A DNA stretch of 38,159 nt, from the IMG/VR virus record IMGVR_UViG_3300033149_001184, positions 1 to 38,159 of that record; one strand, written 5' to 3'. Of the stretch, positions 1 to 38,159 are shown in pieces. The notes under the pieces are model-generated. The model was not told the origin of the DNA, ran no database searches, and saw only the letters and a program-made list of their open reading frames with translations. The DNA is from a virus. The position numbers were made by a program, and so were the translations under genes. Position 1 is the stretch's first letter, and every line of letters starts with the position of its first letter.

Positions 1-114
1 CTATCAAATCCGATAGGTTCCCCGCAAACAACACAGGTCTGTTCCGCCTCGTTTCGCAGCTCCCAGCATTCAATGTGAGCACATTCTTCCTCACAAGGCC
101 CGAACATCGTTCCC
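1..114. repeat. Terminal direct repeat, left copy
   Basis: These 114 bases are identical to 38046-38159. A gene reads in frame through the joint, so the repeat most likely marks closure of a circular or circularly permuted genome rather than a special sequence element. The unique length is 38,045 bp. An assembler overlap would look the same as a short physical terminal repeat. Confidence 0.95.
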
Positions 115-167
115 GGCTGCGGAACCCTCTTTTCCACTTTGAAGACGTTTTCTACCTGTTTACTCAT
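1..167 (-). CDS. Small Cys-rich protein, N-terminal part (continues at 38045-37952)
   Basis: This is the 5' part of an 86-aa gene that crosses the circular joint and ends at 37952. Its ATG at 167 lies in ATGAGTAA, so it overlaps the stop of the upstream gene by 8 bp. A GAGGAGGGAG ribosome site precedes it. The first 20 residues run straight into the Cys-rich body (CEEEC, CVVCGEP), which may bind zinc. No family is recognised. The N-terminal 20 residues are missed if only the right end of the window is read. Confidence 0.75.
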   Translation of the reverse strand, partial: MSKQVENVFKVEKRVPQPGTMFGPCEEECAHIECWELRNEAEQTCVVCGEPIGFD

Positions 168-456
168 CGTCTCCCTCCTCATAGGCTGGTAGATTAAGCC
201 CGTGCTTGCGGATAAAAGCCTGTGTCCGCTCAGTGGCCCGATCCTCGCTCGAACCTTTAACGAATAATACGATTCTCCAGCTCTCATGCTGTTTTTCGTT
301 GACGCTTTCTAGCCTACCTTCCGGCCAAAGACTATTAATCATCCCTTCGCCACGCTTTTTTACGGCTAGATACAACTGCCAAACGAACTCCTTCGGGCCG
401 TTGACCCATAGGAGATATTCAGTAGGGCCGTCTAGCTCGATGTAGTAGTCATTCAT
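160..456 (-). CDS. Hypothetical protein, 98 aa
   Basis: This is a small acidic protein of unknown function with no recognised domain. The middle and C-terminal half (WRIVLFVKG, then a helical RTQAFIRKHG stretch) suggest a compact alpha/beta fold. The start at 456 follows GGAGGCAAACG and overlaps the stop of the 453-665 gene by ATGA, so translation is probably coupled. Its end overlaps the next start by 8 bp. It belongs to the operon read from the promoter near 3050. Confidence 0.7.
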   Translation of the reverse strand: MNDYYIELDGPTEYLLWVNGPKEFVWQLYLAVKKRGEGMINSLWPEGRLESVNEKQHESWRIVLFVKGSSEDRATERTQAFIRKHGLNLPAYEEGDDE

Positions 457-665
457 CGTTTGCCTCCTGCATCGATCTGGTTCATGGCGTCTGCCACGAT
501 AGCGCTGATATTCCGCGCAGCGGTAGTATTCAGCGCCTGAATAGCACAGTTGTTCAACGCCTCTAACAGTAGCTTTTTCTCCAATTCCAGGCGCCTGATC
601 TTCTCTTCGTGCTGCCGATCCGAAGCTCTCAACACTGCCTGTAATTCCTCTTTTCTTCCGGGCAT
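453..665 (-). CDS. Small coiled-coil protein, 70 aa
   Basis: The protein is almost wholly helical and charged, with a predicted coiled coil at about residues 5-40 (EEKIRRLELEKKLLLEAL). The function is unknown. The ATG lies 2 bp after the DUF932 gene stop, and that gene's end supplies the ribosome site (GGAGAGGTGTAAC). The arrangement points to translational coupling. Confidence 0.7.
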   Translation of the reverse strand: MPGRKEELQAVLRASDRQHEEKIRRLELEKKLLLEALNNCAIQALNTTAARNISAIVADAMNQIDAGGKR

Positions 666-666
666 G

Positions 667-1377
667 TTACACCTCTCCGAGTATTCTGGTTAGCCGCGCC
701 AGGCCGTCTATCTGACGCGGAACGCTGGTTCGCTTGATCACAGAGTTTACCGCCTGGTAGACGCCGAAGGCGGTCCCGTGATACTGCTCGAAATGCAGCG
801 GCGGCTTATCGTATTCCTTCACCGCCCGCCCCACGTTAGACCACGAGAGAATTCCCTGGCGTCCTACCTCCAAGAGAACCTCCGCCGCTTCGACATGTTG
901 AAACTGCCAGGAATAGATTATATCAGCCGTGGCACACATCAGGCCAATAGCCCGCTCGACTCCCTCGGCCATGACCTCTTCGAGGTCCAGGCCGATCGTG
1001 TGGCGTCGCCGGACAACGAAATCCCCGGTGATGATCCCATTGTTGCAGACCCGCACCGCTGCGCCCACGGAAAGCCTTAGAGCCCTCACGCCTGCGTTGT
1101 CGTGCATCACGGCAAGGCCGTAGTCCATTCCGGCCAGCTCTGGCAGATTCGGGCTGCGCACCGCCACCGCGCCGACACAAGCTCGGCCTTCTGAGGCGAG
1201 AGACCACGCCTCATTTTCGATCACGCAGCCGTGGTTTATCAATTGCGCTATCAGAGTTTCTGCCATGTCGCGATGCCCGATTCCCTTCCAGCGCGAAGAG
1301 GCCCATTCAGGACGCTCCACTCGGTTTGGCAGTGATACACGCTCTACGTCGGCACCGTAGACCAGTATGTTACTCAT
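667..1377 (-). CDS. DUF932 family phage/plasmid protein
   Basis: This 236-aa protein resembles the DUF932 family often carried by phages and plasmids. Supporting features are an N-terminal strand-rich region, a central VRVCNNGIITGD block (about residues 108-119), RRRHTIGLDLEE, and a C-terminal YHGTAFGVYQAVNSVIKRT segment, which is the usual end of the family. The biochemical role is unknown. It overlaps the upstream gene by 4 bp (ATGA) and sits in the accessory operon behind the Csx16-like gene. Family call by eye. Confidence 0.75.
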   Translation of the reverse strand: MSNILVYGADVERVSLPNRVERPEWASSRWKGIGHRDMAETLIAQLINHGCVIENEAWSLASEGRACVGAVAVRSPNLPELAGMDYGLAVMHDNAGVRALRLSVGAAVRVCNNGIITGDFVVRRRHTIGLDLEEVMAEGVERAIGLMCATADIIYSWQFQHVEAAEVLLEVGRQGILSWSNVGRAVKEYDKPPLHFEQYHGTAFGVYQAVNSVIKRTSVPRQIDGLARLTRILGEV

Positions 1378-1919
1378 TTGATGGTATACTCCTCCCGCCA
1401 GCGGCGACCCTCGTTGATGTAATCGCCGCCGACGGCGACGATCTTGGTGCCCTGCGGAGCCGATACGACCCCGACAGGGCCGGAGACGAAGCCGTTGTCG
1501 CCCAGCGCCCAGACGACATTGGGCTCTGGGGAGCCATCGGGTTTGCGGGCTTCTACGCCCCCCCAGCCACCGCCGGATCCGAAATAGCTCGGTCCATAAG
1601 GACCATGCCGGAACGCAACAATCATCTCCTGATCTTTGTCTTTCATGTCTTCCTCCTCAATTGCTGAGGCTTCTGTTTCAAGCTTCTCTGCCTCTCGGTT
1701 AAATTTACGGGGAGACATGCCCCGCGCTGCTAATTCGCGCAGTTCTTTTGCCCTACGCAACAGCATCTCTTTGCGACTGGGCTGCTTTGCCGTGGGATGT
1801 GGTAGACCGTCCGGAAACAGCCCTTTGCGGATTCTCTCCAGGGCAGCCTTGCGAGCCCGGCTTGACATTCTCCCACTTGGGGACAGAAAGCCATGATCAA
1901 TGCTTGGTTTGTCATTCAT
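1374..1919 (-). CDS. Hypothetical protein, two-part (181 aa)
   Basis: The first half (about residues 1-90) is basic and helical. The second half (about 92-181) is Gly-rich and strand-forming (FGSGGGWGG, VVAVGGDYINE-like). An in-frame ATG at 1646, residue 92, has its own GAGGAGGAAGAC ribosome site. The locus may therefore make both a full-length protein and a 90-residue C-terminal product, or may be an old fusion of two genes. No family is recognised. It ends in a 4-bp overlap with the DUF932 gene. Confidence 0.65.
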   Translation of the reverse strand: MNDKPSIDHGFLSPSGRMSSRARKAALERIRKGLFPDGLPHPTAKQPSRKEMLLRRAKELRELAARGMSPRKFNREAEKLETEASAIEEEDMKDKDQEMIVAFRHGPYGPSYFGSGGGWGGVEARKPDGSPEPNVVWALGDNGFVSGPVGVVSAPQGTKIVAVGGDYINEGRRWREEYTIK

Positions 1920-1937
1920 TCGAGGGCCTCCCCCTCC

Positions 1938-2537
1938 CTAGATGATTATCGAGTACCCCTGGTACCGGTACTCGATATGACCAGCCAGCACCGCCTGCAG
2001 GTAGGCGATGGCGCTAGACAACTCCTCCCTTTCAAAGGAATTGTCTTCCGGCAGGCGCGCTAAGTCTGCCTCGGCAAGGGCTAACTTGGCCCTTACCTCT
2101 TGTTTAGCTGCTGGTCGCAAAGCTGCAGCCGCAGCCAGGCGCCGTTCGCCTCTTTCGAGGATAGCCGCCTTCTCCGCCGCCGCGCGCGCGGCCCTGGCCT
2201 GGACACGTTGCTCCGCTGCCGCGAGTGCGGCCTTGGCTGCCGCTGCCGAAATCCAGAAAAGCTCCTGGATTACGGAGCGGGAGCGGTGGACAACCCCGTG
2301 ATACTTTTCCTGCCGTACTCCGACGGCGGGGTCGGAGTTATCCCAGGGCTGGTTAAGTTCCAGCCACACACTGCTGTGCGGCGGCGGCTGGAAAAAAGCC
2401 ACCCCTTCAGCCTGGCCGACCTCGGAGAGGTTGGCCCCAGTCTCGCTCGGGAAAGCCTGGGGGGCGGCGACCTGGAACCTCACCGCCAGGAGGTTATCCT
2501 CCCCGCGTTCGCCCGGGACTTCATATCTTTTCTTCAT
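1938..2537 (-). CDS. Ala-rich coiled-coil protein, 199 aa
   Basis: The N-terminal 90 residues are mixed and strand-rich. Residues about 95-185 form a long Ala/Glu/Arg-rich helix (AAAAKAALAAAEQRVQ and similar), and the C-terminus is hydrophobic (YRYQGYSIII). The function is unknown. The ATG at 2537 lies inside the end of the Csx16-like gene (17-bp overlap) behind GGAGGAG. Coupled translation with the Csx16-like protein suggests they act together or at the same time. Confidence 0.65.
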   Translation of the reverse strand: MKKRYEVPGERGEDNLLAVRFQVAAPQAFPSETGANLSEVGQAEGVAFFQPPPHSSVWLELNQPWDNSDPAVGVRQEKYHGVVHRSRSVIQELFWISAAAAKAALAAAEQRVQARAARAAAEKAAILERGERRLAAAAALRPAAKQEVRAKLALAEADLARLPEDNSFEREELSSAIAYLQAVLAGHIEYRYQGYSIII

Positions 2538-2844
2538 GTTTCTCCTCCTTTTCTTTTATTTCCTCGACGCGGTAACGCCGAGGAGGAGAAGCGAAGGTCC
2601 TGACCTGCTCCAAGGACAGCTCTTGTCCCCGGAGCTCGGGCGGCAGGTTAAGACTGATAACCACCACCTCGGTCGCCGCAGCGCCGAGGTGGAACGGGAG
2701 CACGCCAAAGACCTTCCGCCCTTTGACATCCTCAGGCCGGGCGTGAGCAATAACCTGGACGTCCTGGTCAATTAATCCTAGCTCCCGTAAGTACTCTACG
2801 AGAGCCGGGTGCCTCGTCACCACTACACTAGGTCTATCTTTCAT
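2521..2844 (-). CDS. Csx16-like protein, possible ring nuclease / anti-type III CRISPR
   Basis: This 107-aa protein matches the pattern I know for Csx16, a small protein linked to type III CRISPR loci. It has an N-terminal VVVTRHPALVEYLRELG, then QDVQVIAHARPEDV, a central VFGVLPFHLGAAA, and VVVISLNLPPELRGQELS. Csx16 has been proposed as a ring nuclease acting on cyclic oligoadenylate second messengers; that is family knowledge and not shown here. No CRISPR array or cas gene lies in the window. In a phage, such a protein would be expected to blunt type III CRISPR signalling, as viral Crn2 (AcrIII-1) does. It is second in its operon, behind a strong promoter. The family match is by eye and the activity is inferred. 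Confidence 0.6.
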   Translation of the reverse strand: MKDRPSVVVTRHPALVEYLRELGLIDQDVQVIAHARPEDVKGRKVFGVLPFHLGAAATEVVVISLNLPPELRGQELSLEQVRTFASPPRRYRVEEIKEKEEKHEEKI

Positions 2845-2846
2845 TG

Positions 2847-2987
2847 TTATTTCCTCACCGGCAGCATCCTGTTTTGCCCGGCTAAGTATGCCTCTACCAT
2901 GCGCCGGGCGCGGGCCTTATCGGTAGTCCAGGTCAGGGCTACCCGGTAAAGCTCAGCCGCTTCTGCCCTAAACTCTTTAACTGTCAT
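2847..2987 (-). CDS. Small protein, 46 aa, first gene of the operon
   Basis: The ORF starts MTVKEFRAEAAEL and ends NRMLPVRK. It is helical and basic and resembles a small nucleic-acid-binding or adaptor helix bundle, but no family is recognised. AAGGAGG and a second AGGAAG precede the ATG. It begins about 40 nt after the predicted transcription start of the promoter at 3033-3061, and its stop lies 2 bp before the ATG of the Csx16-like gene. Confidence 0.65.
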   Translation of the reverse strand: MTVKEFRAEAAELYRVALTWTTDKARARRMVEAYLAGQNRMLPVRK

Positions 2988-3032
2988 CGTCTTCCTGGCC
3001 TCCTTTGTTGTTTTATTCTGTCTCATACTATA

Positions 3033-3061
3033 AATATAACTCGCATAGCATGATATGTCAA
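3033..3061 (-). promoter_or_regulatory. Sigma-70-like promoter with operator
   Basis: On the minus strand TTGACA (3061-3056) is followed by a 17-bp spacer and TATATT (3038-3033). The spacer contains GCATAGCAT (plus strand 3043-3051), a motif shared with the promoters at 5.64 and 37.68 kb. It drives the accessory operon that includes the Csx16-like gene. The 60-bp stretch before it, up to the end of the endonuclease gene, is AT-rich and has no gene. Confidence 0.8.
3043..3052. promoter_or_regulatory. GCATAGCATG operator candidate
   Basis: The motif lies 4 bp upstream of the -10 hexamer, inside the spacer. Related copies sit at 5631-5640, 37670-37678 and 10705-10714, each beside a -10 or -10-like box. 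Binding by the 76-aa HTH protein encoded at 5372-5602 is an inference. Confidence 0.55.
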
Positions 3062-3117
3062 GGGGAAATGTGGATAAAATTAAAAATAATTTAGGCCGGA
3101 TTTCAGGGGGTCGGGCG

Positions 3118-3678
3118 CTATTCCCAAGCGATTAACGGGCCGAACTGCTTCCTCAAATCCTGGTAGAACCAGAACCTTCGCGCCCCGATCCAGTAGAGAA
3201 ATGAGTGCATCGTGGTCTTCTTCCTGCGCCGCCCCAGTGTGCTATCCGCTTGAGGATCTCTACGAACCACAAAGAGCATGTCGCGGAAGATCTCCGGGTA
3301 GTATTTCGCCATGCGCTTTAGCTGTGTCTTGCCCTTGGACGTCGGGTAGCCCTTGACCTCTACGAACCTGGTAGTAGCGATGCTCAGACCATCCTGGCCG
3401 GAGTCGCAGAATACGACCCTGAAATCCGGCAAGTAATAATTGGTCCCCCGGTCCAGCGGAAAGGAGAACTCGAAGGGCTCTCGCTCGATCTCCAGCACGT
3501 CCCCGGCTTGTTGGAGTAGCAGTAGGATTCTCCAGACGTTCGCCTCCCAGGCGCTATCGACTGAGCCGGGAAGGTCGTCTCTCTGTCCCCCACGAAATTG
3601 AGGGCGGTGAGGTTTCTCCCGCCCCCGTGCCAGCCGCCGCCATTCAGCGGGGCTAATCTTCTCCGGCGCTTGTACCAT
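3118..3678 (-). CDS. PD-(D/E)XK endonuclease (DUF1064 / resolvase-like)
   Basis: This 186-aa protein carries a PD-(D/E)XK nuclease pattern. It shows a helix with SAWEANVWR (about residues 41-49), YYLPDFRVV (PD motif, about 81-89) and FVEVKGYPT (ExK, about 106-114), followed by a helix KTQLKRMAKYYPEIF. The spacing fits small phage nucleases annotated as DUF1064 or Holliday-junction resolvase-like, which resolve branched DNA before packaging. The start at 3678 overlaps the upstream gene by 26 bp. It closes the operon that starts at the HTH gene. Confidence 0.7.
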   Translation of the reverse strand: MVQAPEKISPAEWRRLARGREKPHRPQFRGGQRDDLPGSVDSAWEANVWRILLLLQQAGDVLEIEREPFEFSFPLDRGTNYYLPDFRVVFCDSGQDGLSIATTRFVEVKGYPTSKGKTQLKRMAKYYPEIFRDMLFVVRRDPQADSTLGRRRKKTTMHSFLYWIGARRFWFYQDLRKQFGPLIAWE

Positions 3679-3880
3679 CTTCTTCGCCGTGTGCTTGAGC
3701 CTTGTCCCGGATTTCAGAACCGATGATTTCTCTAGCGATCTGTTTCATATTATTGACAGGCGCTTCGTCTCCGAATACCCGATAGAGTGCGTTTGCCAAG
3801 GTCTCTACGCAGCCGGTGAGGTAAGAAATCTTCTCCTCAAGCGCAGCTATGCGCTGGTTCACATCATCCATGATTCCCAT
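3653..3880 (-). CDS. Small coiled-coil protein, 75 aa
   Basis: An N-terminal coiled coil (VNQRIAALEEKISYLTGCVETLANAL) is followed by a polar acidic tail. The function is unknown; it could be a partner or oligomerisation factor for the following nuclease, whose gene overlaps its end. The ATG at 3880 follows AAAGGAGG with 6-bp spacing, which favours it over the in-frame ATG at 3871. Confidence 0.65.
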   Translation of the reverse strand: MGIMDDVNQRIAALEEKISYLTGCVETLANALYRVFGDEAPVNNMKQIAREIIGSEIRDKAQAHGEEDGTSAGED

Positions 3881-4211
3881 TACAAACCTCCTTTTGGTCT
3901 GTCAGGGTATAGCCCTTGCCCTTGCAGTCTATGCATGTGCGGATGGAAACCCCATCATCGCAGGGGTATAAATGTCCGCCGACACCTCCGCAAACCTCGC
4001 ACCTATGCCTGACTTTCATCACTATCTTTATGTTTTTTTCGCGGCGGCAGTAGTCGCATTCTATTGGATAGCCAGCGGTCATTATCTCTATCAAACCAGT
4101 GTTGGCGTCAAGCCGAACTACAGCTTTTCCAAACTCTGCCAGCAGAGAGTTTTCATGCCGCATTATTGCCTCAGCACCGCACTTCGGACAGTACAGATCA
4201 ATGGATTTCAT
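3864..4211 (-). CDS. Zinc-finger protein with DnaJ-like Cys motifs, 115 aa
   Basis: Three Cys pairs are visible: CPKC near the N-terminus, CDYC in the middle, and CEVCGGVGG with CIDCKGKGY near the C-terminus. The last pair is the CxxCxGxG pattern of DnaJ-type zinc centres. It is probably a structural zinc protein of unknown partner. The ATG at 4211 has AGGA 6 bp upstream; an in-frame GTG at 4214 is less well placed. It overlaps the next gene by about 17 bp. Confidence 0.65.
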   Translation of the reverse strand: MKSIDLYCPKCGAEAIMRHENSLLAEFGKAVVRLDANTGLIEIMTAGYPIECDYCRREKNIKIVMKVRHRCEVCGGVGGHLYPCDDGVSIRTCIDCKGKGYTLTDQKEVCNGNHG

Positions 4212-4219
4212 CACTGTTC

Positions 4220-4531
4220 CTACAGGCTATTCAGAATCGCCCGCACTCTGGCAAGCATCGCCTCAGCTTCGTCCTTCTCTGCGCCGTCAGGCAGCTTATC
4301 TATCAGCCGCTTAATCGTGCCCGCGACGTCGCGCAGCATCGCTCTGGCGAGCTTGGTGTTCAGCCCGATCACTGCCACGGCTTGAACGATTTTGACCGGT
4401 AAGCTATCGGGGAGGGTAAGGCCGACGCTCTCCAGCAGCCGGAGAAGCTTTTTCGATAGCCGCGCAGCCTTGCGCAGCGCCCGCCCGACCTTGGTAAAAA
4501 TTGATTTGAACCACCGCCACAGTCTACCCAT
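4220..4531 (-). CDS. Hypothetical basic helical protein, 103 aa
   Basis: The N-terminal 35 residues are strongly basic and amphipathic (RWFKSIFTKVGRALRKAARLSKK). They are followed by a hydrophobic helix (KIVQAVAVIGLN) and an acidic, helical C-terminus. This could bind membranes or nucleic acid, including the structured RNA that ends just upstream of its start. No family is recognised. The ribosome site is AAAGGAGAATGTA. Confidence 0.6.
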   Translation of the reverse strand: MGRLWRWFKSIFTKVGRALRKAARLSKKLLRLLESVGLTLPDSLPVKIVQAVAVIGLNTKLARAMLRDVAGTIKRLIDKLPDGAEKDEAEAMLARVRAILNSL

Positions 4532-4541
4532 TACATTCTCC

Positions 4542-4581
4542 TTTGTGCATCGCCGATGATGTGCGAGCTGGTTTGTGCATC
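4542..4581. repeat. Pair of TTTGTGCATC direct repeats
   Basis: The 10-mer occurs at 4542-4551 and 4572-4581 in the stretch between the structured RNA and the ATG at 4531. It may belong to the 3' part of the RNA or act near the ribosome site of the downstream gene. The role is unknown. Confidence 0.5.
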
Positions 4582-4588
4582 ACGAAAC

Positions 4589-4947
4589 GCGAAATACGAT
4601 TCGCTAATTGAGGGCTCCCCGGTTCAAAGCCACAACCAGGCGTTTATCTCTACGAGATTATTCTCCTTTGTTTTGGGGAGCCCCCAAACTCTGAGCAACG
4701 GTGAGGCCGGATTCCCTCTATTACTCCGGCTCCCTGCCACTCCCCGCCCTTGCGTTGCGAACCGAATCTCTTCGGGGCGGGCTCAACCCGGCGCTATCAC
4801 GCCGCTCACCATTGCAACTCGATGTGCCGCGTTATCTCTCTGAGTGGCCCAGCAGACACGCCATTCAGACCCCACCAAGTCATTGGATGACTGCGCACAG
4901 CCACCCCAACGATCTGCTTCTCCCTCACGCGGCACAACTCCTGTTGT
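4589..4947 (-). ncRNA. Large structured RNA of unknown family (orphan candidate)
   Basis: The roughly 420 bp between two genes have no credible minus-strand ORF but fold into many nested stems. From 5' to 3' on the minus strand: a 10-bp stem 4927-4936 with 4823-4832, enclosing 4913-4918 with 4851-4856 and a hairpin 4887-4892 with 4878-4883; an 11-bp stem 4805-4815 with 4695-4705, enclosing 4800-4804/4789-4793, 4775-4781/4743-4749, 4771-4775/4762-4766 and 4725-4730/4706-4711; a 9-bp stem 4675-4683 with 4612-4620; and 4600-4604 with 4589-4593. Two stems contain pairs that are G-U wobbles on the minus strand but A-C mismatches on the plus strand, which fixes the RNA sense as minus. It lies between coupled genes in the HTH operon and should be transcribed with them. 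I cannot assign it to GOLLD, ROOL or any other named large phage RNA. Exact ends are uncertain. Confidence 0.7.
4612..4683 (-). ncRNA. tRNA-like 72-nt subdomain of the structured RNA
   Basis: A closing stem (GGGCTCC with GGAGCCC, 9 bp if extended) encloses a 5-bp hairpin (4654-4658/4646-4650) and a hairpin CTGGTT/AACCGG directly abutting the 3' acceptor-like strand, as a T-arm would. The overall size is that of a tRNA. It lacks a proper anticodon loop and D-arm, so it is a tRNA-like fold at best and not a tRNA gene. Confidence 0.45.
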
Positions 4948-4954
4948 CAAAGAC

Positions 4955-5164
4955 TTATTCGTCTTCGGTGGTAAAAGGATTCTTTGCCTTGCGCCCTAAC
5001 GCCCAGTTGAATAATTTCTTCCACCACGGCAAAGGGCAATGACCGCAAATTAATTCCCCGTCTATCCAGACAGCGAACGGAGCCTTAAGCCCCACGATAT
5101 GTAGCTTATGTGAGGACTCCTCATCAACAAACTTAAAAACACCCTCTAGTAATGATCGCCTCAT
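4955..5164 (-). CDS. Hypothetical protein, 69 aa
   Basis: A small protein with a strand-rich middle (HKLHIVGLKAPFAVWIDGELICGHC) and a basic, aromatic C-terminus (PLPWWKKLFNWALGRKAKN). No family is recognised. It overlaps the upstream micro-protein gene by ATGA. The structured RNA starts within about 10 nt of its stop, so the RNA is probably released from, or transcribed with, this message. Confidence 0.6.
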   Translation of the reverse strand: MRRSLLEGVFKFVDEESSHKLHIVGLKAPFAVWIDGELICGHCPLPWWKKLFNWALGRKAKNPFTTEDE

Positions 5165-5301
5165 TCTAAAATCCTTTTCCGCACGTCACGCGGGATCGGG
5201 ACATGCTTCATGCTTTTTTTCGCTTCGATGATAACCAGCGCCAGAGACCACACGCACCCGGCAAAGGCCAAGATCAACAGCACCGCGATAGCGTAGTTCA
5301 T
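5161..5301 (-). CDS. Micro membrane protein, 46 aa
   Basis: An N-terminal transmembrane helix (YAIAVLLILAFAGCVWSLALVII, residues 3-25) is followed by a short basic tail (EAKKSMKHVPIPRDVRKR). The start at 5301 overlaps the stop of the 25-aa ORF by ATGA, and GGAGGGTGACCA is the ribosome site. The stop overlaps the next start by ATGA. It may be a holin-like, signalling or host-takeover membrane protein; the sequence does not say which. Confidence 0.6.
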   Translation of the reverse strand: MNYAIAVLLILAFAGCVWSLALVIIEAKKSMKHVPIPRDVRKRILE

Positions 5302-5375
5302 TGGTCACCCTCCACGATTAGAGCATATACAACGCCGAGAGCTGTCACAATTATCACCGCTAATGCGCCTATCAT
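5298..5375 (-). CDS. Micro membrane protein, 25 aa
   Basis: The ORF is essentially one transmembrane helix (GALAVIIVTALGVVYALIV) with an acidic end. It overlaps the HTH gene stop and the next start by ATGA on both sides, and AAGGAA precedes it. Its size makes chance possible, but the coupled overlaps and clean hydrophobic helix favour a real product. Confidence 0.45.
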   Translation of the reverse strand: MIGALAVIIVTALGVVYALIVEGDQ

Positions 5376-5602
5376 TTCCTTCCCTCGCGCCGTTTCACTT
5401 CTCTGCGATACAGCGCCGCGATAGCCGCCTGCGCCATCGCCCGTGGCTTGCGGTAGCCGTAGGCCCACTGTTCTACTGTTGACGGTTGCACCCGCAGCGC
5501 CCGCGCTATCTGTGGGAATGTCATCCCCGGCCCGGCGTCCAAGTATCTCTGGTCATCCCCCCTGATATATTCGAGCTGCCATTTCCACTTTTGATCAGAC
5601 AT
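5372..5602 (-). CDS. Small HTH DNA-binding regulator, 76 aa
   Basis: The central segment MTFPQIARALRVQPSTVEQWAYG reads as a helix-turn-helix (about residues 25-47), followed by a basic C-terminus. I place the start at 5602 (GAGGGAG upstream) because the upstream in-frame start at 5626 lies inside the -10 box. The 5' leader would then be about 16 nt. Its own promoter carries the GCATAGTATG motif found in other promoters, so an autoregulated Cro/CI-like role is the simplest reading. No dimerisation or cleavage domain is visible. Confidence 0.7.
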   Translation of the reverse strand: MSDQKWKWQLEYIRGDDQRYLDAGPGMTFPQIARALRVQPSTVEQWAYGYRKPRAMAQAAIAALYRREVKRREGRK

Positions 5603-5624
5603 ATCCACTCCCTCTACTACTCCC

Positions 5625-5652
5625 ATTATACATACTATGCAAGAGATGTCAA
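5625..5652 (-). promoter_or_regulatory. Sigma-70-like promoter of the HTH operon
   Basis: TTGACA (5652-5647), a 16-bp spacer and TATAAT (5630-5625) on the minus strand. The spacer includes GCATAGTATG directly next to the -10 box. The upstream gene stops at 5657, so this promoter occupies the whole gap between the late operon and the HTH gene. Confidence 0.85.
5631..5640. promoter_or_regulatory. GCATAGTATG operator candidate
   Basis: On the minus strand GCATAGTATG abuts the -10 hexamer of the HTH promoter. It is the copy closest to the proposed regulator gene and would give autoregulation. Confidence 0.5.
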
Positions 5653-5656
5653 GTGG

Positions 5657-5968
5657 TTAGCGACGCCCACCGTTGAGCAGGCTGAGAATTTTGCTTGTAG
5701 TCTGCTGCACCATATCCAGCTTCTCGGATAGCCCTTGAATCTCCGCCCTGATTCCCCCGATCCTGGCAGCGCAGAGTTTCTCATCTACGAGTTGTTTGTG
5801 CGTGTTGAGGTGCATTTTTTGCTCACTGTTATAGCGTTTGCTCTCCGTTCGCACTAATGACTCCAGGCGCCCTACCCGCTGGGCGCTCAGGCGATAGACC
5901 ACGCCGATCAGGCCCAGCACGACAGATGCGCCGATACTCACCCCCGCGACTACCAGTTCAACCGGCAC
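5657..5968 (-). CDS. Membrane-anchored coiled-coil protein, 103 aa (holin-like?)
   Basis: The N-terminal residues 3-28 form a transmembrane helix (VELVVAGVSIGASVVLGLIGVVY). The rest is a long coiled coil (RLESLVRTESKRYNSEQK, and AEIQGLSEKLDMVQQTTSKIL). It is the last gene of the tail operon, a common place for holins or their partners. The order helix-then-coil is the reverse of XhlA, so a holin role is only a guess. The next promoter begins 5 bp after its end side. Confidence 0.6.
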   Translation of the reverse strand: MPVELVVAGVSIGASVVLGLIGVVYRLSAQRVGRLESLVRTESKRYNSEQKMHLNTHKQLVDEKLCAARIGGIRAEIQGLSEKLDMVQQTTSKILSLLNGGRR

Positions 5969-5972
5969 GATC

Positions 5973-6212
5973 CTACCTCGCCGTTAAGAAGTTATCCGCC
6001 GCCGCAGCGGCTACCAGGATTACCACCGTGCCGTCGGGGCGGGTGATTACCCGCACCTTGTCCTTCGTCACCGGGCTTGCGCCAGCGTCAAACTCCAACT
6101 CGTAGCGTAGAACGTTCCCCGGCCCTTCGCCCGGCTCCGGCCCGACTGGAGTTGTGATGCCGACAACCTTCATCGGCGCGTTAACCGCGTCTCCGAATTT
6201 GAACTTTGCCAT
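5973..6212 (-). CDS. Small beta-rich protein, 79 aa, tail operon
   Basis: Starts MAKFKFGDAVNAPMKV. Strand-rich, with VLRYELEFDAG, VTKDKVRVITRP and TVVILVAAAAAD. It resembles small SH3- or OB-like accessory proteins found after phage tail-tip genes, but no family is recognised. The start at 6212 follows AGGAGAGACAAAC. An upstream in-frame ATG would overlap the tail gene and lacks a ribosome site. Confidence 0.6.
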   Translation of the reverse strand: MAKFKFGDAVNAPMKVVGITTPVGPEPGEGPGNVLRYELEFDAGASPVTKDKVRVITRPDGTVVILVAAAAADNFLTAR

Positions 6213-6223
6213 GTTTGTCTCTC

Positions 6224-9064
6224 CTATGCCGTATAGGTTATCGTCAATTGTGGCCGCCATGCGGTCGTGCCGTGTTCTCTAGATGCAAATCCAACTACGT
6301 TTCCAGCGCCCGCATTACCAAAGAAAGTCAATTGTGCCTTATTGTCAGCGCCGACGCGACCATTTAGATATGCGATCCCGGCGGCTGTCAGGGTAAATGA
6401 ATGATAATCTAACGAATAGACATGTACCGTATCACTCAGCGCCGTACTCAAAATATATGCGTCATCCCAACCACCGCTACCATCAAAGCTGTTCCACGTG
6501 CTCGATTCTGACCACGTTGTAGAATTGAGTTGCCGCAGTTGGAAATTAACGGAACCGCTATAATGATCTATAGTTCTTATCTGTAATGTTGCGCTTATAA
6601 TAGTACCACTAGCAGCAGCTATTTCACTGAGGGCGTAACGAAGGGCACAGCGCCCCCTGTCGCCTAAGGGTTCGGGTAAGACGCCATGATACACAGTGTT
6701 CTCTGAGCCATGAGATTTGCTTTTATAGGTTTCTTCAACAAAAGTGTCCAGTTCCGGCGTTAGGGTGATCGAATATTCCTGCGGTGCGTCTCCAGCCGTA
6801 CCGTAGACTAGTGGCCCGTAGACCTTCCCGCGCTCAACCGCCTCAATGGTCGGGCTGCCTGTCATCAAACCCGGATCGAGCCCGGTGATCATCACCTGTT
6901 TCTCTTCCCAGCCGGAGGGGAGCTGCGGATGCGTCACGCGGATCGTATCTCCTATCTCGTGCTGCAAGCCGCGCAGACCTGCCACGGGTAGAATCACCCG
7001 TCTTGCATCCGAGGCCGAGCGCAAGAGCTGCCGGTTCGTCAGCTCCTTTACGAAATCCAGATGCCGAGCGAAATAGAGCGTCTGTTCAACATCCTCAGTA
7101 GTGATGCCGAACGCCGCCTGACTGGTCTGATCTTCGGCGGTAACGAACGCCTCCGGCCCGTCCTTGTGGGCGTTTTGGTATAACAGCCGCACCTTGTTTC
7201 GCAGCTCGAATGCCCGGCGCTCTACTCGTGGGCCGTTCTCTGCGAAGTCATGGCGAGCTAGCAGAGCATATGAGCCGGATCCGGTAGTCGAGATATCCGC
7301 TGAAATAATTGATAGCCGCCCCTCACGATTTTCATATATCACCGCGTCCTGATTCAGTAGCAGGTGCTGTAGCAGCCGAGGCGTGTTGTCGTCAACCCGC
7401 ATATCACCATCGAGCGGAATCATCCCCGCAAACCAGTCATCCCCGGAGTCATTCCAGCCGTCCGCCTCCTGCTCTAGCGCAAGCGCAGCAAAGCTTGCCC
7501 GGTTGATCAGCGTTGTAGGTAACCCCCAGTACCACTTCTGTCGCAACAGCGTATCCATGATGCGGGCCGGTGTGTTAAGCACATCGGTTACTTCGGTATA
7601 ACTAGCCGATGGTAAGCCTGTATAATCTAGATTATTATCGCCGACGTAGTCATGGCCAATTCCTTGGTGGAAGCGATACTCGGAGATTATGTCTTCCAGC
7701 GGGTCCTCATTGTCGCCAGTCGCGCCGGAAACCGTGATCGGCTGCGCCCCGTCAGCTACGATGCAGTAATAGATTCGCCCGCCAAATGTCTGCGGGTCTA
7801 TCGTCTTGTCGCGCGCGCCGACGCAGAACGCAGTCGAGCAGGTGTTGATAGCCGTCGGCACCGTGCCATACTCTGTAAGTGCCTGCTCTACCATAGCCGC
7901 GCCGCCCTTGGATATCCATGCCCTAACCGTCTGGTTCGCGGTATCCACGGTCACGCGGACAGTGTAGTCATCTGTTGTGGTATTTACCAAGGTCGTATCG
8001 CAGAGGGCGTGATACTGGTTTGTACCGTCAGACAGATAGAAATATATCTTGTGGTTTGAAAGCTCTCGCCGCAGCCAGAACGCTGAGTCCGCCAGAACGC
8101 CGGCCGCATCCCACACAGAGGCTATCGTGTCAGAGTTCCCCGTGTTGGCTATTCTGAACTTAGCCTCAATGGAAAAGGAATCGCTCTTATCGTGGCCTGG
8201 TAGATTCGTGCTATCGGCGGAATCGATGTAATAATAAATAACAGAATTATCAAATACGACATAGCCCTCACCAGGAATTCCCCATCCGTTCCAATAATAT
8301 TCATCACCCGCTGCGTAGACTCCGTTTGCCAGCGTTGCCACAGTAAAACGATTATCAATGTCGTCAGCCACGCAAATGCTGATAGTCCAGTTACCACCGC
8401 CAGAAACGCCTAGGTCTGTCCACGTGCCGGAACGCCAGCGGAATAGATGCGCTGAAGCATTCGCCGGTCCAGGCCCTTGGTGCAACAGAAATTTCTCGGC
8501 GTTGGCGGTATTATCCATCATCGGCACCCGGACCGCGCCCCTTGTGCCAGTAGCAAACACCTTCCCGATCAGAATCGGCCAGCCCAAACCAACTGAATCT
8601 TCGGGGACTGAATAGCTGGACAGACGTTCCGCGCTGATAGCATTTTGGAGTATTCCTAATCGCTCCAGGATCGTTGGCCTCAAGGCGATGCGCACAGACT
8701 CCGGAGACATGGTGCGGACCTCTACGGTCCCCTTGGTCTGTGTCTGCGAGTAGACCGTGCCGGAGCTGTCTTTCATTTTGAGACTCAGCGTGCCGATCTT
8801 GCCCTGGAGTTGCTCGGCGTCAAACAGGTCAGTAATCATGCCGTCGGCGTTGCCCAATTCGATGGTGGTTTCTTCGCTCCGGACATCGTGTGCCTGCAAG
8901 TCCAAGCTCCGGCGCGGGCCGTCAACTGATATGATTCGCGGCTTCCACCAATTCGTCTCCTTCAACCCGCAGTCTGAGAACCGGTGCGTGTTCTGCGGGC
9001 CGTCTATCTGCAAGCAAACCTTCGGCCTGTTCACCGCCCGTTTGATTTCGTCTTCGAATCCCAT
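6224..9064 (-). CDS. Large tail-tip / hub protein with LamG-like and DNRLRE-like domains, 946 aa
   Basis: Late tail gene directly after the distal-tail-like gene. The N-terminal 230 residues are strand-rich hub-like sequence (VCLQIDGPQ, TIELGNADGMITDLFDAEQL). Residues about 260-440 look like a LamG/concanavalin-type sandwich (DSFSIEAKFRI, YHALCDTTL, VRAWISKGG). A second hub-like block follows (about 480-780, with YENREGRLSII, RQLLRSASDARRVILPVAG). The C-terminus (about 785-946) matches the DNRLRE carbohydrate-binding pattern: DTFVEETYKSKSHG, ALRYALSEI, TWSESSTWNSFDG and a final RPQLTITYTA. The protein probably combines hub and receptor-binding roles. ATG 9064 has GGAG upstream and lies 2 bp after the previous stop; the upstream TTG is rejected. 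Confidence 0.75.
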   Translation of the reverse strand: MGFEDEIKRAVNRPKVCLQIDGPQNTHRFSDCGLKETNWWKPRIISVDGPRRSLDLQAHDVRSEETTIELGNADGMITDLFDAEQLQGKIGTLSLKMKDSSGTVYSQTQTKGTVEVRTMSPESVRIALRPTILERLGILQNAISAERLSSYSVPEDSVGLGWPILIGKVFATGTRGAVRVPMMDNTANAEKFLLHQGPGPANASAHLFRWRSGTWTDLGVSGGGNWTISICVADDIDNRFTVATLANGVYAAGDEYYWNGWGIPGEGYVVFDNSVIYYYIDSADSTNLPGHDKSDSFSIEAKFRIANTGNSDTIASVWDAAGVLADSAFWLRRELSNHKIYFYLSDGTNQYHALCDTTLVNTTTDDYTVRVTVDTANQTVRAWISKGGAAMVEQALTEYGTVPTAINTCSTAFCVGARDKTIDPQTFGGRIYYCIVADGAQPITVSGATGDNEDPLEDIISEYRFHQGIGHDYVGDNNLDYTGLPSASYTEVTDVLNTPARIMDTLLRQKWYWGLPTTLINRASFAALALEQEADGWNDSGDDWFAGMIPLDGDMRVDDNTPRLLQHLLLNQDAVIYENREGRLSIISADISTTGSGSYALLARHDFAENGPRVERRAFELRNKVRLLYQNAHKDGPEAFVTAEDQTSQAAFGITTEDVEQTLYFARHLDFVKELTNRQLLRSASDARRVILPVAGLRGLQHEIGDTIRVTHPQLPSGWEEKQVMITGLDPGLMTGSPTIEAVERGKVYGPLVYGTAGDAPQEYSITLTPELDTFVEETYKSKSHGSENTVYHGVLPEPLGDRGRCALRYALSEIAAASGTIISATLQIRTIDHYSGSVNFQLRQLNSTTWSESSTWNSFDGSGGWDDAYILSTALSDTVHVYSLDYHSFTLTAAGIAYLNGRVGADNKAQLTFFGNAGAGNVVGFASREHGTTAWRPQLTITYTA

Positions 9065-9065
9065 G

Positions 9066-10499
9066 TTATGCGGACTCCACAAGTTCAAGCAGTTCCATCT
9101 GGACCGCCTCTACCTCAGCGTTGCTATCGCCGTCCTTCATCCTGAGCAGGCTTGCGCCGAATTCCGCAGCGTTGAGCCAATACATCGCCCAGGTGTTGTC
9201 ATCCTCATCATCGGAATCGTAGCAGAAAACAATGACCTTCCCTTGCGAGGCGTAGGCCGCCGCCGCCCGCAGCTCCGTTAGATCGGCTCCCTCAGCCGGG
9301 TAGAACATCCCCTGACAGTAGGTATACTGTTCTGATTTGACAGCCGTGCGGATATTCCCCGCCTCAGTGCGGACCTGGGTAGTGGTTCTGCCAGTGCCCT
9401 TGTTGCGGTTGAGGGAGAACGAGGCGGAGGTGAACGCCTGGCTCTGGCCGAGATAGATGAAGGGGAGCTCGATGTAGCCGTCAGGATTATCAGGATCGTG
9501 TATCTCTAGCCACCAATCAGTCGTAGCTGTTGAGGAGAAGCGAGATACAACAGGCTGGCCCGCCGTCACGGGCGGCGTCACCACGGAGTTGTCTGTCGAA
9601 GACCAATACCACGCCCCCCTAAATAATCTCATTGTTGCGGAACTGGAAAGGTTATGCCGCCTGTCGATGAACAATAATGTCGGGTTCTGCGCAGAGGAGA
9701 AATGGAAGCCGATCCACTGGTAGGCTGTGCAGTTATTGTAGTCCGCGGAACTCAGCGATACTTCGGTCAGGTCATGGCCGTTGCCGCTGGAGTCCGTGCC
9801 GTCGGAATTATCAAAATTCCAATACGCCACGCACGATGTAATATTCAGCCATCCGCCGTTATCTGCCTCGGCGTTGGCTATCGCGGCCAGGGCTATTTCG
9901 CCGTTAAACAGTCCGGCCCCTGCGGCAGATCCGCCTATAGTTACCCTTGTGGTGTTTGTCCCTATCGCCGCCGGGATCGTGCCGGTGAGCACGCATCCAG
10001 TCTGTGTGCTGTTGTTAGCGCGCGCGACTTCCGTACCGTTAACATAGATAGATATCTCTTGTGCGGAGGCGTCGTAGACGGCCTTGATTCTGTACCACGT
10101 CCCCGCCACCAAGTTCACGCTAGTGGTCCCGATATTACAGGTAGTCGTACCGCTATTATAAATATATACCCGGATTTCGTCTAGTTGTTTAATTAGCACA
10201 TACCCGTCGGTTGCATCGTACTTATTGATCAGATGCGTTGTGGTTCCAATGCCATCGGTCTTCATCAGGACTTCAAGGGTCAGGTCTCCCGTGATATCGA
10301 AATCCGCGTGATGGGGAACGTACAGATAATCATTCGTGCCGTCTAACTCCACCGCCTTGCCAGCCGTGCGGAAGGGCGGTTCGAGCTGATGGTACTGCAA
10401 ATTACTCAGGGCGTAGTCACCACCCTCATCTGTGCGGGCCGACAGCGTTGCCGAATCCACCAGCAGGTTGTCCCGCCCGATCCATATTCTACTAGCCAT
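9066..10499 (-). CDS. Distal tail-like protein with inserted LamG domain, 477 aa
   Basis: The first 45 residues (RIWIGRDNLLVDS, YALSNLQYHQLEPPFR) and the C-terminal 190 residues (WIGFHFSSAQNPTLLFIDRRHN, YLGQSQAFTSASFSLN, CYDSDDEDDNTWAMYWL) flank a LamG-type concanavalin fold at about residues 48-245 (AVELDGTNDYLYVP, DLTLEVLMKTDG, GTWYRIKAVYDASAQEISIYVNG, CVAYWNFDNSDG). LamG folds bind sugars, so adsorption to surface polysaccharide is likely. The ribosome site is GGTGGAGGTAAA. The position after the tape measure suits a distal tail (Dit) protein. Confidence 0.7.
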   Translation of the reverse strand: MASRIWIGRDNLLVDSATLSARTDEGGDYALSNLQYHQLEPPFRTAGKAVELDGTNDYLYVPHHADFDITGDLTLEVLMKTDGIGTTTHLINKYDATDGYVLIKQLDEIRVYIYNSGTTTCNIGTTSVNLVAGTWYRIKAVYDASAQEISIYVNGTEVARANNSTQTGCVLTGTIPAAIGTNTTRVTIGGSAAGAGLFNGEIALAAIANAEADNGGWLNITSCVAYWNFDNSDGTDSSGNGHDLTEVSLSSADYNNCTAYQWIGFHFSSAQNPTLLFIDRRHNLSSSATMRLFRGAWYWSSTDNSVVTPPVTAGQPVVSRFSSTATTDWWLEIHDPDNPDGYIELPFIYLGQSQAFTSASFSLNRNKGTGRTTTQVRTEAGNIRTAVKSEQYTYCQGMFYPAEGADLTELRAAAAYASQGKVIVFCYDSDDEDDNTWAMYWLNAAEFGASLLRMKDGDSNAEVEAVQMELLELVESA

Positions 10500-10809
10500 T
10501 TTACCTCCACCTCAATTTCTTGCCTTAAACACCCTCTAGAACGCACGAGAATCGCCGTAGAGAGGCGCTAAATCCGGGGGTATAGGTAGGGTGCTGGAAA
10601 AAAACGCGCATATCTTGCATTTGAGCGCACTTCGCCTTCTGGGCAGTGTTAACGGCCCCAGCCCCGAAATCGTTGCTGAGAATCAATTTACGCGCTTTAT
10701 ACGACATGCTATGCATGATAAATTCCGATCCTTGAATTTAGCCTGAAAAAGTATAAACCCCACCGAATTGCGGGAGAATAAAAGCCGCTTAGAATCGATT
10801 TGTCGTAAG
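10500..10809. other. Gap between tape measure and tail-tip genes
   Basis: About 310 bp without a convincing gene. It holds a 63-codon minus-strand ORF (10525-10716) with poor protein-like composition and a distant ribosome site, a copy of the CATGCTATGC motif (10705-10714), and a TATAAA -10-like box (10701-10696) with no good -35. It may be a regulated internal promoter for the tail-tip genes. Confidence 0.4.
10696..10724 (-). promoter_or_regulatory. Weak promoter candidate with shared operator motif
   Basis: TATAAA (10701-10696) has GCATAGCATG (minus strand, 10714-10705) 3 bp upstream, the same geometry as the promoter at 3.05 kb. The -35 region (AATTTA) is poor, so activity may need an activator. 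It would drive the two LamG tail proteins. Confidence 0.35.
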
Positions 10810-13800
10810 TCATTTCACCCCCCGTCTGCGGATCGTATCGGAGAACAGTCTGGACTTCCGCCCGTATATCTGCTCTTCGATCCCGTCCATCGTAGCCGAC
10901 GCAAGCACCCGCCCGTCTGGGAGCACAAGGTTGATGGTCTGCGGGCCCGCTTTCCCGCCGGTGTCCAATTCCCCGCGCCGCATCGCCGCCGCCTCTACAG
11001 CGTTGAGCACTCGCTCCCCGGCATGGAGCTGATATAAGCCTGTAGTCTGCACATCACCGCCGCTCTGGAAGCCTTGTATTGCCCGTTTTATTTCGACTAG
11101 CTTCTCTATGATCGGGGAGCCGCGCCCCAGCAAGTCTCCGAGCTTTTCGCGCACGCCAGACCACCCGTCCCTCACGGCAGTGCGGACGTTCTTGATTTGC
11201 GTCACGGTATTGCGGGCCGCCTTGCGGATATCACGTAAGCGCCGTAGGGATTCCTTCTGCCGCTCGATCTGAGCTTTGATATCCTGCTCACGGTTAAACG
11301 CTTCAGCCCACTCCCGCACGAGGGCTTTCATATCAGCGCCGCCGCCGGTGTAGCCGAGCATCTTAGTGATATCGCCCTTGCTGAGGAAGCCTTTCCCGCC
11401 AGCATATTTCTCCGCCAGTGAGCGAAGCATGAACATGGCGTTCTCGCCGGTTGTGTCCATGAACGTGAAATCGCTTGCGCCGAGAAGTGCTTGCTCCGCC
11501 GTGCGGACAGCCGTGCGCGCTTCTGCCCGCTGGTATCTCAGGGAGTCCAAGGCGCGCCGCGCCTGGTTCAGGTCATACTTCGCGCCGCTCAGGCCGTCGC
11601 GGGCCTCCTGAATCTTATCCACGAATGCCTGGCCGACTTCATCCAGAGTGAAACCGAGTTGCTGAGCAATGAGCAGAAGCGTATCGAATTTCTCTCCCGC
11701 CAGGTCGCCGGTCTCGCCGAGTTTGAGCATTCCCTCGATGATCTTCTCGATAGGCACGTTGATCTCAACGCCGAGGTTCCGGGCGTGCTCAAGCAGGCCA
11801 AGGAACGTGTCATCTAGGACGTTGCCGAATTCTATCGCCTTGCCGATGAACTGCTCGAATACCGGAGCCATCATTTGGAAGGACTCGGTTAGGGTAATGC
11901 CGAGTATCTCCACCATGCGGTTGACGCCGTGCGCCATTTGCTCAGCAAACGTTGCCTGGAAAGCAGCGCCCATTGATGTCGCACCCCTGATCACTTCGGC
12001 CAGCGTATCAGGATGCACCATCGCCGCCGCCACATCCCACTTGCCGCTCTTGGCCAGCGGGAGCTTCTCTGCAACTTCCTGCATCTTCGAGGCCGCCGCG
12101 TCTGTCCAGGCTTCGCCAAACATTTCACCGGCCTTGGCTCCCTGCGAGGCCATGAGCTCTTCGTTTGTCGGCCCGCTAACCCAGTCCATCAATGCCTGGC
12201 CAAGGAAGCCGACACCAACAGGCAGGAAACTCTGGAGCGTTTTCCCTATCGTTGTCTCGCCGAATTTGCCGAGTATCCCTGGCAAATCGATCTCGCCGAA
12301 CATGGTCTGAACCGACTTGCCGAACAGCGCCCGATCCAGGCCGGAGCTGACCATGTCTCCGAGGCCGATAGCAAGGGCTTTGAGCAGGTCTCCGATATTA
12401 TGGAGCGAGCTTTTGAACCCCTCAGTGAACGCGCCGCCCAGCGTCTCACCCCAACTCGGCCCCTGGTATTTCATCGCCCTGGAGAAGAAGTCGAATCCCC
12501 CGCTTATCGCGTCCTTGAAACTCTCCTTTACCGTGCCGAAGAACGAGATGATCTTCCCCAAATTAATAGTCCTAAGCGCATCCAGCTCTTCCATCCAAGC
12601 GCCAGGCTTCATGATCCCCTTCGTCAAGTCCATTGAACGCGCATCCAGCTCTTCCATCCACGCGCCCGGCCCCATGATTCCCTTCGTCACATCCACCGGA
12701 GAAGTCGGCTCGATATCCCATAGCGGTTGCTGTTGCAAGAGCAGGCGTGTTAGTTGCTGCTCGTTCTCCAGGAAGTGGGCGCGGATGATGAACGCCTCAT
12801 CTATCGCTTTACGGTTCGCCAGGTAGCGGGCGTTCTGTTCGCGTAATTCATCCGTTGCCTTTTTCTCGGTATCTAATCTCTCCTCAGTGGCTTTCGCCGT
12901 TTCCTTGACTGAGCGCTCAATGAGACCGGCAGCCTCAAGGGCCTTGGTCATTATGTTCCCTTGCACTACCACGCCTGCGCGTTCAGCGGTTGCCCGGTTT
13001 GCTCGCTGAGCATATTCGGGATCGGCCAGCCTTGGATCGATCCCCTCAGCGGCGAGTATCATTTGCGCCCAGCCTCTACCCATACCAACTGAGCCCTGAC
13101 TTATCTGTTGCCAGAGCCAGCCGCCCGACTTTTTCAACCAGTCAGGTATCCAGTCTGTTGCGGCCTCGCCGACGTTCTTAAACAGTTTGCGGATTTCGTC
13201 TCCGAGTCTGATTATGTCTTCCGCCCAACTGATTACCGTCTCTGCCATCGGCAAGAGCGCCTCGCCCAAGCTTGTCATTTGTGTTGAGACACTTTGCACT
13301 AGACGGTCAAGGCGGTTTTGTGTAGTGCTGGCCTGGATTTCGAATGCTTCTGTCGCCGCGCCGCTGGCTTCCTTGACCAGCTGGAGCTTCTCGGCAAACA
13401 CCTCAGCCTGCCCGCCGGTCAGGGCAAACAGTCCGGTCATGGCCTCAGCGCGCCGGAAAAGTTTACCCGCTGCCTCAACGCTGCCGTCCGTTGTACTGAG
13501 AAGTAGTTTCATCGCGGGAACGAGGCCCTTACTGGATACGAGCGCCTCAGCGCCAGAGTAGCCCAACTCCCTCACCGCCGCTGATAAAGCCTTCGTGGGC
13601 TTAATAAACGCTCTCATCATCCCGGCGACCTGAGTAGAGACTTCTGCGGTATTACCGGTGACACCGGTCAGCGTGGCAAACGTCGCGTGCAACTCCTCAA
13701 CGGTGACGCCGAGCTTCGCCGCCAGCGGAACCGTTCTGCCTATCGTTGCCGCCAGTTCCGGGAACGTGGTCTGCCCTAATTTGACGGTGATAAATGCCAG

Positions 13801-14286
13801 GTCCGCCGCCTTCTGCGCAGCCTCAGCGCTTGTATCGCCGTAGCCCTTGGTAACAGCGGAGATAAGGTCTATTGCTTCCTTCGTTGTCGCCAGCCCGGCC
13901 ACGCCAGCCTTGGCGGAGATCTCCAGGAGCTTGGTAGAATCCGCCGTGTCCCCGAATGCCGAGATAACCTGGTAGAGCCCGCCAGTCAGGTCATCCAGCC
14001 CCTTGCCGGTGTCCCGCGCCATGCGCTTGACGTCTTCTCCCAATTCTTTTATTCGCTTGGAATTTCCCCCCAGTAGAGTGTTGACGTTCGCCATGTTCTT
14101 CTCGAAGTCGACCGCCATTTTGAGACTAGCCGCGCCGACTACGGCGAAGGCTCCGGCCATCATCATGCCCGCCATTTTGATCTTCGCGGCGGCAGCCGCA
14201 GCGCGGGTTTCCACCCGCCCCATCGCGGCGTCGTACTGCACCGTATTAGCGGTGACGACGGCCTGTAACTGGCGAATTATTTCCAT
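10810..14286 (-). CDS. Tail tape measure protein, 1158 aa
   Basis: The longest gene of the tail module. The N-terminus (residues 1-110) is a coiled coil with a hydrophobic segment (IKMAGMMMAGAFAVVGAASLKMAVDF). A TP901/lambda-type tape-measure core follows (KNMANVNTLLGG, LYQVISAFGDTADSTKLLEIS, GVTVEELHATFATLTG, about 60-330), then long helical regions. It sets tail length and is expelled on DNA entry. It contains a 21-residue tandem duplication near the middle. It follows the frameshifted tail chaperone gene by one base, as usual in siphoviruses. Confidence 0.9.
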   Translation of the reverse strand: MEIIRQLQAVVTANTVQYDAAMGRVETRAAAAAAKIKMAGMMMAGAFAVVGAASLKMAVDFEKNMANVNTLLGGNSKRIKELGEDVKRMARDTGKGLDDLTGGLYQVISAFGDTADSTKLLEISAKAGVAGLATTKEAIDLISAVTKGYGDTSAEAAQKAADLAFITVKLGQTTFPELAATIGRTVPLAAKLGVTVEELHATFATLTGVTGNTAEVSTQVAGMMRAFIKPTKALSAAVRELGYSGAEALVSSKGLVPAMKLLLSTTDGSVEAAGKLFRRAEAMTGLFALTGGQAEVFAEKLQLVKEASGAATEAFEIQASTTQNRLDRLVQSVSTQMTSLGEALLPMAETVISWAEDIIRLGDEIRKLFKNVGEAATDWIPDWLKKSGGWLWQQISQGSVGMGRGWAQMILAAEGIDPRLADPEYAQRANRATAERAGVVVQGNIMTKALEAAGLIERSVKETAKATEERLDTEKKATDELREQNARYLANRKAIDEAFIIRAHFLENEQQLTRLLLQQQPLWDIEPTSPVDVTKGIMGPGAWMEELDARSMDLTKGIMKPGAWMEELDALRTINLGKIISFFGTVKESFKDAISGGFDFFSRAMKYQGPSWGETLGGAFTEGFKSSLHNIGDLLKALAIGLGDMVSSGLDRALFGKSVQTMFGEIDLPGILGKFGETTIGKTLQSFLPVGVGFLGQALMDWVSGPTNEELMASQGAKAGEMFGEAWTDAAASKMQEVAEKLPLAKSGKWDVAAAMVHPDTLAEVIRGATSMGAAFQATFAEQMAHGVNRMVEILGITLTESFQMMAPVFEQFIGKAIEFGNVLDDTFLGLLEHARNLGVEINVPIEKIIEGMLKLGETGDLAGEKFDTLLLIAQQLGFTLDEVGQAFVDKIQEARDGLSGAKYDLNQARRALDSLRYQRAEARTAVRTAEQALLGASDFTFMDTTGENAMFMLRSLAEKYAGGKGFLSKGDITKMLGYTGGGADMKALVREWAEAFNREQDIKAQIERQKESLRRLRDIRKAARNTVTQIKNVRTAVRDGWSGVREKLGDLLGRGSPIIEKLVEIKRAIQGFQSGGDVQTTGLYQLHAGERVLNAVEAAAMRRGELDTGGKAGPQTINLVLPDGRVLASATMDGIEEQIYGRKSRLFSDTIRRRGVK
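12576..12701 (-). repeat. 63-bp tandem duplication inside the tape measure gene
   Basis: Units 12576-12638 and 12639-12701 are similar. Each encodes TKGIM(G/K)PGAWMEELDA. In-frame duplications in tape measure genes can lengthen the tail. Confidence 0.7.
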
Positions 14287-14287
14287 G

Positions 14288-14572
14288 TTATTTTCCCGCT
14301 AAAAGATCATCCGGGTTACCACCCTGAGCTTTGATCTCAGCAAGCAGATCATCGGCGGTCACAGGAGTGCCTACAAACGGCTTATCGGGGTTATTCGGCC
14401 CGCCGGATGCAACCCATTCGATCCACTCATCGTAGCCAGGGTCACGGTCAATGATCTCCTGCTTCTCGATACGGAGCTGCTCGGGTGACGTGCTGTAGGC
14501 CTTTGCCTTGAACGGCACACGGCTAGGGCTCAGGTCATCCGGCTCGAGCGACTCGTAGACCCGCTCTACCAT
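14288..14572 (-). CDS. Tail assembly chaperone, T-frame C-terminal part
   Basis: The stand-alone ATG at 14572 has no convincing ribosome site. The same frame is open upstream to about 14860, overlapping the end of the preceding chaperone gene in the -1 frame. It encodes TDQLWQLTAREFYWRFW there, a pattern typical of tail chaperone T domains. The product is therefore best read as the C-terminal extension of a lambda G-GT type fusion made by -1 frameshifting, which helps load the tape measure into the tail tube. The tape measure ATG follows one base after its stop. Confidence 0.7.
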   Translation of the reverse strand: MVERVYESLEPDDLSPSRVPFKAKAYSTSPEQLRIEKQEIIDRDPGYDEWIEWVASGGPNNPDKPFVGTPVTADDLLAEIKAQGGNPDDLLAGK

Positions 14573-14625
14573 CAGGCCGAAGTTCCCGCCGCCGAACGAT
14601 GTAAACGTTGCGGCAGTGGATATTG

Positions 14626-15228
14626 CTACGCGGTAGTTTTTCTCTCTGCGGCTTTCCCGCCAGGTCCAGAATCGCCAGTAGAATTCGCGGGCGGTGAGTT
14701 GCCAGAGTTGGTCAGTGGAGAGGCCGATGATGTTTGCTGTTCTGAGGACTGGGAGCCAACGATCTCGGCGAGCTGCGTCTGCACCTCGTTCATCAGCGTC
14801 CCCATTTTCGCCCGCACCAATTTCGCCCCCATCCTGAGTAGCGCGAAAGGGTCTTCTGCTTCAGCCGCCCCCTTCAGCTCTTCTCCGAGTTCCTTCAACT
14901 CCTCTTCCGTAATCTCGACATTCTGGAGGGCGGCCATCACCCGGACCCGCAACTCGGCATCATCCCCGCGAATCTTGAGATTATCCAGGTCGCTGATCTG
15001 CAGGTCCGGGTTTGCGTGGAGTTGCCCCGCCCAAAGCACCGCCCGCCATAGAGCCGCATCGAAGGGGCCGGCAATTCCATTGATAGCCGTGGAGATATCC
15101 TCTATCCCCGCCTCCTTCTGTAGCGCTATCTGTGCGCCGAGAGGGAAAAAGAGCAGAACTTTCTCACCGTTGAGTTCAACCGTGACGCCGCCGCGCACCT
15201 CAGCCTGAGCCTCTTCCGCTGGAGTCAT
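14626..15228 (-). CDS. Tail assembly chaperone (G-like), 200 aa
   Basis: Located between the tail tube genes and the tape measure, as G-type chaperones are. The N-terminal half is folded (GGVTVELNGEKVLLFFPLGAQIALQKEAGI, acidic helices with EITEEELKELGEEL) and the last 45 residues are a low-complexity Ser/Gly/Pro tail. The tail overlaps a conserved-looking T frame, so the in-frame protein is the short form and the frameshifted GT the long form. The ATG at 15228 lies in TAATG with the preceding stop. Confidence 0.75.
   Translation of the reverse strand: MTPAEEAQAEVRGGVTVELNGEKVLLFFPLGAQIALQKEAGIEDISTAINGIAGPFDAALWRAVLWAGQLHANPDLQISDLDNLKIRGDDAELRVRVMAALQNVEITEEELKELGEELKGAAEAEDPFALLRMGAKLVRAKMGTLMNEVQTQLAEIVGSQSSEQQTSSASPLTNSGNSPPANSTGDSGPGGKAAERKTTA
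14845..14851 (-). other. CCCTTTC slippery heptamer for -1 frameshift
   Basis: On the minus strand the frame-zero codons GAC CCT TTC give C CCT TTC, a perfect X XXY YYZ heptamer. Slipping by -1 enters the T frame only a few codons after its last in-frame stop and keeps it open to 14288. No other perfect heptamer was seen in the overlap. Confidence 0.55.
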
Positions 15229-15587
15229 TAGAGCTGCCCCGCGAACTTAATCAGACAGACGGTGACGCTCGATGTGCCTGAGAATGTCAGGTTCACCCGG
15301 TTACTGTCCTCAGCGTTTCGGAACCGCTCCGGCGTCAAGTCTATCGCCGTCACCTTGCCATCAGTACAGGTGATTACCTCATCATGGTCCTCCGGAGTCA
15401 CGGAGAACGCGCACGATTTTGGGTTGTCGATGGTCACTGTGATATCGCCGCCGCTGTCATTATTTACCAGCAATGTCTGCTTGCTGTCCCACGTGCAATA
15501 CATCGATGCCGCTGCGGCCTCATAGGCGTCAGTGACATTGACTCCCGTGTCGAAGTCAGCCGTATTGAGTGTCAGTGCCGTTGCCAT
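15228..15587 (-). CDS. Beta-rich tail or virion protein, 119 aa
   Basis: Strand-rich: TLLVNNDSGGDITVTIDNP, VTAIDLTPERFRN, VNLTFSGTSSVTVCLIKFAG. It lies between the tail tube gene and the chaperone. Similar proteins in other phages are virion-associated (tail tube decoration or stopper-like), but I do not recognise a specific family. The start at 15587 follows AAAGGGGGTGACAC. Confidence 0.65.
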   Translation of the reverse strand: MATALTLNTADFDTGVNVTDAYEAAAASMYCTWDSKQTLLVNNDSGGDITVTIDNPKSCAFSVTPEDHDEVITCTDGKVTAIDLTPERFRNAEDSNRVNLTFSGTSSVTVCLIKFAGQL

Positions 15588-15600
15588 GTGTCACCCCCTT

Positions 15601-15990
15601 TTACGCCTTAGTCAACGTGGAGGTGCCGTCGGCAGCCGCGCTGAAAACAAACACGTCGTTGTACGGCCCGCTGTATTCGACACTGGTTAGATGCGTAGAT
15701 CCGGTGTAGGTATTAGCGGCAGGCGTTGTCCATCTTGCCGCCATTGCCGCTTTGCCGTTCCACGCGGTCCAGAGTGCGCCGAAACCGGTGTCTGTCTCTT
15801 CGAGGCAGCCGCTCACTCGCAGACCCCAGGAAAAGATTCCTGCGATCAGCTCACGATTCTGGCTTGAATCCTTGTTTGTTACGTCGACTGGAGTGTGGTT
15901 CAGAACCAGCGCACCGTCGCGCTGACCTGCGATGGTGTCGTAACTGCCTCCAACACCCAGCTTCCAGTCTTCTGCGAGTACTTCCGCCAT
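15601..15990 (-). CDS. Major tail (tube) protein, 129 aa
   Basis: The position between the tail terminator and the chaperone genes, and a beta-sandwich-like sequence (YDTIAGQRDGALVLNHTPVDVTNKDS, FSWGLRVSGCLEETDTGFGALW, LTSVEYSGPYNDVFVFSAAA), fit the lambda V / TP901-1 tail tube family. It forms the stacked rings of the flexible tail. The ribosome site GAAGGAGAATTA lies next to the stop of the previous gene. Confidence 0.8.
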   Translation of the reverse strand: MAEVLAEDWKLGVGGSYDTIAGQRDGALVLNHTPVDVTNKDSSQNRELIAGIFSWGLRVSGCLEETDTGFGALWTAWNGKAAMAARWTTPAANTYTGSTHLTSVEYSGPYNDVFVFSAAADGTSTLTKA

Positions 15991-15992
15991 AA

Positions 15993-16394
15993 TTAATTCT
16001 CCTTCAATTCGAGCACGTATTCCAGCGTGCCGTGTTGGTAGATTTGCGTAGCGTCTTGCCCCGCCTCTTCTTCTATCGCCCGGATGCTCCCAAGTTGGCG
16101 CAGCCGCGTTGTGTGTCCGTTGATAGATAGCGTTCCGGTCAACTTAGAGGCGGCGTTTTCGAGTGTTGTGTAGAGCTCCCGGAAGCCCTGCTTCTTTGTC
16201 CAGGCGTCTACCGTGATGATTACCCGGCTGCCTGCGTGTGTCTTCGTTCGGGCGTCCGTGCTCTCCAGCATTCCCCACCGGACAAAGGGCGGCTCTTGGT
16301 CATCAGCGACAGTCTTGTAGACCGGCACTCCGCTCAGGTCCGCGCCAAGCACCTGCTCAAGCGCTGAGTAAACTTCGCTAAGTGCAATGCCCAT
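15993..16394 (-). CDS. Tail terminator protein (DUF3168-like), 133 aa
   Basis: Begins with SEVYSALEQVLGADLSGVPVYKTVADDQEPPFVRWG, the typical start of DUF3168/Gp17-like tail completion proteins. A strand VIITVDAWTKKQGFRELYTTLENA and a YQHGTLEYVLELKE end follow. It caps the tail tube at the neck. The ATG shares TAATG with the upstream gene's stop. Order connector, closure, gp10-like, terminator, tube is standard. Confidence 0.8.
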   Translation of the reverse strand: MGIALSEVYSALEQVLGADLSGVPVYKTVADDQEPPFVRWGMLESTDARTKTHAGSRVIITVDAWTKKQGFRELYTTLENAASKLTGTLSINGHTTRLRQLGSIRAIEEEAGQDATQIYQHGTLEYVLELKEN

Positions 16395-16780
16395 TAGAAT
16401 GGCCTCATGGCTTCTGCGATACGCCTCGAGTGAGCATCCGCCTCAGAGTCTACCGCAGGGCGGAGATAGGGTTGTGCCGGAGTTCTCATAGTTCCTTCTT
16501 CGACATGACGAGCATAAGGCGCATGAACATTGATTCGGCCTTCAATTTTCGCCCCTATAGGTAGTTCTGCAATAATTGATCTACGTAAGAAACCGGTCGG
16601 CTGCCCTGGACGCTTAATTTTTGCTATTGATTTACCAGGACCGGGAGCGTTCTTGACAGCCTTGTTGCGGATCGTCAGCGTAGTTTGAGCAACAGCTGTA
16701 CGAATGCGCATATGAGTCGTTCCGACAATACCGCGCACCGTTGCGCCCAGCTTCGAGACTCCGATGAGTTTCATGCCCAT
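16394..16780 (-). CDS. HK97 gp10-like neck protein, 128 aa
   Basis: Shows the gp10 pattern: an N-terminal helix (RTAVAQTTLTIRNKAVKNAPG), TGFLRRSI, and the conserved YARHVEEGTMRTPAQPYLRPAVDSEA near the C-terminus. It joins the head closure ring to the tail. Basic residues early suggest contacts with DNA or the portal vestibule. Its start shares TAATG with the preceding gene. Confidence 0.85.
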   Translation of the reverse strand: MGMKLIGVSKLGATVRGIVGTTHMRIRTAVAQTTLTIRNKAVKNAPGPGKSIAKIKRPGQPTGFLRRSIIAELPIGAKIEGRINVHAPYARHVEEGTMRTPAQPYLRPAVDSEADAHSRRIAEAMRPF

Positions 16781-17130
16781 TATGCTTTGTCCTCTGTCAC
16801 TTCCATCGCGGTAATCACGAGCACCCTTTGCCCTTCGTCAGGACAATATGGCTTGCCAACGAGTCGGAAAATCCTGCCGGTTCCCTCCAGTTGCATGTGT
16901 GTGAGCTTGGCGAAGTCGCTATCGCTCCGATACCGGATCGTGATCTTGTGCGAAATCGATGTGCCGAGGTGGCCGAATCGGTAGGCCTCATCTGCCCGTA
17001 GCGGTTGGACCTTCGCCCAGACCGTGTCGATAGGAGCCAAGGAAGTGTCTTCATCCGCCGTTACCTTCCGTAGCAGTATCAGCCGCCGATTAAGCTCTCC
17101 CGCCGCCAAGCTGGTTTTATCGATACTCAA
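16780..17130 (-). CDS. Head closure / head-tail joining protein, 116 aa
   Basis: Matches the Phage_H_T_join (SPP1 gp16-like) pattern: AGELNRRLILLRKVT, VWAKVQPLRADEAYRFGHLG, SISHKITIRYRSDSDFA, and RIFRLVGKPYCPDEGQRVLVITAMEV. It seals the portal after packaging and binds the tail. It overlaps the connector gene by ATGA. Confidence 0.85.
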   Translation of the reverse strand: MSIDKTSLAAGELNRRLILLRKVTADEDTSLAPIDTVWAKVQPLRADEAYRFGHLGTSISHKITIRYRSDSDFAKLTHMQLEGTGRIFRLVGKPYCPDEGQRVLVITAMEVTEDKA

Positions 17131-17708
17131 ACCAGAAAGTCTCCGCCGAATACGTAGTAGCCCTGAATCGTGTTGTAGGTCATATCGAGCGCTGCTTGAG
17201 GTATCTGTCCTTCGCGGTAGCGGTAGCGCACCGCAGCCCGTTCGATCATCGCGTGCCGGAGCGGAGCGGGAACATCTGTTGCATCATCGCCGTAGCCGCA
17301 GACGTAGGTAATTTCGACTCCGGCGTAGGGCCGGAAATCGGTAGGCCAAAGCGAAGACGTCTTCAGCGCCACCCGACCTGGCTCGATCACTGTATCTACG
17401 ATGTAGTTTGAGGCTTCAAATGTGGTCTCGTTTCCATCATCATCGATAGTCACGATACTGGTTACGCTCTGTAGCGGCGCGCCGGGCAGCTCGATGTAGT
17501 TCCTGACGAAGCCGTCAAGGACAAGCTTGCGGGTCTGAGTGATCAGCGCCCGTCCGGTCCAGTCCTCAACCTCACGGCGAACAGCCGTAATGAGCCTGTC
17601 GAGAAAGTCATCATCTGCGGAGGTGTCGATTTTGGCCGCCAGTTTGATATCCGCTTTGCTGATCGGTTCCGATGCGGCGTCGGTTACGAGCACGAATCCC
17701 CGTCTCAT
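17127..17708 (-). CDS. Head-tail connector (gp6 / gp8-like), 193 aa
   Basis: Shows the adaptor pattern: ISKADIKLAAKIDTSADDDFLDRLITAVRREVEDWTGRAL near the N-terminus, then IELPGAPLQSVTSIVTIDDDGNE and a helical C-terminus (LRHAMIERAAVRYRYREG). This is the HK97 gp6 / phiE125 gp8 class that rings the portal. ATGA overlap with the upstream gene. Confidence 0.85.
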   Translation of the reverse strand: MRRGFVLVTDAASEPISKADIKLAAKIDTSADDDFLDRLITAVRREVEDWTGRALITQTRKLVLDGFVRNYIELPGAPLQSVTSIVTIDDDGNETTFEASNYIVDTVIEPGRVALKTSSLWPTDFRPYAGVEITYVCGYGDDATDVPAPLRHAMIERAAVRYRYREGQIPQAALDMTYNTIQGYYVFGGDFLV

Positions 17709-17944
17709 TTGCTCTTGTCCTCCGTTGCCTTCAGGCGTTTATCTGCCACCCGGCGCTTGCGCTTGGTCTTCGGCTTGGCCTCTACTAGTCTAGCGAAACC
17801 CCGCCGCTCCAGTTCGCGGAAGTGCTCGACCTCGATGGTGAATTCCTGGCCCTCCTCGACCCTGACCAGGTCTGGAGGTGTAATCACGAGCCACCCGGTG
17901 TATGTCGCTACCGCCCTGACATAGTGTTTGATGTATTTGACCAT
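17705..17944 (-). CDS. Small head-module protein, 79 aa
   Basis: An N-terminal strand-rich stretch (VKYIKHYVRAVATYTGWLVITPPD) and a very basic C-terminus (KPKTKRKRRVADKRLK). It could bind DNA inside the head or act as a minor accessory. The start at 17944 uses TAATG with the preceding stop; an upstream in-frame ATG would overlap that gene heavily. Confidence 0.55.
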   Translation of the reverse strand: MVKYIKHYVRAVATYTGWLVITPPDLVRVEEGQEFTIEVEHFRELERRGFARLVEAKPKTKRKRRVADKRLKATEDKSK

Positions 17945-18231
17945 TAGCGCACCCAGTAGATGATTTCGGCCACCTTTGTCCCAGCCGTGCAAGCGAAATA
18001 GATAGGAAGAGCAGAGTCTCCGGCCAGCCCGCGGAATGTCAATGTATCGTTCGCCAGGACCGTGTAGTACGGCGCAGTCGGTATTGCGACCTTGCCGGTG
18101 ACGAAGGCGAAGCGGAACGCTGCCCCGTCGCGGAGGTGAATTGAGAACGCGAACGTGCCTACTGGTAGCGTAGTAGTGTATTCCGTATCTGCGCTTGTCA
18201 CCGCCACGTTAACTATAGTAGGATCGCGCAT
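17944..18231 (-). CDS. Beta-rich head-module protein, 95 aa
   Basis: Strand-rich sequence (TEYTTTLPVGTFAFSIHLRDGAAFRFAFVTG, YTVLANDTLTFRG, FACTAGTKVAEIIYWV). It looks like a small virion or decoration protein between capsid and connector genes. No named family. Confidence 0.6.
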   Translation of the reverse strand: MRDPTIVNVAVTSADTEYTTTLPVGTFAFSIHLRDGAAFRFAFVTGKVAIPTAPYYTVLANDTLTFRGLAGDSALPIYFACTAGTKVAEIIYWVR

Positions 18232-18234
18232 CGC

Positions 18235-18441
18235 CTAGCCTTTGCCCTTTTTCTTCTTGCCCTTTTTCGCCGCCTCTTTACGCGGCAGCTCCTCAGCCCA
18301 GCCGTTGTCGATGAAAACCTTCGCCAGGCTGGGGGGAACCGTCGCCAGCTCCCCCGCTTGGAACGCCCTAACGTCGGTTCCCATCGCATCGATAGCGCCG
18401 AGCTGCGTAGACAGCATCTTGACTGTTACCCATCGAGCCAT
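18235..18441 (-). CDS. Small basic-tailed head-module protein, 68 aa
   Basis: A short folded N-terminus (FQAGELATVPPSLAKVFIDNGWAEEL) resembles the short rho-N/LEM-like peptide domains seen in phage head modules, followed by a Lys-rich tail (KEAAKKGKKKKGKG). It may be a capsid-internal or DNA-contacting accessory. Ribosome site GGAGGTGCAAC. Confidence 0.55.
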   Translation of the reverse strand: MARWVTVKMLSTQLGAIDAMGTDVRAFQAGELATVPPSLAKVFIDNGWAEELPRKEAAKKGKKKKGKG

Positions 18442-18458
18442 GTTGCACCTCCAGTGTA

Positions 18459-18914
18459 TTAGCTAGCGGTGCCTGTAGTCGGCGTGATTCCGCTGGCCGG
18501 GTCATCGTGACGGGCGCGGCTGAGGATAGCGCTAACACCGACGTAGAGTGTGGCGTTGCCCGTGTCACTGGTTTCGGTGATTACCACCCGGATGTAGCGC
18601 TTCGAGCCGATGTAGCTGACCGTCTTGGTTATGGCGTCTTCGTCGTCGGCGTCCACCACCAGTGAGGCGTCAATGTCGCCGATCAGGTCTGCGGCTGCTA
18701 CAGCTGAGAAATTCGCGTCCGTAGTGTCGTCAGACTCCTCAACCGTAAACGTGAAGTAGTCGCCGCTGTCAAGATTCGCACCGGCCCCCATGTTCACCAC
18801 GAGCAGCGCAGCCTCGAAGCCCTGGAGATCAACGTATTTGCTCGTAGTCGTCGAGTTGATCTGCTGAGCGTCGAGCAAGTGAGCTTTCGCGGTTTTGTTC
18901 CATGCATCTCGCAT
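18459..18914 (-). CDS. Virion protein, putative head decoration, 151 aa
   Basis: Starts MRDAWNKTAKAHLLDAQQI and continues as a beta-sandwich-like, acidic sequence (YVDLQGFEAALLVVNMG, DYFTFTVEESDD, RYIRVVITETSDTGNATLYVGVSAIL). Similar proteins follow the major capsid gene in many siphoviruses, where they are thought to decorate the shell or sit at the neck. Ribosome site GGGAGAAACAAT. Confidence 0.6.
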   Translation of the reverse strand: MRDAWNKTAKAHLLDAQQINSTTTSKYVDLQGFEAALLVVNMGAGANLDSGDYFTFTVEESDDTTDANFSAVAAADLIGDIDASLVVDADDEDAITKTVSYIGSKRYIRVVITETSDTGNATLYVGVSAILSRARHDDPASGITPTTGTAS

Positions 18915-18928
18915 ATTGTTTCTCCCAA

Positions 18929-19459
18929 TTAAGCAAACGTGATAGCGCCGGAGACGGCCAGCTTGCCGTTCGGCAGAATCACCGCTAGATACCAGGTGCC
19001 GGTACTAGACTCTGTGATGTCGAGATCGATGTCGCCGTCGCTCTCAGACTGCAGGAGAAAGACCTTACCCGCAGTAATAGCGGCAATGACACTCCCGTCA
19101 GTTCCGATAGCCACACCGCCGTCAGGCGCAGTGGCGGTAACGCCGTCTCCGGCTGAGTCGTCAGAGAGATAGGCCAGCACCGCGCCGATAGCCGCAAGAT
19201 CGTTGCCGTCGCCGTCTTCGAGCTGGATACCGACGTTGATAACATCCCCAGCCTGGGAGCCAATAGTAAAGCTGGCAGCCTGTAGGCTCCCGTTCAGGAA
19301 ATTAAGCTCCGCAGCCGACGGCGTAACAGCAGTTCCGGCGATTTTCAGAGACGCCCCAGATTCGATATCCAGATCACCGCCGCTGGCAATGTCGAGGCTT
19401 CCGCCTACAACCATTCTGGAGCCGCCCTGCTCGTTGTAGTTTGACGTGTTGTGACTCAT
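18929..19459 (-). CDS. Head fiber / decoration-type protein, 176 aa
   Basis: The first 60 residues are a repeated GGSLDIASGGDLDIESGASLKIAG ladder followed by VTPSAAELNFLNG, a motif common in phage head-fiber proteins. Residues about 60-176 are a beta-rich domain. It lies directly after the major capsid gene with a strong AGGAGG site, as expected for an abundant virion protein. Confidence 0.7.
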   Translation of the reverse strand: MSHNTSNYNEQGGSRMVVGGSLDIASGGDLDIESGASLKIAGTAVTPSAAELNFLNGSLQAASFTIGSQAGDVINVGIQLEDGDGNDLAAIGAVLAYLSDDSAGDGVTATAPDGGVAIGTDGSVIAAITAGKVFLLQSESDGDIDLDITESSTGTWYLAVILPNGKLAVSGAITFA

Positions 19460-19471
19460 TGCGGCCTCCTT

Positions 19472-20749
19472 TTAGCTGGTAGCGATCTTGAGCTTGCGGA
19501 TCGCCTCAGCCTGAACTACCTGGCCGCCGACGCGCATCCAGCTCCAGAACCGCACGTTGCCGGAAGCAGCCTGAGTGATCTGATCCCGAAGCACTGCCAT
19601 GCCAGCCCGATCCACGATTTTATAGCCCCGGCGGAAGTCTCCAAGCGCAACAGGATAAGCATCAGATGCTACGGTCGGCATTGTCTCTGCCTCGACATAG
19701 GGTCTGCCGAGAACGGTAGGCGGTGCTGTCGCCAGCCCGGCTACCCACAGATAGTTGCCTTCGCCGTCCTTGAGCTTGCGCACGAGAGCTGTAGTCGCCC
19801 GCTCCCATACCCAGGTCGCGTTGGCGGAGTAGAGCGCCTTGAGGTCGTAGAGGATGGAGATTAAACCATCAGCCTGTAGCAACGAAGCGTGACCGTTGGC
19901 AGTGTAGGATATGTCGGCGTTCTGTAGGAAGCCTTCGGGCCGCGTGACCGCTGAGCCGTTGACGAAAGCCGCACCCTCAGCCGCTGCGAACTGCTCGGAG
20001 AACTCGGAGCTGATTTCAGCCTCCAGGTTGTAAGCGCTATCTTCCAGATTCCAGCGTGAGATATCGATCATGGCCGACATTTCGTGCGTCGGAATTACGG
20101 TCTTGCCCCAGGTCGTTCCGGTGGTTTCGCTCCGGGTTCCGGTCTCTGCCGTCCACGCGGCGCTGTGAGTGCCGGTCCGTTTCGGCTGCTCGAATGTCGA
20201 GGTGCCGATAGACTGGACGTTGGCGATTTGGCGGATCGGATCGATGTCTACCACATTCTTAATGATCTCGCTCGCCAGTGTGGGCGGCGCTGCGAGGTAT
20301 CCGCCGGTCGTGTCATCGCCGAGAGTCAGAGCCTTGAATTCCGGGTTCTCCGAGATAGCCTTCTGCAGCGTGTCCAGATCGATGCTGCGACCTAGAGCCG
20401 CAAAGGCCCTCTTCGCGCCACGAGGTAGGTGACCGTAACGCATCCAGCCCAGGAAAACCTGCTTCGCCAGTTCCGGGTCGCTTGCTATCGTCTTGGCTTC
20501 CTCTTCCGTGGCCTCCTTGGTGTCGGGAGCCGGAGCGCGCTTGAGCTGCAGTTCCAACTCGGCGATGCGGGCCTCCATCTTCTCCAGAGGCTCCGTAGTC
20601 GCAGGCACATGCTTACCGTCCTCTTCTCTGGACGGGTCTACCTCAAGCGCTTTGATGCGCTCCTGGAGACGGTCATTCTCGGCCTTGAACTGCTCGAACG
20701 TCCTGGCGATCTCCTCAATTTTCTCGATTACTGCGTTGTCAGTTGACAT
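19472..20749 (-). CDS. Major capsid protein (HK97 fold), 425 aa
   Basis: The N-terminal 75 residues form coiled coil (IEEIARTFEQFKAENDRLQERIKALE), the delta-domain scaffold that the adjacent protease would remove. The body has the HK97 pattern: TLGDDTTGGYLAAPPTLASEIIKN (about 140-163), IANVQSIGTSTFEQPKRTGT, PTHEMSAMIDISRWNLEDSAY, FVNGSAVTRPEGFLQ, then GRPYVEAETMPTVASDAYPVALGDFRRGYKIVDR near the C-terminus. It overlaps the protease gene by 11 bp. Confidence 0.92.
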   Translation of the reverse strand: MSTDNAVIEKIEEIARTFEQFKAENDRLQERIKALEVDPSREEDGKHVPATTEPLEKMEARIAELELQLKRAPAPDTKEATEEEAKTIASDPELAKQVFLGWMRYGHLPRGAKRAFAALGRSIDLDTLQKAISENPEFKALTLGDDTTGGYLAAPPTLASEIIKNVVDIDPIRQIANVQSIGTSTFEQPKRTGTHSAAWTAETGTRSETTGTTWGKTVIPTHEMSAMIDISRWNLEDSAYNLEAEISSEFSEQFAAAEGAAFVNGSAVTRPEGFLQNADISYTANGHASLLQADGLISILYDLKALYSANATWVWERATTALVRKLKDGEGNYLWVAGLATAPPTVLGRPYVEAETMPTVASDAYPVALGDFRRGYKIVDRAGMAVLRDQITQAASGNVRFWSWMRVGGQVVQAEAIRKLKIATS

Positions 20750-21851
20750 TAGCCTGTATCCTCTTTAGGTGGTCGTTAATGTCCCTTTGCAGGGACTCCA
20801 AACGCTCCAATGCGCTCATGGACTCGGCGTGTCGGGTGGTCTTCGAGACCGGCGCGACAGGTGACTTCCTGAGGATTTGCAGCGGTTCTATCGTCTGCTC
20901 GACTGCGCGAATAATCTCAGTGTCGAGCGCTTCTCCCTTTTGGATCGTTGTCTCTGCGATATCAGCCGTAGCGGCTAACAGCTCGTAGATTCCCAAGCCG
21001 GATTTGAACGGTGACTCCCGCCCCATCTTGCCGTAGTAGCGGGCGATGTGTGCCTTGGCCTTGGGTAGATCAGCATCCGGAATATTTACTCCGCCCCGGC
21101 CTCCGGCCAGCACGGAAGCAGCCGCGAATATCGCTCTTGGAACGGCTTTAAGTTGACCGTCTATCACGTCTGCTATCGGTAACTTATAGCTACCCAGCAA
21201 TCCGGGGGCGTCCTGGTTATACCAGACGAAGGCCCGGCGGTATCGCTTCCAGTCTATTTCGTTCCCGCCCGCCCAGGCTTGGACTCTCTTTTTAGCTGCC
21301 GCAGAATCCCAGCCCCGCCCCAACTCGGCCAACGCTAAATCCTGAAACGGCACGACAGATTTCAGGTCCACCGTGTATGTCGCTTCGTTCGCAGGCATGT
21401 CCACCGGTCCGCCCTCGAAATAGGCTAGCTCTATCAGGCGGCGTATGCCCGTCTCTTCATCTAGCTCGTGGCGGACGGTCCGGAACTGGAAGCTCCAGCC
21501 GTTGAGAATCTCTTCCTTCATCAGCTGGAGGGTTTCAGCGGCCTTCGGGACAGCCGGGCTGGTAGATATCCGCCCTTCGATCAGCAGGCCCGTTTTGTCG
21601 TGGACGTCCTCGCGTTCGCTTATCCCGATCAGCTCCTCATGATTCCGCATCACGGGGAACCCTTTGAAGTTCGGGCGCTTACGGGACTCCGTAATGGACT
21701 TGACGAATGCACCCGGTTCTACGATTTCGTTGTCGGAATCCACGTTGCCGTAGATAGAGACGTAGGCCGCGAATTTACCGGTGGACGTAGAGAGACTCTT
21801 CAGTTCGTACGGAAACGATTTGGTTTCCATGATCCGATCTGCTATCGGCAT
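20739..21851 (-). CDS. HK97-family prohead protease with C-terminal extension, 370 aa
   Basis: Residues 1-165 match the U35/HK97 prohead protease: FAAYVSIYGNVDSDNEIVEPGAF, VMRNHEELIGI with likely catalytic His71, and ILNGWSFQFR with likely Ser120. Residues about 185-290 are a second block often fused to such proteases (RRAFVWYNQDA, YKLPIADVIDGQLKAVPRAIFAAASVLAGGRGG, AKAHIARYYGKM). The C-terminus is helical and may act as scaffold. The start at 21851 has GAGGG upstream. It is first in the head operon behind the 21.9 kb promoter. Confidence 0.85.
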   Translation of the reverse strand: MPIADRIMETKSFPYELKSLSTSTGKFAAYVSIYGNVDSDNEIVEPGAFVKSITESRKRPNFKGFPVMRNHEELIGISEREDVHDKTGLLIEGRISTSPAVPKAAETLQLMKEEILNGWSFQFRTVRHELDEETGIRRLIELAYFEGGPVDMPANEATYTVDLKSVVPFQDLALAELGRGWDSAAAKKRVQAWAGGNEIDWKRYRRAFVWYNQDAPGLLGSYKLPIADVIDGQLKAVPRAIFAAASVLAGGRGGVNIPDADLPKAKAHIARYYGKMGRESPFKSGLGIYELLAATADIAETTIQKGEALDTEIIRAVEQTIEPLQILRKSPVAPVSKTTRHAESMSALERLESLQRDINDHLKRIQANVN

Positions 21852-21861
21852 CAGCGCCCTC

Positions 21862-21877
21862 GGTGAATTATTTCACC
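21862..21877. promoter_or_regulatory. Perfect 16-bp palindrome at the head promoter start site
   Basis: GGTGAA-TTAT-TTCACC, with exact 6-bp arms, lies at the predicted transcription start of the head operon. It could be an operator or a small hairpin at the 5' end of the message. Confidence 0.5.
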
Positions 21878-21880
21878 TCG

Positions 21881-21910
21881 AATATAGGCACAGGAAACCC
21901 ATCGTGTCAA
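21881..21910 (-). promoter_or_regulatory. Promoter of the capsid-tail operon
   Basis: TTGACA (21910-21905), an 18-bp spacer and TATATT (21886-21881) on the minus strand, about 30 bp upstream of the prohead protease start. It lacks the GCATAGYAT motif but is bracketed by two inverted repeats, suggesting a different control from the early promoters. Confidence 0.75.
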
Positions 21911-21918
21911 GTATTCAC

Positions 21919-21938
21919 GTGCATGGCAAGGTATGCAC
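21919..21938. promoter_or_regulatory. Inverted repeat upstream of the head promoter
   Basis: GTGCAT-8-ATGCAC, 6-bp arms, 8 bp upstream of the -35 box. A place where an activator would bind; the factor is unknown. Confidence 0.4.
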
Positions 21939-22090
21939 TAATAGGGTGCCGCGGTTGAGCAAAGCGGCACGAACGTGGAGTTCCAGCGTGTCTGCTCTAG
22001 TGCATCATTCCCATCAGCATCTACTAAGCCAAAAAAGACTAGCTTACTTCGGTAACGCCGTAATCTGATAAAAATAACCATGTATTTCAT
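21938..22090 (-). CDS. Small basic protein, 50 aa
   Basis: Begins MKYMVIFIRLRRYRSKLVFFGLVDADGND. GGAG from the end of the previous gene is 5 bp before the ATG. The hydrophobic/basic N-terminus could be membrane-associated. It ends just before the head promoter and has no recognised family. Confidence 0.5.
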   Translation of the reverse strand: MKYMVIFIRLRRYRSKLVFFGLVDADGNDALEQTRWNSTFVPLCSTAAPY

Positions 22091-22091
22091 T

Positions 22092-22616
22092 TCAACTCCA
22101 GGGTGTTTTCGAGGGCACGGCCCACTGCAATTTCGCGGCTAGCGTGCCGGGGCCAGTGCTGTCCACACAGAAATCAATAATAACATCATCGGCTGGCGTC
22201 TCGCCGATTAGAATGATAGCGTCACGATGCTTTTCATCGGCTGCGGCGTAGTCATGCCGTTCGCCCTGATCATTCACCCGCTCGATCCCAGGATAGTCCA
22301 AGGCCAAGGCGTCCCTGATCTTGCCGCAGGCAGTCTTCATTTCGGGGCGCTCCTCCTCAAGGAACTGTTCGCCGAATCTATAAATGACATATTGGTGAAG
22401 ATCAACCAAGCCTTGAGGGCCGTCTGGATAGAACGGCAGGCCGGAGCCGTTGCCCCCATGCTCGTCTTCCAACTCGATCATCCGGTCGTTCAGATCATCT
22501 ACCCTCTCTGCTAATTCAGAAATTATTCCGGATAACGAGAATATTGACCGCTCCAATTCCCTGGATCTTTTCCTCAGCCTACGCGCCAGTTCCAACGCTC
22601 TATCCGCTGTTGACAT
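22092..22616 (-). CDS. Hypothetical protein with N-terminal coiled coil, 174 aa
   Basis: Residues 1-55 form a coiled coil (LELARRLRKRSRELERSIFSL, AERVDDLNDRMIELEDE). A mixed domain follows (residues 60-174: YPDGPQGLVDLHQYVIYRFGEQFLEEERPEMK, HRDAIILIGETPADDVIIDFCVD). No family is recognised. The start at 22616 follows AAAGGAGACGTGAA; the long upstream in-frame extension would overlap the preceding gene and reads as noise. Confidence 0.65.
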   Translation of the reverse strand: MSTADRALELARRLRKRSRELERSIFSLSGIISELAERVDDLNDRMIELEDEHGGNGSGLPFYPDGPQGLVDLHQYVIYRFGEQFLEEERPEMKTACGKIRDALALDYPGIERVNDQGERHDYAAADEKHRDAIILIGETPADDVIIDFCVDSTGPGTLAAKLQWAVPSKTPWS

Positions 22617-22659
22617 TTCACGTCTCCTTTGCCATAATTGTTTAGTCCCCTTTCCAACC

Positions 22660-22914
22660 CTACTCAGTGGCCGGTTCCCTTGACCGGCCATCCTTCCGCC
22701 CTTCAGGCAGCAACCACGCAAGGTTGTCGATGCTCGCCCACTTGGCGAACTTCGGTCTGGACTTCCACTCCCCAGAAGCCACGATCCGGATGGCCTCTTC
22801 GCCGCTGATACCAAACCACTTCTGCGCCAGCTTACTTATCAGTGCTCGCAGTTCATCATCGGTAAATTCGCGCACGTAATTACTCACGGCCTCTTTTTTC
22901 TCCTTGTGGCTCAC
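22660..22914 (-). CDS. Small acidic/basic helical protein, 84 aa (GTG start)
   Basis: Helical N-terminal 50 residues (KKEAVSNYVREFTDDELRALISKLAQKWFG, SGEEAIRIVASG) suggest a small DNA- or protein-binding bundle. The start is GTG at 22914, overlapping the previous gene. The function is unknown. Confidence 0.6.
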   Translation of the reverse strand: MSHKEKKEAVSNYVREFTDDELRALISKLAQKWFGISGEEAIRIVASGEWKSRPKFAKWASIDNLAWLLPEGRKDGRSREPATE

Positions 22915-23068
22915 CCCATATCACTCCACTACCTTTGCATGATCGGCATTCTTCTGTCGGGCAGTCTGGATGTTCAGGCATATCCCAACCAAGGATGTAA
23001 AATCCCTTCACTACCAAACCCGTGCCTCTACACACAGGGCATAAAAACGGTCTCGGTTCATGTTTCAT
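22880..23068 (-). CDS. Zinc-binding protein with DnaJ-like CxxCxGxG motifs, 62 aa
   Basis: CPVCRGTGL and CRSCKGSGV give a two-motif zinc centre. I prefer ATG 23068 because the 27 bp before it (ATAGAAGGGAGGTGGTTACCGG core) nearly repeat the leader of the 23368-23502 gene. An upstream ATG at 23101 is also open. One of about a dozen small CxxC proteins in this genome. Confidence 0.6.
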   Translation of the reverse strand: MKHEPRPFLCPVCRGTGLVVKGFYILGWDMPEHPDCPTEECRSCKGSGVIWGEPQGEKRGRE

Positions 23069-23090
23069 TGCGCCGGTAACCACCTCCCTT

Positions 23091-23375
23091 CTATGATTCA
23101 TCTGCTTTACGCTTGCCCTCATACCTCTCTATCTCTGTCAGTATGTATTCCGCCATTGCCCGCGCACGCTTGTACGAGAACAGCACATCCCCCGTGCGCG
23201 ACTCCCCGCATCTGAATATCTCCCATGCTGCCTTCAGGCGGTCCCATAGCGTCCAGCGCTGCGGCCTGGATACATAGCTGATCGTCACTTCCCAGCTTTC
23301 AAACTTGGGATCCTCGGCATCCACCTGCACCCTCAGCGCTTCTCCCGTGCATCCGCACTCGTAATACCTAGCCAC
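23091..23375 (-). CDS. Hypothetical protein, 94 aa (GTG start)
   Basis: Starts with a short Cys pair (YYECGCTG), then strands (ESWEVTISYVSRPQRW) and a helical C-terminus (RARAMAEYILTEIERYEGKRK). No family. The GTG start lies in GTGGCTAG, an 8-bp overlap with the preceding gene's stop, a junction style used repeatedly here. Confidence 0.6.
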   Translation of the reverse strand: MARYYECGCTGEALRVQVDAEDPKFESWEVTISYVSRPQRWTLWDRLKAAWEIFRCGESRTGDVLFSYKRARAMAEYILTEIERYEGKRKADES

Positions 23376-23502
23376 GGTTCACCCCCACAGCATTAATAAT
23401 ATCTTCTATGCCTAGCCATTCTTCAAAGTCACCTAGATAGCTTCCGTTCACAAAGTAAGCATAAGAGCCTTCATGGTATATTATCTTTACACTAAGTCGC
23501 AT
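23368..23502 (-). CDS. Small protein, 44 aa
   Basis: Reads MRLSVKIIYHEGSYAYFVNGSYLGDFEEW and so on: strand, turn, strand, helix, a plausible small fold. Its leader repeats the one before the 22880-23068 gene, supporting both as real. No family. Confidence 0.55.
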   Translation of the reverse strand: MRLSVKIIYHEGSYAYFVNGSYLGDFEEWLGIEDIINAVGVNRG

Positions 23503-23521
23503 AACCGGTAACCACTCCCTT

Positions 23522-24535
23522 CTATGATACCTTTTCCATCACGTAGAGAATAACACAGTTGCACAGCGGGTGAGCGGGCGGGACGTAGGTGTTCTCTATC
23601 GTTTTCGTGCCGCCGGGGAACGTCTCCTCAAGGCCGACTTGAGCGCCGTGAAGCCCCGCACAGAATGCGCATGTCCTATCCATAGTTGCATCCCAAATCT
23701 TCCGTATCCGGTAGCCCTCGAATATCCCCGCTGCTTGGCCTTGTCTCACCGCATCGAACTGGCCGAAGTTATAGGCATAAGCCTGCTCAGTCCTGGCGAT
23801 GCGTAGTGCTCGGCGGCGATGCAAGCGGCTCCAATAATTCCCGGCTTGGTGCTCGACTTGAGCCCGTGACATTGTCGGGTCTGCAAGCCAGCCCGCTCTT
23901 GCGCGGGCGAACGCCTTGGCTTCGTTATGCGTCAGCCCGATCACTCCCCGGATAGACCGCGCCAGCTCTTCCGCTGATAGCGGCTGCTCGGCAATGTAAT
24001 GCTTGAGGATAGTCGATAGCGCTTGACGTTGTGTCTGAGTCAGCCGAACGGCCAGCTCCGCTCCGCGCTCTTCCATCCACCGCCGAGCGAACTCTGTCTG
24101 AAACAGTTCTACACCGGAGTCGCCGATCATGGAGCCCGGCCCCGCTGCCACGCGCCCGCCCTTCGCCCAAGCATTCGCCCATTGAGGCTTGAGAGTATCG
24201 TTGACGAATGCTGCGTAGTCACGGGTGACGCGGTTCATGAAGCGCTCGATAGTCGGGTAGGCAACCTCCCCATCGCGCACGGCATTGGCGAGCTCCTGAT
24301 ATTTGATAGCTCCCCGCTCAGCGTTCCAGGTCGAGTAGAGCACGCGCATGATCTTGGTCTGGTTCTCCCGGAGGTAGGTTTGTAGCACGGCATTGATGTC
24401 GCGGGTGTTGAACGGGATCGGCTTGAGGTAGAACGGATACTCCGGCGGGAAACCTGGCCCTGGTACCCATTCTCCGCCCGCTCCCGGACGTATCGGGAGA
24501 CTGGAGGGGACGCCGCTGCCGTAAACATCAGTCAT
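23522..24535 (-). CDS. Phage Mu F / SPP1 gp7-like head morphogenesis protein, 337 aa
   Basis: The C-terminal 120 residues carry the Mu-F pattern: RIARTEQAYAYNFGQFDA, IWDATMDRTCAFCAGLHG and VPPAHPLCNCVI, with a probable Cys-based metal site. A helical central part (LTQTQRQALSTILKHYIAEQPLSAEELARSIRG) is typical. These minor capsid proteins bind the portal and may take part in DNA ejection. It overlaps the preceding gene by 8 bp (ATGACTGA). Confidence 0.85.
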   Translation of the reverse strand: MTDVYGSGVPSSLPIRPGAGGEWVPGPGFPPEYPFYLKPIPFNTRDINAVLQTYLRENQTKIMRVLYSTWNAERGAIKYQELANAVRDGEVAYPTIERFMNRVTRDYAAFVNDTLKPQWANAWAKGGRVAAGPGSMIGDSGVELFQTEFARRWMEERGAELAVRLTQTQRQALSTILKHYIAEQPLSAEELARSIRGVIGLTHNEAKAFARARAGWLADPTMSRAQVEHQAGNYWSRLHRRRALRIARTEQAYAYNFGQFDAVRQGQAAGIFEGYRIRKIWDATMDRTCAFCAGLHGAQVGLEETFPGGTKTIENTYVPPAHPLCNCVILYVMEKVS

Positions 24536-24698
24536 GCTTTTCTTTCAGGGTTTTGATAATGGCGGCTACTTCTCTGCTGGAAATCTTTCCTTCGCAAGCG
24601 GCTGCGAACATCGTCTTGGTGACAACTCTTCCGCTGGGCAAGGTGAACTTCCGAGGCTTCTCGAATATCTCATATGCTAGACGCTCGTTCTCTGTCAT
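24528..24698 (-). CDS. Small protein after the portal, 56 aa
   Basis: Reads MTENERLAYEIFEKPRKFTLPSGRVVTKTMFAAACEG and so on. GAGGAGTAACAG sits right after the portal stop and before ATG 24698. No family; possibly a small head accessory or regulator. Confidence 0.55.
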   Translation of the reverse strand: MTENERLAYEIFEKPRKFTLPSGRVVTKTMFAAACEGKISSREVAAIIKTLKEKHD

Positions 24699-24702
24699 CC
24701 TG

Positions 24703-25959
24703 TTACTCCTCAGTTTCCGGTGCAAGGCCAAGCAGCGGCTGCCGCGTAGAGGCCGCGATAAGCTGATCGGAAATAGGCCCGGCTGCGTTCTCCTCAAACG
24801 GTGGCAGTCCAACGCCAGCGCGGAACTCGTTGATGCTCACGCCGCCCAACTCCAGGGCCTTGAGATAGCGTTCCCATAGAGCATTTTCGTCTTCCTGTAG
24901 CTCCTCGATCTCACTGATATCGTAGGCCAGCTCAATTCCCTCACCGTATTTCGGGGTCAACCAGTTGTTCAACTCCGCGGTGAACATATTCAGGATCGGT
25001 AGGATCGTCTGCCGCCACATGCTCCGGAGCGCCACCTGGTAGTTCTCGAACTTCCCTTGCCTACCGACAACCTCCGGCGGGACGCCTAACACCATGCAAA
25101 TTGCATCCGCATGCCAGCTCATGCTCTTGAGGAAGTCCACCTCAGACGGCGTGGCCGATAGCCGAGTGTACTTCATTTCGCCAGCGCCGCCGGTGACTAT
25201 CGTTTTCCCCGCCGACTCAGGCCCGGACAATTCCTCGACTCGGCTCCGCAGCATATCTAGCTGCGCTTGCGTCACAGCTCCTTGACTGTGGAGAATCCCC
25301 CCGGCGTAGAGTCCATTGTTGAGCATGTTCGCGTTGTGCGCCACGGCGGCCTTGTAGGCGTCGGCGTGCTTGGCCGCAGCGGAGAACATTGCCTGCCCCT
25401 CTATCGTGCCCCGCAGGCTTGTCCTTGGGATATGCAGGATTTCTTCCGGCTTGAGGTGGAGCGCATCCCTCGTGTTGGACGTGGGGCGGTAGACGTATTC
25501 CTGGATTTCACGGCGGCGCCTGTCGAGCTTGATCTTTACCAGGTCCGGGCGCAGCAACCATAGCTCCTTTTTCTCGCCAGCCTCGACGATCTGAATGAAC
25601 ACGTTGCCGCTGAATATGTAATGCCCCATCATCTCAGCTCGGAAGGCAGCGCCGCCCTGCTGAGGATTCGGGCGGTTGAGCAGCTCCAGCATCGGGTGTT
25701 TGCGCTGTGTTTCACCCTCGGCGTCTACCACGGCCCACGGCGGCTTGGCGAAATTCATCATGAGCTTGTCCGCGCAGGCCGAGACGACACTGACCCCGTG
25801 GTAGAACTCCAGAACCCACTTGGTGAACTTGCCCTCAGTCCAAGCGATATCTTCGCCGCCGATCACGACGTAATACGGAGTGCTACCAACCTGAGCGAAC
25901 TGCAGCTCTTTCTCCAGGCTCTGTTTCATCACCTTGAATAAGTTCCTTACAACTCCCAT
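24703..25959 (-). CDS. Portal protein (HK97 family), 418 aa
   Basis: Typical HK97-portal segments: WVLEFYHGVSVVSACADKLMMNFAKPPW, NRPNPQQGGAAFRAEMMGHYIFSGNVFIQ (about 93-121), LHLKPEEILHIPRTSLRG, MKYTRLSATPSEVDFLKSMSWHADAICMVLGVPPEVVG (about 255-292) and LNMFTAELNNWLTPKYG. It forms the dodecameric DNA gate and docks terminase. It follows TerL closely with GGAGGCGGAAGG as ribosome site. Confidence 0.92.
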   Translation of the reverse strand: MGVVRNLFKVMKQSLEKELQFAQVGSTPYYVVIGGEDIAWTEGKFTKWVLEFYHGVSVVSACADKLMMNFAKPPWAVVDAEGETQRKHPMLELLNRPNPQQGGAAFRAEMMGHYIFSGNVFIQIVEAGEKKELWLLRPDLVKIKLDRRRREIQEYVYRPTSNTRDALHLKPEEILHIPRTSLRGTIEGQAMFSAAAKHADAYKAAVAHNANMLNNGLYAGGILHSQGAVTQAQLDMLRSRVEELSGPESAGKTIVTGGAGEMKYTRLSATPSEVDFLKSMSWHADAICMVLGVPPEVVGRQGKFENYQVALRSMWRQTILPILNMFTAELNNWLTPKYGEGIELAYDISEIEELQEDENALWERYLKALELGGVSINEFRAGVGLPPFEENAAGPISDQLIAASTRQPLLGLAPETEE

Positions 25960-25970
25960 CCTTCCGCCTC

Positions 25971-27311
25971 CTATGCCACGAGCAGGCCGCCGTCCGCATC
26001 ATCTTTAAGTGCCGTTATCGCCCAAACCAGCGCGTCCAGCCTGTCCGGTGACTCTTCGCCTTGAACCCATGTCGTTAATTGTAACTCTAATTCGCGGAAA
26101 ACGCCAACGTGATGCACTCGGCCCAACTCATACAGAGACGAAATAGGCTCCGCCCGTGTGAGCTTTCCCCTCGAAGCCCTGACCGCCGTATAAGGAACAT
26201 TGGGGTCTATCGTTCGCAAGTTGCTCTCCACGAGGTCACCGCCATTGTTCACCTCGCCGATGATTCGATCCCCGTATCTGCGGTCCAGCGTTCCTATGGC
26301 GATGCGGGCCCACTTCTCCGGCATGGCTCGCAAGCTATTATCCTCAAGCACATAAAAGTGTGGCGGCCCCTGATAGCCCTCATCAAATTCCGTGCCGTAT
26401 TTATCACGCGGCGGCGGGCCTACTCCCACGGTAACGATCCCCGTTTCGTTGCTGTCCGGTCCGTAGGTGACCGCTGGATCGATAGCGGTGACGATCCGCG
26501 AACATGCCGGAGCCCGCTGCGTCCTGTAAGGATCGATCATGGTATCGCGATCCCACAGGGCCCCCTCGACCTTCTCCAATAGTAAGCCGAGAATCTCTTG
26601 GTCTCCCAGCCGCGTGCCTTCATAGGAGCTGATGATCTCTTCGTAAAACGCCGGGGCCAGGTTCGCCCTGTTGTCGTAGGTCGTGCCGCTTTGCACCGCG
26701 CACCATTCGTTGTCTAGCAGATCACGTAGAACCTGGATCGGCTGTGGAGTAGTCGTGATGATAGCCCAAGGATTCGAGCCAAGCCGGAGCCCGAATTTAG
26801 CCATATCCCATGCTTCGGGATATCCCCAAGAGGCCAGTTCATCCGCCCAAATCAGATCGTGCTGCGGGCCTCGTAACCGGTTGGGTTTCTCAGCGGTATA
26901 AGCTGTAGCCTCTGCTTTGTAGGATGGGTAATTCGGGTTTGTCCATACAAGTTTCGGGCGGGGAGATTTGATATATTCCGGCTCGTTCCACGGCGGGCAG
27001 ACAGACCGTAGACCTGACTCGCCTTCGATCATCACACCGCGGGCGTCAGCGGCTGTCGCTCCGATCAACCCGACACGCTTTGCTCTACCTGCCTCTATCT
27101 CTCGGCGGACTGTTTCGGCTCCCGCTCTCGTCTTCCCGAATCCACGGCCTGTCATCACAAGCCAATAGCGACACTCGCCAGGTAGAGGTGCTATCTGTTC
27201 AGGTCTTGCAACGATATCCCAACAGTAGAGCAGGGCGGCTTTTTCTTCCGTGCTGAGCTCCGGCCTTTTATCAGGTGGCAGACGGCCATAGCGTTCAAGC
27301 AGACTCTCCAT
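25971..27311 (-). CDS. terL: Terminase large subunit, 446 aa
   Basis: Walker A GRGFGKT (residues 55-61), Walker B LIWADE (153-158) and coupling motif ITTTP (185-189) define the packaging ATPase. The nuclease half has acidic residues in TAIDPA (Asp278), GEVNNGGD (Glu353, Asp359) and SPDRLDALVWA (Asp426). It pumps DNA through the portal and cuts it. Length is normal for the family. The start overlaps the small-subunit gene by 17 bp. Whether it uses cos or pac cutting cannot be told from sequence alone. Confidence 0.93.
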   Translation of the reverse strand: MESLLERYGRLPPDKRPELSTEEKAALLYCWDIVARPEQIAPLPGECRYWLVMTGRGFGKTRAGAETVRREIEAGRAKRVGLIGATAADARGVMIEGESGLRSVCPPWNEPEYIKSPRPKLVWTNPNYPSYKAEATAYTAEKPNRLRGPQHDLIWADELASWGYPEAWDMAKFGLRLGSNPWAIITTTPQPIQVLRDLLDNEWCAVQSGTTYDNRANLAPAFYEEIISSYEGTRLGDQEILGLLLEKVEGALWDRDTMIDPYRTQRAPACSRIVTAIDPAVTYGPDSNETGIVTVGVGPPPRDKYGTEFDEGYQGPPHFYVLEDNSLRAMPEKWARIAIGTLDRRYGDRIIGEVNNGGDLVESNLRTIDPNVPYTAVRASRGKLTRAEPISSLYELGRVHHVGVFRELELQLTTWVQGEESPDRLDALVWAITALKDDADGGLLVA

Positions 27312-27762
27312 CTTTGTTCTTCACTCCGAGGCGCTCTTCTATCTCCGCCACCTTCTGCTCAAACTCCTTCGCCAAGTCCTCAGTCACTCTCTCCTGCGTG
27401 TCTTCGCCTTCCGGTCTATACTCGACTCTACCCCACCGCCGAGGGAAGCGACGCTCTAGCCACCACGCCCGCGCTTGCCAGCTCGCTTGTCCTGCTTGCG
27501 CTATCTGCCCGACGGCTACTACCTCAGCTTCACCGCTGGCTTTTTCTACCGCGTCTGAAAATTCTCTGTAAATTCCTTTCGGGTCGCGCTTCTCGTTCCC
27601 CGGCGCTCCGCGTTTAAGCCAGTCATAGAGTGTTGATTTGGTAATCCCCGCTGCCGCCGCCGCCGCTTCCAGGTAGTTTCCTGCCCGAATGAACGCGATG
27701 ATCTTCTCCTGCACAGCTGGCTCGAGCTTCGTTGGTCTGCCCCGTGATTTTTTCTTTGTCAT
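27295..27762 (-). CDS. terS: Terminase small subunit, 155 aa
   Basis: Residues 8-55 form an HTH (RGRPTKLEPAVQEKIIAFIRAGNYLEAAAAAAGITKSTLYDWLKRG) typical of DNA-recognising small terminases. A helical middle (FSDAVEKASGEAEVVAVGQIAQAG, WWLERRFPRRWGR) and an acidic coiled-coil end follow. It sits just before terL. ATGA overlap with the preceding gene. Confidence 0.88.
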   Translation of the reverse strand: MTKKKSRGRPTKLEPAVQEKIIAFIRAGNYLEAAAAAAGITKSTLYDWLKRGAPGNEKRDPKGIYREFSDAVEKASGEAEVVAVGQIAQAGQASWQARAWWLERRFPRRWGRVEYRPEGEDTQERVTEDLAKEFEQKVAEIEERLGVKNKDGESA

Positions 27763-28013
27763 TCCACTCCCTCGACATACACGCGGATTCTGCCGTTCAG
27801 CGCCATGCGTAAAATCCCCTTCATTTCGAGCACGACGTTCGCGATGTGCTTCTCGCCGTCATAGATCGGTACCAGATAGATGTTCTCGTTGACCTCCACG
27901 GACGCCTTCATCTTGCTGCGGTTGATCTGTGTGAGGATTTGATGCGTCTCCGGGCCGCTTGCGCCGCGCAGGAACCTCACGAGCTTCGGGTCCGGCTTGC
28001 CTGGCAGAATCAT
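27759..28013 (-). CDS. Hypothetical protein before terminase, 84 aa
   Basis: Strand-rich middle (ASVEVNENIYLVPIYDGEKHIANVVLEMKG) and a basic end. No family. It is the first gene behind the promoter-terminator leader at 28.02-28.12 kb, so its expression reports directly on that switch. GGAGG of the ribosome site begins one base after the T-tract. Confidence 0.6.
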   Translation of the reverse strand: MILPGKPDPKLVRFLRGASGPETHQILTQINRSKMKASVEVNENIYLVPIYDGEKHIANVVLEMKGILRMALNGRIRVYVEGVE

Positions 28014-28023
28014 ATCGCCTCCG

Positions 28024-28065
28024 TAAAAACGGCGCGGCCAGCTGCCCTTGTTAGCCAGCCGCGCC
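28024..28065 (-). terminator. Intrinsic terminator in the terminase leader
   Basis: On the minus strand a 13-bp stem (GGCGCGGCTGGCT with AGCTGGCCGCGCC, two G-U pairs), a 9-nt loop, then GTTTTTA. It ends the messages of the lysis-region genes, but it also lies between the promoter at 28.09-28.12 kb and the first terminase-operon gene. Read-through would need antitermination or leakage. Confidence 0.8.
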
Positions 28066-28091
28066 TCGTTGAGGAAAACGATGATACACTC

Positions 28092-28120
28092 ATTATACTA
28101 CGCGGACCGGGTTAACACAA
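28092..28120 (-). promoter_or_regulatory. Promoter upstream of the terminase leader
   Basis: TTGTGT (28120-28115), a 17-bp spacer and TATAAT (28097-28092). The -10 box is perfect and the -35 weak, suggesting an activated promoter. It overlaps the stop codon of the upstream hydrolase gene. The start site would be about 28085, some 20 nt before the terminator hairpin. Confidence 0.6.
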
Positions 28121-28892
28121 TTCGCCAGCCTAGATCATGCCCGCGTTGTGATCTTACCCAGTCATCAATGTCATCCGGCGTGCGGGTCAACGGCGGGCCT
28201 CCGAAATGATATTTGATAAATTTTCCGTCTTTGTCAAACGCGCTTCCCATATTATTCCGCGGATATGCTCCTTTTTCATACACCCACGCTACGAATTGAG
28301 AGCAAACCAATGATTTCAGGAAGTCCAGCCGAGAGAGAATCGGCAGCCGCCACGGCTTCTCCCAAATGCCGAATAGCTTGTAGGCCCCGTAGCGAATCCA
28401 GTTCAACCCCTTACCGATCAGGCCGTCGATAAAAAACAACGGTAGCTTGAGCAAGCCATAGTGCTTTTCGGGGAGTGATTCAGCAGCAGCAAGAATCGCA
28501 GCGCACTCTCTGTCTATCAAATTAATGTTCCGCGCTACCCAATACCTGGACTGGCCATAGTCCGCCAGCGTCCCCATCCTCACCCGTGGATAGGTCTGCT
28601 CGATCAGAACCACGTTACTCGGAGACTTCCCCGGCGGGATTACGTGATGCACCATCGCCACGTGACTGGCCTCAGTGCGGGGCTCGCCCTTGACCCTGGT
28701 TGCCCAGCGTATCGCCCTACCGATCCAGCCCTCACGGATGCGGCTTGTCAGGACAACGTCTGCGGGTTTCAAGCTGTTGAAGTCCCCGCCAACTGGACCC
28801 GGCGGTTGCAGTACTCCATTTATTACCGTATCAATTCCAATTATTGCCTTACCAACTTCAACTATTCGCCTGAAAGATGATCCCTTCCCCAT
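28098..28892 (-). CDS. Permuted NlpC/P60-like (YiiX-type) hydrolase, 264 aa
   Basis: DVVLTSR (about 45-51), a His in EASHVAMV (about 73-80) and a later Cys in LVCSQFVAWVYEKG (about 195-208) fit the permuted papain-like fold of YiiX/YebB-type proteins, in which His precedes Cys. Such enzymes cut peptide or amide bonds, including in peptidoglycan. It is the last gene of the probable lysis segment, so an endolysin or virion-associated role is possible. It overlaps the upstream gene by about 31 bp and starts after AGGAGGCAGGAAA. Confidence 0.65.
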   Translation of the reverse strand: MGKGSSFRRIVEVGKAIIGIDTVINGVLQPPGPVGGDFNSLKPADVVLTSRIREGWIGRAIRWATRVKGEPRTEASHVAMVHHVIPPGKSPSNVVLIEQTYPRVRMGTLADYGQSRYWVARNINLIDRECAAILAAAESLPEKHYGLLKLPLFFIDGLIGKGLNWIRYGAYKLFGIWEKPWRLPILSRLDFLKSLVCSQFVAWVYEKGAYPRNNMGSAFDKDGKFIKYHFGGPPLTRTPDDIDDWVRSQRGHDLGWRIVLTRSA

Positions 28893-29176
28893 TTTCCTGC
28901 CTCCTTGATTCGCTCCAGTTCTTTCCTTGCAACCATTATAGCATCCTCCTTGTTCTCGGCCAGCACTACGATATCCAGATAGATCGGCCCCTTATCGTAT
29001 TTGCTGCGCACCGGATAGAAAAAGTAATCCCCGACATCCTCATGATGGACTGCCGCATCGCTCCAGGGTGAGCCGTGCAAGGGATTCCCGTTGATATCCA
29101 GCGCTACCTCGAAGGGACGTTTGCCCTTTTCCTTCGCCCGGCTGAGCTGTCGCCGCATCCGCCTCGTGTTACTCAC
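28862..29176 (-). CDS. Hypothetical protein, 104 aa (GTG start preferred)
   Basis: Contains PFEVALDINGNPLHGSPWSDAA and YLDIVVLAENKEDAIMVARKELERI, an alpha/beta pattern of unknown family. GTG at 29176 gives GTGAGTAA, the same 8-bp start-stop overlap used at other junctions, with GGGAG upstream. An ATG at 29212 is also open but lacks a site. Confidence 0.55.
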   Translation of the reverse strand: MSNTRRMRRQLSRAKEKGKRPFEVALDINGNPLHGSPWSDAAVHHEDVGDYFFYPVRSKYDKGPIYLDIVVLAENKEDAIMVARKELERIKEAGKWGRDHLSGE

Positions 29177-29660
29177 GTTCCCACTCCCACTCGTATTGGT
29201 CAAGAGCTTCATCCACTACCATTTGAGCCATAGACTCCACCGGAAAAGCGGGGTCCAATATAAGTTCCCAGCCAAAAAAGGCGTCTACACACCAAGGAAC
29301 CTCTTTGCCATCAATTATTTTGGTATGCTCCGGGCAAATAGAGCGGATCATCGCTTCTGATGGGGCCTCAAAGGTAATTACGCCTTCGGCGGCTTTGAGC
29401 CAATGAAGTAATATGAGTAGCTTGCTGTAGGTATCCCACGATTCGTTTGGTTCTAGCGTGCAGCCGGGGATGATGACTCCGCTGAATCTCTCAGAGTATT
29501 TCTTCGCCTTGGCTTGCTTTTCTCTTCTATCGATTTCGCGGACTCCCCGATCGACATCGCAGGTCGGCCTGCTATTCCACCAAGCTATGAAAATCGCGAC
29601 TATATTAATCACTAAGCTTGCCGCAAGCACGATCCAGGTTATGAGCGTTATCATCTTCAT
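29169..29660 (-). CDS. Membrane-anchored protein, 163 aa
   Basis: N-terminal transmembrane helix (ITLITWIVLAASLVINIVAIFIAWW, residues 4-28), then a charged linker and a soluble domain with WDTYSKLLILLHWLKAAEGVITFEAPSEAMIR. The C-terminus is acidic. No family; a lysis or host-membrane function is possible. ATGA overlap upstream. Confidence 0.6.
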   Translation of the reverse strand: MKMITLITWIVLAASLVINIVAIFIAWWNSRPTCDVDRGVREIDRREKQAKAKKYSERFSGVIIPGCTLEPNESWDTYSKLLILLHWLKAAEGVITFEAPSEAMIRSICPEHTKIIDGKEVPWCVDAFFGWELILDPAFPVESMAQMVVDEALDQYEWEWERE

Positions 29661-29833
29661 TCCGCGTCACCGTCCTTCAGCTCCTTCATGAGCACATCTA
29701 TCCGGCGGTTCATGTCCGCTTGGCGAGCCTCAAATTCATCAAGCTGTTGGTCAAGCTTGTAAGACTCCCACGCCGCAAGTATCGCTATTACAAGAGCTCC
29801 TGCCGCTATGCCTGTTATGACTAGTATCTGCAT
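29657..29833 (-). CDS. Small membrane/coiled-coil protein, 58 aa
   Basis: Residues 2-21 are a transmembrane helix (QILVITGIAAGALVIAILAA). The rest is a coiled coil (DQQLDEFEARQADMNRRIDVLMKEL). GGGGGTGTAAG precedes the ATG. The layout resembles inner-membrane spanin subunits or small holins, but no outer partner is identified. Confidence 0.6.
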   Translation of the reverse strand: MQILVITGIAAGALVIAILAAWESYKLDQQLDEFEARQADMNRRIDVLMKELKDGDAE

Positions 29834-29834
29834 C

Positions 29835-29972
29835 TTACACCCCCAGATTTGCGAGCCTTGACGCCACGAACCAGATAGTCCACAGTGCCGCGATGACTAT
29901 CAGTGCGAAGGCGCAAACGCCGAGCGCCAGCGCCAGGTATTCCCGAATGAATTCGATCCCTCGTTTAAGCAT
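29835..29972 (-). CDS. Small membrane protein, 45 aa (holin candidate)
   Basis: A basic start (MLKRGIEFIREY) is followed by one long hydrophobic helix (LALALGVCAFALIVIAALWTIWFV). Its ATG overlaps the previous stop by 8 bp and GGAGGACAACG is the ribosome site. Proximity to membrane and hydrolase genes makes a holin plausible but unproven. Confidence 0.55.
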   Translation of the reverse strand: MLKRGIEFIREYLALALGVCAFALIVIAALWTIWFVASRLANLGV

Positions 29973-30219
29973 CGTTGTCCTCCGTTAATTTGCGGTACTG
30001 TGCTACCGCTCGTTTGCCAAATCGAAAGCACTCCCACGACTGGCGACCTGTAATATTTTGCAGTAATTCCTCAGCCAAGGCGCGGGTTTTTTCTATTTCT
30101 TCCCATGACAGATTAGACGGGGAGTCTAATGAGGTCGGCATCGGAGATAGAGCGATATTCAATGCTTCTATAGTCTCTTCCAGCCGCGCTATCACGACAC
30201 CAAGTTCTGTCTTACTCAT
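29965..30219 (-). CDS. Helical protein, 84 aa, paralogue group
   Basis: VIARLEETIEALNIALSPMP near the N-terminus resembles the TTEALD segment of the neighbouring 89-aa protein and of the protein at 35.7-36.0 kb. Helical; function unknown. ATGA overlap with the upstream gene. Confidence 0.6.
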   Translation of the reverse strand: MSKTELGVVIARLEETIEALNIALSPMPTSLDSPSNLSWEEIEKTRALAEELLQNITGRQSWECFRFGKRAVAQYRKLTEDNDA

Positions 30220-30485
30220 TCGTCTGTCTCCTTCGCAGCCTTGTATTCCTTCATTAGCGCTTGGGCTTTATCCTGGATACCTTCGATTTCGCGAGCTTCC
30301 TCGTCATCTGTGTAGCAATTCAACAGGCTCGGCACCATATCCAACACGCGGTCCAGCGCCTCCGTTGTCTGCTCCAACATCGCCATCGCTGCCGCAAGAG
30401 AGACAGCTGACTCCCGGGGCTGGAACGTGAACTTCATGGATTTGACTTCGCCAAATCTCGGCGGTAAAGTAAAGCTATATTTCAT
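30216..30485 (-). CDS. Helical protein, 89 aa, TTEALD paralogue
   Basis: AAMAMLEQTTEALDRVLDMV and IQDKAQALMKEYK align with the 35743-36009 protein (AMEKLERTTEALDQAL, EKAKAVLQKYK). ATG 30485 follows GGGAGGTTGATA; the upstream extension is rejected because it overlaps the zinc-ribbon gene. Function unknown. Confidence 0.6.
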   Translation of the reverse strand: MKYSFTLPPRFGEVKSMKFTFQPRESAVSLAAAMAMLEQTTEALDRVLDMVPSLLNCYTDDEEAREIEGIQDKAQALMKEYKAAKETDE

Positions 30486-30487
30486 TA

Positions 30488-30700
30488 TCAACCTCCCGGT
30501 CCGTTGCCCGCGTCCGCCGGGCGCTCGAACCAACTGTAGCCGCAGTTCTGACACTTGCGCTCCACCCGCTCCGGGCGCTCCTCACCCTCACGGCTTGAGG
30601 CCTCGATCCAGCGGGTGGTAATCTCTTCGCCCTTGGACTCGCACTTGCAGCACTTGGCCGCCAAGCCGCTCCAGGGCGGATCCATTTTCTTCTCGGCCAT
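30488..30700 (-). CDS. Zinc-ribbon protein, 70 aa
   Basis: CCKC and CQNCGY flank a charged linker, a classic two-knuckle ribbon. The C-terminal WFERPADAG resembles FWSERPLDAGS of the zinc ribbon at 33.6 kb, so the two are probably paralogues. Ribosome site GGGAGATAAGCA. Confidence 0.65.
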   Translation of the reverse strand: MAEKKMDPPWSGLAAKCCKCESKGEEITTRWIEASSREGEERPERVERKCQNCGYSWFERPADAGNGPGG

Positions 30701-30703
30701 TGC

Positions 30704-30772
30704 TTATCTCCCTCTTAGCTGCCGAACTATCTCCATTGTTCTACGTAACAACAGGATTTCTTCTAGCGTCAT
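30704..30772 (-). CDS. Possible micro-ORF, 22 aa
   Basis: MTLEEILLLRRTMEIVRQLR fits a single amphipathic helix. It lies between two zinc-ribbon genes with AGGA 8 bp upstream. Too short to be sure; it could be a leader or just a chance ORF. Confidence 0.3.
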   Translation of the reverse strand: MTLEEILLLRRTMEIVRQLRGR

Positions 30773-30947
30773 TTTCGATCCTCTCAACATAAATGATCCA
30801 TTCAATTGCGTCGCCCTCGAAAAAATTCGCGGAGGTAAGGCCATGACATGCGGGGCACTCATATAGCGGCGGGTCTGGAAGCTCTGTTTTGACCTCGACC
30901 CATTCATTATTTCGCTTGCAGTACGGGCAGCTAATTGGTAGTCTCAT
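30741..30947 (-). CDS. Zinc-ribbon protein, 68 aa
   Basis: CPYC near the N-terminus and CPACHG in the middle form a ribbon. The C-terminal half (FEGDAIEWIIYVERI) is strand-like. Its ATG is in the recurring GGAGGGCAGGGAATGA junction, overlapping the previous stop by 4 bp. Partner unknown. Confidence 0.65.
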   Translation of the reverse strand: MRLPISCPYCKRNNEWVEVKTELPDPPLYECPACHGLTSANFFEGDAIEWIIYVERIENDARRNPVVT

Positions 30948-31189
30948 TCCCTGCCCTCCTGCGGCCCAGACTTCGTAGATGTGCTATGATATTCTCGCCA
31001 TTCCTTTGGTGGTACCATGGTTCTTTTTAGCCATTCACCGCCTATGATTTCAGGCAGTTTTATATCCTCATCAGCATGCCCATATTGAATGACCGGAATC
31101 GCTGATATAGGCACTTCCACGATGTAAGATCCATACTGGCATTCGCCATAGGGATCAAATAGCTTAAAAAATAACCGTAGTTTTCTCAT
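30944..31189 (-). CDS. Hypothetical protein, 81 aa
   Basis: Reads MRKLRLFFKLFDPYGECQYG, then YIVEVPISAIPVIQYG. Strand-rich N-terminal half; no family. ATG 31189 has AAGGAG 6 bp upstream, which rules out the earlier in-frame start. The C-terminal EGRE is created by the next gene's ribosome site. Confidence 0.6.
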   Translation of the reverse strand: MRKLRLFFKLFDPYGECQYGSYIVEVPISAIPVIQYGHADEDIKLPEIIGGEWLKRTMVPPKEWREYHSTSTKSGPQEGRE

Positions 31190-31454
31190 GTCCTCTCCTT
31201 GTGTTCTTTGAGCAGTGCCCAAGCATTATCTTGGATCTCTTTGATTTCGCTCTCCGTTTATTGGGCCAACCACTTAGTCCATTCTCTGCGCCACATGGGC
31301 AGGTAGTTAAAAACACCCCACAGGCGCGGCAATGATATTCGTCCCAACCACTACAGTGGGGTGTGCCACAACGTCCCCACCGATAATAGTTTTCATACAA
31401 ATCCTTGTGTTTGCAGGATTCTACCTTTTTCCAGAAAGCTAAAGATTTATTCAT
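31164..31454 (-). CDS. Cys-rich zinc-binding protein, 96 aa
   Basis: Cys/His pairs CKH, CGTPHC, HCRAC and CPCG occur between residues 12 and 62, followed by a basic tail (RRAKSKRSK). Probably binds zinc and perhaps nucleic acid. ATG 31454 follows GAGGAGGGCGGGA. Its end overlaps the next gene by 26 bp. Confidence 0.6.
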   Translation of the reverse strand: MNKSLAFWKKVESCKHKDLYENYYRWGRCGTPHCSGWDEYHCRACGVFLTTCPCGAENGLSGWPNKRRAKSKRSKIMLGHCSKNTRRGHEKTTVIF

Positions 31455-31465
31455 TCCCGCCCTCC

Positions 31466-31750
31466 TCAGGTATACGTGATGCTGAGATAGTGATCTGCGC
31501 CTTTCAGCTCGCCGTCCCATTCGTCGAGCACTTCGATCTCGTTGATACACGCGTTCGCTGCAGGGCCGTCTTCCGCCGCTGAATAGCCGCGATCTGTCCA
31601 CCAGCCGCCCTCCTGATCGTTCTCGTATGCCTCACAGACAGCCCTGAGGAACCGCTCAGCATCTGCCTTGCGGGCAAACAAAGGCGACTGATATCGCCCG
31701 TGATCGTGGTCGCCGTCGAAGTAACTCATAACCACCTGATAGACTTTCAT
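31466..31750 (-). CDS. Hypothetical protein, 94 aa
   Basis: An alpha/beta fold is suggested by KVYQVVMSYFDGDHDHG, RKADAERFLRAVCEAYEN and INEIEVLDEWDG. Resembles small phage proteins of unknown function. It uses the GGAGGGCGGGGAATGA-type junction with the preceding gene. Confidence 0.6.
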   Translation of the reverse strand: MKVYQVVMSYFDGDHDHGRYQSPLFARKADAERFLRAVCEAYENDQEGGWWTDRGYSAAEDGPAANACINEIEVLDEWDGELKGADHYLSITYT

Positions 31751-31968
31751 TCCCCGCCCTCTTTATGCCCACAACGCGGACATGGCTGCGGCTCATGCCC
31801 GGTTCCGTGACACCACTGACACTCTGTTATTTCTCCCGTGCGATGATCATAAAGATCACCATCCCCGCCGCAGTGCTCGCACCAGTCCGAAGGTTCGTCT
31901 TTCTCCGGCGGGTGCGGTTCCGCGTTCGTGTAGTCCAAGATCAGCACTGGCCGTTTGTCCGATGTCAT
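31747..31968 (-). CDS. DnaJ-like zinc-finger protein, 73 aa
   Basis: CEHCGGDGD, CQWCHGTGH and CPRCG form a DnaJ-type double CxxCxGxG centre. It starts in the GGAGGGCAGGGAATGA junction and ends KEGGE, generated by the next junction. Function unknown. Confidence 0.65.
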   Translation of the reverse strand: MTSDKRPVLILDYTNAEPHPPEKDEPSDWCEHCGGDGDLYDHRTGEITECQWCHGTGHEPQPCPRCGHKEGGE

Positions 31969-32273
31969 TCCCTGCCCTCCTTACGTGCTTCGCGTGTTCG
32001 CTGCCAATAACCCTTAGCCCAGCCTGCATCTGCATAATCTTTTCGAACTGAATCAACTCGCCTGCCCTTTAGAACCGCCATCGCGGCCAGAATCCGATGC
32101 CGCTCCCATCCATACAGGGGCTGATCTGGATTTTTGTCCCTCCCGAAACAACTGGTCCAGTAATAACGGAGGAAGGCATCCAGCTCCATGGTGGCCACCT
32201 GCATTCTAGCCTTCCGCGCCCGTGCTATTTCTCGCCATTTGTAAGCCTGTCTTAATACGATCTTCCCGCTCAT
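31965..32273 (-). CDS. Hypothetical basic protein, 102 aa
   Basis: Helical and basic: YKWREIARARKARMQVATMELDAFLRYYW, then WERHRILAAMAVLKGRR. Could bind nucleic acid. ATG 32273 overlaps the previous stop by 4 bp in the GGAGGGCGGGGAATGA junction; the earlier start lies inside the upstream gene. Confidence 0.6.
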   Translation of the reverse strand: MSGKIVLRQAYKWREIARARKARMQVATMELDAFLRYYWTSCFGRDKNPDQPLYGWERHRILAAMAVLKGRRVDSVRKDYADAGWAKGYWQRTREARKEGRE

Positions 32274-32728
32274 TCCCCGCCCTCCTTTTCGTCGCTGCAT
32301 TCCTCGCAGGACACCTTCCCTGTTCCGTCACAGCGGGGACACGTTTCTCGGTGTTGCCCCGCGCTGAACGGGTGGAGGTAATCCACAGACAGGTAATCAC
32401 GCTTGCCCCCGATCAGCCGAAAAAGATGATATCCTACACCCTCACAGTCGGGACACATCACCTCTCGGTCCCCACCGCAAGCCTCGCATTCAGTCTCGCT
32501 CATTCCCCGCCCTCCGGGCATCTGATTTAGTCGTTCCCGACATTTACGGCAGATGCGTTTCGGCATCTCTGTGCTTACTCGCCCTCTGTAGGAAGCTTCT
32601 GGATATATAAGTCTACAAACTAATGTACCGCAGAAAGTGCTAGGGAAAGCCAAGTTGGCCCCAGATTCTATGGCGTGCCATATTCTCCGGTGGCCGAGTA
32701 TCCAAAGCTTTACATCCTCAACTTTCAT
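32270..32728 (-). CDS. Double zinc-finger protein, apparent in-frame fusion, 152 aa
   Basis: Residues 1-72 contain HAIESGANLAFPSTFCG and CRKCRERL, a small zinc knuckle. Residues 76-152 contain CEACGG, CPDCEGVGY, CPRCDGTGK and CEECS, a DnaJ-like centre. Met76 (ATG 32503) sits behind a complete GGAGGGCGGGGA site, the junction used between separate genes nearby. The two parts are joined without a stop, so both a fusion and a 77-aa C-terminal protein may be made. Confidence 0.6.
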   Translation of the reverse strand: MKVEDVKLWILGHRRIWHAIESGANLAFPSTFCGTLVCRLIYPEASYRGRVSTEMPKRICRKCRERLNQMPGGRGMSETECEACGGDREVMCPDCEGVGYHLFRLIGGKRDYLSVDYLHPFSAGQHRETCPRCDGTGKVSCEECSDEKEGGE

Positions 32729-33321
32729 CCTCCTCCCTCCTTGTATTTCTCCATCGCCGCCAGGAACCGGTCCACGTAGTCCTGGTTGACGTAGTTGCCG
32801 GTTGCTGTCCGGCGCGGGCTGCCAGCATTCCAGGCAGCGGCCAAGTCAACCGGGAGCATAATCCCAAATCGCCCGTCCGCCAGCCACAGCAGGTGCTTGA
32901 GGCCCCACTCGAGGTTGACCTCCGGGTCGCATAACTGCGGCAACCAGCCGTTGTAACCTCGCTCCCGCATAGTAGCTCCCATAGCCTGCATGGGGCCGAG
33001 TGAGAATCGTTGCAATGTAGTTTCCGTCTCAGGCGTACCGGGCCAGCCGTGCTCATCCATAATCTCCTGAATAAGCTTTTTCTCTGCAGGCACGGCAGGA
33101 TCGAGTGCTGCAAGCTTGTGCGGATATACCCAACGATACCCCGGCTCATGTCTCACCGCCCACGGGTTCCAGCCCGACTCCATCTCGATCAGCGCGCATA
33201 CCAGCGCGGGGTCTAGACCGGCCTCTTCTGCCCGCACGCGGGCGAGCTGCTCCAGATATTCGCGGCCGTCCAACTCGATAGCCACCCCGCCGCAGGTCGG
33301 GCAGCGCCCCAGCTTACTCAT
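32725..33321 (-). CDS. Lytic transglycosylase (SLT-like) with N-terminal zinc ribbon, 198 aa
   Basis: CPTCGG near residue 8 is half of a ribbon. The body has the SLT motifs: ALIEMESGWNPWAV with catalytic Glu in ES (about residue 46), LGPMQAMGATMRERGYNG, EVNLEWGLKHLLWL and AAWNAGSP. It cleaves peptidoglycan glycan strands, for lysis or host entry. The start at 33321 overlaps the upstream stop and follows AAGGAGCGAGAGCG. It sits among small zinc-ribbon genes rather than beside the tail genes. Confidence 0.8.
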   Translation of the reverse strand: MSKLGRCPTCGGVAIELDGREYLEQLARVRAEEAGLDPALVCALIEMESGWNPWAVRHEPGYRWVYPHKLAALDPAVPAEKKLIQEIMDEHGWPGTPETETTLQRFSLGPMQAMGATMRERGYNGWLPQLCDPEVNLEWGLKHLLWLADGRFGIMLPVDLAAAWNAGSPRRTATGNYVNQDYVDRFLAAMEKYKEGGG

Positions 33322-33539
33322 CGCTCTCGCTCCTTCCTGATTTCTCCGTAGGCCAACTCGATAATTTCCCCGAAGTGTTTTTCCAGGCCGCATTTTTGGT
33401 TATACGGTGCGGCCCAAGAACAGCTGCACGCGAGGCGATACCCGGACACCGCTGCAATTGCAACGCGCCACAGTGGCGTTTCGTAACAATATTTATGCCA
33501 TAGCGCCTCGGAAATGCGATCAACCTGAAACTCGTTCAT
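33318..33539 (-). CDS. Hypothetical protein, 73 aa
   Basis: FQVDRISEALWHKYCYE, WRVAIAAVSGYRLACSCSW and a helical end. Several Cys but no clear CxxC pair set. No family. The start follows GGCGGTGATTAGAC after the previous stop. Confidence 0.5.
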   Translation of the reverse strand: MNEFQVDRISEALWHKYCYETPLWRVAIAAVSGYRLACSCSWAAPYNQKCGLEKHFGEIIELAYGEIRKERER

Positions 33540-33541
33540 GT

Positions 33542-33799
33542 CTAATCACCGCCGTTTCTTTTGACGCTCCCGCGCCTGCGTCTAGGCTTCTTGACACTCC
33601 CAGCATCCAGCGGACGCTCGCTCCAGAAATATTTGCAGTGTGGACACATGATCAGCATGCGCTCCTCGACGGGCGGCACCCTCCACCAGAGATGACCGCT
33701 TCCGCTGTTGCCGCTATGATATTCAACCCACATGGAATCCCGATCTGCCCCGCACTTAGGGCAGCGCTGGATACTCTCAAACTCCAGTAATTTATTCAT
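33542..33799 (-). CDS. Zinc-ribbon protein, 85 aa
   Basis: CPKCGAD and CPHCKYFW define a two-knuckle ribbon; FWSERPLDAGSV matches the end of the ribbon protein at 30.5 kb. A basic tail (KKPRRRRGSVKR) suggests nucleic-acid binding. ATGA overlap with the upstream gene. Confidence 0.65.
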   Translation of the reverse strand: MNKLLEFESIQRCPKCGADRDSMWVEYHSGNSGSGHLWWRVPPVEERMLIMCPHCKYFWSERPLDAGSVKKPRRRRGSVKRNGGD

Positions 33800-34116
33800 C
33801 GCTTACCTCCGACCTGCTCTTTCCCAAGCAGGAATAATATCGCATCCGTTATCGCAGCGTGTCCGCGTGTCTGTAGATAACGCGTGACCTTGCCGGGTGA
33901 TAGATGCAGTTCTTTTGCCCACCGCTGCGCCCAGCCCCGCAGACTCATTACTTCTGTGTATGGTTGCCCTTGCGTGTCCCCCCACGGCCACGGGCGCGGT
34001 TTGGTGTGGTCGCGGAAGTGCTCGAACATGTCCCGTAAGATCATGTAATATTTAGCGCAGACATACAGCTCTTGGCGTTGACGCCTGCGCTCCTGCGTGT
34101 TGACTCGTTTCGGCAT
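33796..34116 (-). CDS. Small HTH-like protein next to the initiator, 106 aa
   Basis: The C-terminal half (LRGWAQRWAKELHLSPGKVTRYLQTRGHAAITDAILFLLG) looks like a helix-turn-helix, and the N-terminus is basic (MPKRVNTQERRRQRQ). It starts right after the initiator stop with GGAGGGGAAGTAA. It may be an accessory replication or regulatory protein. Confidence 0.55.
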   Translation of the reverse strand: MPKRVNTQERRRQRQELYVCAKYYMILRDMFEHFRDHTKPRPWPWGDTQGQPYTEVMSLRGWAQRWAKELHLSPGKVTRYLQTRGHAAITDAILFLLGKEQVGGKR

Positions 34117-34968
34117 TTACTTCCCCTCCCAGTAGTATTCTGCTTCTCCGGCCTCTATCTCCTCGAGGATTCTCAGGGCCTTGTCCGGGCGGATGATGTA
34201 GTCAAAATTCGCCCGCCAACCCCTAGCGTTCTCGCCGAGGTGGAACGGCGATTCTACGATCCACTCAAAGACTTGCCGCCACTTCTCCAGGTCTGGTAAC
34301 TCCTTTAGGCGGGCTTTGGCCGCCGTCCTGCGCTTCTCACTGATTCTCGTCACTGAGGGCAGGGCGTGCGGTGGGCAGATTTCATTCCAGAGTTTTACCA
34401 GCTCGGAAACGGGGAAAGTCGGGATCGGAGATTCCGACATAGAGTCTTTTTCTTTTTTCTTATTTCTTTTTTCTTCTTTCTTATTAGTACGGGGGACCGT
34501 TAGAGGACCGTTAGAGGACCGTTTAAGGACCATTAAAGGACCGGATTCGGGATAAGTATTTTGCTCGCCGTTGTTTATGGGGACCGTTAGAGGACCGTTA
34601 GAGGACCGTTTAAGGACCGTTGAGTGACCACCCTGTTTTTCGCTGCGACAACCGTTGTCGTCATAGCCCTTCACAGTTACCAGGATTCCGCGCCGGTGCA
34701 ACGTAGTGGTATCGATCAGACCGCTGCGTTTTAATCGATTAAGTAGACGCCGAATTACACGAATGGAAACTCCTAACCTGGCTGCCAGGCCGGAGCGAGT
34801 GGAGATGCACTGACCCGCATCTAGCTCGATACCAGTTTTAGGATCGCGCCGGGGTTTGTAGGAGGCTAAATAGTAGAGCTGAGCATAGAGCGCCCACTCG
34901 AAAAATTTCAGCTTGTAGGCATATCTAGGGAGCGGCACGTAGCCGCGAGAATTGAGGTTGTCTTCCAT
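34117..34968 (-). CDS. Replication initiator with winged-helix domain and internal origin, 283 aa
   Basis: Residues about 8-120 form a wHTH (YAYKLKFFEWALYAQLYYL, CISTRSGLAARLGVSIRVIRRLLNRLKRSGLI). Residues about 130-185 are a linker encoded by 11-bp iterons and a poly-purine tract (KKEEKRNKKKEKD). Residues about 190-283 form a conserved replication C-terminal region (KLWNEICP, RRTAAKARLKEL, GWRANFDYIIRPDKALRILEEIE). Like lambda O, it probably binds its own coding sequence to start replication. The start at 34968 follows GAGGGGGGAC; the long GC-rich upstream extension is non-coding. Confidence 0.7.
   Translation of the reverse strand: MEDNLNSRGYVPLPRYAYKLKFFEWALYAQLYYLASYKPRRDPKTGIELDAGQCISTRSGLAARLGVSIRVIRRLLNRLKRSGLIDTTTLHRRGILVTVKGYDDNGCRSEKQGGHSTVLKRSSNGPLTVPINNGEQNTYPESGPLMVLKRSSNGPLTVPRTNKKEEKRNKKKEKDSMSESPIPTFPVSELVKLWNEICPPHALPSVTRISEKRRTAAKARLKELPDLEKWRQVFEWIVESPFHLGENARGWRANFDYIIRPDKALRILEEIEAGEAEYYWEGK
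34444..34489. other. AT-rich tract beside the iterons (unwinding element candidate)
   Basis: About 46 bp of T-rich/A-rich sequence (plus strand mostly T and C) directly next to the first iteron cluster. In lambda-type origins such a tract melts first. It encodes the Lys/Glu-rich linker of the initiator. Confidence 0.6.
34495..34549. repeat. 11-bp iterons, cluster 1 (replication origin candidate)
   Basis: Five head-to-tail units start at 34495, 34506, 34517, 34528 and 34539: GACCGTTAGAG twice, then GACCGTTTAAG, GACCATTAAAG and a degenerate GACCGGATTCG. They lie inside the initiator gene beside an AT-rich tract, the lambda ori arrangement. Confidence 0.7.
34582..34629. repeat. 11-bp iterons, cluster 2 (replication origin candidate)
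   Basis: Units start at 34582, 34593, 34604 and 34615 (GACCGTTAGAG, GACCGTTAGAG, GACCGTTTAAG, GACCGTTGAGT) plus a partial at 34626. The first three repeat the order of cluster 1, so one cluster probably arose by duplication of the other. Confidence 0.7.
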
Positions 34969-34969
34969 G

Positions 34970-35045
34970 TCCCCCCTCAGTAATTCTCCACCCCCTCGAA
35001 TTGGAGAAAGGCTGACGCCCCGCGAGTTGCCAACGGCTGAGGGGG
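34970..35045 (-). promoter_or_regulatory. Leader fold that can hide the initiator ribosome site
   Basis: In the RNA, CCCCCTCAG (35045-35037) can pair for 9 bp with CTGAGGGGG (34980-34972), which contains the Shine-Dalgarno of the initiator gene. It encloses a 7-bp stem, TTCTCCA with TGGAGAA (35008-35002 with 34990-34984). The fold would block translation unless opened. Confidence 0.55.
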
Positions 35046-35118
35046 TTAGATCACGCTGACAACTGTTGTACGCCACGGCGAGATAAATATCTGACGGAGC
35101 GCCGAGCCTCGAGTACAT

Positions 35119-35147
35119 ATTATACCCCATTGTCTCCGGTGTGTAAA
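35119..35147 (-). promoter_or_regulatory. Near-consensus promoter, initiator-proximal
   Basis: TTTACA (35147-35142), a 17-bp spacer and TATAAT (35124-35119). It lies about 150 bp upstream of the initiator ATG and leaves a leader of about 145 nt. It does not carry the GCATAGYAT motif. Confidence 0.8.
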
Positions 35148-35155
35148 CTAAAATT

Positions 35156-35250
35156 CCTTGCCTCGCCTCGCCAGGCCACGCCCTGCCCGGCCGAGCTGTG
35201 CCAAGCCGCGCCACGCCCTGCCCCGCCCGGCCCAGCCTCATCTTGCTTTG
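35156..35250. repeat. CCNNG pentamer array, 19 units
   Basis: From 35156 to 35250 the plus strand is an unbroken run of 5-bp units, mostly CCNNG, with exact 5-bp phase (ccttg, cctcg, cctcg, ccagg, ccacg, ccctg and so on); the last three or four units are degenerate. It fills the space between the two promoters. It is not protein coding. Confidence 0.8.
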
Positions 35251-35251
35251 C

Positions 35252-35280
35252 ATTATACCTCATCGCCGCCAGCATGTAAA
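35252..35280 (-). promoter_or_regulatory. Near-consensus promoter, HNH-proximal
   Basis: TTTACA (35280-35275), a 17-bp spacer and TATAAT (35257-35252) inside the 3' end of the HNH gene. The TAA stop codon of that gene is part of the -10 box. Its sequence is similar over about 35 bp to the second promoter, so the two look like diverged copies. Confidence 0.75.
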
Positions 35281-35750
35281 CCAAAGTTGGTCTTGGCGAA
35301 CTCGCCGAACAGTTCACGGGCTTTCTTGTCGTAGGCCCGCGCAGCCGCCTCTTCACTATCGAAGTAGCCAAGGGGAAACTGCTTCCCGCAGTAGCGGATA
35401 TAGGCCCGCCATTTCTCCTTGTGCCTGCTGACGCCCTTGTAGCGGCTCGTTGTCTGCTCTCCCGCGTAGGTGGCTTGCTTCTCACTGTTGGCTCCGTTCT
35501 GGCTCTTGTTGCACACCCGCAAATTCGCCCGCCGGTTGTCCAGGATATCACCGTTGATGTGATCGATTACCAGGTGATTATTTGTTTCGATCCCCAAGAT
35601 CATCGATGCCAGCGAACGGAGCCTGCCCTTATAGCGTGTGTATACCCCGCCATTGCAGAGAGTCCAGGTGTGCTCTTTCAGCCGCTCAAAATCCTGCTCG
35701 TCAACGATAGCAAAAGCGTCAGCGTTGCTGATAGGTAACAGCCTACTCAT
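35253..35750 (-). CDS. HNH endonuclease with AP2 DNA-binding domain, 165 aa
   Basis: An N-terminal strand pair is followed by the HNH core (VIDHINGDILDNRRANLRV, about residues 58-78). An AP2-type DNA-binding domain follows (SRYKGVSRHKEKWRAYI, GYFDSEEAAARAYDKKA, about 95-145). These free-standing homing nucleases move between phage genomes. ATG 35750 has GGAG 7 bp upstream and an 8-bp overlap (ATGAGTAG) with the previous stop; the longer upstream start is not supported. Confidence 0.85.
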   Translation of the reverse strand: MSRLLPISNADAFAIVDEQDFERLKEHTWTLCNGGVYTRYKGRLRSLASMILGIETNNHLVIDHINGDILDNRRANLRVCNKSQNGANSEKQATYAGEQTTSRYKGVSRHKEKWRAYIRYCGKQFPLGYFDSEEAAARAYDKKARELFGEFAKTNFGLHAGGDEV

Positions 35751-36009
35751 CGCCTTCTCCTTTGTATTTCTGTAGCACCGCCTTCGCCTTTTCATGCACC
35801 TCATCGAGCGTGCGCACTACCTCAGACGGCGCATAGCCCGCCAGTTCAGTTAGCGCCTGATCCAGCGCCTCCGTTGTCCGCTCCAGTTTCTCCATCGCCT
35901 GCCTATAGCTCTTAAGCAGGCGGCGGGCCTTATCAGAGGGAGGTATGCCATGATTAAAAACACACTCCGCCCACTCCTCGTATAAGCGCAATTCAGCCTT
36001 GGTGATCAT
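35743..36009 (-). CDS. Helical protein, 88 aa, TTEALD paralogue
   Basis: KLERTTEALDQALTEL and EKAKAVLQKYK match the protein at 30216-30485. Helical throughout; function unknown. ATG 36009 has GGGAAGGTG upstream. Its end forms the ribosome site of the HNH gene. Confidence 0.6.
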   Translation of the reverse strand: MITKAELRLYEEWAECVFNHGIPPSDKARRLLKSYRQAMEKLERTTEALDQALTELAGYAPSEVVRTLDEVHEKAKAVLQKYKGEGDE

Positions 36010-36018
36010 CACCTTCCC

Positions 36019-36561
36019 TCACTTGTATCTCAGGTGCTCGCCTTGGTGTAGGTGCGCGCCGGGAATCTCTTTGCCGGACTTCAGTGCATCCGCCATCGCC
36101 TTCTTGTCGATCCGCAACTTGGCGGCGTCACGTTCCCATGAGCTAAGTTCCTTCCACGGCTTTTCTATCTGGCCGTAGAGATAGTCGGCGGGTAGCTTAG
36201 TCTCATCATCGATTACGACAGACGGTGCGCTATTTTGCCTCCAAACCCCGAAGTGCTCGGTATCCAGTTTCTTCACGCCAGCCGCTTCCATGCTGCCGCG
36301 CACGTATTCCTTCAGCCGCGCTGCGGAGCGCTTCAACACTTCCGCCCGCACAGACAGTCGCGCAGCCTCCCCAGCGAACTTCACCGCATCCGCCAGTTGG
36401 TCCTGCGCGAAGGCGAGTATCTGATCGATCTTGGTGGAGAAGTCCCCAGTTACGGAGTCCAGTGCGGCCTCCAATTCTTCAGTCAGTTCCCCATAATTGT
36501 CTTCCACTTGTAGCAGAAGTAATTGCAGGTCCGCGGTTATCTCGTATAATGCCCTTGCCAT
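36019..36561 (-). CDS. Gp157-like protein (Siphovirus Gp157 family), 180 aa
   Basis: Matches the Gp157 pattern: an N-terminal acidic coiled coil (ADLQLLLLQVEDNYGELTEELEAALDS), KIDQILAFAQDQLADA, LKRSAARLKEYVRGSMEAAGVKKLDT, FGVWRQNSAPSVV and LPADYL. Family members lie near recombination genes; one from a Streptococcus thermophilus phage was linked to phage resistance. Ribosome site AGGAGGCGAAA. It follows the annealing protein, the usual neighbour. Confidence 0.8.
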   Translation of the reverse strand: MARALYEITADLQLLLLQVEDNYGELTEELEAALDSVTGDFSTKIDQILAFAQDQLADAVKFAGEAARLSVRAEVLKRSAARLKEYVRGSMEAAGVKKLDTEHFGVWRQNSAPSVVIDDETKLPADYLYGQIEKPWKELSSWERDAAKLRIDKKAMADALKSGKEIPGAHLHQGEHLRYK

Positions 36562-36570
36562 TTTCGCCTC

Positions 36571-37374
36571 CTAAAATTCTATGTCGTCAGCGGTCATGCC
36601 GCCGGTCATTTGTTCTTTCACTGAGGGGAAATCTTCATAGAGTGCCTTGAGTTTATCTTCTACCCACCGGCGCTTTTTCGGAGTGACAGGCTTTTTCAAC
36701 CAGGTTTCCATGGTCTTCTTGCCGACCGTTTTAATCTCGCCCGTTTTTTTACCACCGGCCTTGACCTCGTAGGAGAAATACTCTCGATAGGCCCAACCCT
36801 CGTTTTTACGTTCATCCAGCTTGGCTACCAGCGCCGCTGCCTCCATCCATTCCCGGATAAGATCATGGCCGGACGGGTCTTCTAGCGGCACCTCCTGTTC
36901 AGCTTGTCTCGAAGGTCCAGGAGCTTCAGGCAGCGGCTTGTTGTCGTCATCAATAGTCCCTTTGTAGGCTTCGATGCCAATTCCCCAGCGGGCCAAGGCT
37001 TTTTTCAGCGCATTCGTTTCGGCTCCTTTTAGCGCATCGCCGCGCAGAAACGCTTCGTGTCCGCCGAACGCAGACGCCTCAGCAAGCACTTCGCTTTCCT
37101 CTCCCATGATTCGGATGGTCGAACGGAGCGAGGCGACATATTTACGCCTACCAGATTTTGTTTCGGTTTCTTCCCATTGGACGTCAGCTACCGAGGCAAT
37201 AATGGCGCTCGGCCCGAATTCCGCAACCAGTAATTCCCAAAGCCAGTCGATCCCGTATCCAGTAGTATCATACCCCTTGTGAGTATCCACACCATAGCTT
37301 CTCTGGATAGCCTCTGGTGGCAGTTTCGAGACGGCAGCGGCGACCTTTTTTAGTTTCTTGTCAACTTCGTTCAT
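36571..37374 (-). CDS. Rad52-like single-strand annealing protein, 267 aa
   Basis: The N-terminal 140 residues read as a Rad52-type annealase: VDTHKGYDTTGYGIDWLWELLVAEFG, strands VQWEETETKSGRRKYVASLRSTIRI, then ASAFGGHEAFLRGDALKGAETNALKKALARWGIG (about 98-131), the characteristic GxxxxxxKGAETxALKRAL-like helix. The C-terminal half is helical and acidic. It would pair homologous strands in phage recombination. Ribosome site AGGAGGTGAACG. Confidence 0.8.
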   Translation of the reverse strand: MNEVDKKLKKVAAAVSKLPPEAIQRSYGVDTHKGYDTTGYGIDWLWELLVAEFGPSAIIASVADVQWEETETKSGRRKYVASLRSTIRIMGEESEVLAEASAFGGHEAFLRGDALKGAETNALKKALARWGIGIEAYKGTIDDDNKPLPEAPGPSRQAEQEVPLEDPSGHDLIREWMEAAALVAKLDERKNEGWAYREYFSYEVKAGGKKTGEIKTVGKKTMETWLKKPVTPKKRRWVEDKLKALYEDFPSVKEQMTGGMTADDIEF

Positions 37375-37388
37375 CGTTCACCTCCTGT

Positions 37389-37643
37389 TTAATTGCAAAG
37401 AAATCCCGCGTCTGCCCAAGTAAGACAAGCGACAAACGCTTTCTTCCCGCAGTTAGCACACTCAGCACGGATAGCCGATGTGACGTGCTCCGGGAATGGT
37501 AACGAAGGATGGATTTGCTCCGCGTCTGAGGGCGAATATACGTAGCCTTCCAGGCGCAGCATCTTCCCGCGGCATCTGTCACAGACGACGTTTTCAATAA
37601 CTCTGTTAGCTGCGTTATGCTCACTTACTGTTTTTTCACTCAT
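37389..37643 (-). CDS. Zinc-ribbon protein, first gene of the replication operon, 84 aa
   Basis: CDRCRGKM and CANCGKKAF with a third Cys (VACLTW) form a zinc ribbon. ATG 37643 follows AGGAGGCAAACG, about 15 nt after the predicted start of transcription; the upstream in-frame ATG lies in the promoter. Role unknown, perhaps early control. Confidence 0.65.
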   Translation of the reverse strand: MSEKTVSEHNAANRVIENVVCDRCRGKMLRLEGYVYSPSDAEQIHPSLPFPEHVTSAIRAECANCGKKAFVACLTWADAGFLCN

Positions 37644-37663
37644 CGTTTGCCTCCTGTGGTTTG

Positions 37664-37692
37664 ATAGTAGCATAGCATATCATACCTTGCAA
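37664..37692 (-). promoter_or_regulatory. Early promoter of the replication operon
   Basis: TTGCAA (37692-37687), a 17-bp spacer and TACTAT (37669-37664). The spacer contains GCATAGCAT (37670-37678) right next to the -10 box, plus a partly symmetrical ATGATAT. It starts after the 37699 stop. Confidence 0.7.
37670..37678. promoter_or_regulatory. GCATAGCAT operator candidate
   Basis: Abuts the -10 hexamer of the replication promoter, the same placement as in the HTH-gene promoter. Proposed target of the 76-aa HTH protein. Confidence 0.5.
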
Positions 37693-37698
37693 GTAAAG

Positions 37699-37947
37699 CT
37701 AGGCATAATAGTAGTCGTGCTCTTCGCGCAGGAACCGATCCAAGCAACGCCCACAGTAGAGGGGGTCACTGTCATCGGGGAAGACCTCCTCTATCGGGCC
37801 GCCGCATTCCTCACAGTAGAGGGCGCTGGCCCCGTTGAACGTTTCGAGCCACGCCTCGAATGCCTTGTCGTATTCTTCGCCGCTCGGAATCGGTAGGCCC
37901 TTGTCTGTCAGAGAGTCCTCAAACAGCTCGCCGTAGGTCATGCTCAT
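37699..37947 (-). CDS. Zinc-binding protein, 82 aa
   Basis: CEECGGPI and CGRCLDRF form a zinc ribbon in the C-terminal half; the N-terminus is helical (YGELFEDSLTDKG, EEYDKAFEAWLETF). ATG 37947 has AAAGGA upstream. It is the last gene of the operon that crosses the joint. Confidence 0.65.
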   Translation of the reverse strand: MSMTYGELFEDSLTDKGLPIPSGEEYDKAFEAWLETFNGASALYCEECGGPIEEVFPDDSDPLYCGRCLDRFLREEHDYYYA

Positions 37948-37951
37948 TTGT

Positions 37952-38159
37952 TTATCCTTTCTTCAGGGTTTTTCTCTGATGCGAGCTGTGCTCATATTTC
38001 GCCCGTGCTCTACTTACTGGCTCTTGGTAGGTAATCGTATAGAACCTATCAAATCCGATAGGTTCCCCGCAAACAACACAGGTCTGTTCCGCCTCGTTTC
38101 GCAGCTCCCAGCATTCAATGTGAGCACATTCTTCCTCACAAGGCCCGAACATCGTTCCC
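37952..38159 (-). CDS. Small Cys-rich protein, C-terminal part (starts at 167 across the joint)
   Basis: Carries the Cys motifs (CEEECAHIEC, CVVCGEP) and a basic end (HSSHQRKTLKKG). The reading frame is open to the edge of the window and continues without a break at position 114 and down from 167. The internal ATG at 38152 is not needed as a start. Full length 86 aa. No family. Confidence 0.7.
   Translation of the reverse strand, partial: GTMFGPCEEECAHIECWELRNEAEQTCVVCGEPIGFDRFYTITYQEPVSRARAKYEHSSHQRKTLKKG
38046..38159. repeat. Terminal direct repeat, right copy
   Basis: Identical to 1-114. See the left copy; it closes the circle. Confidence 0.95.

Follow-up and report, generated by a model that had tools for sequence, protein, structure and literature searches.

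What fills the 423 nt between positions 4532 and 4954, the largest intergenic gap of this phage, when the next largest measures 159 nt? The window, by which we mean the whole 38,159-base stretch analysed (IMG/VR virus record IMGVR_UViG_3300033149_001184), represents a tailed phage; it carries terminase, portal and tape-measure genes, and all the assignable phage genes lie on its minus strand. The region sits within a cluster of small genes that is located downstream of the tail genes, and the composition and purine skew of the gap resemble those of its neighbours. A codon-position Markov model trained on the genes of the phage scores both neighbouring ORFs as coding and the region as mostly noncoding (the features are collected in Table 1); relatives of the 69-aa and of the 103-aa ORF were looked for by searches and none was found. 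The candidate promoter before the HTH gene is the sole perfect sigma-70-type match in the window. Judging from its sequence, it likely drives the transcript containing the region, and no minus-strand terminator is predicted between the two. On the same strand, two tiny ORFs for membrane proteins, of 25 and 46 aa, overlap at 5161-5375; the match of the longer one to an Rz-like spanin is very weak (E 0.3). Also on this strand, a promoter-like sequence, TTGACA-17-TATATT (11/12), lies at 3033-3061 inside a 91-nt gap.

Table 1. Features in and around the gap, with their positions in the window
Feature	Positions	Strand	Remarks
Candidate sigma-70-type promoter, TTGACA-16-TATAAT	5625..5652	-	12/12 consensus; before the HTH gene
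69-aa ORF	4955..5164	-	directly upstream of the region; coding score positive
Domain I	4823..4936	-	perfect 10-bp closing stem 4936-4927/4832-4823; pair probability 0.55-1.0; overlaps the 40-codon ORF
Possible 40-aa small gene, VREKQIVGVAVRSHPMTWWGLNGVSAGPLREITRHIELQW	4806..4928	-	GTG start, AGGAG 9 nt upstream; borderline coding score
Domain II	4695..4815	-	11-bp closing stem 4815-4805/4705-4695, one G-U
Domain III	4608..4687	-	13-bp closing stem 4687-4675/4620-4608, one G-U; quasi-palindromic in DNA
Exact 12-nt copy (ACAAAGGAGAAT) of the 4535-4546 Shine-Dalgarno region	4660..4671	-	mostly paired within domain III; no start codon behind it
Shine-Dalgarno region of the 103-aa gene	4535..4546	-	largely unpaired
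103-aa amphipathic ORF	4220..4531	-	downstream of the region; coding score strong

The gap is filled by three long stems placed in series and separated by 7-nt spacers. A previous reading made from the sequence only had announced three long domain-closing stems of 9-11 bp; these stems are real, and their lengths are 10, 11 and 13 bp. In domains I and III the closing stem consists mostly of pairs with a high ensemble probability, while the closing stem of domain II reaches about 0.42 on the minus strand versus about 0.9 on the plus strand; one of the inner hairpins of domain II carries a GAGA tetraloop. Forcing all three stems at once on the minus strand costs just 0.1 kcal/mol relative to the free optimum. 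Dinucleotide shuffles contained three stems of this kind (10 bp or longer, at most one G-U each) in 1.3% of cases for the minus strand and 0.3% for the plus strand; among 414-nt windows taken from the phage itself the share is 1.6%.

There is in the region a large, mostly noncoding fold which is better than chance. The z-score of its minimum free energy (MFE) is -3.35 (100 shuffles) or -3.21 (200 shuffles) on the minus strand, and -4.07 or -4.51, respectively, on the plus strand. The fold beats dinucleotide shuffles (P about 0.005-0.01), and among phage windows of equal length it surpasses some 96-98%, a z of -3.35 being reached by 2-4% of the windows sampled. Domain III is the most significant single fold (z -4.3 on the minus strand, -3.8 on the plus strand). 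Good folding alone is weak evidence here, because this phage has coding stretches whose folding equals or surpasses that of the region; indeed several coding windows outdo the region in a 200-nt fold scan. No RNA fold of the phage is stronger than the one on the minus strand at 2501-2700 (z -6.1 to -7.5), which spans the overlap of two coding ORFs.

The sequence-only reading had also argued that imperfect pairs which are G-U on the minus strand and A-C on the plus strand imply selection for a minus-strand RNA. This argument fails. The plus strand folds as well, and G-U pairs are found on both strands: in the stems of domains II and III they occur exclusively on the minus strand, in the stems 4839-4848/4860-4869 and 4612-4621/4674-4683 exclusively on the plus strand. 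Of the two stems on which the argument was built, 4815-4805/4705-4695 is as described; the 6-bp stem 4639-4634/4624-4619 can form by direct reading, though in competition with the 13-bp stem, which also uses positions 4619-4620. The MFE of the minus strand less that of the plus strand is -20.5 for the region, and the norm of the phage is -12.9 (SD 14.7); in this phage such a difference is nothing unusual. The strand-specific folding by which a structured RNA would betray itself through G-U asymmetry is absent, the plus-strand z being equal or better.

The similar significance of the plus and minus folds would suit an element acting at the level of DNA, that is, inverted repeats working equally on both strands as double- or single-stranded DNA, in protein binding or recombination or as the remnant of an insertion. 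The quasi-palindromic domain III, whose covariance model also matches the plus strand, and the 12-nt direct repeat formed by the two Shine-Dalgarno copies point the same way. Yet the spacing of the arms (36-100 nt) is unusual for protein-binding palindromes, copies resembling such an element were not found elsewhere, and an origin is already offered by iteron-like repeats in the replication initiator gene. All in all, we consider a DNA element quite unlikely.

Could the gap simply hide a gene? The absence of a good ORF, claimed from the sequence, holds for 4541-4805 (265 nt), where no frame clearly scores as coding and no plausible gene was found; it fails for 4928-4806, which contains the 40-codon GTG ORF with its AGGAG. 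Without its stop codon this ORF scores +4.6 bits, when in-frame windows of genes have a mean of 8.8 (SD 5.3) and out-of-frame windows a mean of -8.5 (SD 5.9), and a Shine-Dalgarno sequence together with a score like this one is met in 0.1% of shuffles. Its GC content by codon position (0.60/0.47/0.65) matches that of the genes of the phage (0.60/0.45/0.65). From the AGGAG and the score it follows that domain I may be a tiny gene, and this is weaker against the same-strand background, where the score is just about 2 bits across the open frame and becomes negative once the stop codon is counted. One may then read the region as this small gene followed by a short spacer, the hairpins having no RNA function of their own. 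The neighbouring genes are just as tiny (25, 46 and 69 aa), which speaks for this reading; however, the searches for a protein relative of the ORF found none, and 265 structured nt would be left unexplained, including domain III, the strongest fold of the region. We regard it as somewhat unlikely.

The comparison with known RNAs and genomes brought no relative. Rfam, run on the whole window, gave 0 matches at gathering score (GOLLD, ROOL, OLE or any other family), and under a relaxed threshold only MIR319, which is sub-threshold (20.3 bits versus 54) and stems from a long hairpin. The sequence-only reading could match the region to neither GOLLD nor ROOL, and the scan bears it out: the region is in no Rfam family. 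No homologue of the region was returned by blastn against phage and plasmid records, by a region-based pattern search of GTDB genomes, or by searches of IMG/VR by way of the neighbour ORF, the portal, the endonuclease and two pseudo-translations of the region. One hit to a pseudo-translation (L118) was rejected as a chance peptide match in a long opposite-strand ORF, without similarity in DNA. In the IMG/VR terminase alignment the best relatives are about 53% identical, and fifty long IMG/VR records taken from this alignment gave by blastn just chance matches of 14-21 nt. Covariance models of domains II and III, run on 49 other records (most of them picked for related terminases), matched only the window itself; the model of domain I was run on the window alone. 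Exact scans for the stem pairs of domains I and III gave 19 contigs, none of them similar beyond the stem. The homology searches for the region reach close relatives only. By these sequence comparisons the region is an orphan, and the phage itself has no close relatives among the collections searched. A 13.9-kb IMG/VR contig (IMGVR_UViG_3300033150_000425) encodes an identical portal protein and does not contain the region; the portal being identical, this contig is therefore the same phage or a near twin assembled again.

GOLLD and ROOL are large, multibranched noncoding RNAs of phages and prophages, whose function is unknown (PMC12286853). Like them, the region is phage-encoded, large, multibranched by prediction and mostly noncoding; unlike them, it has no Rfam match, and no homologue of it turned up in the collections searched. 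It is also shorter (about 400 nt) than GOLLD, many members of which exceed 800 nt, and GOLLD and ROOL are often near tRNA islands whereas the window has no tRNA gene. OLE RNA, found mainly in extremophilic bacteria, is another large structured bacterial RNA (PMC12286853); the region, large and by prediction structured too, differs in having no Rfam match and in lying in the spacer of a phage operon. A free-standing, trans-acting ornate RNA of about 350-400 nt, cut from the operon transcript and comparable in kind to GOLLD and ROOL, would agree with the size, the three multibranched domains, the location in a phage, the largest noncoding gap and the lack of an Rfam match. Such an RNA is nonetheless unlikely, given that no relatives were found in IMG/VR, GTDB genomes, phage or plasmid records, that neither a promoter nor a terminator of its own was found, that no tRNA lies nearby and that the plus strand folds equally well. 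It seems to us decidedly improbable that the region founds a new class among the ornate RNAs of phages, one that is unrelated to GOLLD and ROOL, has three stem-closed domains in a row and is made from the operon transcript.

In the polycistronic mRNAs of phages, structured intercistronic regions exist. The present region resembles them as a folded spacer between two cistrons, beside a ribosome-binding site, and it is unusually long and multibranched compared with them. Our best explanation, to which we give a probability of about 0.42, is tentatively that it is a structured intercistronic, mostly noncoding part of the minus-strand operon mRNA, acting in cis. The transcript started at the upstream promoter would run through the region, and two or three consecutive stem-closed domains would fold in the stretch that separates the 69-aa gene's stop codon from the ribosome-binding site preceding the 103-aa gene. 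These domains may act as a structural spacer affecting the processing or the stability of the mRNA; the folded spacer could also separate, or uncouple, translation of the gene upstream from that of the gene downstream, and the second Shine-Dalgarno copy would be locked in domain III. What computation shows in this explanation is the stems and their better-than-chance fold, the length of the gap, the match to a promoter and a downstream ribosome-binding site that is largely unpaired. A different regulation, in which a stem closing the 5' and 3' ends (UCUUUG/CAAAGG) sequesters the Shine-Dalgarno sequence, was rejected, as the downstream one is largely unpaired in its flanking context.

Against the cis-acting spacer stand the failure of the searches to find a homologue, the comparable fold of both strands, as a DNA-level inverted repeat would give, the closing stem of domain II, predicted to be just about 42% probable on the minus strand, the equal or better folding of coding stretches, and the chance that the first third is a gene. 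What survives of the large structured RNA first proposed is thus a mostly noncoding, better-than-chance fold, outside Rfam and inside an operon behind a perfect promoter; the G-U strand argument is lost, and the first third is perhaps a small gene. Few large phage RNAs are known, and the region, should its RNA fold prove to be under selection, would join them as a compact (about 400 nt) object of study.

A replication origin at 4532-4954 was also considered and rejected, since iteron-like 11-bp repeats sit in the initiator gene instead. Two arrays of them (GGACCGTTAAA/GGACCGTTAGA) occupy 34494-34629 within the replication initiator gene 34117-35253, and from their sequence they are likely the origin of the phage. 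On the minus strand near this locus, two near-perfect promoters TTTACA-17-TATAAT, 133 nt apart (35119-35147 and 35252-35280), flank a GC-rich stretch of imperfect repeats lying where the initiator ORF starts and the HNH gene ends.
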